From a virus: DNA of 49,491 nt. Where the stretch lies: positions 1-49,491 of IMG/VR virus record IMGVR_UViG_3300028610_000946, one strand, 5' to 3'. Positions 1 through 49,491 of this stretch are shown here, in pieces (position 1 is the stretch's first letter; each line of letters opens with the position of its first letter). The notes beneath the pieces were generated by a model, which did no database searches, was not told the origin of the DNA, and worked only from the letters and a program-made list of their open reading frames with translations. A program made the translations under genes and the position numbers.

Positions 1-14
1 AGGCCTTTTCTACC
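1..14. repeat. 14-base terminal direct repeat (left copy), possible cos end
   Basis: The sequence aggccttttctacc is found here and again as the last 14 bases of the window. It lies about 90 bases upstream of the small terminase gene, where lambda-type phages carry cos. It could be a cohesive-end sequence represented at both ends, or a leftover overlap from assembling a circular molecule. The sequence alone cannot separate these. Confidence 0.7.
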
Positions 15-42
15 CAAACTATTTTCGAGGTCGCAGGGTTTT

Positions 43-56
43 TGTCAACCTTGACA
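43..56. promoter_or_regulatory. Inverted repeat upstream of small terminase
   Basis: TGTCAA-CC-TTGACA is a perfect 6-2-6 inverted repeat between the terminal repeat and the terminase promoter. It could be an operator or a terminase-binding site. Only the symmetry is seen; the role is inferred. Confidence 0.35.
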
Positions 57-64
57 GATTTATA

Positions 65-94
65 TTGACATCTGCTATAGGTTTACATTATCAT
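65..94 (+). promoter_or_regulatory. Promoter of the packaging operon, leaderless layout
   Basis: TTGACA at 65-70, an 18-base spacer and TATCAT at 89-94 put the expected transcription start on or next to the ATG at 101. No Shine-Dalgarno sequence precedes that ATG. The same spacing, with the -10 box ending 6 bases before ATG, recurs at 3189, 29789 and 48699. Confidence 0.5.
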
Positions 95-100
95 TGACAT

Positions 101-760
101 ATGGCATTCTTAACAAAATCGGCATACGCAAAATTAGCAGGAGTGTCCCGCCAGAACATTTATAAAATGTGTGAGCTCGGACACTTAACAATGAGACCAG
201 ACGGAAAACTTGACACGGAAGACAGAACAAATAAAAATTATTTATCAAAAAAAGACAGGCCGGATGGTATTAAAGACAGCGATAAACAAAAGGTAAAACC
301 AAATATAAAACCTAAAAAGAAAACAACTAAGCCGAAAAAACAGGAAGAAAAAATAATTGATAATGATAACATATCTGACTTCATTGAAGATGATGGCGAC
401 GATTCAGAAAATCAATTCGACAAATATAAATTACAATGTAAAAAAATCGATGCAGATATAAAACGTGTAAACGTAATCACAAAAGAAAAAGAGCAGGGAT
501 TGATAGACCGTGATTTTGTTTCGCACGTATTTAGAAAACTCCACGCAATTGACAGCAGAGAATTATTACAACTTCCAGCGAAAACAGCCCCGGATATAAC
601 TGCTATACTCGGTGTTGATGATCCAACCATACAAATACAAATTGAACAATTACTTGAAAAAGAAATATACCAATTGATCGATAGATGTAAAAAAGAATTA
701 AATACATTCTTGAAAAAAGTTAAATCAAAAACAGATATTGACGGACAGCAAACAGCATGA
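101..760 (+). CDS. Terminase small subunit (Nu1-like)
   Basis: 219 aa. Residues 5-40 (LTKSAYAKLAGVSRQNIYKM and following) form a winged helix-turn-helix like the N-terminus of phage Nu1 and related DNA-packaging proteins. A lysine-rich linker (about 45-85) and an acidic stretch (about 86-103) follow, then a helical C-terminal half that would hold the large subunit. The stop overlaps the large-subunit start by 4 bases (ATGA). The role would be recognition of the packaging site. Identification rests on the HTH fold and the position directly before a GpA-like terminase; sequence identity to known small subunits is not obvious. Confidence 0.75.
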   Translation: MAFLTKSAYAKLAGVSRQNIYKMCELGHLTMRPDGKLDTEDRTNKNYLSKKDRPDGIKDSDKQKVKPNIKPKKKTTKPKKQEEKIIDNDNISDFIEDDGDDSENQFDKYKLQCKKIDADIKRVNVITKEKEQGLIDRDFVSHVFRKLHAIDSRELLQLPAKTAPDITAILGVDDPTIQIQIEQLLEKEIYQLIDRCKKELNTFLKKVKSKTDIDGQQTA

Positions 761-2760
761 CAGATATAGATTTTTTAATTGATCAAAATCTATTGAGACC
801 ATCAGAACCACCCAGGCAATCTATATCCGAATACTGCCAAGAAAAAAGATTATTACCTCCCGATACTCCTTTTCCCGGCAGATGGGATAATATGCGTACA
901 CCATATGCAATCGAAATAATAAACAATATGAGTCCTCACAGTCCGATAATTCATCAATCAATTATGAAAGGTGCACAAATTGGATTAACCGCAGCAGCTG
1001 AAAATGTTCTGGCTTATTGGATGGATGAATCACCGGCCCCGTTAATGTTAATTTCCGCAACAGATGATTTACTTGAAGAGTGGGCCAATAAACGACTTGA
1101 GCCCTTAATCGATTCATGTGGATTTCGTCACAAAATTGCAGCACAAATCGAAAATAAAAAATCAAGACGGTCCGGAGACAAATCAAAAAGCAAAGAGTTT
1201 ACAGGTGGTTTTCTCCTTATGGCATCCGCACAAAGCCCGGCAAAATTAAGATCTAATTCTATTCGTATTTTAATCCGTGACGAAATCGACGGCGCACCCA
1301 GGGAGTTAAGAACTGGTGAGGGTAACTGGCTTAATGTAAGCAAAGCCCGTACGAACGCATGGGGACCACGTAAAAAAATAATGGATTTCTCCACACCTAC
1401 ACTTTTAGAAACATCCGCAATTTATCCGGAATGGGAAGCAGGAGATCGCAGAGAGTTTTTAGTACCATGTCCACATTGTAAAGAAAAACAAAAATTAGAG
1501 TTTGACCAATTAGTTCCCGAATATGAAAATAATTATTTAAAAACCTGTAGATATAAATGTAAATCGTGCGAGGAATTATTAGGAAATCATCATAAAAACT
1601 ATATGTTGAAAAATGGCGAATGGGTCCCGACTGTAAAAAGCTCTCTCCCAAATTACAGGAGTTATCATTTATCATCACTTTACAGCCCTGTAGGCATGAT
1701 GTCTTGGACAGAATTATATCAGGAATATTTAAAAATTAAAGATGAACCGGATGGAATGAGATCGTTTACAAATCTATATCTCGGACTTCCCTACCGCGAA
1801 ACCGGCACCCGTCCCAAAATAGAAAAAATAATACAACTCAGAGGCCGTTACAAATCCGGGGAAGTCCCCAGTGATGTATTATTCATTACAGCCGGTGCAG
1901 ATGTCCAGCGCGGAAAGAAAATATACGAAAATCTATCAGACCAAGACCTTGATGCCGAAATGGAACGATTAAACCAGGAAGGGAAAAATATATGGCTTAT
2001 GGGTTTTCCACGCTTAGAAATGGAAGTACTCGGCCACGGTCACGGATACCGTACCTTCTCAATCGAATACAAAGTCTTTTACGGCCATACCCACGATGCA
2101 GACGGCGGAGCATGGGAGAAAATGCGCGAATGGATAAACGAAACAGGACTGATATACACCAGACAAGACGGCTCAAAAACAGCAATCCAACGGGTACATA
2201 TTGACTCAGGAGACGGAGAGCGAACCAGCACAGTATACGATTTTTGCGATCAATACCAGGGATTCTACCCAATTAAAGGGGATCAGATACTAAAGAAAAA
2301 ATTAAAAGAACTCGGCGATGAACTGACAAACCGCAGCTATTCCAAATATTCCAAGACAAAAGTAGGAGACGGTCAACAATTAGTTACCATATCAACCAAC
2401 CATTACAAAAGCCTAATTTACGCAGCACTAAAAGTAGAGCGGGTCAACACCGAAGAACAACGCCCCCGATTTATGGAATTTCCTTTAGACTATCCAGATC
2501 ATTACTTCAAGATGTTATCTGCAGAAGAACGCCATATCGACGGTAGTTTTCACGCAGGCGGCCGAAGAAATGAAGCTCTTGATATCCGTGTGTATAATCT
2601 CTGTGCAGCTGATGTCTGGCTTGACGAATATGTAGCCAGAATACGGGAAGAATACGTAAAAAAAGGCGCACACCGAAAACAGGCAGAAAAATTATTCACT
2701 CATCGGGATTTAATCGGACGGCTTAAGGCTTCGCGGGTTTCGGAGATGAAGAAAAAGTGA
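757..2760 (+). CDS. Terminase large subunit, lambda GpA family
   Basis: 667 aa, the usual length for GpA-type ATPase-nucleases. It has an adenine/P-loop region MKGAQIGLT (residues 70-78), Walker B ILIRDEID (171-178), the family signature FSTPT with a following PCPHC (211-215 and 237-241), and a zinc-finger-like set C238, C241, C268, C271. A nuclease-type segment with AGADVQ lies near residue 380. It should pump DNA into the prohead and cut the concatemer. It is translationally coupled to the small subunit. This terminase family packages from cos sites, which fits the short terminal repeat. Confidence 0.93.
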   Translation: MTDIDFLIDQNLLRPSEPPRQSISEYCQEKRLLPPDTPFPGRWDNMRTPYAIEIINNMSPHSPIIHQSIMKGAQIGLTAAAENVLAYWMDESPAPLMLISATDDLLEEWANKRLEPLIDSCGFRHKIAAQIENKKSRRSGDKSKSKEFTGGFLLMASAQSPAKLRSNSIRILIRDEIDGAPRELRTGEGNWLNVSKARTNAWGPRKKIMDFSTPTLLETSAIYPEWEAGDRREFLVPCPHCKEKQKLEFDQLVPEYENNYLKTCRYKCKSCEELLGNHHKNYMLKNGEWVPTVKSSLPNYRSYHLSSLYSPVGMMSWTELYQEYLKIKDEPDGMRSFTNLYLGLPYRETGTRPKIEKIIQLRGRYKSGEVPSDVLFITAGADVQRGKKIYENLSDQDLDAEMERLNQEGKNIWLMGFPRLEMEVLGHGHGYRTFSIEYKVFYGHTHDADGGAWEKMREWINETGLIYTRQDGSKTAIQRVHIDSGDGERTSTVYDFCDQYQGFYPIKGDQILKKKLKELGDELTNRSYSKYSKTKVGDGQQLVTISTNHYKSLIYAALKVERVNTEEQRPRFMEFPLDYPDHYFKMLSAEERHIDGSFHAGGRRNEALDIRVYNLCAADVWLDEYVARIREEYVKKGAHRKQAEKLFTHRDLIGRLKASRVSEMKKK

Positions 2761-2764
2761 TTAT

Positions 2765-2816
2765 TTTACGTTATTTCTTAATATACCCTTGACATATTAT
2801 GTCAGTGTGATATACT
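2765..2816 (+). promoter_or_regulatory. Dispersed promoter unit, copy A
   Basis: TTGACA (2789-2794), a 16-base spacer and TATACT (2811-2816). About 50 bases here, beginning ttatttcttaatataccc, are nearly identical to the minus-strand promoter at 8600-8540 and similar to the one at 29755-29707. The likeness extends through the spacer, which suggests a shared operator and not just matching promoter boxes. Confidence 0.75.
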
Positions 2817-2836
2817 GTTATCAAGAGGTAAGGAAA

Positions 2837-3007
2837 ATGACAATAAGAAATAAAGAAATTAACAAAACAAATAAAGGTTACAAATTAGTTTGTAATAATA
2901 GAACATACTACATATATGAAAAATGTAATTCTGAAAACGATGCTTTAGAAACATGGAGCGCTTGGCATTCAGGAGCTAAATTCTTAAATGTAGTACAAGT
3001 AGCATAA
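2837..3007 (+). CDS. Small protein of dispersed cassette A (unknown)
   Basis: 56 aa. The ATG at 2837 is chosen because it follows aagaggtaagg and lies just after the promoter at 2789-2816; an upstream in-frame ATG at 2789 falls inside the -35 box. The protein has 2 cysteines, a KLVCNNRTYYIYEKC stretch suggesting beta strands, and WSAWHSGAKF. Six bases after the stop is a 20-base hairpin that also follows the small gene at 29506-29676. Function is not recognised. It has its own promoter and sits inside the late operon, so it is probably an independently expressed accessory gene. Confidence 0.65.
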   Translation: MTIRNKEINKTNKGYKLVCNNRTYYIYEKCNSENDALETWSAWHSGAKFLNVVQVA

Positions 3008-3013
3008 ACCAAA

Positions 3014-3033
3014 AGGGCTGTTAATTCAGCCCT
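3014..3033 (+). repeat. Hairpin agggctgttaattcagccct, copy 1
   Basis: 7-bp stem with 6-base loop directly after the cassette A gene. The identical 20 bases lie at 29479-29498 in the minus orientation, also just after a 56-aa small gene. There is no T run here, so it may protect the mRNA 3' end or mark the cassette boundary more than terminate. Confidence 0.75.
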
Positions 3034-3120
3034 GTAAAATCCATTTGACAAACAATAAAACATAAGATATCATAAAAGTAGATGAAGTTTTTTTCAAAGA
3101 ACCTCCTTAATTTGATTTAA

Positions 3121-3152
3121 CGTCCGGGCCTGAACTCACCCGGGCGTTTTTT
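3121..3152 (+). terminator. Rho-independent terminator
   Basis: CGTCCGGG paired with CCCGGGCG (8 bp including one G-U) and a 10-base loop, followed by TTTTTT. It closes the transcript from the terminase and cassette A region just before the promoter at 3154. Confidence 0.85.
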
Positions 3153-3153
3153 A

Positions 3154-3181
3154 TTGACAATCACAGCCATTTAGATATATA
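3154..3181 (+). promoter_or_regulatory. Promoter of the connector/portal unit, leaderless layout
   Basis: TTGACA (3154-3159), 16-base spacer, TATATA (3176-3181). The ATG at 3189 is 7 bases after the -10 box, so transcription would start on or beside the A of the start codon. No ribosome binding site is present. Confidence 0.6.
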
Positions 3182-3188
3182 GTTACTT

Positions 3189-3500
3189 ATGGCATGTTTA
3201 CCAACATATTTGAGAACCAAATACTTAGCAGACCTTGCAAGCATACAAGCACAATTAACAGCAATCAGAGCAACAATACTGACCGCACTTGAAAACGGCG
3301 AAGTTGAAGAATATCGTTTCAATTCCGGTGAAGGATCACAACAAACAATCAGACGATCATTAAAAGAACTCTATAATATACAATCATCACTCGAAGCCGA
3401 CGAAGCGCGAATACTGCGCAAATTAAACGGCAGAGCATTGACAAACCTAAATTTAAGACGAAAAAAATATAATAGTAGGACTCATGGGCGTATTAGATAA
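3189..3500 (+). CDS. Head-tail connector-like protein (gpW/DUF6148-type)
   Basis: 103 aa, highly helical, with two predicted helices flanking NGEVEEYRFNSGEGSQQTIRR and a basic C-terminus. This layout (helical hairpin around a short beta turn, between terminase and portal) matches the small gpW-like or DUF6148-like head-completion proteins of lambda-type heads. The start ATG has no Shine-Dalgarno and lies directly at the inferred transcription start. The end overlaps the portal start by 17 bases. Confidence 0.6.
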   Translation: MACLPTYLRTKYLADLASIQAQLTAIRATILTALENGEVEEYRFNSGEGSQQTIRRSLKELYNIQSSLEADEARILRKLNGRALTNLNLRRKKYNSRTHGRIR

Positions 3501-5181
3501 ATTAAGGAAGAGGGCACGCGGTCCAAAAAACCAGGCAAAACACGACTTAAAACAAAATTTAAAAGATCAAAAATGGAATGCTGATTATAATAAAGCATTA
3601 AATGATTTAGGCGTACCAATCGAACCAAAAGCATTTACCGGTTCGGGACATGGAAACAGCAGATTTGCCGGGTCAGCATCCGGCGGGGCAAAATGGGACT
3701 ATGGTCTATCAGCATCCGGGCGCACAATAGCCCTTGATCATTTCGCACTCAGGCAAAATGTACGTGACGCAATGCATGACAGTCTTGAAGCCAGAAGCAC
3801 AGTCGAACGATTCACAGATACAATCGTCGATATCGGATTAGTCCCGGAAGTATCCCCGGATCATACAATCTTAAATATCGAACCGGAACGCGCCGAAGAA
3901 TGGGGAAACGAAGTTGAACGCCGTTTCAAATTATATGCAAAAGATAAAAAACAACATCGCGCCGGACATTTAACATTTTTCCAGGCTCAAAGACTATACC
4001 AATGGTTTCAGCAGCGGGATAATGACATATTAACCCGTTTATATTATTCAAATAAAAGAACCCTACAAAATCCCCTGCAATTTTCTTTCATCGATCCAAA
4101 TCAAATCAGAGGGTCCGCCTGGACATCTTCATTTACTCAATTCGGCTATGACGATGGAATAATCAGAAACCCGGACGGCACGGAAAAAGCATATAAAGTA
4201 TGGCTTTCCGATTCAAAAAAAACAGGATCATATAAAAACGTAGAAATACCAAGAAAAGGCGCAAAATCAGGCCGTTTAATGATGCTTCACGGATTTAATC
4301 CAGAATATGCCGGTCAAGGCCGAGGATTCCCAAGATTAGCACATGCACTACAAGAGTTTGAAAATATAACCGATTTTAAAATGTCTATCTTGAAAAAAGC
4401 AATCAATCAATCAAATCTTGTATTGTCGGTAGAAAATCAGCAGCAGGATCCAGGAAATCCATTTGAAGGAATACAACAAGAGATATCGACAACAATAAAT
4501 ACACAAACAGAAACAAGCACAGAAATAATAAACAATTTAGCATCTTTTGAAGCCTGCAGAATACCAGAAGCAGCCCTCGATACACCCGGAAGTGTGGCAG
4601 TAGTCGGAAATGAGCAAGGCGATAATCTCAAACTACTCGACACAAAAGCACCAGCCGACAATTTCAAAGAGTTCATATCTGTATACTCAGAAAGTATCGC
4701 AGCATCACTCGGAATATCTCAAGAAGTTGTTTTAATGAAGTTTTCTAATAATTATTCAGCTTCAAGGGCAACTTTACTATTATTTTGGCGTGTCGTCGAA
4801 TATTGGCGCGAAGAAATGGCAGCAGACTTTTTAAATCCTATTTTCGAAAGCTGGTTAAGTGAAGAAATCGCAGCCGGTAGAATCTCCGCCCCCGGATGGT
4901 CAGATCCAATACTTCGAGCAGCATGGTTAAATATCAAATGGATCGGCGCACCACTACCAAGCATCGACCCGAAAAAAGAAGCCGACGCAAGAAAAGTAAA
5001 TCTTGAAATGAACTTAACAACACTAGATCGAGAATCACGCGCACTAAATGGCAGTGACGCAAAAACAAATATAGAGAAAAATAAAAAACTATTTCCAGAA
5101 ATGCCGGTACCACCATGGGCCGTACAACCTGGAATAGAAGAATCGGACGAACCAGAAGAAAAGGACGATGACGATGCCTAG
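3484..5181 (+). CDS. Portal protein, lambda family
   Basis: 565 aa, similar in length to lambda gpB. Conserved family blocks include a basic N-terminus, SLEARSTVERFTDTIVDIGL, a region reading SFIDPNQIRGSAW, MLHGFNPEYAGQGRGFPRLA, and SIAASLGISQEVVLMKFSNN with ASRATLL. The C-terminus ends in a very acidic tail. It forms the dodecameric ring through which DNA enters and to which the tail attaches. It is followed by overlapping virion genes. Confidence 0.92.
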   Translation: MGVLDKLRKRARGPKNQAKHDLKQNLKDQKWNADYNKALNDLGVPIEPKAFTGSGHGNSRFAGSASGGAKWDYGLSASGRTIALDHFALRQNVRDAMHDSLEARSTVERFTDTIVDIGLVPEVSPDHTILNIEPERAEEWGNEVERRFKLYAKDKKQHRAGHLTFFQAQRLYQWFQQRDNDILTRLYYSNKRTLQNPLQFSFIDPNQIRGSAWTSSFTQFGYDDGIIRNPDGTEKAYKVWLSDSKKTGSYKNVEIPRKGAKSGRLMMLHGFNPEYAGQGRGFPRLAHALQEFENITDFKMSILKKAINQSNLVLSVENQQQDPGNPFEGIQQEISTTINTQTETSTEIINNLASFEACRIPEAALDTPGSVAVVGNEQGDNLKLLDTKAPADNFKEFISVYSESIAASLGISQEVVLMKFSNNYSASRATLLLFWRVVEYWREEMAADFLNPIFESWLSEEIAAGRISAPGWSDPILRAAWLNIKWIGAPLPSIDPKKEADARKVNLEMNLTTLDRESRALNGSDAKTNIEKNKKLFPEMPVPPWAVQPGIEESDEPEEKDDDDA

Positions 5182-5743
5182 CGGAGATGTACAAAAATCA
5201 AGCCCGTTACTTTTAAGGCCAATAAGCAGTAACGGATTACCCGTTAATCTGAGCGGTGTTATAAATATAAATGAGGACACATCCCTTGCAGCAAAAGAAT
5301 ATTATGTTGAAGCCCTGCCAGGCGAACGACTTTTAATTGGAAGATTTATTGTTCATATTTTTGCAAATGGCAATATAGCATCAGGCGAATATGGAAACGG
5401 TGCAGCTCTTACCAATGGAATAAAAATAATTTATCGTCGTGAGGGAATATTATTTAATGTAACAAATGGACTACCGATTAAAATAAATGAGGATTGGGGA
5501 CGATACGCATTTGACGCTCAACCTGTCGTAATCGGCGCAACAACTCAATATTTTCAATCAAGATTAACCCTGACAAAATTTGGTAGCCCCTGGGGTGTAA
5601 TTCTCAACGAGGGCGACCGGTTAGGCGTGAGAACTAATGACAATTTAAGTGTAGGAGTTTCAGAGCAGACAATTTTTGCAGAAGGGGTACATTTAGGAGT
5701 ACAAGATGAAAGATGGTTTGATATTTTAGACCCCTTACCATAA
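5174..5743 (+). CDS. Putative virion protein of unknown function
   Basis: 189 aa from the ATG at 5174, which overlaps the portal stop by 8 bases and follows an aaggac motif; an ATG two codons earlier is also possible. The protein is beta-rich with few charges, has a short LPVNLSGVININ segment, and has no signal peptide or membrane segment. It resembles a small jelly-roll or decoration-type protein in composition. It sits with the next gene between portal and lysis genes, and both stops are followed by the same 13-base sequence. No family is recognised. Confidence 0.7.
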   Translation: MPSGDVQKSSPLLLRPISSNGLPVNLSGVININEDTSLAAKEYYVEALPGERLLIGRFIVHIFANGNIASGEYGNGAALTNGIKIIYRREGILFNVTNGLPIKINEDWGRYAFDAQPVVIGATTQYFQSRLTLTKFGSPWGVILNEGDRLGVRTNDNLSVGVSEQTIFAEGVHLGVQDERWFDILDPLP

Positions 5744-5748
5744 CAATT

Positions 5749-5761
5749 AAGAGTCGGACAA
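5749..5761 (+). repeat. 13-base direct repeat aagagtcggacaa, copy 1
   Basis: Five bases after the stop of the gene ending at 5743. A second copy lies at 6235-6247, just after the stop of the next gene. It suggests duplication of a gene plus its 3' flank, or a shared regulatory element. Confidence 0.7.
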
Positions 5762-5779
5762 TTAAGACTGGAGTATATT

Positions 5780-6232
5780 ATGTTATTTAGTATATCAAAA
5801 AGGTTTGTAATTCCGACTTCGGGAGTAGTTAATATTTTTTTTGACGGTTCCGCCTGTGATAACGATTTTATTGTTTTCTTCCCTGTTTTTTTTCAGGGAT
5901 TCGGAGCAGGACCAATTGAAATAGATTTATATGCAGGATCAAGTGTTGAAGAAGATGGAACTATAATTGAATGTTTTAATCGTAATGAGTTCAGCGACAA
6001 AGAAAGCGGTATGATTATTCGGCTGAATCCAACAATTATAGAAGATGGTCAAAAATTACCGCCTGAGTTTGAAGTACCATCAGATGGGATACCAGCAACC
6101 GCAATACTTGGAGGATCTACAAAAGGGGCAACGATAACCAATCTGAACAAATCAATAAAACATATGTTCAGGTTAACAAATACAGAAGCAAGTCCGGCGC
6201 GTTGCGTAATAGCAGCAAACTGGATTGAATAA
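5780..6232 (+). CDS. Putative virion protein of unknown function
   Basis: 150 aa. The start has a weak GGAG-type site (actggagtatattATG). The sequence is beta-rich (FVIPTSGVVNIFFDG near residue 10) with an acidic middle and a threonine/asparagine-rich end. Length, composition and the shared 13-base 3' repeat suggest it may be related to the upstream gene product, though direct similarity is weak. Likely a head decoration or accessory structural protein by position. Confidence 0.65.
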   Translation: MLFSISKRFVIPTSGVVNIFFDGSACDNDFIVFFPVFFQGFGAGPIEIDLYAGSSVEEDGTIIECFNRNEFSDKESGMIIRLNPTIIEDGQKLPPEFEVPSDGIPATAILGGSTKGATITNLNKSIKHMFRLTNTEASPARCVIAANWIE

Positions 6233-6234
6233 TA

Positions 6235-6247
6235 AAGAGTCGGACAA
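6235..6247 (+). repeat. 13-base direct repeat aagagtcggacaa, copy 2
   Basis: Identical to 5749-5761 and in the same place relative to the preceding stop codon. Confidence 0.7.
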
Positions 6248-6268
6248 AAAAGAGATAAAGAGGACAGA

Positions 6269-6571
6269 ATGACATTAGCGGACGAATTAGCGGAGATTTT
6301 TAAAAAAGAAATGCAAATAGTAATTGATAAAGAACAGGCAGATGAAAATTATTTATGCGCCGAGAATTATCCAAATAATTTATCAAGAGCATATGCAGGA
6401 GTTCAAGAAGCAACTGAACAAGTAATTTTAAAACTCGGTATTGCCATATGCCAACACAGGGCGGTAGACCATGAAGAAAATATAGCACTTTCTGAAAAAT
6501 CGAAACTTGAAAATGAAATTAAGCCTGAATATAAAGATTCTGTATCTACTAAAGATTGGTGGGTCGCTTAA
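6269..6571 (+). CDS. Hypothetical helical protein
   Basis: 100 aa, starting after agaggacagaATG. It is acidic and mostly helical, with single cysteines near residues 29 and 60 and a C-terminal KDWWVA. No signal peptide or membrane segment. It is transcribed with the membrane LuxR-type gene 12 bases downstream. Function not recognised. Confidence 0.65.
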   Translation: MTLADELAEIFKKEMQIVIDKEQADENYLCAENYPNNLSRAYAGVQEATEQVILKLGIAICQHRAVDHEENIALSEKSKLENEIKPEYKDSVSTKDWWVA

Positions 6572-6583
6572 AACGGAGTAATA

Positions 6584-7243
6584 ATGAAATTACAAATCGG
6601 ACATGTTAATTTTTTTATTTTAATATTTTTTTCCCTATTTAATTTTATCACATTATTGATAGGAAATAGACTAATAATAGATTATTTATTTTATGTTCTT
6701 CCTTTTGTGATAATTGGAATTATTTATTTTTTTCTGAATAGAAATAATAAATCACATAAAATAAATGCTTTACTATTTGTAGTTGTAGGATTATTTGCCA
6801 CAATATCAGGGCAAAGGGGAAATGCAACAGGAATAATTTTTATCTGTTTTTCCCTATATATTTATAATTCATACAAAACGAATCTAATAATTACAGGATT
6901 AACAATAATAGCCTTTATTACTAAATATATAATTTTAGATTTAACAGTTATGAATATTTTTAGTTTAATGATGATGTATGCATATGTTTTAACAATCTAC
7001 TACCTGTTAATCCACCCCAAAAAAACAGAAATGATAAAGGACCCGAAAATAAGCGAACAAAACAGAGAAATACTTCAATATCTTGTAGCCGGTTACCAAT
7101 ATAAAGAGATTGCCAACTTAGGAAATATTTATTTTTCCGCCGATGCAATGAGGCAAAGAATAACCAGGGTAAGACGGGATTTTGATTGTGTGACAGATTT
7201 ACAATTGATTTATAAGCTATTAAAGCAAGGATATTTTAAATAA
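6584..7243 (+). CDS. Membrane protein with C-terminal LuxR-type HTH
   Basis: 219 aa. Residues 1-145 contain about five hydrophobic segments with few charges, consistent with a multi-pass inner-membrane domain. A short linker (HPKKTEMIKDPKISEQNRE) leads to a helix-turn-helix at about 155-219 with VAGYQYKEIANLGNIYFSAD and a following recognition helix, the LuxR/GerE arrangement. Such proteins could sense a membrane or envelope signal and bind DNA at the membrane. An RBS (aaaacggagtaataATG) supports the start. It is unusual inside a phage late operon. The fold assignment is an inference from sequence pattern. Confidence 0.7.
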   Translation: MKLQIGHVNFFILIFFSLFNFITLLIGNRLIIDYLFYVLPFVIIGIIYFFLNRNNKSHKINALLFVVVGLFATISGQRGNATGIIFICFSLYIYNSYKTNLIITGLTIIAFITKYIILDLTVMNIFSLMMMYAYVLTIYYLLIHPKKTEMIKDPKISEQNREILQYLVAGYQYKEIANLGNIYFSADAMRQRITRVRRDFDCVTDLQLIYKLLKQGYFK

Positions 7244-7303
7244 AAATGTGACCTTTAAATGTATATGTAAAAATATATGATTTAATGTTGATATGTCCGA
7301 TTT

Positions 7304-7343
7304 AGCTGGGTGTATCATCGTTGATGGTCACTCGGCTTTTTTT
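7304..7343 (+). terminator. Terminator after the membrane LuxR gene
   Basis: agctgggtg pairs with cactcggct (9 bp, two G-U), with an inner ATCATC/GATGGT extension, then seven Ts. The last 17 bases, cggctttttttatgtta (7333-7349), recur at the terminator at 48672-48688. Confidence 0.8.
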
Positions 7344-7353
7344 ATGTTAAAAT
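7325..7353 (+). promoter_or_regulatory. Weak promoter overlapping the terminator
   Basis: TGGTCA (7325-7330), 17-base spacer, TAAAAT (7348-7353), placing a start near 7360 ahead of the RBS for the gene at 7376. The -35 box sits in the 3' part of the terminator hairpin. Its layout parallels the terminator-promoter fusion at 48657-48692. Confidence 0.35.
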
Positions 7354-7375
7354 GAGAAGACGGAGGATATCGGAC

Positions 7376-7753
7376 ATGGGAAATAATGATAATGGAGGTA
7401 CTAATGTGTTGGATCCTCAAACTCAAGTATATCTATTAAAAATGAAAGAAGAAATAATATCAGCAGTCACAAAAACCGTAGAAGACGGAAATACAAACAC
7501 TAAATCATATTTAAAAGAAATTTATGATTTGAAAATTGACCGTGTTGATGAAAAAGTTGACAGGGCGCTTGATCATTGTAATCAACATTATACAGATATT
7601 AAAAAAATCAAAGAAAAATTATCAATGACCGAAGGAATAGAAACAGGTCATGATAAAGCACAGAAATCATTTATGGACCGATACGGTGCATGGATGATCG
7701 GTATAACGTTACTTCTTGGGATAGCAGGATGGCTTTTTAATATTATATTTTAA
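7376..7753 (+). CDS. XhlA-like membrane-anchored coiled-coil protein (lysis cassette)
   Basis: 125 aa from the ATG at 7376, which follows a GGAGG motif at 7363-7367; an in-frame ATG at 7352 lies in the -10 box and is rejected. The middle (about 15-95) is a charged coiled coil and the C-terminus has one membrane segment (WMIGITLLLGIAGWLFNIIF). This is the topology of haemolysin XhlA-type proteins found beside phage holins. The next gene is a 45-aa membrane protein, so a lysis role is likely. Confidence 0.65.
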   Translation: MGNNDNGGTNVLDPQTQVYLLKMKEEIISAVTKTVEDGNTNTKSYLKEIYDLKIDRVDEKVDRALDHCNQHYTDIKKIKEKLSMTEGIETGHDKAQKSFMDRYGAWMIGITLLLGIAGWLFNIIF

Positions 7754-7765
7754 TCGGAGGATTAT

Positions 7766-7903
7766 ATGAAACAATTTTTTAAAACATTATTATTGATAAT
7801 TTTCCTTGCAGCTACATTTTTTAAAATCGTAGATCAGGAAAAATATTATATCCTGGCCGGAATGACTGCATTGTGTTTCGGTATTGCACCGTTTAAAAAG
7901 TAG
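7766..7903 (+). CDS. Small membrane protein, holin candidate
   Basis: 45 aa, with good RBS (cggaggattatATG). Two hydrophobic stretches are visible (LLLIIFLAATFF and YILAGMTALCFGIA), separated by KIVDQEK, giving a hairpin of two short membrane segments. It lies between an XhlA-like gene and the overlapping spanin-like pair, the usual position of a holin. No family match is claimed. Confidence 0.6.
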   Translation: MKQFFKTLLLIIFLAATFFKIVDQEKYYILAGMTALCFGIAPFKK

Positions 7904-7909
7904 GGTATC

Positions 7910-8245
7910 ATGAATGAAAAAATTAAACTTATTTTTCTTGGCATCGGTGCTATTATTTCTGGTATCGTCGTATTCATTTTCGGACGATCTACCGGATCCG
8001 GAAAACATGACCGACAGCGAAATATTAGCGGAATTGATGAACAACTTAGAATCCAGGGAGATATTAGCAAACGAGAGAGAGTTGATATTGAACGAGAGAG
8101 AGAAGAACTTAGAGAAGAGAGAGCAAGGATTAGATCAGAAAGAGACCTCGATAAAAAATCGAGAGGACTTGCAAAACAAGAAAGACGAATCATCGACCGC
8201 GATAAACTTTTACTGGCAGAGCTTAAAAAACGACAAGAAGAATGA
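7910..8245 (+). CDS. Membrane-anchored coiled-coil protein (i-spanin-like)
   Basis: 111 aa. One N-terminal membrane segment (about 5-25, IKLIFLGIGAIISGIVVFIF) is followed by a long, highly charged coiled coil with repeated RER/EERARIRSERD patterns to the end. This is the topology of inner-membrane spanins. Its start ATGAATG also contains the start of the next gene, 4 bases downstream in another frame, and the two reading frames overlap for their whole shared length. An RBS-like aggg lies just upstream. The spanin role is inferred from topology and position. Confidence 0.65.
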   Translation: MNEKIKLIFLGIGAIISGIVVFIFGRSTGSGKHDRQRNISGIDEQLRIQGDISKRERVDIEREREELREERARIRSERDLDKKSRGLAKQERRIIDRDKLLLAELKKRQEE

Positions 8246-8348
8246 TTACTGGACCGGTTTTTTGCATGGATTCGCAACCGGCGGAGCAATTGGCTTTGTC
8301 GGCGGAGGATTTACAGGATTTAAAATAGCTATTACAATAAAACCATGA
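7914..8348 (+). CDS. Exported coiled-coil protein nested with the 7910 gene
   Basis: 144 aa in the +1 frame relative to the 7910 gene, whose entire coding region after its first codon it overlaps. The N-terminus is a signal peptide (MKKLNLFFLASVLLFLVSSY) with a likely cleavage after SFS. A coiled coil (about 35-85) follows, then a glycine-rich hydrophobic C-terminus (FATGGAIGFVGGGFTGFKIA), which could sit in the outer membrane. An inner/outer pair encoded in nested frames recalls Rz/Rz1. No lipobox is present, so this is not a classic Rz1 lipoprotein. Confidence 0.65.
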   Translation: MKKLNLFFLASVLLFLVSSYSFSDDLPDPENMTDSEILAELMNNLESREILANERELILNEREKNLEKREQGLDQKETSIKNREDLQNKKDESSTAINFYWQSLKNDKKNDYWTGFLHGFATGGAIGFVGGGFTGFKIAITIKP

Positions 8349-8402
8349 CGGTAACCGGCATTCCTGGGAGGGGATTTTTAGCCGATTACCGTCATGGTTT
8401 TT
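8340..8402. terminator. Long bidirectional terminator hairpin
   Basis: Two 19-base arms (8340-8358 and 8380-8398) pair with a single mismatch. T runs follow on the plus side and A residues precede on the other, so it should stop both the plus lysis transcript and the minus transcript of 8401-8514. The 21-base loop contains ctgggagggga, which is also the ribosome binding region of the protease gene at 8684. Confidence 0.85.
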
Positions 8403-8514
8403 ATCTTATTGAGTTTAAGATAGCTTTTTTCTTTCCGTCATGATCTCCAAATTTTCTAATTGATCTTTGGATTGCTTTTATTTTCTGTTCTTTGGTTTTA
8501 TTTTTCTTTGTCAT
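8401..8514 (-). CDS. Small basic protein of dispersed cassette B (unknown)
   Basis: 37 aa, lysine-rich (MTKKNKTKEQKIKAIQRSIR at the N-terminus), with a good RBS (aaaggagtcacaag) before the ATG. It is the only minus-strand gene in the left half and is driven by promoter copy B. The stop abuts the bidirectional terminator. It could bind nucleic acid because of its charge, but no family is recognised. Confidence 0.6.
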   Translation of the reverse strand: MTKKNKTKEQKIKAIQRSIRKFGDHDGKKKAILNSIR

Positions 8515-8547
8515 CTTGTGACTCCTTTTTTTATTTGATCTAATAAC

Positions 8548-8600
8548 AGTATACCACAGTGATATTATATGTCAAGGGTATATTAAGAAATAAATGTAAA
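8548..8600 (-). promoter_or_regulatory. Dispersed promoter unit, copy B
   Basis: On the minus strand: TTGACA (8575-8570), 16-base spacer, TATACT (8553-8548). A stretch of about 27 bases from upstream of the -35 box through its 3' flank is identical to copy A at 2767-2797, and the spacer and -10 region differ at only a few positions. Downstream it shares tagatcaaat and aaggagtca with copy C near 29700. Confidence 0.75.
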
Positions 8601-8621
8601 ATAGTGTAAAAAAGTTTTTTA

Positions 8622-8651
8622 TTGACAAGAAATAGTAAAACATAGTATTAT
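8622..8651 (+). promoter_or_regulatory. Promoter of the capsid/tail operon
   Basis: TTGACA (8622-8627), 18-base spacer, TATTAT (8646-8651), about 30 bases before the TTG start at 8684. It is back to back with the minus-strand copy B promoter. Confidence 0.6.
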
Positions 8652-8683
8652 TAGTTGTAAATAGTTCTCTGGGAGGGGAAATA

Positions 8684-10042
8684 TTGAGACCATTTTATTA
8701 TTTGCTTAGTGAAGAACAGGCAAAAAAGTACGCAGAAGTAAAAAGTGAAATAATTCTCGCACGTTCTAAGATGTCCGAAGTGGATGCAAAAGCCGCCAGG
8801 GAAGACATTATAAAAGAAATCAAAGTAAATGATTTTAATCCCGAAAAAACAGATAATCTTTACTCAGTTCAAAATCAAATAGCAATTATTCCCATTGCGG
8901 GAATGCTTGTCAATAAAGTTGACATCTGCGCCGGGTTTTTCGGCGAAACCGTAACAACTTATCGATTTATTCAAGAAGCAGTTGCGAAAGCAGAGAAAGA
9001 CCCACTGATTAAATCAATCCTTTTTGATGTCAATTCCGGCGGTGGTAATGTTTCCGGATGCGAACAAACTTTTCAATCAATACTAAGCGCAGTCAAACCA
9101 ACTACCGCAGCCGTTCACGATATGGCAGCAAGTGCGGCCTTCTGGCTTGCATCGGCAGCGGATGAAATAATCAGCGTATCAAAAACCGGGTTTTTCGGCT
9201 CAATCGGCGTAGTAGTTGAATATGTTAACCGAGATGATCAGGATAAAAAATCAGGAATCAAAAGAACGGTTATAACCAACACTACCAGCGATCAAAAATG
9301 GCCGGACGAAACAACAAAAGCCGGAAAAGAAGTAATAAGAGACGAATTAAACGCAATTTTCAAAGTATTCACACAATCAATCCTTGTAAAGCGCTCAAAT
9401 AAATTAACCCAAAAATCAATAGAGGATCTCAGCGGAAAAGTTTTAATTTCTGAGGATGCTATTAAATTTGGTCTTGCAGATATCCAATTAAACCAGGACC
9501 AGGTAATTAACCACATTGAATCAAAAATTAAAGGCAGTGAAGATGTAGACCATTTCGCAGCCGACAATAATACAGGATCGTATGATCTTGAAAATACTAC
9601 CCCGGAAGGGGATCACATGGAGGAAACCATGAGTACAAGTACAATGACAATGTCATTAAAGCAATTCTTGGATTCCAACCCCGATGCAAAAGCAGCCTAT
9701 AACGCCGCAATTCTAAGCGCAAAGGCCGAAGGGGTAGAGTCTGGAAAAGCTGAAGCACAAAAAAGAATTGATGCAACTGTAAATTATATCGGTAACGAAA
9801 ATTACAAAGGTATCGAACCTCTTGCAAAAAAAGTATTGAAAGGAGAATCTGATATTGCCGCACTTGACGGAGCAGTAACAGCCTTTGATATGCTCAAAGA
9901 AAAAGGCAAGTCAGCCGATGCAAAAAATGAAACCGACAAACCCGGTGAAACATTAGCAGAAAATCACAACCTGAACACCGACGGAATGATCAGCTCCGAA
10001 GCTGATATTCTGGCTTTACAGTCAAAGGACGGTGAAAAATGA
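8684..10042 (+). CDS. Prohead protease (S49/SppA type) with scaffold domain
   Basis: 452 aa, starting at TTG after a strong gggagggg site. Residues about 60-290 are an S49 serine-lysine protease, as in lambda gpC: SGGGNVSGC (118-126), nucleophile Ser150 in MAASAAFWLASAADEI, and a candidate base Lys193 in SGIKRTVI. Residues 312-452 are a helical scaffold domain. An internal in-frame start is likely, so one gene should yield both the protease and a separate scaffold, as lambda C/Nu3 does. It overlaps the decoration gene by 4 bases. Confidence 0.9.
   Translation: MRPFYYLLSEEQAKKYAEVKSEIILARSKMSEVDAKAAREDIIKEIKVNDFNPEKTDNLYSVQNQIAIIPIAGMLVNKVDICAGFFGETVTTYRFIQEAVAKAEKDPLIKSILFDVNSGGGNVSGCEQTFQSILSAVKPTTAAVHDMAASAAFWLASAADEIISVSKTGFFGSIGVVVEYVNRDDQDKKSGIKRTVITNTTSDQKWPDETTKAGKEVIRDELNAIFKVFTQSILVKRSNKLTQKSIEDLSGKVLISEDAIKFGLADIQLNQDQVINHIESKIKGSEDVDHFAADNNTGSYDLENTTPEGDHMEETMSTSTMTMSLKQFLDSNPDAKAAYNAAILSAKAEGVESGKAEAQKRIDATVNYIGNENYKGIEPLAKKVLKGESDIAALDGAVTAFDMLKEKGKSADAKNETDKPGETLAENHNLNTDGMISSEADILALQSKDGEK
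9629..10042 (+). CDS. Internal-start scaffolding protein (Nu3-like)
   Basis: 137 aa in the same frame as the protease, from ATG 9629 after GGAGG (9619-9623) with 5-base spacing; ATG 9617 also has a GGAAGGGG site. The product is acidic and helical (MSLKQFLDSNPDAKAAYNAA near its N-terminus) and would act as the internal capsid scaffold. Nested scaffolds of this kind are established for lambda. The internal start here is inferred from the ribosome binding sites. Confidence 0.65.
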   Translation: MSTSTMTMSLKQFLDSNPDAKAAYNAAILSAKAEGVESGKAEAQKRIDATVNYIGNENYKGIEPLAKKVLKGESDIAALDGAVTAFDMLKEKGKSADAKNETDKPGETLAENHNLNTDGMISSEADILALQSKDGEK

Positions 10043-10785
10043 CCGTACAAGTAGCAGAGAATCTAAATAACACCCCGTTTATTCTTTCGGGAGAGTCTTT
10101 TTCTAAAGATTCAGAAATCTTAAAACAGGATGCAGGAAGATCCGCAGTTTTCGCACCATTTACAGTACTCGGTAAACGAAAAAATACTGTAGCCACAACC
10201 GGGACACTAACCGCAGGCGGTGCAGCAGATGGAACATGTACAGCAATTGCAAAATTAGCAGATGCTAAGGGACTTATTACCGGCGACTACATTTTAACCT
10301 GTTTAACAGCAGTTGCACACGGCGGAGTATGGAAACTTGAAGATCCGTACGGTGCAATAATTGAAACCGGCTTTGCAATGACAGCAAGTACAGGAGCAGC
10401 AACAATTTTTAACATCGGCGGAATTACTTTCACACTTACCGACGGTGCAAACGATTTTGAAGTAGCTGACCTTTTTACAATCGTCGTAACCGTAGACGGT
10501 GACTTGATACCTCTTGACGGCGCAGACTTAAACGGCGGCGCAGAAGTATATGGTATCTATCTTGGATCAACAATCACAGCTGCAAAAATGGTAGCCGGTG
10601 ATGTAGCTGCATTACCCGTATTAGTTGGCGGTGCCTGTACCGTAGCATCAGGAAAAGTAGTACTTGAAAATAGCCTGGCATTAACATCAATTTTACCGTC
10701 AGGATTAACCGTAGAACAAGAGCTTAGGTCTCTTGGAATCTTTACAGAATCAACTGTTGATATAGACAGTTATGAAAACGCATAA
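10039..10785 (+). CDS. Head decoration protein, gpD-like with extra domain
   Basis: 248 aa, against about 110 for lambda gpD. The N-terminus (TPFILSGESFSKDSEILKQD) and the end (TVEQELRSLGIFTES) resemble the gpD family. Between them, residues about 55-150 form a threonine- and glycine-rich beta segment typical of inserted capsid-surface domains. Trimers would clamp the expanded capsid. The order protease, decoration protein, capsid protein is that of lambda. The gene starts at ATGA overlapping the protease stop. Confidence 0.8.
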   Translation: MTVQVAENLNNTPFILSGESFSKDSEILKQDAGRSAVFAPFTVLGKRKNTVATTGTLTAGGAADGTCTAIAKLADAKGLITGDYILTCLTAVAHGGVWKLEDPYGAIIETGFAMTASTGAATIFNIGGITFTLTDGANDFEVADLFTIVVTVDGDLIPLDGADLNGGAEVYGIYLGSTITAAKMVAGDVAALPVLVGGACTVASGKVVLENSLALTSILPSGLTVEQELRSLGIFTESTVDIDSYENA

Positions 10786-10799
10786 GGAGGGCTGAAAAT

Positions 10800-11999
10800 A
10801 TGACACCAAATACAGTAGATTTATTTAGCCGTTTTATGGCTCGTGAGTTTGATGAAAGCGAAGTGATTGCGGTCCCGACTGCCGGACAAACTTTTTTCGG
10901 ACGCGCAGGAAGCCAGACAATATTCAGCCCGGATTCGAATGACGTAGATATCGACATTATCCGTGGTAATGAAAAAATAGCAGCACTGATACCGCGCGGC
11001 ATGGTTTCGCGGTCACTCGGTAGTAATCAGAAAAACTTACAGGCCGGAAAGTATACAACTTTTAGCAGAAAATATCCGCTCTCAGAAGAAGAAGGCGATA
11101 TAAACGCTAATCAGATTTTAAACCGACAAGCCGGTGAAAGTCCGTACGACAGAGATGTCAGAATGGCTCGCATGAGAAAATTAGGATCAAGAATCCATAT
11201 GGAATCTATCCGCCGAACCGTGAGAATGTTTGAAGTTCTCGCTTGGCAGTCAGTTTTAACCGGTACGCAGGATGCAATAATCGGCACTTCTGATACTGAT
11301 TTACAATATGATTTCCGTCGTAATACAAACCTGACAGTAACCCCTTCCAATGAATGGGACTCCGGCAGTCAAACAATTATGGCAGATATTGACGGCATTT
11401 GTGATGCAATCCGTATTTACGGTCATACTCAACCCGATATGATGGTACTCGGCGGCGAAGCAATGCAGGCATTTATTGATGATTCAGATATACAAGACCT
11501 TGCAGACAATAGACGATTTGAACTTATTGAAGTTGGAATGGGAACTCCAGTACCAGCTAAGTTTATGCCATTTGTCAACGCCGGATTAAATCCACGTGGA
11601 CGACTTAGAACAGCAAAAGGTTACGAACTATGGCTTTTTACATATGTCGATGGTTATACAAACTCTTCCGACACATTTGTAAATTACATGACATTAACCG
11701 ACGTTTTAATATGTGCAAGCACTGCAAGAGCTGATAGATATTTCGGACCTCCTGAAATGTTACCAATGATCCCACAACGCCGACAATTATATTCTGAACT
11801 TTTTGGGATTAACCCGGATGCACCTCCAATGCCCCCTAAACTTATAGGCGGTTCAAATGTTGTAAATCCCGGAATGTTCCACTGTGATGCATATGTAGCG
11901 AATGACTGGAAAAAAGTTACAATCAGAACTCAATCAGCTCCAATTTTTCCGACAACTCAGACCGACGCTTTCGGACTGTTGGAAGATGTAGTAAGTTAA
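10800..11999 (+). CDS. Major capsid protein, lambda gpE family
   Basis: 399 aa, with a very strong RBS (aaggagggctgaaaatATG). Family features include LIPRGMVSRS near residue 65, MESIRRTVRMFEVLAWQSVL (about 134-153), the N-terminal capsid arm, and a C-terminal GLLEDVVS. The fold should be HK97-like. It is the main shell component and probably the most expressed gene, consistent with its RBS. Two small genes follow in the lambda FI/FII region. Confidence 0.92.
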   Translation: MTPNTVDLFSRFMAREFDESEVIAVPTAGQTFFGRAGSQTIFSPDSNDVDIDIIRGNEKIAALIPRGMVSRSLGSNQKNLQAGKYTTFSRKYPLSEEEGDINANQILNRQAGESPYDRDVRMARMRKLGSRIHMESIRRTVRMFEVLAWQSVLTGTQDAIIGTSDTDLQYDFRRNTNLTVTPSNEWDSGSQTIMADIDGICDAIRIYGHTQPDMMVLGGEAMQAFIDDSDIQDLADNRRFELIEVGMGTPVPAKFMPFVNAGLNPRGRLRTAKGYELWLFTYVDGYTNSSDTFVNYMTLTDVLICASTARADRYFGPPEMLPMIPQRRQLYSELFGINPDAPPMPPKLIGGSNVVNPGMFHCDAYVANDWKKVTIRTQSAPIFPTTQTDAFGLLEDVVS

Positions 12000-12045
12000 T
12001 AATGTGGGGCTTAGGCTCCACAATTAAACAAAAAAGGAGACTTAA

Positions 12046-12273
12046 ATGTTAATATGGACAGGCCGAGGCGTAGCAATCAAACGCGTCAAAGGTGAAGATA
12101 AGAAAGTAAAGCAAGAAATCACTATAGGAAACGACGAAGAAGTCCCTAAAGATTTTTTCACACCGGAACGCTTAAAACGAATGATTGAAAAAGGCAAAGT
12201 TACCGAAGTTGGAGTTAAAAAACCAGCGCCGAGAAAACCGGCTACAAAGAAACCAATTGAGGAAGTTAAATAA
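12046..12273 (+). CDS. Small basic head protein (unknown)
   Basis: 75 aa, strongly basic with a repetitive C-terminal tail KKPAPRKPATKKPIEEVK. The N-terminal half (MLIWTGRGVAIKRVKGEDKK) is probably a small beta domain. RBS aaaaggagacttaaATG. Position after the capsid gene suggests a head-assembly or packaging accessory role like lambda FI, but there is no sequence support. It shares one base with the next start (TAATG). Confidence 0.65.
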   Translation: MLIWTGRGVAIKRVKGEDKKVKQEITIGNDEEVPKDFFTPERLKRMIEKGKVTEVGVKKPAPRKPATKKPIEEVK

Positions 12274-12491
12274 TGACCGATTCAACCGACAAAACAGTAT
12301 GGATAGGCAACAGAGAATATCCGAAGGGCAAATCAATGCCCTCCGGATTCGATGAAAAAATATCCAAAGAAAAAGAAGAGCGGATCAAGAATGCAAAACC
12401 GGAAGAAGTGGAAAAACGGAAAAAGCAACTTGAAGCAAGAAAACCAAAAAAAGCAGTCAAACCCGCAACGGTTCAGACTGATAAAAAATAG
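12273..12491 (+). CDS. Small charged protein (unknown)
   Basis: 72 aa, translationally coupled to the previous gene by TAATG. The N-terminus WIGNREYPKGKSMPSGFD may be a short beta motif; the rest is a lysine/glutamate helix. Function is not recognised. It is a second small charged protein between capsid and head-completion genes. Confidence 0.6.
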   Translation: MTDSTDKTVWIGNREYPKGKSMPSGFDEKISKEKEERIKNAKPEEVEKRKKQLEARKPKKAVKPATVQTDKK

Positions 12492-12498
12492 GTAATCA

Positions 12499-12909
12499 AT
12501 GGGAAACTTAAGAAACCTTGCGGCAGCCGATGCACGGGAATTAAACATAAAAGATTATGGTATGCTTATAAGACTAACATCGCCAGACGGAATAAAATAT
12601 GATACAGATAATGTCACAGGCGAAGCGTTAAGAACAGTATCAACCCTGTCCGACTTCCGCAAGTTTGACCCAATCGCCGGAGAAGATATAACAGTAACAG
12701 AGCCGATTGTCACAATGGCAAGGGCTTCTCTTGCACGTATACCTTTAGCCGATGAAAATTGGCTTCTTGAGTTTTCCCTTGATCCTGATTCCGACGTAAT
12801 ACCGGAAGATGGAGAAGAATTTGTATTATCAAACGTTCGCGCACCCGAGGGCGGAAGGTCACTTGGATTGATCAGATTTTATCCAACTAAGGCGATACAA
12901 TCGGCATGA
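12499..12909 (+). CDS. Head completion/adaptor protein (putative)
   Basis: 136 aa, RBS aataggtaatcaATG. A compact alpha/beta sequence with LIRLTSPDGIKYD near residue 25 and a conserved-looking end (GRSLGLIRFYPTKAI). It lies after the capsid genes and before the tail terminator, where lambda FII or Mu-type neck proteins are encoded. The assignment is by position and size. It overlaps the next gene by 4 bases (ATGATGA). Confidence 0.55.
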   Translation: MGNLRNLAAADARELNIKDYGMLIRLTSPDGIKYDTDNVTGEALRTVSTLSDFRKFDPIAGEDITVTEPIVTMARASLARIPLADENWLLEFSLDPDSDVIPEDGEEFVLSNVRAPEGGRSLGLIRFYPTKAIQSA

Positions 12910-13538
12910 TGACATTTAGAACGGTCAAAACAGCATTAAAAACAATACTTGAAGATAATGCCGGAACTAATTACCAGGTTGTCGGAGGTCAAAGACAATC
13001 AAAAGCGGCGGTAAATATAGTTGATTTACCATTAGTTCAACTTTTTTATGAGTCCGGATCCTTCCCGAAATCAGGCGGAAGCATGCAGACTGATAAAAAA
13101 CATGATGCAAGTTTCAGGGCAGAAATTACAGTAGCAAAAAACAGCGAAGTTGATTTATCAGTTTTAACAAATCCAGCGTCAACCGCGCCACAAATAGCCG
13201 CCGCACTGGCAGCAATGCCGGACTTATCAGATGAATGTGACGATGCATGGGACAAAGCATTTGACGATGTATATCAGGTTTTAATGGATGCCCGAAATCA
13301 TGACCTTGATTTACCTAATTTTGCAGCCCGTGATATGTGGATTGACCAAGTACAAAAAGGTCAACCATTACCAAAAGGGCAAAGCTTAGTTTTACCCGGT
13401 AGTATAATTATAAGTATTACCATGACAGAGACTGTTTCAGGTCTGACCGGTACACTCGGAACGACTTTTGACATAACAACAAATATTAAAGACGACCAGC
13501 CGGATCAAGCCGGTTCGGAAGGGACATTAGGAGGATAA
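12906..13538 (+). CDS. Tail terminator/completion-like protein
   Basis: 210 aa. The N-terminal helix TFRTVKTALKTILEDNAG and the beta strand DLPLVQLFYESGSF resemble tail-terminator proteins that cap contractile tails. The C-terminus is glycine- and aspartate-rich. It lies immediately before the sheath gene, the usual place for a Mu gp37-like or P2 gpR/S-like protein. The identification is moderate, from order and fold-like features. Confidence 0.55.
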   Translation: MMTFRTVKTALKTILEDNAGTNYQVVGGQRQSKAAVNIVDLPLVQLFYESGSFPKSGGSMQTDKKHDASFRAEITVAKNSEVDLSVLTNPASTAPQIAAALAAMPDLSDECDDAWDKAFDDVYQVLMDARNHDLDLPNFAARDMWIDQVQKGQPLPKGQSLVLPGSIIISITMTETVSGLTGTLGTTFDITTNIKDDQPDQAGSEGTLGG

Positions 13539-13539
13539 G

Positions 13540-15111
13540 ATGTCTACAATTACATCCAGTTCCCTGGCAGTCGCGAATGCAGCAGGAGTAAAAAATGTTC
13601 AGTTAGTACCTGCTGCCGAGAATGTCCAGAGAAAATTATTGATTATCGGAACCGGCGACCCGACTACAGAGGCCGCAAACACACTTGATTCGCCGTTATT
13701 GGCATTAAGTGCAGAGGATATCGGCAGTAAAACCGGCTTCGGTTGGATGCTACACCGATTAGCAGTAAAAGTTTTTTCTGTTTTTACCGGGGAAGTCTGG
13801 TACATCCAACAGGCAGAACCAGCAGGCGCACAAGCAGCCGGAGAAATCGACTTTGCAACATCAACCGGAGTATTAGCCGGAACTCTTGCACTTTATATAG
13901 GTGCAATATCTGTACCTATAACAGTAACCGCAGGAATGGACGTAGAAGGCCTTGCAGACGCAGTAGTCGCAGCAATCGCCGCCGATACAAGCCTTCCAGT
14001 AACAGCAACAAAAACAGCGGTCACTTTTGAGGTTGTAATTACTTCAAAATCAGAGGGACCATGGGGAAATAACATTTCCATCGCTCTTAATATTCAGTCC
14101 GGAGATGTAACACCTACCGGAATAGTATCAGCAATCACAGCAATGACAGCCGGATCAGGATTACCCGATGTCCAGGACGCACTCGATTCTCTCGGAACTG
14201 CCGAAGGTGCAAATGAAGCTTTTTTCACAAAAATCATAGCATCCGGATATACCGGAGCAGCAAGCCCGGTAGATACAACAACACTTGACGCAATTGCAAA
14301 TTACATCGGTCAAGGAAATGATTTCAACGGCCTATGGGATAAACTGGTACACAAACCTTTTACCTCAGTTTTCGGAGATGTCGCAGTACAAGCAGCCGGA
14401 CTTACAGCAATTGCAGCAATCGGAGACGCAAGAAAACAGGACCGCGGAAACGGTATTATATCAGTCCCCGGCTCAAAATCTCACCCGGCAGAAATCGCCG
14501 CACTATGGGCAGCCGAAAATGAAGGCGTTTCGGCTCTAAATCCAGCCGTGGATTTTAACGACAGACCATTACTTGGAATTGACCCCGGCGTAAAATCAGA
14601 CCGGTGGAATAATTCAGATGCAAATAGAAACCTTGCAGCAAAAGCCGGAATTAGTCCGACAATCATAAAATCGGGAATTGTATACATTCAAAACTCAATC
14701 ACAATGTATCACCCCGATAATGTAGGTCAAAACAATAACGGTTACCGTGATATGGTAAACATCGCAAAATTGCAGAATATCAATCACAATATCCCGCTTA
14801 ACTTTTCCGGTGAAAAATGGCAGGGTAAAACGATTGTATCAGATGTTACAAAAGTGGGAGATATCACAGCAAAAGCAGACGCAAGAGATTTAAACGCTGT
14901 TCGTGATGATTTCGTAGCCTTGGCATTAGCCTTTGAATCAAAAGCATGGATTGCAGAAGCACAAACGCTTATTGACTCTCTTGCTTCAGGATTAGCAATT
15001 AGATCAGGCGGTGACGGATTTGACGCAGTAATTCAGTTTATCTTAAGCGGAAATGTCCGCATATTTAATGTGACAAGTGAGTTTGATATCTCATTTGCAA
15101 GTATAAGTTAA
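13540..15111 (+). CDS. Tail sheath protein (Mu gpL-like)
   Basis: 523 aa with RBS taggaggataagATG. Typical sheath blocks are visible: an N-terminal SSLAVANAAGVKNVQLVP arm, the conserved central region NGIISVPGSKSHPAEIAALW, LLGIDPGVKSDRW, and a C-terminal VIQFILSGNVRIFNVTSEFD strand. Its presence shows the tail contracts. It forms a pair with the tube gene 12 bases downstream. Confidence 0.92.
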   Translation: MSTITSSSLAVANAAGVKNVQLVPAAENVQRKLLIIGTGDPTTEAANTLDSPLLALSAEDIGSKTGFGWMLHRLAVKVFSVFTGEVWYIQQAEPAGAQAAGEIDFATSTGVLAGTLALYIGAISVPITVTAGMDVEGLADAVVAAIAADTSLPVTATKTAVTFEVVITSKSEGPWGNNISIALNIQSGDVTPTGIVSAITAMTAGSGLPDVQDALDSLGTAEGANEAFFTKIIASGYTGAASPVDTTTLDAIANYIGQGNDFNGLWDKLVHKPFTSVFGDVAVQAAGLTAIAAIGDARKQDRGNGIISVPGSKSHPAEIAALWAAENEGVSALNPAVDFNDRPLLGIDPGVKSDRWNNSDANRNLAAKAGISPTIIKSGIVYIQNSITMYHPDNVGQNNNGYRDMVNIAKLQNINHNIPLNFSGEKWQGKTIVSDVTKVGDITAKADARDLNAVRDDFVALALAFESKAWIAEAQTLIDSLASGLAIRSGGDGFDAVIQFILSGNVRIFNVTSEFDISFASIS

Positions 15112-15123
15112 GGAGGTAATGAT

Positions 15124-15495
15124 ATGGGATCAGGAAGTATTTTAAGTGTAAGCATAGGATTAGTACCCTATGATGTTGCCGCCGATGCAGATATAACCAA
15201 AACACCAGAAGTGTTAAATGAAGCTGTCAGGCATTCCGGCGGATCAAGTAAAAAAGTCACAAAATTAACCGGAGAATTAACCGGCGTAACATTGATAGTA
15301 AGCACAACTTTATTAAAAACTCTCGAAGCATCAGCAAAAAGCCCCATCAATATACCGATGTCAATTCTTTATGCTGACGGTTCGTCGTTTTCTTCTCCAG
15401 GATGGATCAATCTTGCAGAACATACCAGTATGGAAAACAGGGTTGACGTGTCAATGTTTCCAGCATCCGGAATATGGATACAATTCGGAATATAA
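15124..15495 (+). CDS. Tail tube protein
   Basis: 123 aa with a strong aaggaggtaatgatATG start. It is a small beta-rich protein, of the right size for the Mu gpM-type tube, directly after the sheath. It contains VTKLTGELTGVTLIVST and ends MFPASGIWIQFGI. It would polymerise around the tape measure. Two hairpins follow and probably cut down transcription into the next genes. Confidence 0.8.
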   Translation: MGSGSILSVSIGLVPYDVAADADITKTPEVLNEAVRHSGGSSKKVTKLTGELTGVTLIVSTTLLKTLEASAKSPINIPMSILYADGSSFSSPGWINLAEHTSMENRVDVSMFPASGIWIQFGI

Positions 15496-15552
15496 TACCG
15501 CAATGCGGTATCTCGGTAGAGATTAAGCCCGGTGTATGCCGGGCATATTTTT
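15496..15552 (+). terminator. Hairpin pair after the tail tube gene
   Basis: TACCGC-AAT-GCGGTA (15496-15510) is followed by GCCCGG-tgtatg-CCGGGC (15527-15544) and a T-rich tract. The second is terminator-like. It probably attenuates transcription, because the rest of the tail operon has no clear promoter of its own and must be read through. Confidence 0.7.
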
Positions 15553-15582
15553 AAACCTTTTATTTTTTGGGAGACTGATAAA

Positions 15583-16035
15583 ATGGCCAAACGCAAACTA
15601 ACAAACAGATTCACTTTTGAAAACGAAAAAAAATTTAAAATCTCAGACGAAGTTGCATATAAACAGATAAAACAATTATGCAAGAAATATGACATAGAAG
15701 CCAAGGATATCGAAGGCGAAGATAACGGAACAATCAGCGGATTACTTGAGGCATTAGTAGAATATGTACGCCTCGGATATCTGGAAATTAAAGAAAATTG
15801 CGAAATCACTCAACACCTTGTAGATACACCAGGAGAATATAAAGCACTCGATTACGGAATAATCGGAGGAAAAGCCAGACGCGCCACAGATGGTTTTGAC
15901 GAAAATGAAAAGCGCGGGAAAGTATACGCTCTTCTTGATTCAATTTGTAAACAAGGTAAGGGCTTGATAGAAAATCTAACCGGAGTAGATAACAAAGTCG
16001 CGGAGATGTTGGGTATGGTTTTTTTGCTAACATAG
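15583..16035 (+). CDS. Tail assembly chaperone, zero-frame product
   Basis: 150 aa. The start at 15583 follows tgggagactgataaa; the frame is open further upstream but through the terminator. Mostly helical and charged, as in Mu gp41-type chaperones. The stop TAG lies just after a slippery T-run, and the adjoining frame continues for 57 codons. It sits between tube and tape measure, as in nearly all long-tailed phages. Confidence 0.8.
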   Translation: MAKRKLTNRFTFENEKKFKISDEVAYKQIKQLCKKYDIEAKDIEGEDNGTISGLLEALVEYVRLGYLEIKENCEITQHLVDTPGEYKALDYGIIGGKARRATDGFDENEKRGKVYALLDSICKQGKGLIENLTGVDNKVAEMLGMVFLLT

Positions 16036-16199
16036 TCCCGGTACTAGCACAAATGATGGGAAATCTTTTCTACCGTGGAGTATCGACGGTAGAAATAAAC
16101 AATATGAGTTATTTTGAAATGAAAGATTGGAATAACTGGCATGAGATAATTGCCGACGCACAAACTAAAGCAGTAAAAAAAGCACAAAACGGGGAATAA
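15583..16199 (+). CDS. Tail assembly chaperone, -1 frameshift fusion product
   Basis: The heptamer T TTT TTG at 16020-16026 matches the X XXY YYZ rule for -1 frameshifting. After the slip the frame reads ANIVPVLAQMMGNLFYRGVS and continues with a W-rich segment (FEMKDWNNWHEI) to TAA at 16197-16199, giving about 205 aa. That segment has no start site of its own before the T-run. The fusion is the expected second chaperone that wraps the tape measure. The end overlaps the tape-measure start by one base (TAATG). Confidence 0.75.
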
Positions 16200-18229
16200 T
16201 GGCCGGTAGTTTTTCAGTAAGCACAACATTTAAATCTAAAGACCGCATGTCGAAAACATTTGATAAAATGTCAGGCCGTGCAAAAGCTTTCGGCGGAGTT
16301 TTAAAGGGTGTTCTCGGCGCAAATGTAATCATGAAAGGCGTACAACTTTTAAGCCGTGGACTCCGTGCGGTCGGTTCTGAGTTTGTAGCATTTGATCAGG
16401 CAATTATATCAGCAAGCGCAAAGTTTAAAGGGCTCGACATGACAACCGAAGCCGGAATAAAAACCTTTGAATTATTGGGAGAAACAGCCCGTGATATAGC
16501 TTCAAAAACGCAATTTTCAGCTGGTCAAATGGCCGAAGGTTTAGATTTTTTAGCAATGGCCGGATTTACAGCAGAACAGGCAATGGCTTCTCTTGATGGA
16601 GTTGTTAATCTTGCGACCGTTGCAAATATCGATCTTGCCAGAGCGACCGATATAGCCAGTGATTCACTCGGTGCATTTGGTCTCATGACAGAAGATGCAG
16701 AACAATTACAAATAAATTTCACCCGACAAAATGATGTAATGGCCGCAACAATGACCAGCACAAATACATCAATGGAAGATCTTTTCGAATCAATCAAAAA
16801 AGGAGCACCAGCATTTACAGCCGCCGGTCAATCTATGGAAACTTTCAACGCTCTAACCGGGGCAATGGCAAATAGTGGTATTAAAGGATCAGAAGCCGGA
16901 ACCAGCCTAAGAAATGTAATGCTTAGGCTGGCAAATCCAGCAGCAGAAGCCGCCGAATTGATGGATCAATTAGGAATTGTTACCCAGGATTCACAAGGCA
17001 ATTTCTTAGATGTAATAGATATAATCGGTCAATTTGAAACTGCAACCGCAAGCATGGGAACCGCTCAAAAAACCGCCGCATTATCAACAGTTTTCGGTGC
17101 TCGATCGGTAACAGGAATAAATATTTTACTCCAAGAAGGAACCGAAAACCTAAGATCATTTAGAACAGAACTTGAAAACTCCACTGGTGCAAGCCTTGAA
17201 ATGGCAAACGTAATGAGGGGCTCACTTCAAAACAGATTAGCAAGCTTAAAATCAGCAGCAATCGAAGTAGGTTTCCAATTCTTTGATGCATTTAAAGGCG
17301 ACATCGGAAACGCTATAGAGTTCATTACAGATAAGGTCAGAAATATTGATTTAAAACCGGTTACCGATGCAATTAGAACTGTTATAAGTTTTATTTCCCG
17401 GAATTGGGGTAAAATACAATTCGTTTTTGATAAAGTGACAACCACAATAAAATCAATTTATCAAGGATTTATTGCATTATTTAAGGGTGATACCGCTGGA
17501 GCTACCGAGTTTTTTACAAAAGCATGGGAAGATGCAAAAGATTTATTTTCAACAATATGGAAAGGCATTGGTACAATTTTTAATAATGTTTGGACAACAA
17601 TACAGGAAAAATTTCCCGGATTAGCAAGTGTAATTCAGACCGTAATTGACACAGTATCACCAGTACTAATAGAATTAAAAGGACTTTTCGGTGATATTTT
17701 TGACACTATACTATCATTATTTAAAGGGGACACAGACGAAGCAGTACTCAGTTTTACTTCTGCAATCGAAAGAATCCCAGAAATACTAAAGAAAACATTA
17801 TCAGCAATGGCTGATATAATCACAGCAGCAATCCCAGGATTAGACCCACTGTTAAAAATAGTAGAAGGTATATCAAGTGTAGCTTTAAAAGTATCGGGAG
17901 CTTTAAATATACCTAAACATATACTTGATGCTCAGACAAATAAAATAGAAGATCAAAAACTATTAGAAGCAGATAGAGCCACATCAATATCAGAAGCACA
18001 AGGCAGAGAAGATAAGTTTAGAGAAGCACAAGCATTAGTACTCGAAAGAGATTCAGAATTAAGCCAAAGAGCACCACTGAATGTAGCACCAAATCAGGCA
18101 GAAGTAGAAGCTCAAATGCAATTAAATATCGGCGGAAATATCAACATTAACGGCGCACCAGCCGGAACAACAGCAAATATTCAAGCCAATAATACACCGT
18201 TAATTACCGGTGACGTGGGAGTGCAATAA
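16199..18229 (+). CDS. Tail tape measure protein
   Basis: 676 aa. Residues about 60-350 are the TP901-type core (QFSAGQMAEGLDFLAMAGFT, GIKGSEAGTSLRNVMLRLAN). Hydrophobic helices follow in the 370-570 range, and there is a C-terminal low-complexity tail. At this length the tail should be about 100 nm (roughly 0.15 nm per residue). It is coupled to the chaperone by TAATG and overlaps the next start by one base. No lytic transglycosylase motif is obvious. Confidence 0.92.
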   Translation: MAGSFSVSTTFKSKDRMSKTFDKMSGRAKAFGGVLKGVLGANVIMKGVQLLSRGLRAVGSEFVAFDQAIISASAKFKGLDMTTEAGIKTFELLGETARDIASKTQFSAGQMAEGLDFLAMAGFTAEQAMASLDGVVNLATVANIDLARATDIASDSLGAFGLMTEDAEQLQINFTRQNDVMAATMTSTNTSMEDLFESIKKGAPAFTAAGQSMETFNALTGAMANSGIKGSEAGTSLRNVMLRLANPAAEAAELMDQLGIVTQDSQGNFLDVIDIIGQFETATASMGTAQKTAALSTVFGARSVTGINILLQEGTENLRSFRTELENSTGASLEMANVMRGSLQNRLASLKSAAIEVGFQFFDAFKGDIGNAIEFITDKVRNIDLKPVTDAIRTVISFISRNWGKIQFVFDKVTTTIKSIYQGFIALFKGDTAGATEFFTKAWEDAKDLFSTIWKGIGTIFNNVWTTIQEKFPGLASVIQTVIDTVSPVLIELKGLFGDIFDTILSLFKGDTDEAVLSFTSAIERIPEILKKTLSAMADIITAAIPGLDPLLKIVEGISSVALKVSGALNIPKHILDAQTNKIEDQKLLEADRATSISEAQGREDKFREAQALVLERDSELSQRAPLNVAPNQAEVEAQMQLNIGGNININGAPAGTTANIQANNTPLITGDVGVQ

Positions 18230-19539
18230 TGAGCTGGCAAGATCGACTAAGACCGGAAATTACATTTACTTCCCCCGATGGCGACACCTACCGCGCAAAA
18301 TGGGCAGGCGACGAACAGACAAAACAAAAAAATGTAGGGATTTTTAATTACCCCAATTTTAACGGTACAGTAGTACAAGATTTAGGCATTCAGTCAAACC
18401 GTTTCCCGTCATTATCTTTTTGGTTCGACGGCGAAGATAATGACACCGAAGGCGAAGCGTTTTATTTATCATGTGATCAACGCGGAGTATGGACAATTGT
18501 ACACCCGTCAAAAGGTGAAATCTATGTACAATTTACAAATATTTCAAAAACATACAGACCAATTGACGACGGAAATAGAACAGTCTTTTCAATCCAATGT
18601 GTTCAAGTTGGCCAGGGTGAAAATACAGTACCAGATGCAGTAGTTCAAACAGGAACACAGCCGACAACATCAGCAGAATTAGCAAATGATATAAACTCAC
18701 AGGCCATTGATACAAATATAGCAATAGCGACACAATACGACGCAAAAATAAAACTTGATACTTCTGGATTACAAATAGCAAATACAAAAATGATCAACAG
18801 CAGCGTATTAGCTATAAATGCCAATCTCACAGCAATAGCAACTCAGGACCCATCTATTTTAAGCAAGTTTACTGCCATTTCAAGAGGAATTACAAGCACA
18901 ATTTCAGGCGGCGTAACAGGCGTATTAAATAAAATAGCACTTGCAAGTCAGGTAGTAGGATTGATTCAAACCCCAATACAGGCAATAACAGATATCGGCT
19001 CAAGATTCGCAGCTATCGTTAATGTTGTAACATCCGTACTTGCGATACTACCAACCGGAAAAAGAGATGAAGATAAAAACGCCGCAAACGCCGCAGAATT
19101 AACACTAGCCGGATGTTTGGTTGCCACCGCTCAAATCGCAACATCCGGAGAAATTGACACCAGAACTACAGCAATTCAAACAGTCACAGATCTCACACAA
19201 TTATTGTCAGACATAACAACCGGACTCGATGCAGTACAATCCAATTTTGACGAAAACGACATTGACCTACAATATTTTAGCCAGTCAGACACATATAATG
19301 ATTTAATATTACTAATCGGCAATACAATAAACTTTCTTTTAGAATCATTACTATCCCTGAAAATCGAAAAACGTTTCATAATCGCCCGACCGAGAAGCCC
19401 GATAGAAATTACAGTAAAAGAATACGGTTCACTCGGAGAAGACGACAGCAACTTAGATTTTTTTATCAGCACAAATAATTTGAAAGGAAATGAAATTCGC
19501 TTACTTAATCCAGGTTTTGAGGTAGTAGTATATGTATAA
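18229..19539 (+). CDS. DNA circularisation/tail protein (Mu gp43, gpN-like)
   Basis: 436 aa. The N-terminal domain (SWQDRLRPEITFTSPDGDTY and following) is characteristic of the DNA-circulation N-terminal family in Mu-like tails; the centre is helical (about 180-330) and a small C-terminal domain ends in PGFEVVVYV. In Mu-like phages it lies between tape measure and hub genes and belongs to the tail tip. The name reflects an old annotation; the real role is structural. Confidence 0.85.
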   Translation: MSWQDRLRPEITFTSPDGDTYRAKWAGDEQTKQKNVGIFNYPNFNGTVVQDLGIQSNRFPSLSFWFDGEDNDTEGEAFYLSCDQRGVWTIVHPSKGEIYVQFTNISKTYRPIDDGNRTVFSIQCVQVGQGENTVPDAVVQTGTQPTTSAELANDINSQAIDTNIAIATQYDAKIKLDTSGLQIANTKMINSSVLAINANLTAIATQDPSILSKFTAISRGITSTISGGVTGVLNKIALASQVVGLIQTPIQAITDIGSRFAAIVNVVTSVLAILPTGKRDEDKNAANAAELTLAGCLVATAQIATSGEIDTRTTAIQTVTDLTQLLSDITTGLDAVQSNFDENDIDLQYFSQSDTYNDLILLIGNTINFLLESLLSLKIEKRFIIARPRSPIEITVKEYGSLGEDDSNLDFFISTNNLKGNEIRLLNPGFEVVVYV

Positions 19540-19675
19540 CGCGGAATTTGTAGAAAGAATAGATAATTTTTACTGTTTATACAGAATGAGCCAAGTTGTA
19601 ACTACAGGATATTATGATTATCTATATTTTTCAGTTTATGAACCGTTAACAACAACAGGGTATAATCATGCCTAA
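19532..19675 (+). CDS. Small tail-tip protein (unknown)
   Basis: 47 aa, rich in tyrosine (YNAEFVERIDNFYCLYRMS at the start). It overlaps the previous gene by 8 bases and the hub gene by 8 bases, which strongly suggests it is translated. No domain is recognised. Baseplate operons of Mu-like phages often carry such fillers. Confidence 0.6.
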   Translation: MYNAEFVERIDNFYCLYRMSQVVTTGYYDYLYFSVYEPLTTTGYNHA

Positions 19676-20951
19676 TTTTAAAAACCTACCAACACCCGGA
19701 TATCAATATACAGTAAAACGCGGCGACGATCTCAGTACAATAGAGGTACAGGCATACGGATATGAAACCGGAAATCTTGATGATATTCACCCATTTTTAC
19801 AGGGAAGAAATAGAAATCCAGAGTCAGGACGGCTATTTGTTTACACCGGTGATACTCTCACAATCCCTGAACTTGCAAAAACAAAATCAGAACAGCAGAC
19901 AAAAAAAATAACTAACAAACGAAAAGACCAAATTACAATTGTTTTAGGCGATCGAGAAATCCCATTTTCAACATGCCGAATCTTACGCACAATGGACACC
20001 GCCGCCGATGCCTGGACATGTTCTCTGGCATGGGTACCTGGAAAGGATCCAGAGTTTGACAATTTAATCAGCCCTTTTTCATATACCCCAGCTCAAGTAT
20101 ATATTGGAAACGAACTAATAATAAACGGATCACTTTACGGCGTTCAACCGCAAAGCACCGAAACCGGATTGACAATTGTCCTAACAGGTTTTTCATTTGC
20201 AGCTGATGTAATTGATTCAACCATGCCGGAACCATATGAAGAGGAAAATATTACAGGTGAAGAACGGGTAAACAGCACAATTAAAGGCATGGGAATAAAA
20301 GCAGTATTTGAAAATATCGATAGTGACCCACAATTTGACCGGGTAGTAGGAGAAATCACAGATACTATTTTCGGCCATTTATCAGAGCTCGCCTTTCAAC
20401 GTGGTATTTTAATTTCATCAACTCCAAACGGTGATCTATTATTTACCCGTGCAAATGTCAACGGAAAATCAGTCGGGACTTTACGATCAGGAAGTCCTTT
20501 ACCTCTCGGATGGGGTGCGAACTTTGACGGTAGAAAATTATTTAATTCTATCAGAGCAATCGGAGAAAGCCCCGGCGATGCAGTAAAACAGGCCGTATCA
20601 GTAGATTCAAACATCCCGAAATCCCGATTTATGACATTTAAAGCCGATAATACCACAACTGGAAATATTCAGGATGCAGCAAATTGGAAACGTTCAAAAC
20701 AATACGCCGAAGCTTTGACAATTCCTTTCCCGGTGACCGGACTATATGCACCGGACGGTAGTTTATGGCGTGAGAATAAAATAGTAACCGTAATCAGTGC
20801 AGAAATATTTGTACCGAACGGATTTGATTTTTTAATCAGACAGGTAGAATATCAACAAACCGCCGACGGAAATGTGACAACATTGGGATTAGTACCGCCG
20901 GAAGTTTATAGCGGTGAGGAAATAGAGCTTAATTGGGAGACAATCAAATGA
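19668..20951 (+). CDS. Baseplate hub protein with N-terminal LysM (Mu gp44-like)
   Basis: 427 aa. Residues about 10-65 resemble LysM (YTVKRGDDLSTIEVQAYG ... GDTLTIP). The rest matches the Mu gp44 / P2 gpD hub: REIPFSTCRILRTMDTAADA, a central beta barrel, and a C-terminal segment with LIRQVEYQQTADGNVTTLGL. The LysM likely binds tail tube or spike, as in gp53/gp5.4-type baseplate proteins. It overlaps the next gene by 4 bases. Confidence 0.85.
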   Translation: MPNFKNLPTPGYQYTVKRGDDLSTIEVQAYGYETGNLDDIHPFLQGRNRNPESGRLFVYTGDTLTIPELAKTKSEQQTKKITNKRKDQITIVLGDREIPFSTCRILRTMDTAADAWTCSLAWVPGKDPEFDNLISPFSYTPAQVYIGNELIINGSLYGVQPQSTETGLTIVLTGFSFAADVIDSTMPEPYEEENITGEERVNSTIKGMGIKAVFENIDSDPQFDRVVGEITDTIFGHLSELAFQRGILISSTPNGDLLFTRANVNGKSVGTLRSGSPLPLGWGANFDGRKLFNSIRAIGESPGDAVKQAVSVDSNIPKSRFMTFKADNTTTGNIQDAANWKRSKQYAEALTIPFPVTGLYAPDGSLWRENKIVTVISAEIFVPNGFDFLIRQVEYQQTADGNVTTLGLVPPEVYSGEEIELNWETIK

Positions 20952-21136
20952 GGATCAAAATAGAAGGAATTGAAATAGATATTGAGGTTACAGAAAACAT
21001 TATGAAAAATGCAGAAGCTCCAATTTTACAACCAATTTTAAGAGATACATCACCGAATGCACTTAGGGCTGAGCAAATGAAAAAAGATTTTAACAATCAA
21101 ATATTTCCTGAATTATATAAAGGATTGCAGCCGTGA
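20948..21136 (+). CDS. Small baseplate-region protein (unknown)
   Basis: 62 aa from ATG 20948 (after gggagacaatcaa), overlapping the hub stop by 4 bases. The N-terminus RIKIEGIEIDIEVTENI is beta-like and acidic, the C-terminus helical. It overlaps the gp45-like start by 4 bases. Not recognised. Confidence 0.65.
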   Translation: MRIKIEGIEIDIEVTENIMKNAEAPILQPILRDTSPNALRAEQMKKDFNNQIFPELYKGLQP

Positions 21137-21645
21137 CAGGGATAGTCCGAGGGTTCGAAGTAAAAACAAATAGAGACTCTGAACAGAAAGTTTTAATGCT
21201 TCAAGTTGAAATTTCGGGACCAGGAGACATTCAGAGTGTCGAGGCAATGACTTTTGCAGGAATGCAGATAGTACCGCCTAATAATTCAATTGTTACAGTC
21301 GTAAAAGCCGGTAATGCCTGGAAAATCGCACCATCTCAGAACGACGGGATTGATTTTGACAGCTCACTTGAAGAAGGTGAAAGCAAGATTTATTCATCGA
21401 ACGGCGGAGTCGAAAAAGCATTTATTAAATTATTAAAAACTGGTATAATACATGTAAATGGTGATAGTAAAGATGCAGCCAGAAAAGACGATACCATTAA
21501 AAGTACACCTGTGGAAGATGCTACATTCTGGACATGGTTATCAGGAGCAGCTGCAATTCTGGCAGGGCTCGGTCTTGCCGTTCCGATACCAACATCATTG
21601 ACCGGGAAAATAACAACCGGTACAGATAAAGTGAGGATGCCATGA
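21133..21645 (+). CDS. Baseplate assembly/spike protein V (Mu gp45-like)
   Basis: 170 aa with GTG start overlapping the preceding stop. An OB-like N-terminal domain (RGFEVKTNRDSEQKVLMLQV, AMTFAGMQIVPPNNSIVTVV) is followed by a beta segment with SKIYSSNGGVEKAFIKLL. The C-terminal part is unusual: a hydrophobic stretch WLSGAAAILAGLGLAVPIP then a glycine/threonine tip. It should form the membrane-piercing central spike of the baseplate. Confidence 0.8.
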   Translation: MTGIVRGFEVKTNRDSEQKVLMLQVEISGPGDIQSVEAMTFAGMQIVPPNNSIVTVVKAGNAWKIAPSQNDGIDFDSSLEEGESKIYSSNGGVEKAFIKLLKTGIIHVNGDSKDAARKDDTIKSTPVEDATFWTWLSGAAAILAGLGLAVPIPTSLTGKITTGTDKVRMP

Positions 21646-21785
21646 AAAAATGCGGAAATTGTAAAAAGTTTTTAAAGTGTTTTACAGACAGCACAAACTT
21701 TCTTGATAAAATATTTGACGATAAAGAATATGAGGAATGCAAAGAAATCCCTCCTTGTAAGGAGTATGTGATTAACAATGAATGA
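21642..21785 (+). CDS. Cysteine-rich mini-protein in the baseplate operon
   Basis: 47 aa with MKKCGNCKKFLKCFTDSTNF at the N-terminus and CKEIPPCKEY later, giving six cysteines that could form a zinc site. It overlaps the gp45-like stop by 4 bases and the gp46-like start by 8, so it is very likely translated. Function unknown. Confidence 0.65.
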   Translation: MKKCGNCKKFLKCFTDSTNFLDKIFDDKEYEECKEIPPCKEYVINNE

Positions 21786-22221
21786 TAGATTTCAAGGTGA
21801 TCCTAAGTTAATATTAACAGCAGACGGTACAACAATTCAATATCAAGGCGGTCAGCCGGTTATGGATCAGGGTTTAGAAAACGTTGCTATGATTTCACTA
21901 TTTACAGCTCCCGGATGGTGGGGAAACTCACTGGTACAAAATCAGGATCAAGAAATCGGATCTAATTTTGAAGCCGAAACCAAAAAACCTATTACATTGC
22001 AAATGTTGACCGACGTACAAACCGCAGCCGAAAATGCGCTCGATGATCCGTCATTCGGAAAAGTTAATACCACGGTTTTAAATCCCGAATATGACAGGCT
22101 TGAAATCACAAATCTAATCGATCCTCCGGGTCAAGATACACAGGAAATAATACTGACTCGTAACGGTCAAAATTGGATAAATCAGGCCGCCGATCCAGCG
22201 CATAAGAGGGTAGATCCATGA
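21778..22221 (+). CDS. Baseplate protein W-like (Mu gp46)
   Basis: 147 aa. The sequence NVAMISLFTAPGWWGNSLVQ with IGSNFEAETKKP is the conserved core of the Mu gp46 family. It is a baseplate wedge or ring component. It lies in the canonical order gp45, gp46, gp47, gp48. Confidence 0.88.
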   Translation: MNDRFQGDPKLILTADGTTIQYQGGQPVMDQGLENVAMISLFTAPGWWGNSLVQNQDQEIGSNFEAETKKPITLQMLTDVQTAAENALDDPSFGKVNTTVLNPEYDRLEITNLIDPPGQDTQEIILTRNGQNWINQAADPAHKRVDP

Positions 22222-22248
22222 CCACAATAGAAATTAGGAGCGTGCAGG

Positions 22249-23427
22249 ATGCCATTTAAAACACCGACAACCGCCGAATTAGTAGCACAAAATCTCTCTA
22301 ATATCGAGAGTAAAACAAACACCACAACCCCGGCAAATAATAAGGCTTTTAACAAGGTTGTAGCAACACTCCAAGCAGCGCAGCAGATAGGATTATACAA
22401 ATTTGCCGCTGAAAGAATACTACAAAATCTTGCACTAACAGCAACCGGCGACGATTTAACAACGATCGGTAATAATTACGGCGTAACAAGACGCGCCGCC
22501 GAAGCTGCCACTTTTACAGCTACATTACCAGCCGTGACCGATACTATAATCCCGATTAACGTTGATTTTGTCGGTGATGCAAACGGTATAAGATACAGTC
22601 TTGATGCGGCAGTAACAGCAGTCGCCGGAGTTGCTACATTACAACTTACAGCTCAAACACTCGGGACCGCTGGAAATCTTAATGTTTCTGATACTCTCAC
22701 AATAGGCCGTCCAGTAGTCGGAGCTGAATCTACAGCAACAATTACAGTAATTACAAATACCGGAGCGGAGGAAGAAACAGACGATGAATACAGGTCAAGA
22801 GTCCTTAATAAGATTAGAACAATCCCAGGCGGAGGAAATAGCGCAGATTATAGGATTTGGTCAGAAGAGGTCGCAGGAGTTGATAGGGCATACCCTTTTG
22901 CAGCACTCCCTATCGGATTCTCTTCTACGGTACAACCGCCTCAAAGAACTGTATATATCGAGGCTACAACATCAATTGACCCGGACGGGATAGCACCACA
23001 AAGCCTACTTGACGAAGTCCGGGAATCAATCACAGCCGATCCGGATACAGGAATAACCCGGCAACCGCTCGGATTAACCGACGATACATTATTTGTGGAA
23101 ACAATTACAAGGACTACTTTTTTTGTAACTATCACTGATTTAGTAGTAGATGCAAATCAGGAAGCACAGGTAAAATCTGACATTTCCGACGCACTTGATT
23201 TATATTTTAGGGCTACATCGCCATATGTAGAAGGTCTTGATTCACCACTTGATAAAAACGATGTAATCACATCAAACTCAGTTAGTGAAGTTGTTAATAA
23301 TGTCGTAAGATCCGCCGGTGGTAATGTTTCGACCTCTATTTTCGGGCTTAGTGTCGGTGCAGATGTACCAAAATATCAATTAAATCAAAATGAATTAGCG
23401 AAAAATGGCGGTGTGACTTATGTCTGA
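22249..23427 (+). CDS. Baseplate wedge protein J (Mu gp47-like)
   Basis: 392 aa. Family features include the N-terminal KTPTTAELVAQNLSNIESK, ATGDDLTTIGNNYGVTRRAA, and the DDEYRSRVLNKIRTIPGGGN block (about 185-204), which is the classic baseplate J signature. It forms the wedge arms. An 8-base overlap with the gp48-like gene follows. Confidence 0.93.
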   Translation: MPFKTPTTAELVAQNLSNIESKTNTTTPANNKAFNKVVATLQAAQQIGLYKFAAERILQNLALTATGDDLTTIGNNYGVTRRAAEAATFTATLPAVTDTIIPINVDFVGDANGIRYSLDAAVTAVAGVATLQLTAQTLGTAGNLNVSDTLTIGRPVVGAESTATITVITNTGAEEETDDEYRSRVLNKIRTIPGGGNSADYRIWSEEVAGVDRAYPFAALPIGFSSTVQPPQRTVYIEATTSIDPDGIAPQSLLDEVRESITADPDTGITRQPLGLTDDTLFVETITRTTFFVTITDLVVDANQEAQVKSDISDALDLYFRATSPYVEGLDSPLDKNDVITSNSVSEVVNNVVRSAGGNVSTSIFGLSVGADVPKYQLNQNELAKNGGVTYV

Positions 23428-24235
23428 TGGATTGTCGAGGGCCGTATTAGATGCATTATATCCTGAAGGTTCAATTTGGAACGTCGAACAGGATGGAGAT
23501 TTAGATAATTTACTTGAGGCCATGGGTGAAAATGACGATTTTGTAGCAGATGTTATGAAATTTCTCGGTAATATTAGAGACCCGTTAACAGTTCATATCG
23601 ATTTATTGCCAGACCTCGAAAAAGAATATGGAATTGTAACTGACACAAGATTATCAGAAACAGTGCGCCGGATGCAATTAGCCGTTTTAGTTTATCAGGT
23701 TGATAATAATGGCAGTTTAGATGATTTACAAACAGCCTTAAATGATGCCGGTTTTATTGTTCAGGTACATGAAAATAGCCCGGCAGTTGATCCGGATATA
23801 TTTTTAAACTCGGTGCCTTTTATGGTTGCCGGTGGGGATAATGCTTTTGCCGGGTTTGTTCCATCGGGTGGTGGTGCAAGTACTGCAATTGCCGGGAAAA
23901 CAGGCGGTGATTTGCTGGTAAATGGCAATATTTTCGAACAGGTCCCGGATTATACGGCAGTTGCAAATAATATGTATGCAGGAAATACGGAAGGTTTCGC
24001 CGGAGCTTTTACCGATTACAGGCAGGATAAAATATTTTATCCAATTCCTGACGATCCTAACAGTTGGCCGTTTTTCTTTTTTGTCGGCGGAGATGCAACC
24101 CGTGACGGATCAGGAGCATTGACAGCGATTGCAAGCGTTGATATTCCTTTGGAGCAAAGAACAGTTTTCGAAAGAATTATTTTAAAATACAAGCCTATTC
24201 ATTCATGGGCTGGAATTATAGTTAATTATACGTAA
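23420..24235 (+). CDS. Tail/baseplate protein (Mu gp48-like)
   Basis: 271 aa. The N-terminal half contains LEKEYGIVTDTRLSETVRRM and LQTALNDAGFIVQVHENSPA, typical of the DUF2313/gp48 family. The C-terminal half is glycine-rich and ends with IILKYKPIHSWAGIIVNYT. It completes the wedge between gpJ and the fibres. Confidence 0.85.
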   Translation: MSDGLSRAVLDALYPEGSIWNVEQDGDLDNLLEAMGENDDFVADVMKFLGNIRDPLTVHIDLLPDLEKEYGIVTDTRLSETVRRMQLAVLVYQVDNNGSLDDLQTALNDAGFIVQVHENSPAVDPDIFLNSVPFMVAGGDNAFAGFVPSGGGASTAIAGKTGGDLLVNGNIFEQVPDYTAVANNMYAGNTEGFAGAFTDYRQDKIFYPIPDDPNSWPFFFFVGGDATRDGSGALTAIASVDIPLEQRTVFERIILKYKPIHSWAGIIVNYT

Positions 24236-24248
24236 AAAGGAGACACCC

Positions 24249-24302
24249 ATGGTGTATGATGTTTTTAGATTAGGATTACTTACAGGGGGGAGACAATGGT
24301 AG
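24249..24302 (+). CDS. 17-aa peptide upstream of tail fibre
   Basis: A strong RBS (aaaaaggagacaccc) precedes ATG 24249; the peptide MVYDVFRLGLLTGGRQW stops at TAG 24300-24302, overlapping the fibre ATG at 24296. The fibre start itself has a ggggggagaca site inside this coding stretch. It may couple or tune fibre translation. It could instead be a chance short frame. Confidence 0.4.
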   Translation: MVYDVFRLGLLTGGRQW

Positions 24303-25108
24303 TTATTAGCAGTGTATGGGCAAACTTTAATGGTTCGGGACCGCTCGGATTCACAGGTAAAAATGCAACAGGAGCCGGGGCGACGGACGGAACTGAGTTT
24401 ATCGCCGCGACGATTGACAATTTCGAGTGGGGATGGATGCAGGAGCTTTTCACCCGTGAGGGATTTAGTCCCGATGGTGTGACTGAGGCGGTCGGAGCAT
24501 CTCAGATTGTCGAGGCATTAGATAATAAGGTTCCTGCTGGTATAGGTATTGAATGGAATCTAAATGTCGATCCTGCCACATATGGAGCGAGATATTTATT
24601 ACTTAACGGTCAGGGAATACTCAGGGCAAATTATCCGGAACTTGACGCAAATGTTTATGTCGGTGATGGAAATAACGCCGCAGCAGAAGCCGCCGGTGGT
24701 GCTTTTTATAGGGCAGACGATGCTGCCGGAACTATTCCGAATATCGCCGGGGTTTATTTGATTCTTCCTGAATCGAGAGGTGTTGTTTCTCGTGGTCTTG
24801 ATTTGGCTGCTACAATTGACCCAGATGGTGCAAGTAGATTTTTAGGTGATTTACAGGTTGATGCTATGCAGAAGATTACAGGGAAAGTTCAGGTTGGTTC
24901 AAATGTTCGTACTGCATGGACATTATTTAATGGAGTATTTACTGGTACTAATAGTGCTACTGCTTCCGCTAATCAGGTCGGAGGAAATACCGATAATATA
25001 GATTTGGATTTTGACAATTCTACTTCTACATCACCAAATGCTGCAAAAACAGATGACGTAGAAACACGAATGTACAACCGATCAACCCAATTTGCAATTA
25101 AATATTAA
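24296..25108 (+). CDS. Tail fibre/collar protein
   Basis: 270 aa, glycine/alanine-rich and beta-rich. It has a tail-collar-like centre (PNIAGVYLILPESRGVVSRG, LDLAATIDPDGASRFLGDLQ) and a C-terminus of MYNRSTQFAIKY, the kind of ending found in phage fibre tips. It is short for a long fibre and probably forms the host-contacting tip. It is the last virion gene but one in the operon. Confidence 0.75.
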   Translation: MVVISSVWANFNGSGPLGFTGKNATGAGATDGTEFIAATIDNFEWGWMQELFTREGFSPDGVTEAVGASQIVEALDNKVPAGIGIEWNLNVDPATYGARYLLLNGQGILRANYPELDANVYVGDGNNAAAEAAGGAFYRADDAAGTIPNIAGVYLILPESRGVVSRGLDLAATIDPDGASRFLGDLQVDAMQKITGKVQVGSNVRTAWTLFNGVFTGTNSATASANQVGGNTDNIDLDFDNSTSTSPNAAKTDDVETRMYNRSTQFAIKY

Positions 25109-25145
25109 CACACATGAAAAATGTGTATGTAGGAGACATAGATAT

Positions 25146-25925
25146 ATGAAAACAATAATAGTAAAAAAAATTGATGGATTTGATATTGTCGATGGATTTG
25201 GTCAGACTTGTATTGATCCGGAAGGAACAAAAAAGAAAATAGCAGACATGAAATTATATTCGGAAGAAAACAAGGTCGCCGATGCTAAATTGACTGAGAT
25301 AAACAATCTTTTAAAGAATCGGCTTGCGCTTGTTGAATCTTCTAAATTGCACTATAAAAACAAAGATATGAAAAAATTATCTATGGTGCAATATGAAATT
25401 GAGCAGCGGAATGAACAAATTAGTCAATTAAGAGATCAGCATATCGATTTATTAACACTTGCCGCCGCCAAACAAAGAGAAATATGGAAAGAAAACGCCG
25501 TTTATTTTGAAGCTAAAAAAGGTGAAAAAGGTATTACTGATGATGAGTTTTATGAGTATTCTAATCTTTTAAAGACGGCAGAAAAAGATAATCAAGTACT
25601 CGGTGTTGATAAAAAACCTGTAGCAGATTTGAGAGGTGTTCAGTTTGTCAAAGACGGTAAATTGTGCAAGGTTGACAAATTAGGTGAGAATGTAGGCGGT
25701 CCATTGATGAAAGATGTCAGTCCTGAACAATTCGAGGATATGCGGTTTGATAATCTTACTTCAGAGGAAAAAAGTTCCGAATATGATATGTTAATTGAAG
25801 GATTACAAAGTCAGGCGGCTACTATGAAAAGTAAGCTTGAGATTACAGGGGATGCGAAGGCGTTGGAAAAAGCTCAAGTATGGTATACCTCAGAAGTCGT
25901 TAAGGCAGACGATAAATATAAATAA
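25146..25925 (+). CDS. Putative fibre-associated coiled-coil protein
   Basis: 259 aa from ATG 25146 (after taggagacatagatat). The middle (about 30-130) is a long helix/coiled coil; the C-terminal part has PVADLRGVQFVKDGKLCKVD. Position after the fibre gene suggests a fibre assembly chaperone or second fibre component. Two terminators follow. Not firmly recognised. Confidence 0.6.
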   Translation: MKTIIVKKIDGFDIVDGFGQTCIDPEGTKKKIADMKLYSEENKVADAKLTEINNLLKNRLALVESSKLHYKNKDMKKLSMVQYEIEQRNEQISQLRDQHIDLLTLAAAKQREIWKENAVYFEAKKGEKGITDDEFYEYSNLLKTAEKDNQVLGVDKKPVADLRGVQFVKDGKLCKVDKLGENVGGPLMKDVSPEQFEDMRFDNLTSEEKSSEYDMLIEGLQSQAATMKSKLEITGDAKALEKAQVWYTSEVVKADDKYK

Positions 25926-25929
25926 AAAA

Positions 25930-25988
25930 ATGACCGAGGATATCCCCCGGTCATAGTCTCCTTTTGCCCTGCTTCGGCGGGGCTTTTT
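25930..25988 (+). terminator. Double terminator at the convergence of the two arms
   Basis: First hairpin ATGACCG/CGGTCAT (25930-25936 with 25948-25954). Second hairpin GCCCTGC-TTCG-GCGGGGC (25966-25983) with a UUCG tetraloop and a T run. The pair ends the late plus-strand operon. The far end touches the stop of the minus-strand gene at 25987. Confidence 0.92.
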
Positions 25989-26145
25989 AGTTATCACTCC
26001 ATTTAAAACAACTATGGAAAGTAAGATCGGTTTTTTTACAGTTAGGACATAAATAACCCCATGTTCTAATATCATGAGAATCTCTATTTAACTTTATTCC
26101 GCATCCGTAGCAAATGTAAGATCCTTCTTTATAGCGTTTCACCAT
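25987..26145 (-). CDS. Zinc-ribbon mini-protein
   Basis: 52 aa. CYGC (about residues 12-15) and CPNC (about 34-37) form a two-knuckle zinc ribbon; a further C occurs near the end. The start ATGGTGA overlaps the lipoprotein stop by 7 bases, so it is translationally coupled. It may bind nucleic acid or protein; no family is named. Confidence 0.65.
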   Translation of the reverse strand: MVKRYKEGSYICYGCGIKLNRDSHDIRTWGYLCPNCKKTDLTFHSCFKWSDN

Positions 26146-27365
26146 ACAATAATCTCTTGATCGGTGGAGAATGTGCTGATAAATCCGGTTGAATAATCAA
26201 ATGTTTTTATCATTCCGGATTCGTGGTAGTATATTTTTTCGTTTATTATTTCCGGGTTTAGGGTGTCAAAATAAGGAATTGCGCCGGATCTTGTGTTAGT
26301 TCCCGGGTAGATTTCTGATACTACTTCAAGGCGGTCGATGCTTGGAATGTGTCGGTATAATTGACCGGTTACGGTTTCAATCCAGTAGGTTACTTCTTCG
26401 CCGTTTTCCTCACGTACTCCAACGGCTAGGATATACGGGCGTTCTCCATAAGGAACATCGTACCAATCGGGGTAATTTTCGTATTCGTTGAACCCATATA
26501 AAGAGTTTGCGGCGCTTGTGATCCCATCGGCGGCAGTCCAAGTGTAGCCATTTTCAGTATACCAAGTTCCGTTAGCATTTTGCCATACTGAATGGTCAAA
26601 GTAGTTTCTTTCCCATGTAATATAATATTCTCCTGTTTCATCTGCTATGTAACCCTCCTCCGTTCCCATATTGTAGGTCATTATCCCGCCGTCGTAGGCT
26701 GTTTCAATTACTTTATCGTCGGTCAGATTGTGATATTGACCGAGTGGACCGACTGCAATTATATGACCGCTTAAGGTTTCAATCACATGGTCAACTTGCC
26801 ATTCGTCGAGATACCAGGTATTTATATTCTCATTGTTAAAAAATATCCTTGTGTAGTGTTTATACCTTGCACCTAATGCAAGAGCTTCAGCCGGTGGGAT
26901 ATCTTCGAGTGTCCAGATGTCATCATTGTAGATTATGTCACCTCTTGGATTCAGGCCATTTGACACGGCCTTAATTGCCTCGGGTAATACTGGCAACCAT
27001 GCGGATTGTTCAACTTCTGCTTGATCGTCAAACCAGTAAATTACATCGTCGATTGATAATTTTCTAAATCCTGCTTGTTTGATTGATCCTATGTAGCTAT
27101 CTATCAGGTTTTCACCATCCCAAAATTTGAGCGTGTCACCGTCTAATAGGGCAAATAGTATCGGTGCGGGTTCATCTATCACGGGATCCTCTTCCGGTTC
27201 TGGTATTTCTATCTCTTCCGGAGGATCTTCAATCGGGGGAGTTTCCGGGGGTAGTTCGTCGGTTTCGTGGATAATTACTGGGGGTTCTAGGGGGATTGTT
27301 TGCTGTTCGCATGCGCACATTACATATAGTAATAGTACGATGCAAGTGTAAATTAGTTTTTTCAT
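26139..27365 (-). CDS. Secreted lipoprotein with proline/glutamate linker and propeller-like domain
   Basis: 408 aa. MKKLIYTCIVLLLYVMCAC is a lipoprotein signal with Cys19 as the likely lipid site. A rigid linker of repeated proline and glutamate (about 25-65) follows, then a domain of repeated tryptophan/tyrosine strands (for example ENINTWYLDEWQVDHVIETL), suggesting a beta propeller. RBS ctttcgaaaggagaatgaaATG-type. As the last large gene of the minus arm it may be a lysogenic-conversion or superinfection-exclusion surface protein. It is a cell-envelope protein and unlikely to be a virion part. Confidence 0.75.
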   Translation of the reverse strand: MKKLIYTCIVLLLYVMCACEQQTIPLEPPVIIHETDELPPETPPIEDPPEEIEIPEPEEDPVIDEPAPILFALLDGDTLKFWDGENLIDSYIGSIKQAGFRKLSIDDVIYWFDDQAEVEQSAWLPVLPEAIKAVSNGLNPRGDIIYNDDIWTLEDIPPAEALALGARYKHYTRIFFNNENINTWYLDEWQVDHVIETLSGHIIAVGPLGQYHNLTDDKVIETAYDGGIMTYNMGTEEGYIADETGEYYITWERNYFDHSVWQNANGTWYTENGYTWTAADGITSAANSLYGFNEYENYPDWYDVPYGERPYILAVGVREENGEEVTYWIETVTGQLYRHIPSIDRLEVVSEIYPGTNTRSGAIPYFDTLNPEIINEKIYYHESGMIKTFDYSTGFISTFSTDQEIIVW

Positions 27366-27395
27366 TTCATTCTCCTTTCGCTCGTTGGCGGTGTT

Positions 27396-27611
27396 TTATA
27401 TTGTTATATTGGAAACAATTTTGATATCATTGTGATTTTGAATTGCACGATGGACTATTCCTTGCTCAATACAACCATCCGTTATACACATCGAAACACA
27501 GTTGCCACTTTCTTTGTTTAATAATCCAGTTTCTTCATTCCATTCCTGACCCTCAATCCATTTTCTCATCTCTTTACCGCAAGATAAACAATAATCTTCT
27601 GTCATTTTCAT
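27396..27611 (-). CDS. Small cysteine-rich protein
   Basis: 71 aa. CLSCGKEMRKWIEGQEW is a zinc-knuckle start, and CVSMCITDGC gives further cysteines. RBS gaaggatcataatATG. Likely a small zinc protein of the early arm. Function unknown. Confidence 0.6.
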   Translation of the reverse strand: MKMTEDYCLSCGKEMRKWIEGQEWNEETGLLNKESGNCVSMCITDGCIEQGIVHRAIQNHNDIKIVSNITI

Positions 27612-27612
27612 A

Positions 27613-27822
27613 TTATGATCCTTCTACTGGTTGAACGGGTTTGCTTTTTAATAATATATCCATAGCTCCAGCCATTTTAATCTGTTCATCAACAATATTT
27701 TCATATTTTTTTAAAGCTTCATTTAAATCATCAAGTTCATATTGCTGAAACTCATACGGGGGATTTTCTATCATATTATTAATACAATCCCTAATTAAAA
27801 CTATTTCTATAAAATAATTCAT
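27613..27822 (-). CDS. Small helical protein
   Basis: 69 aa, mainly helical with acidic YELDDLNEALKKYENIVDEQ. It starts by TAATG overlap with the preceding stop, so coupled translation is likely. No recognised domain. Confidence 0.6.
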   Translation of the reverse strand: MNYFIEIVLIRDCINNMIENPPYEFQQYELDDLNEALKKYENIVDEQIKMAGAMDILLKSKPVQPVEGS

Positions 27823-28175
27823 TACAATATCTCTCCATTAAGTTTCATATGATATGCTTTCAGGACGGTTTCCGGGAGTAATCCGACTATTATGGCGTAT
27901 ACGTTCATGGCGCCGGATTCGAACCAGTAGCGGGAATCGTCGTTTGCTTTGATGAGTTTATTATACAATGCTTTCTGTGATTTATCTTTTTTTGTCAGGG
28001 CTTTTTGTTCGATTTCGTTTAGATTTTTGACATCCCGGCTCATAATTGTATAGGCTGCATCGGTTTGCAGATCTTCAAAGGAATGTTCTATCATGCAGGT
28101 GCAGAGCAATTTTATCCCGGCTTTCAGGGTTGATCCGGCTTTGTTTGGGGTTTGGGCTTGTTTTATGACTGTCAT
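27822..28175 (-). CDS. Hypothetical helical protein
   Basis: 117 aa, coupled to the upstream CPCC-type gene by an ATGA overlap. A long helical centre (about 20-75) is followed by SRYWFESGAMNVYAIIVGLL, a hydrophobic but not clearly transmembrane segment. Function unknown. Confidence 0.65.
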   Translation of the reverse strand: MTVIKQAQTPNKAGSTLKAGIKLLCTCMIEHSFEDLQTDAAYTIMSRDVKNLNEIEQKALTKKDKSQKALYNKLIKANDDSRYWFESGAMNVYAIIVGLLPETVLKAYHMKLNGEIL

Positions 28176-28324
28176 TCTTCATCTACCGTAGCAAATAAAT
28201 CATTAAAAGTAGATCCGTCATGATAATAATCATCCATTTCAGGATTATAACCACATAGTTCACATTCTTCATAAGTTAATGTTTCATGGCCACAACATGG
28301 ACACGTAAATATTTTATTTTCCAT
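28172..28324 (-). CDS. CPCC-type cysteine-rich protein
   Basis: 50 aa. FTCPCCGHETLTYEECELCG has CPCC and CELC knuckles followed by YNPEMDD, the pattern of the CPCC family (CPCCGy...CpvCgW.dD). Probable zinc binding. RBS aaggagattatg. The stop overlaps the next start by 4 bases. Confidence 0.7.
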   Translation of the reverse strand: MENKIFTCPCCGHETLTYEECELCGYNPEMDDYYHDGSTFNDLFATVDEE

Positions 28325-28334
28325 CATAATCTCC

Positions 28335-28496
28335 TTAAATTACTGTCTGAGCATCTTCAATACTCAGATTCATTCGATATTTTCTGAATTGCAACATTGC
28401 TGTTAAATAATCACATTTCAAGTCAAAATTATCTGTTAATAATGTTCTTTTTCTCAATTCCAGTTCAATCGCTTCTATGTTTTCGTATAGTGTCAT
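28335..28496 (-). CDS. Small hypothetical protein
   Basis: 53 aa, helical, overlapping its upstream neighbour by 4 bases (ATGA). Sequence begins MTLYENIEAIELELRKRTLL. Not recognised. Confidence 0.6.
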   Translation of the reverse strand: MTLYENIEAIELELRKRTLLTDNFDLKCDYLTAMLQFRKYRMNLSIEDAQTVI

Positions 28497-28669
28497 GCGT
28501 CCTCCTCAATAACAACCATATGACTGGTTTTTTCGTTTTTTAGGTGATAATGCAGCATATGTTTTCCATCTTCAACTACATAGCATTCTACCATGGATCG
28601 GTGTGGCAGCGGGTAGATTTTTTCTACATTGTGCCGTTTCTTGGCTTTTTCGATTAGTTTGTCAATCAT
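28493..28669 (-). CDS. Small hypothetical protein
   Basis: 58 aa with basic N-terminus (MIDKLIEKAKKRHNVEKIYP) and a short beta segment YVVEDGKHMLHYHLK. It overlaps the XRE gene by 8 bases and the next gene by 4. Function unknown. Confidence 0.6.
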   Translation of the reverse strand: MIDKLIEKAKKRHNVEKIYPLPHRSMVECYVVEDGKHMLHYHLKNEKTSHMVVIEEDA

Positions 28670-29117
28670 GTAATAATTCCTTTAAAGTTTTCCTTAATTG
28701 TTCGCCTGCTTCTTTTCCTGAAACTCCACGACGTGACGATTCATAGATGAAATCAATAAAAGATTGAAAAGTGACATATTTTTTTACTTTTATATATGCC
28801 TTATAAACTTCAATTATTGTAGTCGGGCAATATTTTACGATATAATAATATAAATCATGGCATTCGATTTTTGACAATCCAGACCATTCAGCGGTTTTAT
28901 TTAAAATCTTTAAAACTTTCCACTGATCTTTTTTAAAAAAATTATTATTCACCTTCAAAATAACATCAAGCAATATATCAGTTGAACCACCCGGTTTTAA
29001 TTCACGCTCCCCCGATTCTAACCGGGATACATGCGCCTGGGTAATTCCCATTTTTTCTGCAAATTGTACCTGATTTAATCCAAGGCATAATCTAGCGTTT
29101 TTGATTTTGTTTTTCAT
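28662..29117 (-). CDS. XRE-family HTH regulator
   Basis: 151 aa from ATG 29117, with a strong RBS (aaaggaggaacaATG). Residues 5-37 form an XRE HTH: NARLCLGLNQVQFAEKMGIT then QAHVSRLESGEREL. The C-terminal domain is helical and not a LexA-like protease. It could be a repressor of the nearby divergent promoters at 29707-29782 or of the shared promoter family. It is the only clear DNA-binding repressor candidate in the early arm. Confidence 0.8.
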   Translation of the reverse strand: MKNKIKNARLCLGLNQVQFAEKMGITQAHVSRLESGERELKPGGSTDILLDVILKVNNNFFKKDQWKVLKILNKTAEWSGLSKIECHDLYYYIVKYCPTTIIEVYKAYIKVKKYVTFQSFIDFIYESSRRGVSGKEAGEQLRKTLKELLHD

Positions 29118-29319
29118 TGTTCCTCCTTTCACTCCTGGCTATTGATTGTTCATAGGTTTCTTTTGTTAGTGGCGGCATTCTTAATAGTCTGAATATATCA
29201 TCTGTTTTACGCTTCTGCTTATCCCGATATTTCACCAAAAAATCTATGAATTTTACGTATAGGTAGATCATTATTGCGCCGGACATGATTAAAATTGCTA
29301 TTAGGGTTATTGGGGTCAT
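29092..29319 (-). CDS. Small membrane protein
   Basis: 75 aa. One N-terminal membrane segment (TLIAILIMSGAIMIYLYVKF), then a basic helical tail. The end overlaps the XRE start by 26 bases; the start overlaps the previous gene by 4. Function unknown. Confidence 0.65.
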   Translation of the reverse strand: MTPITLIAILIMSGAIMIYLYVKFIDFLVKYRDKQKRKTDDIFRLLRMPPLTKETYEQSIARSERRNNEKQNQKR

Positions 29320-29459
29320 TTTCTATTCCTTTTTCTTCTGGCTTTAGCTCTTTTCTGTTTGCTCATTTTCCAACCGATACCGCCTAATATATTAGTTTCC
29401 ACTTCTGGGCTACTGTAATGATGTTTTATATCTCCAAAAAAATTATATTCATGATTCAT
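29316..29459 (-). CDS. Small basic protein
   Basis: 47 aa, ending in a very basic tail (KQKRAKARRKRNRK). RBS ataaggagaaattg. It overlaps the next start by 4 bases (ATGA). Could bind nucleic acid; not recognised. Confidence 0.6.
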   Translation of the reverse strand: MNHEYNFFGDIKHHYSSPEVETNILGGIGWKMSKQKRAKARRKRNRK

Positions 29460-29478
29460 CAATTTCTCCTTATAATGT

Positions 29479-29498
29479 AGGGCTGAATTAACAGCCCT
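29479..29498 (-). repeat. Hairpin agggctgttaattcagccct, copy 2
   Basis: Identical on the minus strand to 3014-3033 on the plus strand, 7 bases after the stop of the 29506-29676 gene. It marks the 3' end of cassette C. Confidence 0.75.
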
Positions 29499-29505
29499 GT
29501 TTTTA

Positions 29506-29676
29506 TTAAGCCCACATTTTTAATAAGTCAATTCCGATAAAACTTTCTTTACCTGATTCACTTGTAAAAGCAACCGCTTTGAATGTTTCACCGTCAACAG
29601 TCTTAACAGACCATCTATAATTTGTTCCTTTTGTCATTTGTTTGCATGTATGGAATAATAAAGCTTTTCTTGTCAT
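29506..29676 (-). CDS. Small protein of dispersed cassette C (unknown)
   Basis: 56 aa, with RBS gaaggagtcaaacgg. Same length as the cassette A protein but without clear sequence similarity; it is more beta-like (YRWSVKTVDGETFKAVAFTS). It has its own promoter (29735-29707) and the shared 20-base hairpin after its stop. Function unknown. Confidence 0.65.
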   Translation of the reverse strand: MTRKALLFHTCKQMTKGTNYRWSVKTVDGETFKAVAFTSESGKESFIGIDLLKMWA

Positions 29677-29706
29677 CCGTTTGACTCCTTCATTTGATCT
29701 ATCTCC

Positions 29707-29735
29707 AATATACCACAGTCATTGTTATATGTCAA
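29707..29735 (-). promoter_or_regulatory. Dispersed promoter unit, copy C
   Basis: On the minus strand: TTGACA (29735-29730), 17-base spacer containing actgtgg, TATATT (29712-29707). The surrounding atatacc, ttgacatataa, actgtggtata, tagatcaaat and aaggagtca blocks are shared with copy B. Confidence 0.7.
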
Positions 29736-29753
29736 CGGTATATGTTAAAATAG

Positions 29754-29782
29754 TTGAAAAAACTTGAAAAAAAGTGTAAAAT
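29754..29782 (+). promoter_or_regulatory. Divergent promoter, leaderless layout
   Basis: TTGAAA (29754-29759), 17-base spacer, TAAAAT (29777-29782). ATG at 29789 lies 7 bases on, with no RBS. It is back to back with copy C, so the two could share an operator. Confidence 0.6.
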
Positions 29783-29788
29783 ACGGAT

Positions 29789-30154
29789 ATGGATCATTGG
29801 GAAGTAATGGAGCGGTTTAATTTATGGTTTCAAAGGCAATCGAAGTATGCCGGAGGGTTTTTATTTCAGAATAATTCGGGATATGCCAGCGTTGAGCATG
29901 TAAAGTATGGTTTGCCGTCTTGCGGGGGTGGATCTGATTATGTATGCTTCGTAGATGGACAGACTGAGTTTTTCGAGATAAAGACTATTCAGTCGCCGAC
30001 CTTAAGGAAAAGTCAAAAGACCTTTATAAAAAATATGACTGGTCAAGGCTTTAATTGTTGGATTGTTAAGGAATTACCTGAGCCGATTGATAGCGTTTGG
30101 TTTTATATCGTTTCGGCTCAGGATTACCGGGCTTTTAAGTCGTGGCCTTATTGA
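29789..30154 (+). CDS. VRR-NUC/PD-(D/E)XK nuclease
   Basis: 121 aa. The core GGGSDYVCFVDGQTEFFEIK gives Asp50 and Glu63-x-Lys65, and Gln76 follows in RKSQKTFI, matching the VRR-NUC nuclease pattern. Such phage nucleases may act on recombination or repair intermediates or as junction resolvases. It is the only plus-strand gene in the early arm and runs 7 bases into the minus-strand gene at 30148. Confidence 0.8.
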   Translation: MDHWEVMERFNLWFQRQSKYAGGFLFQNNSGYASVEHVKYGLPSCGGGSDYVCFVDGQTEFFEIKTIQSPTLRKSQKTFIKNMTGQGFNCWIVKELPEPIDSVWFYIVSAQDYRAFKSWPY

Positions 30155-30462
30155 CCAATTTTTATATATAATAGCAGGGCTTTTTCTGATGTTTTATATT
30201 TATTAGTATCATTTGGGAAATTATCAATAAATGATTCATCTACATATTCATAAAAATCTTCTTCTGTAATTCCTTCGTGATCATCATCCATGTCAAGGAT
30301 GCTAACTAATTCCATACAGTATTTATGATTTTTCCAAATATAAATACCATCATACTCATGTACAGAATAATCATATTTTTCACCTTTTTTAATTACTCCA
30401 CCGCACCAATTACATTTATGTTCTTTTCTTGCTTTTCTTGTTACTCGGCTTATGGTTGTCAT
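30148..30462 (-). CDS. Zinc-finger phage protein
   Basis: 104 aa. HKCNWCGGVIKKGEKYDYSV and a later HKYC form a treble-clef-like zinc site seen in small phage proteins. C-terminus is acidic. It starts by TAATG overlap with the upstream helicase stop. Function unknown, perhaps a regulator linked to replication. Confidence 0.7.
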   Translation of the reverse strand: MTTISRVTRKARKEHKCNWCGGVIKKGEKYDYSVHEYDGIYIWKNHKYCMELVSILDMDDDHEGITEEDFYEYVDESFIDNFPNDTNKYKTSEKALLLYIKIGQ

Positions 30463-32096
30463 TATATCTCTACCTCCTGAGTTTGTCTATTTCGTTTTTG
30501 TAGATACTCTCGTTTTTTTACTATCCAATATCCTTTATATTTTCTCACATGGGCAATTGCTGATAATAAAGGTACATTTACGGTGTACTCCAATTCGTTT
30601 AATTTATGATAAATCCACATCCAATTATAACCGAACTGAATTGCAAAATCTGAAATAGCCTTAATCGGTGTGTAATCAATTTCGGCGTTTCCGATGCCTG
30701 CCATATAAGCGGCTTTTGCGGCGGATATCAGGTCTTGGAATTGGCGTTTTTCTTCTTCGGGGCGGTCGCGGAGGGGGATGGGTCCTTTTAGTTCTATTAG
30801 TCTGCCGTCGATTTCTTTGATATTCGATTTTAACGGTGTTTTTGTGTGGCCACAAGGGCAAGATGATCCCTCAAAATATTGATAACATTTTTCACAAAAC
30901 CGCAATATAATAGCATTTTTACCCTTCTTTTTACCTCTTTTCGGCTCGTTTCCACAGAATCGCCATTCAACATTTAAGAGTTCATAAAGTGATTTATCAG
31001 GTTCGAAAACGACATGTTCGCGTGCGTTTCCGACGTGATCAAGGATTACACAGTCTTTTTTCCCAGGATAAACACGGATACCTCTTCCGACCATTTGAAA
31101 AAATAGAGGTCTTGAAAATGTCGGCCTGAGCATGATAATACATTCTACATTAGGAACATCCAAACCTACTGCAATAAGGTCACAACTTGTCAAACCTTGC
31201 AGAGTGCCGTCTTTAAGTGAGTCAATTCTTTCTGCTCGCTGTTTGTCGGTCATTTTCCCGTCAATTGATGCAAATCTATAACCGGCGGCGTTGAATTGAT
31301 TGGCGGTGTCTTCAGCTGCTTTTACTGACCTACAATAGACTAAACATGTTTTCCCGTCGGCAAGTTCTTTATAATGTTGGATCGCTTTTCCGTATACCTG
31401 ATTACGTTTGAATAATTGATCAAGTTCTTTTTCGTCGTAATCAGCACCGCGCCGGGTCAGGTCTTCAAGTCCTTTGATCGGCGGGGAAAAATAGCGAAAA
31501 GGTGATAGGTAATCCATTTCGATTAGGTCTTTTAATGGTGGTCCTTTGACCATTACATCATAGATTCCATTATATTTGGGTTTATCTTTCCAGATATTCG
31601 AGTTAAAAAAATCAATCGCTTTGCAGTGTTTTAGAAAGTTTTTATCGTATCGCTCCTGAGTTGCACTAAATCCGATTATTTTAGTAGTAGGCGGTGAGTT
31701 TTCAATTATATATTTTTGACCCAATAGTTCTATATGATTTTCATCGAAAATTATGAGTGATGGAAAATTCTTTATTTTACCATCTTTAATCCGGCGTTTA
31801 ATTGTACTCATAGATATTACATGCACATTAAAAGCGTTTGACTCCCTCATACTTGCCTTAATTATTCCATGAGGGATCTTTCTATTATATAAATGTTTTG
31901 AAGCCTGCCATAATAGCTCTGATTTCGGTACACATATCCATATACGATGCTTTTTATCATATGCACTAGCAGTAATTGCGGCGAAAATATGAGTCTTTCC
32001 GCCGCCGGTGTTGAGTTGTACTGCTACAGCTCTATTTTTTCTTAATGCGATTCTGGTATCTAAAAATAATGCGTCTTGATATGGTCTAAGATCCAC
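30462..32096 (-). CDS. Superfamily 2 helicase with zinc ribbon
   Basis: 544 aa from GTG 32096. Motif I TGGGKT (30-35), motif II FDENH (117-121, in place of DEAH), motif III FSAT, and motif VI QMVGRGIRVYPGK are present. A C-terminal zinc ribbon has CEKC and CPCG. It resembles type III restriction/UvsW-like phage helicases. It likely unwinds or remodels replication or recombination intermediates. It directly follows the methyltransferase stop. Confidence 0.88.
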   Translation of the reverse strand: MDLRPYQDALFLDTRIALRKNRAVAVQLNTGGGKTHIFAAITASAYDKKHRIWICVPKSELLWQASKHLYNRKIPHGIIKASMRESNAFNVHVISMSTIKRRIKDGKIKNFPSLIIFDENHIELLGQKYIIENSPPTTKIIGFSATQERYDKNFLKHCKAIDFFNSNIWKDKPKYNGIYDVMVKGPPLKDLIEMDYLSPFRYFSPPIKGLEDLTRRGADYDEKELDQLFKRNQVYGKAIQHYKELADGKTCLVYCRSVKAAEDTANQFNAAGYRFASIDGKMTDKQRAERIDSLKDGTLQGLTSCDLIAVGLDVPNVECIIMLRPTFSRPLFFQMVGRGIRVYPGKKDCVILDHVGNAREHVVFEPDKSLYELLNVEWRFCGNEPKRGKKKGKNAIILRFCEKCYQYFEGSSCPCGHTKTPLKSNIKEIDGRLIELKGPIPLRDRPEEEKRQFQDLISAAKAAYMAGIGNAEIDYTPIKAISDFAIQFGYNWMWIYHKLNELEYTVNVPLLSAIAHVRKYKGYWIVKKREYLQKRNRQTQEVEI

Positions 32097-33053
32097 TTAA
32101 AAATCCAGCGTCGGGTGATCTTCAACCGCATCATATTTGATGTTCTCAAGATTTCTAACAGCCTGCCGAAAGTAAGAAGGTTTTAGCTCGGCTCCGATAC
32201 CTTTGCGACCGTTTTGGACCGCTCCATATACTTCTGAACCGACACCCATAAAAGGAGTAAAAACAGTTTCGCCGGGGTTTGTTCTGAGCACGATAGCTCT
32301 GTAAATTACGTCCAATTGGAGAGCGTGGACGTGTTTTTCATCGTCTTTATCTCTGCCGGGTTTGTATGGCAATACATTATCAAGTCTGATATCATCCCAA
32401 AAACAAGAGGCATAATTTCGCCAGATAAAATGAGAGAATCGGTTTTCTGTTTGTTTTCCTTTCCAATTTTTATATTTTAGGATTTCGTCAGGCATTTTAT
32501 TTTCACCGGCGTAATAACTAAATCCTGTAGGATGTTGTACAGGTATTATATTTTCGCCTTTTTTCCGGAACATTAACAATTGATCAGCAGAGGCGACACC
32601 GGCATATGTAGAATCGTCAACAGTAGTTTTATGTGATAAATTGTGTTGCATTGTTCGATTTCTTACTGTCAAAGGTTCTTTCCATATCATGTGACGACCG
32701 ATATAATCAAAGCCTAATTTTTGATGGAGCCTGATTATATCTCCTGGAAAATCTGTCAATGAGTCTTTTCCACTATTTCCGCTTGGGGTGTCCATGCAAT
32801 GAACTGCCGTGCATCTGCCGTTTTTTGTAATCCGGTGTTTTTCTTTTACTATATATTCGTAGTGTTCGAAAAACGTTTCGTAGTCGTCGGCGTTTGATAG
32901 GTCTTCATCGGAAGAACTGTAGTGATACATGCCACAAAACGGCGGGCTATAAATTGAAAAATGTATTGATTCGTCGGGTAGGTCTCTCATTATTGACATA
33001 CAGTCACCATTGTATATTGCATAGTCGTTTGTTATTTTTTCTTCTTTAATCAT
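32097..33053 (-). CDS. Adenine/cytosine-N4 DNA methyltransferase
   Basis: 318 aa with RBS aaggagattaagATG. Motif IV YSPPF (35-39) and a late motif I TPFMGVGSEVYGAVQNGRKG define an N6-adenine/N4-cytosine amino-methyltransferase of the beta type (catalytic motif first). The catalytic core is complete. It may protect phage DNA from restriction or mark it. It sits between two SF2 helicases without a restriction endonuclease. Confidence 0.9.
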   Translation of the reverse strand: MIKEEKITNDYAIYNGDCMSIMRDLPDESIHFSIYSPPFCGMYHYSSSDEDLSNADDYETFFEHYEYIVKEKHRITKNGRCTAVHCMDTPSGNSGKDSLTDFPGDIIRLHQKLGFDYIGRHMIWKEPLTVRNRTMQHNLSHKTTVDDSTYAGVASADQLLMFRKKGENIIPVQHPTGFSYYAGENKMPDEILKYKNWKGKQTENRFSHFIWRNYASCFWDDIRLDNVLPYKPGRDKDDEKHVHALQLDVIYRAIVLRTNPGETVFTPFMGVGSEVYGAVQNGRKGIGAELKPSYFRQAVRNLENIKYDAVEDHPTLDF

Positions 33054-33063
33054 CTTAATCTCC

Positions 33064-34455
33064 TTAAATCCAACTCGGAATAGTCATATCATTTATATAT
33101 TCATTCGTTTTTTGCAAAGATAAACTATTATTCATTTCTGCAACCAATCGGTCAAACATTTCCGCAGCCTGATTTTTTTTCCGGTGTAAATTATCGATAA
33201 CATTGACATCTGAATCGGTGTAAATTATATCGGCGGTGACTTGTCTTTTTTGTCCGAATCTCCAAAAACGTCGCATTGCCTGATAATATTGCTCATAGCT
33301 ATGAGTCGGAAAAAAGATTGTATGATTGCAATGTTGCCAGTTTAGACCCCATGCTCCAATTTTTGGCTTAATTACAAGGACTCTGGTTTTACCACTTGAA
33401 AATGACATTAGTTTTTCTTCTTTCTTTTCGTCAGAATCGGATCCGCTGACCTGGATTGCATCGGGTATCAATTTTTCCAGTAGATCACCTTCGGCGTTGC
33501 GATTGCACCATAAAACGCAGAAATCATTTGATTTATTGGCAATTTCGGCAGCTTTTTCACATCGTTCGTCAATACTACCCCTTGTAGCGTCTCTTTGTTC
33601 TTTCAATCCGACTGCCGGGATAGCAAATAACATCTCTGGAAGTGCTTTATTTAGCTTCATTTCAATAGTATTTTCGATAAAATCCGGTAAATTATAGCCT
33701 TCATCGGAAAATCCTAAATCTGACGGGGATCTTATCGCACGAGCCCAGGATGTAACCCATCGCCAAAAGTGATCATGTGAATGACCTTTTAATCTCCATT
33801 TTGTAGCTTCTGTAAATCTGCTGCGGCGGTTTGTTGCCGAGTTGTTTTGATCATTCTTAAAAAACTTATTCAGCATGTCCATATATCCGAGATATCCAAG
33901 GGCTTCGGATGAGGTCCCGAGTTCTATAAAATCATTTGGTGCAGCCGTTGCGGTTGCTAATAATCTGTATTTAATCTTCCTGGAAAATTGAGTAACTAAT
34001 TGTTTTGTTTTTCCGGCAAAGTTTTTTAATATAGATGATTCATCACAGACAAGGCCGGTAAAATCATTCGGGTCAAATTGGTGAAGCTGTTCATAATTGG
34101 TAATTGTAATTTTACCTTTTATTTTTCCGTCACGTGATCGGCCGGTTTCAATTCCAAACTTTTCAGATTCTTTTATCATTTGTTGACCGACTGCGATAGG
34201 TGTTAACAATAGGACATTTCCGTTTGTTTTTTCGACAATATTTTGAGCATAGGCGAGTTCTATAATACTTTTGCCCAATCCACAATCCGCGTATACAGCT
34301 GCCCGGCCTTTTTTAACGGCCCATTCTGTTAATGATTTTTGGAAGTCAAACATTTTATCAGGGTAAAAAGTCGGTTCAAATCCATGATACCCGCCGATTT
34401 GTTTTTTATCCTCCAAATATTGTTCGTAAGTTCTCTCCATAACTTCAATTTGCAT
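33064..34455 (-). CDS. SNF2-like helicase
   Basis: 463 aa, RBS aaaagggggctaaaATG. Walker A ADCGLGKS (56-63), a DESS-type motif II (138-141), and SNF2-type motifs V/VI with YEQYYQAMRRFWRFGQKRQV near residue 395. Short phage SNF2 proteins of this sort usually accompany a methylase. A role in replication or anti-restriction is plausible. Confidence 0.88.
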   Translation of the reverse strand: MQIEVMERTYEQYLEDKKQIGGYHGFEPTFYPDKMFDFQKSLTEWAVKKGRAAVYADCGLGKSIIELAYAQNIVEKTNGNVLLLTPIAVGQQMIKESEKFGIETGRSRDGKIKGKITITNYEQLHQFDPNDFTGLVCDESSILKNFAGKTKQLVTQFSRKIKYRLLATATAAPNDFIELGTSSEALGYLGYMDMLNKFFKNDQNNSATNRRSRFTEATKWRLKGHSHDHFWRWVTSWARAIRSPSDLGFSDEGYNLPDFIENTIEMKLNKALPEMLFAIPAVGLKEQRDATRGSIDERCEKAAEIANKSNDFCVLWCNRNAEGDLLEKLIPDAIQVSGSDSDEKKEEKLMSFSSGKTRVLVIKPKIGAWGLNWQHCNHTIFFPTHSYEQYYQAMRRFWRFGQKRQVTADIIYTDSDVNVIDNLHRKKNQAAEMFDRLVAEMNNSLSLQKTNEYINDMTIPSWI

Positions 34456-34480
34456 TTTAGCCCCCTTTTGACTATCTTAT

Positions 34481-34675
34481 TTATTCTTCTATCCCGGTCA
34501 CTTCCCGCCGGATTTCGTCGGATAAATCTTCTAATGCTTTCCTGTATCCTTCTCGATATCCAAACATAGCAGCCTCTTTTTTTGAAAAACCATTCATATT
34601 AAATGGCGTGCCGAAACCTAATTCATATAGTCGGTCGAGTTCTTGCGGTTCTAATGTTGGTACGGTTAGTTTCAT
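34481..34675 (-). CDS. Small helical protein
   Basis: 64 aa. The centre GFSKKEAAMFGYREGYRKAL is a clear helix. It overlaps the upstream gene by 4 bases. Function unknown. Confidence 0.6.
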   Translation of the reverse strand: MKLTVPTLEPQELDRLYELGFGTPFNMNGFSKKEAAMFGYREGYRKALEDLSDEIRREVTGIEE

Positions 34676-35001
34676 GGGTTTTCTTCCTCTTTAACTGGCA
34701 AATATTCAATATTTCCAACGGCGGGATAGTCATATTCCCAGATTTCCTCGTCGCAACTGTTCTGACAGGTGTCTGTATGCTCATGATAATTAGATTTATT
34801 ATCTGTCTCATTAAAATGTGATCTATGGGTTATCTTGGCAATAAAATCTTCACCATACATTGTTGACTCATTAAAACCTTCACCATTTTCAGTGGCAATT
34901 TCTATTTGACTATCAAGCCATTTTTTAGCTTCTTCAAATGTTTTAAAGGTCATATAATCATGATCCTCTGCACAAAACGCTACGTATTTATCTTTGATCA
35001 T
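34672..35001 (-). CDS. Hypothetical protein
   Basis: 109 aa, acidic, with FKTFEEAKKWLDSQIE near the N-terminus and HTDTCQNSC near residue 80. It is coupled by ATGA overlap with the putative endolysin gene. Not recognised. Confidence 0.6.
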   Translation of the reverse strand: MIKDKYVAFCAEDHDYMTFKTFEEAKKWLDSQIEIATENGEGFNESTMYGEDFIAKITHRSHFNETDNKSNYHEHTDTCQNSCDEEIWEYDYPAVGNIEYLPVKEEENP

Positions 35002-35624
35002 CGGTACACCTCAAAAAATATAATATCTTCAATGTTTGCGTAAAATGCAGTATCTTTATCTTTTCCTGCTAATTTACGGATGCCGTCACGATCGTTTGAT
35101 CCTTTATTTGTTGCGAATAAATCGCCGTCTTTTCCGTATCCAGGGACAGGAGCAATGTGTCCTATTTCGTCATACTGACCTGCAATAATTACGCTGTTAT
35201 CAGTAACAAGGTTGCCGTTATTTTTCCAAGTAGGAAGATGATCGAGCATTTTAACATTATCCGCTGTTTTCAGAAAATCAATCAATTTATTAGCGTCAAG
35301 GTGTTGTTCCCATACTGCACGTTCAATATCTTTTCTTCCGAGAAATCCGCAGCATGTACCGGTATTAAAATTGCAATATGTATCTGATTTTGGATTATAT
35401 ACAAGCTTTACTTGTGGCGGCATTGCCCGATAATCAACATAACATTCTATTGATTGTTTATAATTGTAATGTCCTGCAAATGGTTCTTTCTTGCCGTTAC
35501 CCGTACTGACTGCCTGTAAATATGCAAAGCGATTCGGTCCGGTGTGTACTTCTTTCCAGTAATTATAAAACCATTCCGGAACTTCCCATTTTTGTGTCAG
35601 GTCTCTTGATTTTAGGTATCTCAT
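34998..35624 (-). CDS. Putative cysteine-peptidase endolysin (NlpC/CHAP-like)
   Basis: 208 aa. SDTYCNFNTGTCCGFLG (Cys84 or Cys91 as nucleophile) and IGHIAPVPGYGKDG (His156), with the strand NSVIIAGQ before the His, resemble the Cys-His layout of NlpC/P60 or CHAP amidases/endopeptidases. No signal peptide, so a holin would be needed. It would be the only peptidoglycan hydrolase seen in the genome, and it is encoded in the early arm, far from the holin-like gene. The assignment is a pattern-based inference. Confidence 0.45.
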   Translation of the reverse strand: MRYLKSRDLTQKWEVPEWFYNYWKEVHTGPNRFAYLQAVSTGNGKKEPFAGHYNYKQSIECYVDYRAMPPQVKLVYNPKSDTYCNFNTGTCCGFLGRKDIERAVWEQHLDANKLIDFLKTADNVKMLDHLPTWKNNGNLVTDNSVIIAGQYDEIGHIAPVPGYGKDGDLFATNKGSNDRDGIRKLAGKDKDTAFYANIEDIIFFEVYR

Positions 35625-35791
35625 GATTCTTTCTCCTTTTCTTCAATTACTTTATTTAACCATTTTTGTAAATCGTACATATCTACAAATACTGAATATC
35701 CTCCATCTCTATCTACATAAATTTCTATATCATCCTCATAATCGGGTGGTTCCAAAGTAACCTTGCCTATTTCATATATCCCCGTTTTCAC
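35621..35791 (-). CDS. Small acidic protein
   Basis: 56 aa from GTG 35791, which follows gaggggg in the end of the upstream gene and overlaps its stop (GTGA). A beta-like DDIEIYVDRDGGYSVFVD segment precedes a helix. The longer frame upstream lies inside another gene and is rejected. Confidence 0.55.
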   Translation of the reverse strand: MKTGIYEIGKVTLEPPDYEDDIEIYVDRDGGYSVFVDMYDLQKWLNKVIEEKEKES

Positions 35792-36012
35792 AACAACCCC
35801 CTCATATAATAAATAACAAGACCACATCCGGCGCACATTGGCAGTAGGATAAAAAAGCCGATTTGGTAGAATAATAGTTGTTTTTTCGTCTTGTTTAGAT
35901 TTGCCGTGACTATTTTCATTTGATCGGCCATTGTTGACGCATCCTGACCGGCCATAGTTCGGATTTCTTTTTTCCACGCCTTACGCTTGTTTTTTTCTGT
36001 GCTATTGCTCAT
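35788..36012 (-). CDS. Small membrane protein
   Basis: 74 aa. Basic, helical N-terminus and a C-terminal membrane segment (LLFYQIGFFILLPMCAGCGL). RBS atggaggagtaaATG. Function unknown. Confidence 0.6.
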   Translation of the reverse strand: MSNSTEKNKRKAWKKEIRTMAGQDASTMADQMKIVTANLNKTKKQLLFYQIGFFILLPMCAGCGLVIYYMRGLL

Positions 36013-36023
36013 TTACTCCTCCA

Positions 36024-36353
36024 TTAGAATATTGATGGAATATCTTTTTTCCATTTCTTTATCCCGGTTTTTATCCATATGCTGTACCAATTGATATAAT
36101 AAAACCTGTTAGCACTTTTAAATGATCTTATTATGCCCTTAATACTCCATATTTTCGAACATTCAGACCGTTTCACCCATCCATCATTTGGCAATCCTTT
36201 GCTCGGTTCAATTCTCCAACTATTTTTTCTAACTCCATTATGCACAATATACTTATTACCTTTATATTTTACTGAGTCGCCTAAAGTGATTCGAAATATC
36301 CATTTTATACATAAAATAAATATTCTTATCCTTACATAAATCTTTTTAATCAT
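36024..36353 (-). CDS. Hypothetical basic protein
   Basis: 109 aa from ATG 36353, with AAGGAG 7 bases upstream. VKYKGNKYIVHNGVRKNSWR suggests a small beta barrel. The end is rich in Trp/Tyr/Lys. Not recognised. Confidence 0.6.
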   Translation of the reverse strand: MIKKIYVRIRIFILCIKWIFRITLGDSVKYKGNKYIVHNGVRKNSWRIEPSKGLPNDGWVKRSECSKIWSIKGIIRSFKSANRFYYINWYSIWIKTGIKKWKKDIPSIF

Positions 36354-36367
36354 AATAAAAATCTCCT

Positions 36368-39058
36368 TCAAAAAGGAATTTCGGATTCCTCTAATATATC
36401 TTTTATCACCGTGCTTTTTTTGTTGCTGCCGTCTACAAAAACAACGTTTTTTTGATGATCAACGCACCACGGATGACGTTTTAATAATTTACTATAACCG
36501 TATGTTTTCCCGGTTATTTTCATAATTTCTGCATGTTTATTTCTGATTGCCAACATGCCATTTGACAGGCCGATACCGATATTATTTACCGACCGTCTGA
36601 AAGCCTGTTTTGTTTCTTTGCCGATATCTTCCATGCCGTCTTTATCCTGATCGTTTCCGGTGTACATTTTGCCGGACTGGATGATTTTTAGTACTTCCAG
36701 GACGTTAAACTCTTTTACTTTTTCTAAGTACACTTTAACTTTATATTCAAGTAGAGCGTTTATCATTTCTTCTGTTTCGTCCCGGCTTTCTTCAGGCTCT
36801 GACATTTCGTAATTTTTCTCTATCATTGTGTCTATTATTTCGTCGCTTGGATTGTCGTATCCTTTCCAGATTATTAACCAGGTTGCCATTAAAAGGCCTT
36901 CTGATACTGCGAAACGGTGATCTTTTCCGGTGCTGGCTTGGATTTTTCTGGTGATTTCAGGCTCTATTTTTAGTATGGTTTCTAATTTATCCCAGACCAT
37001 GCCGCGCAGTCGTTCACAGTTTTTGTCTATGAATGTGGCTTGTAGTTCTTTTTCCAGGATAAGCCATTCGGATTTATTCATTTTTGATTTTTTCAGGCTG
37101 ATTTTTGTTAATCGGTTATCGTTTGCAACGCTTTCAATCTCCGGGCTGATTGCAATGAAAATGAACATATCACGGATCATGTAGGTAGTCCCTGACTGGT
37201 CGGCGGTTCCTTTATATGATTTCGGCGTGTCGTCGGAAGTTGATTGACGCATTATTGATAGTAGATCTTCACGGCGCATTTTTTCTTTTTCTGTGTGCAT
37301 GTCGGCTTCATCGATTGAGGTCGCTCCGATATCGTAATTTCTGGCCTGGATATATCCGGCTGCTGTTGATTCGCCGCCGGACATTCTGAACGGGATAGCA
37401 AGTTTTTTGATGATATAATTCTCTATTGATGACTTTCCTGAACCCGATGGACCGGTCAATAATGCTTGTGGTCTCCATTTTAACGCACCTGCGTAAGGCG
37501 CAAGGACGGACCATGCAAGTAATTTCATTGCATCAGAATCGGTCGCAAAGGCGAGGTTAAACGCTGCTTTTTTCATTCTGTCAATTTCTGTTTTTGATAG
37601 ATGTTTTTTGCCGATGCCTATATGTATTTTCGGTTTTCGCATGAATACGCGTTTTTCGTCGTAATCTCCGACTGTTTTAATCCCATCGTGAAAGCAGATT
37701 CGACCGTCTAATTCTCGGCAGGCACCGCAGCCCCGGATAAGGTCGATTGAAAAATCTTTTTTGCTAGCAACTTCTATTATATCGTCGATTAAAAACATCC
37801 AATCGTCGGCATTTAGCTTATTCGTTCCGGAAGTTTGAAGCCAATAGTTGACCGGTGCTAATATCTGCAGTTTTATTTTTGTCAGGGTTTCGAGTTTATA
37901 AAAATAGATTCGGTCACCCCGACCGATAAAATAAGTCTGACTATTTTCTGCAATCCCTAATATTCGAAAAGGTGCGCCGTCAAAGTCGTTTTGATCTTTT
38001 GGCTTAGGGGGCTTTTGATCGTTTCCCGTTGCACCGGGTTGAGGAGGGGACTCTGACGGCGCACTCATTATATATTTTGATAATTCTTCAGGGCTGATTA
38101 GTTGCAGGATTTCTACAATATCGGCACCTGAGTTTTTTAATTCTCGGGCTTTTTCGTATGGTGTAATTATTTTACACAAATCAGCAAAATGAGCAAGATT
38201 TCTATCAAAAAACTGTTCAGCTGCTTTTATTCCTGGTTTATCATCATCAGGGAAAAAGAATACTTTTCTACCATGGATACAGGACCAATCCGGGGTGTTT
38301 ACTTTAGAGCTTCCACCGTTCCAAGTCATCGGTAGAAATCCAAATGGTATGAGAACTTCCGCAGCTTTGGCGGTTTTCGCACCTTCGACGATTAAAATTG
38401 TATGGTCCGGATATTTTGATAATAGATGTCTGTTATAAATTACGACCGGCGCACCTTTTGATTTTACGGTTTTCCCATTGTAGTAAAAGGATACAACATT
38501 TTTCTTTTTCGCTCCGCCTTCATAACGGATATCTACTATTTCAATTTCGCCTTTTTCGTTGCGATATGCCCAATTACCGGTTATTTTTGATCCATATTTT
38601 GAGAAGTCTCCGAGTTCTTTGAATCGTTTCTGAGTGAAGATCTTCTCTTTTTTGTTTAGCGTGTCTGATACGGGGGTCATGGTAGACTTGGAGTCCCCTT
38701 TTGTGGCGGTGCTGTTCTTTTTGCTGCTGCGCTCTTTGGCGCTCGGTGCCGTGTACTCGTCTGTAATTATTCCGAGTACGGATTGAACATCTTTTAATTT
38801 TTCGGGGAAGGTGTTTGCTGATGACAAATAACCGGCCATTTCGAAGATATCATATTTCGCAGAATCACCGCAAACGGGGCAGTAAACATACGGCGTACCA
38901 CCGTTTTTACCGGTTTCATAAATAATAGCACTCGGATCATTATCGTTATGGGTTGGGCAATTCATTTTTAAAATGTTGCCTTCTTTTACGATGTTCACGC
39001 CTTTTTTTGTTAGATATTCTTTTAGCCGTGGTTTGTAGGCTGATGTATTGGTATTCAC
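36368..39058 (-). CDS. Primase-helicase
   Basis: 896 aa. An N-terminal zinc-binding primase domain has C34, H37, C60 and C63 (CPTHNDNDPS ... CPVCG). A Toprim domain follows with Glu225 (ILIVEGAKTA) and FPDDDKPG (269-276). The C-terminal helicase/ATPase has P-loop TGPSGSGKSS (535-544) and Walker B IDEAD (582-586). It should prime and unwind at the phage fork. No phage polymerase is present, so the host replisome would extend. The linker (about 330-360) is proline- and lysine-rich. Confidence 0.92.
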   Translation of the reverse strand: MNTNTSAYKPRLKEYLTKKGVNIVKEGNILKMNCPTHNDNDPSAIIYETGKNGGTPYVYCPVCGDSAKYDIFEMAGYLSSANTFPEKLKDVQSVLGIITDEYTAPSAKERSSKKNSTATKGDSKSTMTPVSDTLNKKEKIFTQKRFKELGDFSKYGSKITGNWAYRNEKGEIEIVDIRYEGGAKKKNVVSFYYNGKTVKSKGAPVVIYNRHLLSKYPDHTILIVEGAKTAKAAEVLIPFGFLPMTWNGGSSKVNTPDWSCIHGRKVFFFPDDDKPGIKAAEQFFDRNLAHFADLCKIITPYEKARELKNSGADIVEILQLISPEELSKYIMSAPSESPPQPGATGNDQKPPKPKDQNDFDGAPFRILGIAENSQTYFIGRGDRIYFYKLETLTKIKLQILAPVNYWLQTSGTNKLNADDWMFLIDDIIEVASKKDFSIDLIRGCGACRELDGRICFHDGIKTVGDYDEKRVFMRKPKIHIGIGKKHLSKTEIDRMKKAAFNLAFATDSDAMKLLAWSVLAPYAGALKWRPQALLTGPSGSGKSSIENYIIKKLAIPFRMSGGESTAAGYIQARNYDIGATSIDEADMHTEKEKMRREDLLSIMRQSTSDDTPKSYKGTADQSGTTYMIRDMFIFIAISPEIESVANDNRLTKISLKKSKMNKSEWLILEKELQATFIDKNCERLRGMVWDKLETILKIEPEITRKIQASTGKDHRFAVSEGLLMATWLIIWKGYDNPSDEIIDTMIEKNYEMSEPEESRDETEEMINALLEYKVKVYLEKVKEFNVLEVLKIIQSGKMYTGNDQDKDGMEDIGKETKQAFRRSVNNIGIGLSNGMLAIRNKHAEIMKITGKTYGYSKLLKRHPWCVDHQKNVVFVDGSNKKSTVIKDILEESEIPF

Positions 39059-39086
39059 GATGTCCGATGCCCCCTATGATGCTATT

Positions 39087-39338
39087 TTAAAATAGATTTT
39101 GCTGTTTTGTTACATATTCAGGTATTGCAAGTTCTTTTTCGAATGTTTCGAACATCGTGCAAGTTCCATCGTTTTTAACTAACATGTCCAGTATTTCTGT
39201 AGCCGTTTTATTTCCTGCTGCATCATAATTAAAGTTCATTTGTACTGCTGATATCGGACACGGTTTTTCACCGAAAATACATTTACTGCATTGTTCGTCA
39301 AAGCATTCACCTTCTGTACCGTTTGCAAAATATGCCAT
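39087..39338 (-). CDS. Small cysteine-containing protein
   Basis: 83 aa from ATG 39338. A longer frame starting at TTG 39524 would run into the RNA locus and through another gene, so it is rejected. The region FDEQCSKCIFGEKPCPISAV gives a CxxC and a CP, probably a zinc or redox site. It is coupled by TAATG to the membrane protein gene upstream. Confidence 0.65.
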   Translation of the reverse strand: MAYFANGTEGECFDEQCSKCIFGEKPCPISAVQMNFNYDAAGNKTATEILDMLVKNDGTCTMFETFEKELAIPEYVTKQQNLF

Positions 39339-39481
39339 TATATCATATCCCCCAGAAAACCTAATAGTAGAACAGTCAGCCAAATAACTTGTAGCCATCT
39401 TGGAGCTGATTGTTTCCAAAAAATGATTGCGAAAATACATACACCGCATGTAATTATAGACATTATATTTAATATGATCAT
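39338..39481 (-). CDS. Small membrane protein
   Basis: 47 aa, RBS aaagggggtacttATG. Two hydrophobic segments (IILNIMSIITCGVCIFAIIF and LQVIWLTVLLLGFLGDMI) separated by WKQSAPRW. It lies in a different frame from the neighbouring longer open frame and fits the RBS and TAATG coupling better. It begins right after the structured RNA locus. Confidence 0.6.
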   Translation of the reverse strand: MIILNIMSIITCGVCIFAIIFWKQSAPRWLQVIWLTVLLLGFLGDMI

Positions 39482-40020
39482 AAGTACCCCCTTTAAAATA
39501 AAACAGGGCTTTCACCTGCTCCAAGTTACGATCTCTAACGGGGTCCTTTTTCTGGTGACCGTCACCATTGATTCATTCTTATATACCGGCAATTGAATCA
39601 CTACCCGGTTGCAGATACGGTCTTCTAATCCGTCCAGGGCTTTCGCCTATCCTCTGCAAGACAAACCAGTCCAGATTGTGTCGACAGGGATTTACACCCT
39701 GCATAAATGGAAACTGACTGACTCCACACTTCTTGATTTTATCTTACCATTCTGTTAATCAAGGTGAATTTACAAGCCTGCCAGCCACAGCGTCTACTTA
39801 TTCCGCCACGACACACAGGAAATTATTTAACCATCCATGATGGATTGAGCGTCATATTTTGGAACTCAACCGCCGGCTTTCTATTTATAGTGCGTATGAC
39901 CTTTCCTGCACTACCCTTTTCCACACGTCCGGCATGCCTGCCATCAACCGCCGCCGGTCAACAAGGATTTTACCCGGCGTTTATTGGATCTCCAACGTTT
40001 TCACGTGCCGGAGGGAAATA
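39482..40020 (-). ncRNA. Candidate large structured non-coding RNA
   Basis: No convincing protein gene lies in this 539-base stretch. Read on the minus strand it is dense with nested pairings: TGTGTCG/CGACACA (39809-39815 with 39677-39683), CTTGATT/AATCAAG (39757-39763 with 39732-39738), GCAGGG/CCCTGT (39684-39702), TTGCAGA/TCTGCAA (39653-39659 with 39609-39615) enclosing GGC-GAAA-GCC, TGATTC/GAATCA, TAGTGC/GCACTA, GGTTGAG/CTCAATC and CCATC/GATGG. Several would be mismatches on plus and G-U pairs on minus. The size recalls ornate phage RNAs such as GOLLD or ROOL, but I cannot assign it to either. It would be processed from the recT transcript or have its own promoter. Confidence 0.75.
39677..39815 (-). 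other. tRNA-Leu-like element inside the structured RNA
   Basis: A 7-bp acceptor-like helix TGTGTCG/CGACACA, a D-arm-like GTGGCGGAATAAGTAGACGC as in bacterial tRNA-Leu, and a T-arm-like 6-bp stem with 7-base loop TGTAAAT lying flush against the acceptor. The T-loop lacks the usual TTC, there is no proper anticodon arm, no CCA, and the element is 139 bases long. It is a tRNA mimic or relic, not a normal tRNA gene. Confidence 0.5.
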
Positions 40021-40845
40021 TTAAAATACATCTCCTTTCTTTTCGGTTTCACTTTTCACCGGTTCAGGTTCGGCTTTTGGTTGTTCGATGTCTTTTTTTA
40101 TTTCTTCGGATTGGGTGGTAAATCCCGGCTCTGATACGTCCCGGAGTTCTCCGGATTCGGTTTTGTCGTCAATTCCGACGGCTTTGTCTATTTCGCTGGA
40201 GATTGACAGATTTCTGAATAGGGCTTTTATTACGGTTTTTAGTCCCATTCCTTCATATGATTTTGTCCAGGGTGATAGGTTTGGTTTGCTTTTAAAAAGT
40301 GCGCTGTACTGGTCTCTGTGCGCCTTGACCTCTTGATCGGTCATATATTTAACATGACAAGTGCCGTCTGTTAATTTTATAGCTGAGAAAAAGCCGTCAA
40401 TATCGCCGCGGGTTTTTCGTGCCGGGATGTATTCGTATTCGTCGCCGTTCATGGTCTTTTTGATCTTAAAATCGTCGGCACTTCGGACGGTGTCAGATGT
40501 GATAAACGCTACTTTTCCTGACTGATGAGCAAGGTCAATAAGGCCGTTTTTCATTACCTGATAGTTAATAGATCCACTGTATGGGATCAAGGCTGCTTTT
40601 CCCTCTTGCGGATTCAGGCTTAAACCGGTTGAAGCTGCGTATTTTAGGGCGTGCCATAGACTGGATTTTCCGGCATCGGTTTTTAGGCATTCTTTTAAAT
40701 CCTTGCTTTCTGTTATCATTAGCATTGCATTCCGTAAGAAATCGGACATTTTACCGCTGCCGCCGTGGTAGTTTTCCAGGCTTTTTTTGATTTCTGCCAG
40801 GAATCCGGATACGTGTTCTTCTTTGATTACTAATTGTTTACTCAT
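40021..40845 (-). CDS. recT: RecT single-strand annealing protein
   Basis: 274 aa. RecT features include LKTDAGKSSLWHALKYAAST, GLSLNPQEGKAALIPYSGSI and YKVM-type region NYQVMKNGLIDLAHQSGKVA. It anneals ssDNA in phage recombination. Length matches E. coli RecT (269 aa). It probably works with the YqaJ-type exonuclease at 42229. RBS caaaaggagaatcaaATG. Confidence 0.92.
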   Translation of the reverse strand: MSKQLVIKEEHVSGFLAEIKKSLENYHGGSGKMSDFLRNAMLMITESKDLKECLKTDAGKSSLWHALKYAASTGLSLNPQEGKAALIPYSGSINYQVMKNGLIDLAHQSGKVAFITSDTVRSADDFKIKKTMNGDEYEYIPARKTRGDIDGFFSAIKLTDGTCHVKYMTDQEVKAHRDQYSALFKSKPNLSPWTKSYEGMGLKTVIKALFRNLSISSEIDKAVGIDDKTESGELRDVSEPGFTTQSEEIKKDIEQPKAEPEPVKSETEKKGDVF

Positions 40846-40857
40846 TTGATTCTCCTT

Positions 40858-41046
40858 TTATTTGATTTTGTTTTTTAAGACTTCTTTTATTGTTCTGTCT
40901 GATTCTTTATGTCTGAATATTGCACAGAATTGTAAGTGCCTACTCCATGGTGAAGCATTTTTAACCACACATTCTTCTGTTTCGAAATGTGAACACAAAT
41001 TGCAGCAGATACCATCTGTCATATACATGTCGGTCATGTCAGCCAT
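40858..41046 (-). CDS. Small cysteine-rich protein
   Basis: 62 aa from ATG 41046 (after aaaaaggagaatcag). CCNLCSHFETEECVVK gives several cysteines for a zinc site. It overlaps the gene before it by 8 bases and is 12 bases before recT. Function unknown. Confidence 0.65.
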   Translation of the reverse strand: MADMTDMYMTDGICCNLCSHFETEECVVKNASPWSRHLQFCAIFRHKESDRTIKEVLKNKIK

Positions 41047-41227
41047 CTGATTCTCCTTTTTCTTCACTGTCTGCTATTTGTTTGAATACGTTCGTTTTTA
41101 ATTCGGCGAGTCTTTTTTCTGCCATGGAAATCATAGCGAGAATTATAGTAGTAGACCCTTCAGTTTTTGTAGTCCCATGAGTATCGCCGTTTTCGTTAAT
41201 AAATGATATTTCAAGTATTGTTTGCAT
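41039..41227 (-). CDS. Small hypothetical protein
   Basis: 62 aa, start after gggggtg. The N-terminus TILEISFINENGDTHG is beta-like, then a helix with MISMAEKRLAELKTNVFKQI. Function unknown. Confidence 0.6.
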   Translation of the reverse strand: MQTILEISFINENGDTHGTTKTEGSTTIILAMISMAEKRLAELKTNVFKQIADSEEKGESDG

Positions 41228-41230
41228 ACA

Positions 41231-41524
41231 TCACCCCCGGCTCTTCTGGTAAATTGCTTGTCTAAAAATGCATTTCGGGCTGGTTATATCGTGCGTTCCG
41301 GTGATTGCTTTCATTTGGTTACGCCTTAATTCGGATCTTAGGTTGCTCATTGCGAAACGTTTTGATATTTTGCTTTTACCTCGTGCGGTTTTAAATGTAT
41401 ATTTTAATGGACGATATGTATCATTTCTACCGTTATTTTTAATAAATGTTTTTGGTTTAAATAGGTTTTTCAGATTTCTATCAATCATTTCCTTTAAAAA
41501 CGCGTTTGTTTTGTATTGTTTCAT
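41231..41524 (-). CDS. Basic hypothetical protein
   Basis: 97 aa, very basic (Lys/Arg about 25%), overlapping the upstream stop by 4 bases (ATGA). Contains LRSELRRNQMKAITGTHDIT. Possibly DNA-binding by charge; no domain recognised. Confidence 0.6.
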   Translation of the reverse strand: MKQYKTNAFLKEMIDRNLKNLFKPKTFIKNNGRNDTYRPLKYTFKTARGKSKISKRFAMSNLRSELRRNQMKAITGTHDITSPKCIFRQAIYQKSRG

Positions 41525-41718
41525 TTCGTTACTCCTAATAATAATTTTTCTATCTCGCTTTTAATTGCGCATAAAATATAGCCTTCTACTATATCGTATC
41601 CCATACAATTTATACACTCATGACAATAACCACTGCCGATACGGTTTATATTTTTCGGGCAATCTTGTTTATAAAATACCGTGTTCTGATGGACGTAATC
41701 AACCATGTAATCAATCAT
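41521..41718 (-). CDS. Small cysteine-rich protein
   Basis: 65 aa from ATG 41718 (RBS ggaggactcag). CPKNINRIGSGYCHECINCM supplies four cysteines for a zinc site. The upstream extension to 41811 overlaps another gene and lacks an RBS, so it is rejected. Confidence 0.6.
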   Translation of the reverse strand: MIDYMVDYVHQNTVFYKQDCPKNINRIGSGYCHECINCMGYDIVEGYILCAIKSEIEKLLLGVTK

Positions 41719-42232
41719 CTGAGTCCTCCACTTCATAAAGTGCTTGGCATTGTTCATTATTGTAGACATTATCAAGGGATCTTCCTGCGATTGCTCCACA
41801 ATGTGATACAAAACCGATCATGGTATTATTTACTTCTCGCCATTTGCATAGTTGGCAGTTTGGGGTTTTGCTTATTTTATGGCCGACGCATGTAACATTG
41901 ACGCTTTCTAATGATGTTAGATCTTCTCTGATTCCGACGAATGGTTGATCTTTCCAAGTATCCTGACCGGCTTCGAATGAGTCCTGCATATCTGTTAGAG
42001 AATAAGATACATCTTTTATAATTTTTGAATATTCAACCCCGTATTCATTATAAATCCACTCTTCAAACTTTTCATTCTTTTCCATTGATTTCTCCTGATA
42101 ATTATTAAACTTTTTACACGATTCACAAGGATTTGCACCGACACCATTAAAATAATAAAGACAGGTTTTGCATTTTCTTTTCATTTTATTTATCCTCAAT
42201 GTAATATCTTTTACGCCGTCTGGTAATGTCAC
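41711..42232 (-). CDS. Cysteine-rich hypothetical protein
   Basis: 173 aa from GTG 42232, which overlaps the exonuclease stop (GTGA); ATG 42184 after a weak site is an alternative. CKTCLYYFNGVGANPCESC forms an N-terminal zinc finger, and further CQLC and C residues lie near the C-terminus. Lies in the recombination cluster. Function unknown; an internal methionine (MEKNEKFEEW) could begin a second product. Confidence 0.6.
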   Translation of the reverse strand: MTLPDGVKDITLRINKMKRKCKTCLYYFNGVGANPCESCKKFNNYQEKSMEKNEKFEEWIYNEYGVEYSKIIKDVSYSLTDMQDSFEAGQDTWKDQPFVGIREDLTSLESVNVTCVGHKISKTPNCQLCKWREVNNTMIGFVSHCGAIAGRSLDNVYNNEQCQALYEVEDSDD

Positions 42233-43353
42233 TTCGATACCCTAAAAACACGCTTTTCGTCTTTCTGTTTGCTGTATGTTGCAATTGTAAACCCTTGGCC
42301 GTCTTTTATTTCGAGTTTATTTGTGTTTTCTTCTTCCAGGACGGCAGGCATATCTTTTACGTAATTCATAACGGTTGTTGTCAATTCTTTTTTGCGTTTC
42401 GGCATCAATCCGGCGGTTCCGATTTCTTTATTTATGCCACGGATTTCGTTAATCCAGGAGATTATATTTTTATCTTTATCCTGATCAAGTACGACCGTTC
42501 CATGCGGTGAGGGACATAATTTTTTGATGTCGTCAAAGTTCATTGCTTCGGGTGGTTTGCGTGGGATAACGAAACGTTCCCAGAACTCTTGATATTTTTC
42601 CAGCATTGCTTTTATTAGGTCGTCGTTTCGTTTTATTTTGAATATGTGATGGTATCCCATTTGGTTGAGGGTACATGTCCATTTTAAGGGCAATGCAATT
42701 TCTTTAACTATTCCAGAATCATCTTTTCTTATAATTCTATATTTATCAGCTTCATACTCATGGACTTCCCATCCTTCATCGACAAGATCTTGGGGATGTT
42801 TCGGAAAAACTAACACGCTGACTATTGCTTCTTGGAGGTCGGCGAGGTACATATTATGTTGACATTGGAGATTGTAGGACCTGGGGATTAGGTCTTTTTC
42901 GATGTCCCATTTTTTACGGAAACCCATGTCAAAGGCGGTTTTCCCTTCGTATAATACTTTATCACTGACTAATTCATAGAGATTGCCTTCTCTGTGTTTC
43001 CATTGCTCAAAACCTGAGAATATGCCGTCGACGTGGCAGCTCATCATCATAGGGTTTTTAAGATTGTTCATTTGTGGGTATAGTCGCTTTTCAAATACCC
43101 GCTCTTGATCAATAATTTTCAATCCGGTTTTCTGTTCGGTTAGGGCTATTGTTGCGCTTTCGAAGGCGTGACCGAAATCTGTAGATGCGTTTCCTTCGAA
43201 TCGTTCCCACCCATAACCGTTTTTTTCTGCAAATCCGGGGTCTAAATCTTCCATAATGTCCATCCAGACATCTAATTGTGTGCCGTATTCGTTTTGACCT
43301 AATACGGAACCGGATCGGCTGCCGCTGATGGTTGCACTGATTGGGATAGGCAT
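42229..43353 (-). CDS. YqaJ-type (lambda Exo-like) recombination exonuclease
   Basis: 374 aa. Nuclease motifs GHAFE (Glu65), HVDGI (Asp109), YEGKTA (Glu136, Lys138) and YNLQCQHNMYLA (Gln163/Gln165) match YqaJ/RecB-like viral exonucleases. It would resect DNA ends to give RecT its substrate. C-terminal 120 aa are helical and charged. It lies about 1.4 kb upstream of recT with only small genes between. Confidence 0.88.
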   Translation of the reverse strand: MPIPISATISGSRSGSVLGQNEYGTQLDVWMDIMEDLDPGFAEKNGYGWERFEGNASTDFGHAFESATIALTEQKTGLKIIDQERVFEKRLYPQMNNLKNPMMMSCHVDGIFSGFEQWKHREGNLYELVSDKVLYEGKTAFDMGFRKKWDIEKDLIPRSYNLQCQHNMYLADLQEAIVSVLVFPKHPQDLVDEGWEVHEYEADKYRIIRKDDSGIVKEIALPLKWTCTLNQMGYHHIFKIKRNDDLIKAMLEKYQEFWERFVIPRKPPEAMNFDDIKKLCPSPHGTVVLDQDKDKNIISWINEIRGINKEIGTAGLMPKRKKELTTTVMNYVKDMPAVLEEENTNKLEIKDGQGFTIATYSKQKDEKRVFRVSK

Positions 43354-43620
43354 TTATTCGTACTCCTTTAACAGTCTTAATTTTTCAAATTCTTCTATCT
43401 TTGATTCTAATTTCAATTTAAGATGATTTATTTGAGCAGTTGTTCTTATCGTTAAATGGGTTTTTGCATCATCGAAAGTTTGGAAATATTTATACCAGTC
43501 CGTATCTTTTTTTGTTTTTCTTCCACTTTCTTCTATATAAAAACATTTTGTTTCACCTGAAAACTGTATTTTTCTGATGTCGGTATAATTACTACTTACT
43601 TCATATGCTGTAATCATCAT
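43354..43620 (-). CDS. Hypothetical helical protein
   Basis: 88 aa; ATG 43620 or 43617 follows gaggaggct. TDWYKYFQTFDDAKTHLTIR begins a helix that runs to the end as a coiled coil. Located just after the structured RNA that follows the HNH gene. Function unknown. Confidence 0.65.
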   Translation of the reverse strand: MMITAYEVSSNYTDIRKIQFSGETKCFYIEESGRKTKKDTDWYKYFQTFDDAKTHLTIRTTAQINHLKLKLESKIEEFEKLRLLKEYE

Positions 43621-43634
43621 AGCCTCCTCAAGCT

Positions 43635-43660
43635 AAAAAGTGAGCCGGATGCGCTCCGGC
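43635..43660 (-). terminator. Terminator at the end of the HNH/RNA cassette
   Basis: On the minus strand GCCGGA-gcgca-TCCGGC followed by tcacTTTTT. It ends a transcript from the HNH/structured RNA stretch; part of it overlaps the low-confidence frame 43617-43814. Confidence 0.65.
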
Positions 43661-43980
43661 GGGCGTTGACTCGGTAAACATCAATTTGACCATTCTCGGC
43701 CGGATCCACTTTCCAGCCATGAAAAACCGATTTGCATCGTACTAATACTTCACTGTAGTAGGTATATATACATACTACAATGCACTCGTTTTCTGGTCTT
43801 TCGACCTCCTGCACTATGTACAGGGTTAATCACCGCACAGGCTAAATGATTAAAGAGGGTCAAAGGATTCTATTTCGGACTCCCCTCAATGGCTGGACAT
43901 TCCCAGCGTCACATCTAAGTCTTTCCGATACAGCACTATTCCGCAGTCAGCTGCCTTTGTTTGACTTTTGCACCGGCAGG
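43635..43980 (-). ncRNA. Structured RNA downstream of the HNH gene
   Basis: Minus-strand pairings include CATTGTAGTA/TACTACAGTG (43751-43782, one G-U), GGTC-GAAA-GACC with a GNRA loop (43795-43806), GGCTGG/CCGGCC (43698-43718, one G-U), GCTGG/CCAGC (43892-43907) and CAAAGG/CCTTTG (43954-43959 with 43861-43866). The stretch ends in a terminator. A basic frame, 43617-43814 with GTG start, overlaps it but looks less convincing than the structure. The neighbouring HNH gene suggests a mobile RNA-endonuclease cassette. Confidence 0.6.
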
Positions 43981-44349
43981 CTATGAAACCAACTTACTTC
44001 GCCTTAATTGGCTACGGTACTCGTTATTACATTTCTTGCAATCACTTGCTTTTCCATGGGAATAACTTTTATCAGTTCTAAATAAATTCCAAGGCAATAG
44101 TTTTTTACATCTCCTGCAAATAGCATTCCCACTTGCATCAGGTTTAAACTCTTTACTGCTTGCAATGATTTTCATATGCATTCTTGAATGTTCTTTCCTT
44201 GTCATGATTTTAAGATTCTTTGGATTATTATTTTTTTTATTGCCATCTATATGGTGAACAACGTTATTATTACCCATTTTCTCAGCATTCATTATTATTC
44301 TATGTTCATCGATAGTTGTTCCGTCTTTTAGTTTTATTTTCTTATACAT
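43981..44349 (-). CDS. HNH homing-type endonuclease
   Basis: 122 aa from ATG 44349 (RBS taggagtttatttt); longer frames run through the terminator and are rejected. NNVVHHIDGNKKNNNPKNLK and RKEHSRMHMK (His32/33, Asn46, His54) form the HNH_3 motif. A C-terminal CRRCKKLLP ... CKKC adds a zinc ribbon. Free-standing HNH endonucleases of this type spread by cutting related phages. It is flanked by a strong terminator upstream and a structured RNA downstream. Confidence 0.88.
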   Translation of the reverse strand: MYKKIKLKDGTTIDEHRIIMNAEKMGNNNVVHHIDGNKKNNNPKNLKIMTRKEHSRMHMKIIASSKEFKPDASGNAICRRCKKLLPWNLFRTDKSYSHGKASDCKKCNNEYRSQLRRSKLVS

Positions 44350-44366
44350 AAAATAAACTCCTACAC

Positions 44367-44431
44367 AAAAAAAGACCACTCGGCCAGTGGAAGGTGTAAC
44401 GGCACCTTTTAATCCACCGGCTGAATGGTCT
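44367..44431 (-). terminator. Long compound terminator upstream of the HNH gene
   Basis: On the minus strand AGACCATTCAGCCGGTGGA pairs with TCCACTGGCCGAGTGGTCT (19 positions, one mismatch, two G-U). The stem is extended by AAGGTG/CACCTT and followed by seven Ts. It ends the transcript of the upstream early genes, so the HNH gene would need read-through or its own promoter. Confidence 0.9.
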
Positions 44432-44469
44432 GTCAATCATCATCCGTTACTAATGATACAATAACAATA

Positions 44470-44757
44470 CTACGCCTTTTTCACATTGTCAAGGCAAAAT
44501 TTTATGAACCATGTGAGAGATAAATATATTACTGTAAAATTATCTGTGATACCATGAGAATATTCATAAAATACTTTATATCTTAGCGGTATAGGTTTCC
44601 ATTTATAATTCTCTGCCGTGCCATTCAATGCATATCTGGCAAGACCGAAACGGATCAATAGAAGTATCAGCGGTCCTGATTCTTTCATCGTCACATGCAC
44701 CGTATCGACTGTAAACGGCCATTCTTTGTCCGGGAATTGGGATTTAGTTAGTTTCAT
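44470..44757 (-). CDS. DUF2511-like protein
   Basis: 95 aa. FPDKEWPFTVDTVHV and ARYALNGTAENYKWKP match the WPFTVD / YALNGTA pattern of the DUF2511 (YebY-like) family. It starts inside the previous gene with coupled translation. Biological role unknown. Confidence 0.7.
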   Translation of the reverse strand: MKLTKSQFPDKEWPFTVDTVHVTMKESGPLILLLIRFGLARYALNGTAENYKWKPIPLRYKVFYEYSHGITDNFTVIYLSLTWFIKFCLDNVKKA

Positions 44758-44905
44758 TTGTTATTACCTGCATAATTAAAATAAATATTGCTATTGCAAA
44801 ACAGATTATAGTTATCACTGTATTGTCAGAAGCTATTCCGGAAAAAACCGAAACACCAAATGTAACACCAGAAGCAAAGCCCTGCTCTTGTTTAGTTGCT
44901 TTCAT
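44744..44905 (-). CDS. Small membrane protein
   Basis: 53 aa. One long hydrophobic segment VITIICFAIAIFILIMQVIT near the C-terminus, preceded by GFASGVTFGVSVFSGIASDN. Overlaps both neighbours by 14 bases. RBS gaggtgatttacaATG. Confidence 0.6.
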   Translation of the reverse strand: MKATKQEQGFASGVTFGVSVFSGIASDNTVITIICFAIAIFILIMQVITNETN

Positions 44906-45344
44906 TGTAAATCACCTCATCCATAATTTTTAATATTATAACCAATGTAGAAACCTTGATTTTCCCGCCTAATCGTTCCGGTAACGCTTCCCACGCTCTT
45001 TTATATTTTGAATCGTCGTTTTTTGTGCATATTGCGCAGTCGTAAGCGTCGTGGTCACATTCAATACAGTTGTGTTTAACTTTTTTACTTTTTTTATATA
45101 GCCTATCTTCATTTATTATTCTTAGTGGCGGTGGGGTTGGTTCTTCCGGTATTGGGGATAGTGATCTTTTATAAACACGAACAGGAAAATCATTAAATGA
45201 TACAATAAGAACGCCAGTATCATTATCTTCAATTACTATACATTTATCATTATTAAAGGCTTTTAAAAATTCATCTCCTATTCCGTTTGCATCAACGTCC
45301 AACTCATTATTATAAATATACTCTTTCCCGATTTCAATAGTCAC
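44892..45344 (-). CDS. Cysteine-rich hypothetical protein
   Basis: 150 aa from GTG 45344 (after gggagagcgaa), 11 bases inside the upstream gene. The C-terminal CIECDHDAYDCAICTKN is a zinc-ribbon-like set. The N-terminal part IEIGKEYIYNNELDVDANGI is a small beta domain. Function unknown. Confidence 0.65.
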   Translation of the reverse strand: MTIEIGKEYIYNNELDVDANGIGDEFLKAFNNDKCIVIEDNDTGVLIVSFNDFPVRVYKRSLSPIPEEPTPPPLRIINEDRLYKKSKKVKHNCIECDHDAYDCAICTKNDDSKYKRAWEALPERLGGKIKVSTLVIILKIMDEVIYNESN

Positions 45345-45561
45345 TTTCGCTCTCCCTTTTAACAACCAATATAATAAATAACCCGACAATCCCGGCCAGG
45401 AAATAACATCCTGCAAGATTTACTTCATAATCCGGGGCTATTCTTGAAATATTCGTATAATTAAAAATAGCTTGCATTTTCCATTTTTGAAGAAAAGCAC
45501 CAGCGATTAGGAACTTTAATAAACACCATATCCAGGCTAATAGGATTATTGTTGTTTTCAT
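45334..45561 (-). CDS. Small membrane protein
   Basis: 75 aa from ATG 45561 (ATGA overlap with the upstream stop). Two hydrophobic segments (TIILLAWIWCLLKFLIAGAF and AGCYFLAGIVGLFIILVV). Function unknown. Confidence 0.65.
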   Translation of the reverse strand: MKTTIILLAWIWCLLKFLIAGAFLQKWKMQAIFNYTNISRIAPDYEVNLAGCYFLAGIVGLFIILVVKRESESDY

Positions 45562-45737
45562 TTTGCCCTCCGCTGATTTTGTTTTAGGTATTCGTTTATC
45601 TCTTCCAGATTCCATTTTCTCATTAAAAACTCGCATTTTGGACAATTAGCTTCATATCCACCAGTTTCATAAAAACTAACTATCACATTACTCCCACATT
45701 CCGGGCATTTGTATTTACTTATTGATGTTGTTTCCAT
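45558..45737 (-). CDS. Zinc-ribbon mini-protein
   Basis: 59 aa. YKCPECGSNVIVSFYETGGY then CPKC (about 32-35) is a classic zinc ribbon with a helical tail. It overlaps its neighbours by 23 and 4 bases. May bind DNA or RNA. Confidence 0.7.
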   Translation of the reverse strand: METTSISKYKCPECGSNVIVSFYETGGYEANCPKCEFLMRKWNLEEINEYLKQNQRRAK

Positions 45738-45846
45738 GTTTTTTATCCTTAATAGTTTTTTTTAATATTTCACAGCTTTTATTTCCCGGGCATTCTTTAC
45801 TAATACCAGCACATCCTATTAGTTTACAGATATCTTTTAATTTCAT
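45715..45846 (-). CDS. Small cysteine-containing protein
   Basis: 43 aa with LKDICKLIGCAGISKECPGN (four cysteines with the following CE). Starts by ATGA overlap with the previous gene. Not recognised. Confidence 0.55.
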   Translation of the reverse strand: MKLKDICKLIGCAGISKECPGNKSCEILKKTIKDKKHGNNINK

Positions 45847-46064
45847 AACCCTTGTAACTCCCTCAAAATAATTTCCTTATCATCACTATCAAGACACTCG
45901 TTTTTAATGAATCTTATCGTCTGTTTCTGTAGATCTTTTGATATTTTTACATCACCGGCTATCATGTTTATAGCGTTCCAGAAGTAGGCTTTATGTTTAT
46001 TTCTGCCGTCTTTTGCTGCTATTTTTAGCCAGGTTTCCAGGGTGTTAACTATCTTTTGATTCAT
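45843..46064 (-). CDS. Small helical protein
   Basis: 73 aa from ATG 46064; an in-frame ATG at 46085 is possible. Entirely helical, with LETWLKIAAKDGRNKHKAYF. Overlaps the YopX-like gene by 20 bases. Function unknown. Confidence 0.55.
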   Translation of the reverse strand: MNQKIVNTLETWLKIAAKDGRNKHKAYFWNAINMIAGDVKISKDLQKQTIRFIKNECLDSDDKEIILRELQGL

Positions 46065-46413
46065 GGATATTTCCGATGATTTCACAAGGGGTAGTATGTG
46101 GCGATAATGCAGTACATATACTTAATTGATATGTAAAACCTTTACTTCTTTCAAAAGAAAACATTCCACTTTTAAATATAATTTTTCCAAGTAAAATATT
46201 TTTTCGTGAATCTACCCATCTACAAAGATCACCGACAAAAATCTTTTTCCCCATTTTATCTTTTAATCCAGTGTATTGTTCGATGATTGTTTCACGACAT
46301 TTTATAAAAGCAACCCTTATAGTAACATCCTGCAATTCTTCCCATGTAACATATCTCCATTTTTCTTCATCGCCTGATGTCATGTCCCATACTCTAAACT
46401 CTAAATTATTCAC
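46045..46413 (-). CDS. YopX-family protein
   Basis: 122 aa from GTG 46413, preceded by ggtggaga. NNLEFRVWDM, EQYTGLKDKMGKKIFVGDLC and the end CEIIGNIHES match the YopX fold common in phage early regions. Function of the family is poorly known; it is thought to be regulatory or adaptor-like. Confidence 0.85.
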   Translation of the reverse strand: MNNLEFRVWDMTSGDEEKWRYVTWEELQDVTIRVAFIKCRETIIEQYTGLKDKMGKKIFVGDLCRWVDSRKNILLGKIIFKSGMFSFERSKGFTYQLSICTALSPHTTPCEIIGNIHESKDS

Positions 46414-46579
46414 TATTCTCCACCTCACTACATAACTGATTCATAAACTTAATACAGTATTTTTCCCTTGATAATTCGTTCAGGAAATAGAAAAGATCGT
46501 CGGATTTTATGCTTTTTATTTTGAATTGGTTTGCGGATTTTTCTATTTCTATTTGGATTTGGTCTATTGTTATGGTCAT
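46406..46579 (-). CDS. Small helical protein
   Basis: 57 aa, acidic/helical (TIDQIQIEIEKSANQFKIKS). Start overlaps the upstream stop by 4 bases; end overlaps the YopX-like start by 8. Not recognised. Confidence 0.6.
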   Translation of the reverse strand: MTITIDQIQIEIEKSANQFKIKSIKSDDLFYFLNELSREKYCIKFMNQLCSEVENSE

Positions 46580-47007
46580 GATTGTTCTTTCAGATATTTA
46601 TCTATTGGATTTTTCCAATCTTCTGGAATTTCGCCAATGAATAATTGATATTCGTAACAGTGCTTGTAATGACTTGAACCTGTATTAAACTTATATTCTC
46701 CGTCTGTTCTTCTGTTTAATAAAACATCCTGATGCCAAATCCCATATTTAGTGTTATCACAAAAATGAAGTGCTTTGTTTCTATTTTTCATTACAAATCT
46801 ATCTAATTGAGTGTAAGACTTTAAAAGCATTACTGCTAAAATAGCCCAAATAGTTATAGGCCAAGCCCATGTAGCAAAATAAGGACTTGCATCACTGTAT
46901 TTGTCTTTTTTAGTCATAATATTTCTTTTGTGGCATTCGTTAGATAGCTTAACCATGACAATCGTATACAAAAAAATGCTTGCTGGAATTATTAAAAATA
47001 GTATCAT
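46576..47007 (-). CDS. Membrane protein, two segments
   Basis: 143 aa. Hydrophobic segments at about 2-20 (ILFLIIPASIFLYTIVMV) and 45-65 (FATWAWPITIWAILAVMLL), then a hydrophilic domain with HFCDNTKYGIWHQDVLLNRR. Function unknown. Confidence 0.65.
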   Translation of the reverse strand: MILFLIIPASIFLYTIVMVKLSNECHKRNIMTKKDKYSDASPYFATWAWPITIWAILAVMLLKSYTQLDRFVMKNRNKALHFCDNTKYGIWHQDVLLNRRTDGEYKFNTGSSHYKHCYEYQLFIGEIPEDWKNPIDKYLKEQS

Positions 47008-47246
47008 TCCGTTCTCTCCCTCGGCTGATGATCAATACACAACCTGTTTTTATATTCTATTCTATCGCAGAAATCACATAATCTTACGCCTGATTTTTTG
47101 GCTCTGTAGAATGTATTTGCAGCTTTGTATAGGATTTTTGCTGTCATTAAGGCGAATGGAAAAGCTGTCCTTGACCATAAAATGTATTCACATATTTCGT
47201 CTGTTGCGCCGGGATATCCGGTTTTTATGGCGGTGTTGATTGTCAT
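47004..47246 (-). CDS. Small zinc-finger protein
   Basis: 80 aa. LCDFCDRIEYKNRLCIDH near the C-terminus is a compact zinc-finger motif (CxxC...CxxH). Coupled by ATGA on both sides. Function unknown. Confidence 0.6.
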   Translation of the reverse strand: MTINTAIKTGYPGATDEICEYILWSRTAFPFALMTAKILYKAANTFYRAKKSGVRLCDFCDRIEYKNRLCIDHQPRERTE

Positions 47247-47419
47247 TGATCCCTCTCGTCTGGTGAATCTATTGTCATGGTATAATTACAGCATTTAGGC
47301 CAGCCGTTTTTAAAACAATCGGCAGAATCTACTTTTAATTTTTTACCGCAAGTTTTACACCACACATATCCACGTTTTAATTTTGGGTGACATTCTGATA
47401 GGCTATTATATAGACTCAT
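47243..47419 (-). CDS. Zinc-ribbon mini-protein
   Basis: 58 aa. WCKTCGKKLKVDSADCFKNG and WPKCC form a zinc ribbon. Start overlaps the upstream gene by 4 bases. Unknown role. Confidence 0.6.
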   Translation of the reverse strand: MSLYNSLSECHPKLKRGYVWCKTCGKKLKVDSADCFKNGWPKCCNYTMTIDSPDERDQ

Positions 47420-47775
47420 GGTTTTACCGGCTTTCCTGTTATTTTTTCAAATTTATCACAATCGGCTTCTATAGTGTAATCAAGTCCAAGTTTTTTGAAC
47501 TCTTCGACAGTTTGACCTTTTATTCTTCTATCATAAAACGTAACGTATCCACGCTGTTTATTTTTCTTTTCCTGCTGTTCTTTAGCTATCTCCAACGCTT
47601 TAAAATCGGGTCCGCTTTCACCGAATAACTGTTTTTCTTTTTCGGCAAGAAGAATAAAAAACATTTCACGCTGATTTATAAAACGTCCTTCATCAAAACT
47701 CATCTTTAATCTCAATGCATCAATTCTTTTTGACTCATCTTCGGTTATACTGCCAAGATTTATTTGCTTTGTCAT
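47416..47775 (-). CDS. Hypothetical charged protein
   Basis: 119 aa, helical and lysine/glutamate-rich, with ALRLKMSFDEGRFINQREMF near residue 20. Coupled by ATGA overlap to the preceding gene. Not recognised. Confidence 0.6.
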   Translation of the reverse strand: MTKQINLGSITEDESKRIDALRLKMSFDEGRFINQREMFFILLAEKEKQLFGESGPDFKALEIAKEQQEKKNKQRGYVTFYDRRIKGQTVEEFKKLGLDYTIEADCDKFEKITGKPVKP

Positions 47776-48023
47776 TTTGTTACCTCAATATTATAAGCAC
47801 ATTTACTGAATGATTGTAAATATTCTTGTAATTTGCTTTCTTCTATTACTGCTATGAGTAATTTATCTGTAACAGCTTTAATTTTAATATCTCCGCCGTG
47901 TTCCCATCCCTGTAAGCCAAGCCATATATAATATTCATCTTTTATTTTTTCAAATTTCACGACCGTTCGGGTTGAATGGTAGTAATGGTGTTTACATGTA
48001 TCTGGTTCGGTCTGGTTTGTCAT
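47772..48023 (-). CDS. Hypothetical protein
   Basis: 83 aa. Beta-rich centre (DEYYIWLGLQGWEHGGDIKI). Second gene of the leftward early operon, coupled by ATGA. Function unknown. Confidence 0.6.
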   Translation of the reverse strand: MTNQTEPDTCKHHYYHSTRTVVKFEKIKDEYYIWLGLQGWEHGGDIKIKAVTDKLLIAVIEESKLQEYLQSFSKCAYNIEVTK

Positions 48024-48229
48024 TTTGTTACTCCATATAATTCTAACGCTCTTTTAAAACTTCCTGTTTGTGTAAAGCCTTTTCCAATATATACTCTAAA
48101 GCCAGTACATGCTTTATCGTTAATAATTATAGTTCTAAGAATTAATTTTTTACTTTCAATTTTTACGCCACATTGGGATAATATTATTGTTTCGTAGGAA
48201 AGTTCTTCTAATTTTTCTTTCACACTCAT
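48020..48229 (-). CDS. First gene of the leftward early operon (unknown)
   Basis: 69 aa from ATG 48229, 7 bases after AAGGAG; an ATG at 48235 lies too close to that site. SQCGVKIESKKLILRTIIIN and GFRVYIGKGFTQTGSFKRAL suggest a small alpha/beta protein. Its place as first gene after the early promoter suggests an early regulator or host-takeover protein, but no family is recognised. Confidence 0.6.
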   Translation of the reverse strand: MSVKEKLEELSYETIILSQCGVKIESKKLILRTIIINDKACTGFRVYIGKGFTQTGSFKRALELYGVTK

Positions 48230-48250
48230 GCTCATACTCCTTATATATAA

Positions 48251-48278
48251 TATATACCTACAACTATTGATATGTCAA
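48251..48278 (-). promoter_or_regulatory. Leftward early promoter
   Basis: Minus strand TTGACA (48278-48273), 16-base spacer, TATATA (48256-48251), then AAGGAG and the ATG at 48229. It would drive the long minus operon. Confidence 0.75.
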
Positions 48279-48538
48279 GTAAAATAAAAAATACCTTTTT
48301 TCCTTAATTACTTCGGTTCTACGGCCTATGTAGAAACACTATGATAATATAAGTAATATAAACTATATGAGCAGTTTTACAAGACTGTAAAAACAGAAGG
48401 TAAAAAGGTATAAAGGTATAATAAGTAAAAGTATAAGTATAAGTATATATATAGTATAGATTTAGATTTATTATATTATATACCTTTTATGTTTATTTTA
48501 TTACTTTATACCTTTTTTATGGCGTTTGTGTATTTTTC
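48279..48538. other. AT-rich repeat region, candidate origin or control region
   Basis: No gene. A motif AAAGGTATA / TATACCTTT occurs five times: inverted at 48291-48300, 48480-48488 and 48508-48518, direct at 48402-48412 and 48412-48420. Repeats of aagtat (48424-48446) and hairpins TTCTAC/GTAGAA (48317-48335) and TTTTAC/GTAAAA (48375-48392) lie between. The region separates the leftward early and rightward promoters. Iteron-like layout suggests an origin or a multi-site operator. Confidence 0.55.
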
Positions 48539-48567
48539 TTGACATATAGAATATTGTGTATTACAAT
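48539..48567 (+). promoter_or_regulatory. Strong rightward promoter
   Basis: TTGACA (48539-48544), 17-base spacer, TACAAT (48562-48567). The transcript would start near 48574 and meet a terminator at 48657-48682. Confidence 0.75.
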
Positions 48568-48615
48568 TTATTATTGATTTTATTTTATACAAATAGTTTT
48601 TATGTAAATCTTATT

Positions 48616-48637
48616 TAAGGAGAATACCATGAAATAG
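48616..48637 (+). CDS. Two-codon minigene (ATG AAA TAG)
   Basis: A near-perfect RBS (taaggag, about 48616-48622) precedes ATG 48629, AAA, TAG 48635-48637. Phage minigenes of this type can drain tRNA when overexpressed (the lambda bar story). The transcript is promoter, minigene, terminator with nothing else. Chance is possible because it is so short. Confidence 0.35.
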
Positions 48638-48656
48638 CTGTTTAAAACTCAGCAAC

Positions 48657-48682
48657 GCCGGTCTTTGTGATCGGCTTTTTTT
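48657..48682 (+). terminator. Terminator after the minigene
   Basis: GCCGGTC-tttgt-GATCGGC (7 bp, one G-U) followed by seven Ts. Its end, cggctttttttatgtta, is identical to the 7333-7349 terminator tail. Confidence 0.85.
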
Positions 48683-48692
48683 ATGTTATACT
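48665..48692 (+). promoter_or_regulatory. Terminator-overlapping promoter, leaderless layout
   Basis: A weak TTGTGA (48665-48670), 16-base spacer and TATACT (48687-48692), ending 6 bases before the ATG at 48699, which has no RBS. The -35 lies in the terminator loop. Confidence 0.5.
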
Positions 48693-48698
48693 ATATCC

Positions 48699-49436
48699 AT
48701 GAGTGATTTAATTACGATCGATGATAAGCAAATGAAGAAATATATTAAAAATAAGTTAATAAAAAGGAAATCTCAGGTAGCCGGGATTTATAGAGGTGTT
48801 CTGAATAATCTTGCTTTTGACTCAACTATGCAGTCAAAAAAGAACGTTAAGAAAAATTACATCAATAGGAATAAGTTTGTCGAGCGGTCTATACAGTTTG
48901 ATAAGGCCAGGGGATCCAATGTAAATACGATGTTTTCCAGGACGGGTAGCAGGATAGTTAATAATTTTACAGGCCTTAAAGATCAGGAGTTTGGAGCAAC
49001 AAGGGCAAGCCCTGATATATCAACGGTCCAGGCACGTATTGGCGGTAATCTGAGTAAGGCTGTCTCTACAGGAAATAGGTATACTAAAATGACAGGGGTA
49101 GTCGAGATAGATACACAGGGCAGTAGATTTATAGGCATACTTCGAAAGCTCGAGAAGCAACGATACAAGGGGGCTATTTATATTAAGAGCCCATACAAAG
49201 GGAAGGGACCTAAGACTGTACGGAAAGGCTTCTATAAGTTTGGCACAAAGACATTCAGGCAGAACGGCGTGAATCATAAGCACTTGAAGATGATTAAAGA
49301 CCTATCGAAAAGCTCAATCAGAATCAGACCACGGCCTTGGCACAAACCAGCTATCAAGAAGATTGCTACAGAGAAGAACATTAAGAAGTTCTATAAGAAG
49401 AACTTTGAGCGTATGACTAGTGATAGATTGAAATAA
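48699..49436 (+). CDS. Basic protein upstream of terminase, gp10-like by end motif
   Basis: 245 aa, very lysine/arginine-rich. The end RIRPRPWHKPAIKKI recalls the PRPFxxPA motif of HK97 gp10-like tail-completion proteins, and VVEIDTQGSRFIGILRKLEK is a beta-strand/helix unit. It sits at the right end, so on a circular map it is the gene before the small terminase. It uses more AGG/AAG codons than the neighbouring late genes, which suggests separate acquisition. The assignment is tentative. Confidence 0.55.
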   Translation: MSDLITIDDKQMKKYIKNKLIKRKSQVAGIYRGVLNNLAFDSTMQSKKNVKKNYINRNKFVERSIQFDKARGSNVNTMFSRTGSRIVNNFTGLKDQEFGATRASPDISTVQARIGGNLSKAVSTGNRYTKMTGVVEIDTQGSRFIGILRKLEKQRYKGAIYIKSPYKGKGPKTVRKGFYKFGTKTFRQNGVNHKHLKMIKDLSKSSIRIRPRPWHKPAIKKIATEKNIKKFYKKNFERMTSDRLK

Positions 49437-49477
49437 TAAAACGAAGGTACTGTATCTCGGTTTTTATATATAGTGGC

Positions 49478-49491
49478 AGGCCTTTTCTACC
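49478..49491. repeat. 14-base terminal direct repeat (right copy)
   Basis: Same as positions 1-14. Either a cohesive end or the assembly overlap of a circular molecule. Confidence 0.7.

Follow-up and report, generated by a model that had tools for sequence, protein, structure and literature searches.

The question raised by positions 39482-40020 of the window, as the whole 49,491-nt viral stretch analyzed here is called (IMG/VR record IMGVR_UViG_3300028610_000946), is what kind of RNA occupies a gap that holds no protein gene. An initial annotation had read the full 539 nt as one ornate minus-strand RNA, reminiscent of ROOL or GOLLD but possibly new, expected to measure 400-550 nt, within a recombination operon. 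The setting was read correctly: no credible frame is found in the gap, and it is adjoined upstream by recT, which encodes a ssDNA annealing protein (40021-40845, minus strand; PF03837, 8.8e-26; phrog_148). On the other, downstream side lies a small ORF of 47 aa, read from the sequence, with AAGGGGG before its ATG (39338-39481, minus strand). The leftward operon around the gap also holds a RecE/YqaJ exonuclease (42229-43353) and a primase-like gene, and the G+C content is 46% in the gap vs. 38% genome-wide.

The helices that the initial annotation named are all in the sequence, and its choice of the minus strand as the RNA, drawn from two helices with G-U pairs on that strand only, was correct. 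A structured non-coding RNA on the minus strand therefore stands, with a different extent and kind: the conserved unit is a mimic of a class II tRNA, 139 nt long and not 539.

Delimiting the Structured Element

The plus strand of the gap folds with z = -0.29. The minus strand folded whole reaches z = -1.12, about 1.1 sd better than shuffles, of which 9 in 100 are as good, and the signal is confined to a central domain (39674-39815, minus strand) with z = -2.56 and one of 200 shuffles as good. The 5′ flank, on the recT side of the element (39816-40020, minus strand), has no homologue and no demonstrable structure (z = -0.25). The 3′ flank (39482-39676, minus strand), made up of the TTGCAGA/TCTGCAA domain and hairpins, gives a weak structure signal (z = -1.85) and likewise has no homologue. 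These extra hairpins in both flanks, together with the z-value of the 3′ flank, are what can be said for a single ROOL/GOLLD-like RNA of about 540 nt. Such an RNA is highly improbable given the scores of the whole gap and the 5′ flank, the fact that only the 139-nt unit is common to relatives, and the lack of any Rfam match: no family was matched when Rfam models (ROOL, GOLLD, group I intron, tmRNA, and others) were run against the window, relaxed E-values gave chance matches only, and the element is apparently new. Of the two closing helices proposed originally, TGTGTCG/CGACACA is the acceptor stem of the element, and TTGCAGA/TCTGCAA lies outside it in the flank. Within the latter domain, ACGGTCTTCTAATCCGT (39617-39633, plus strand) resembles the anticodon arm of tRNA-Arg(TCT), and no tRNA gene is called there.

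Comparison of the window flanks with all collected loci (numbered L below) found no homologue, and an exact scan with one flank piece and one insert piece gave zero matches. Viral contigs searched through RecT, primase, and terminase contain no close relatives of the window phage, and by the same comparison its similarity to annotated phages is distant only.

As judged from its sequence, the element (39677-39815, minus strand) is an imitation of a leucine-type class II tRNA in which a structured, exchangeable insert replaces the anticodon arm. R1, a covariance model derived from 53 phage elements that do not include the window, matches it at 64.6 bits (E = 6.1e-15). The 5′ part, UGUGUCG-UG-GCG-GAAUAAGUAGA-CGC, corresponds to a leucine-tRNA acceptor strand and D arm. 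Its acceptor strand TGTGTCG (39809-39815) forms seven of seven pairs with 39677-39683, the same pairs that covary in relatives, and is followed by U8-G9 and the tRNA-Leu-type D arm TGGCGGAATAAGTAGACGC (39790-39808), the hallmark of the family. The 3′ part, GCAGGG-UGUAAAU-CCCUGU-CGACACA, comprises the T arm and the 3′ acceptor strand. The former (GCAGGG-TGTAAAT-CCCTGT, 39684-39702), identified from the parsed shell and the R1 match, has six pairs, the last being G-U, and no CCA is encoded after the latter (CGACACA, 39677-39683). An 87-nt hypervariable insert (39703-39789), with a final AU before the T stem, occupies the place of the anticodon and variable arms. The window thus carries every feature of the shell, namely the D-arm motif TGGYGGAATARGTAGACRC, a 7-bp acceptor, a 6-bp T stem, and a TGYAAAT loop. 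A second GGTGCAAATCC at 42129-42139 (minus strand) has no shell around it and is not an element. A functional tRNA-Leu was also rejected, as ARAGORN calls no tRNA in the window and the insert stands where the anticodon arm belongs.

A Family Mostly in Phages of Bacillota

The D-arm motif TGGYGGAATAAGTAGACRC, scanned in IMG/VR with the T loop unconstrained, occurs 59 times in 58 viral contigs. In 56 of the 59 occurrences it is followed by a T arm whose stem has five or six pairs and then by the 7-base complement of the acceptor (6 or 7 of 7 bases). A related motif with AATAGG and UGCAAAU is present in at least 120 stretches, and allowing either form of the motif yields 57 reference-genome loci. 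Going by their record titles, nearly all of these belong to Bacillota, with a range that covers Bacillus, Paenibacillus, Weissella, Leuconostoc, Lactobacillaceae, Enterococcus, Listeria, and Clostridia. In total, 241 elements whose T loop is of the UG type were parsed from phages and prophages whose hosts are mostly Gram-positive. Among annotated phages, the element is carried by SPP1 (in the gap that separates genes 9 and 11), phi3T and BUCT082 (behind the HU gene), Leuconostoc phage LN34, Enterococcus phages EFDG1 and EG-TP1, Weissella phage PWc, and Lacticaseibacillus phage R24.2. Existing annotation shows no feature at the matches in SPP1, phi3T, and the other annotated phages, and the family is not listed in Rfam.

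Model R1 is specific for the family, with normal tRNA-Leu genes scoring far lower at about 23-42 bits. At E ≤ 1e-9, it finds matches in 17 of 201 genomes from the taxonomic family to which a Leuconostoc belongs. In the phyla of two outlying seeds, by contrast, it finds none in 197 and 199 genomes other than the seeds themselves. ARAGORN calls a tRNA in none of 214 elements, and none of 241 encodes CCA. Two matches come from outside the Bacillota, L098 (titled Bacteroidales) and L109 (Alphaproteobacteria), both rumen MAGs; they are likely mis-binned phage contigs, because the remaining genomes sampled from those phyla give no match. A relative in the thermophilic phage D6E (L068:1199-1370), with the canonical T loop TTCGAAT and the D loop GAAAGGGTAGA, suggests a wider superfamily.

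Covariation of the Shell

Covariation among homologues, which the initial annotation had put forward as the check on its structured RNA, is strong. In the set of 53 elements that excludes the window, 98.3% of cells are paired and the covariation score is 0.745 vs. 0.213 in shuffled data; when the partners are slid by one base, covariation collapses. Each of the seven acceptor pairs varies in both of its bases, with all four Watson-Crick pairs in use at positions 1-6, while acceptor position 7, the bases of the T stem, and the D arm are conserved. These conserved parts could serve a protein other than RNase P. Although well-pairing members were the ones retained, the covariation is not an artifact of this selection, because the motif-only scan passed 56 of 59 occurrences.

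The geometry of the elbow may also be altered. At the sixth base of the D loop and the third of the T loop (18-56), sequence-unrelated members have G:C in 99 cases, a count biased upward by the scans that required both motifs (those behind the 57 loci and the at least 120 stretches), A:U in 34, A:C in 9, and A:A in 2. The pair counts suggest a tRNA-like elbow shifted by one position, with 18-56 in place of 19-56.

A D arm only a few bases off that of a normal tRNA-Leu, with the anticodon arm gone, is also what a decayed or chance tRNA-Leu pseudogene would present. This explanation is refuted by the covariation and retains a negligible probability, as the roughly 240 members have fully paired, covarying acceptor and T stems, the D loop and T loop covary, and inserts are conserved across diverged phages. 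The shell is demonstrated, as are the structured nature of the inserts, their exchange, and the genomic settings described below; the function of the RNA is inferred.

Structure and Exchange of the Inserts

Over the 241 elements the insert ranges from 34 to 214 nt, with a median of 61, and its sequence is hypervariable, falling into 144 groups with no 11-mer in common. Structure is nonetheless placed consistently: among 144 unrelated inserts, 62% have a helix (H1) that stops exactly 2 nt short of the T stem, compared with 9% of shuffled inserts (p ~ 7e-44). The peak is limited to distances of 2-4 nt, with little or no excess at 5 nt or more. In one insert type with seven members, all of whose acceptors differ, compensatory changes are found in three insert helices. 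A simple closing helix at the insert start is little enriched (33% vs. 26%), and a pseudoknot of at least five pairs between linker and H1 loop is mildly so (42% vs. 26%); an H-type pseudoknot can be formed by many inserts, is likely for some members, and is not general.

In the window, the proposed helix H1 (GAATGG, 39747-39752, with CCATTT, 39705-39710, minus strand) would end 2 nt before the T stem, like that of relatives, although in this single sequence 295 of 2000 shuffles (15%) yield one as good. Two further 7-bp helices are predicted from the single sequence, CTTGATT/AATCAAG (39757-39763 with 39732-39738), pseudoknotted with H1, and GGCTGGC/GTCAGTC (39780-39786 with 39716-39722), which has two G-U pairs. 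In such a model H1 can cross both GGCUGGC/GUCAGUC and CUUGAUU/AAUCAAG. The window insert has no known relative, and its antisense match to the window is at chance level. Across the family, complementarity of inserts to the surrounding DNA equals the shuffled level, and an antisense role on flanking DNA is unsupported.

Some inserts contain tRNA-like parts of their own. A complete tRNA-Ile(GAT) gene lies inside the insert at L044:2179-2365, a tRNA nested in a tRNA mimic, and T-arm-like hairpins occur within the inserts of L007, L008, L058, and L250:602.

The inserts behave as cassettes that are exchanged wholesale. In some pairs of loci the flanks are near-identical (89-99%), yet the inserts are at the random level (52%). 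Examples are L076/L102 (flanks 97.9%, inserts 48%), L099/L241 (96.0% over 481 nt, 59%), phi3T/BUCT082 (91.8% over 610 nt, 60%), and L045/L218 (89% over 608 nt, 57%). Conversely, inserts are identical where flanks are only 75-85% so (L186/L193, L092/L107, and L158/L162), and inserts 98-100% identical occur where no flank homology is detected within 2 kb or the acceptors have changed (L195/L205, L158/L164, and L161/L222). A few pairs are intermediate, with insert identity of 74-76%. One phage may also carry several elements with differing inserts, six in L250 and two each in L256, L052, and L200.

Genomic Setting

Elements usually lie on the same strand as their neighbors (154 of 199 upstream, 136 of 193 downstream), at about 110 nt from each. 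A TATAAT-like hexamer 3 nt upstream is found in a minority only (12 of 137, where 1.5 are expected), and terminators follow 16 of 139 elements vs. 6 of 134, little excess and not that of stand-alone genes. Such a placement, with the shell strongly conserved and the insert sequence free, would be consistent with processing punctuation, in which the shell would do no more than show where polycistronic transcripts are to be cut and the insert would ride along as a tolerated passenger. A mere passenger would not be expected to keep a helix at a fixed place with compensatory changes, or to stay 100% identical between diverged flanks, which leaves this a rather unlikely account.

Among 110 upstream neighbors scanned, the commonest family is phrog_36, phage transcriptional regulators or late activators (29 matches), and 17 match the activator family phrog_248, probably overlapping with the first set. 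Downstream neighbors include HNH endonucleases and terminase subunits. Many temperate phages of Bacillota begin their late operon in such a setting. The window element, in its recombination/replication operon, is unlike this commonest setting. The frequent location between late activator and HNH/terminase genes, and that of the SPP1 element between head genes 9 and 11, would suit a late assembly or packaging RNA similar in role to the pRNA of phi29; pRNAs conserve fold and not sequence, which would fit as well. This role is nevertheless very doubtful, because elements also occur in tRNA clusters, in arrays of six, and beside recT here, and because SPbeta does without one. At the site after yonN, the element is present in SPbetaL1, SPbetaL4, BUCT083, BUCT082, and phi3T and absent from SPbeta (L261:300-835), whose flanks are recognizably the same as those of its relatives. 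The element is therefore dispensable at the yonN site.

A tRNA lies within 1 kb of 54 of 214 elements (25%). In Enterococcus phage EFDG1 (L064:675-1228), a tmRNA (675-1025) directly precedes the element (1025-1228) within a tRNA cluster, and in SPP1 a mini hairpin ACGGAC...GTCCGT around the canonical T arm GGGTTCAATTCCC, followed by TTTTT, is found just past the element (L061:1310-1360). The proximity to phage tRNAs, and the retention of elbow, D arm, and acceptor without the anticodon, the usual nuclease target, would fit a tRNA decoy that titrates or blocks a host tRNA-directed enzyme, such as a defense nuclease or a tRNA-modifying or acceptor-acting toxin. Here the insert would make the RNA uncleavable or type-specific. 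The acceptor, however, has no conserved identity elements, with all four pairs in use at positions 1-6, so no single tRNA is mimicked there, and the simple version of a decoy needs no cassette exchange; on these grounds it is unlikely.

Proposed Role of the Shell and Insert

The reading preferred here, and on balance a probable one, is that the tRNA shell matures and stabilizes the RNA, with the insert serving as an exchangeable effector or specificity module. Host tRNA enzymes would cut the RNA from longer phage transcripts, RNase P at the 5′ end and RNase Z and/or exonucleases at the 3′ end, and the T loop would dock on the D loop in a tRNA-like shell that keeps the excised RNA stable. The insert would be the working part, binding a host or competitor factor that differs between strains, and phages would swap inserts and retain the shell. 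As a recognition module, the insert might act in counter-defense or in competition between phages. Inserts identical across diverged phages and replaced between close ones are what is expected of specificity modules under frequency- or host-dependent selection. A broader proposal, put forward tentatively, is that of a widespread class of phage RNA in which Bacillota phages trade strain-specific inserts, singly or arrayed, as allelic modules against defenses or competitors.

The family matters as a new type of RNA that model phages, SPP1 and phi3T among them, carry without annotation, and for the exchange of cassettes within a tRNA-like guise. If phages have an RNA-based effector of this sort, the inserts are the obvious place to look for it. 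With SPP1, phi3T, SPbeta-like phages, and SPbeta as a natural element-free variant, direct tests are possible in B. subtilis.

Comparison With Known RNAs

Among the closest known RNAs is tRNA-Leu (class II, RF00005), with which the family shares the D arm GGCGGAAU-RG-GUAGACGC, a 7-bp acceptor, a T arm, and A14 and A15 with U48. Unlike tRNA-Leu, the family has no anticodon arm and no CCA, its T stem has 6 bp, its T loop is UGYAAAU instead of UUCRANU, the D/T pairing is apparently shifted (18-56), an insert of 34-214 nt is present, and the elements fall below the threshold of the Rfam tRNA model. The arrangement of tmRNA is similar in that an acceptor and T arm are combined with a long insert, structured and pseudoknotted, where the anticodon arm would be. 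The element differs from it in sequence and in having a true D stem, no tag frame, and no G3-U70. At L064 the Rfam tmRNA model matches the neighboring phage tmRNA and not the element.

ROOL and GOLLD are phage RNAs near tRNA genes with no known role (PMC12286853). Their setting is like that of the family, but size and structure differ, and neither has a sequence match in the window. ROOL RNAs at L045:8713-9309 and L052:3251-3863 lie on tRNA-rich contigs that also bear family elements. No description of the family was found in the open literature, preprints and most subscription journals being beyond its scope. Within this incomplete coverage, the family is rated as categorically new as an RNA class, its shell being a variant of tRNA.

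The T4 RNAs C and D (species 1 and 2) are stable RNAs of 119-139 nt from a phage tRNA cluster, and their role is likewise unknown (PMC3014915; PMC9697503). T4 rnaC has its T arm near the 3′ end, as in the family. Both T4 RNAs differ in their canonical T loop UUCGAAU, the lack of such a D arm, and a different host group, and they were rejected as members when R1 gave no match in T4 (L060). The family may nonetheless have a bearing on these long-unsolved RNAs.
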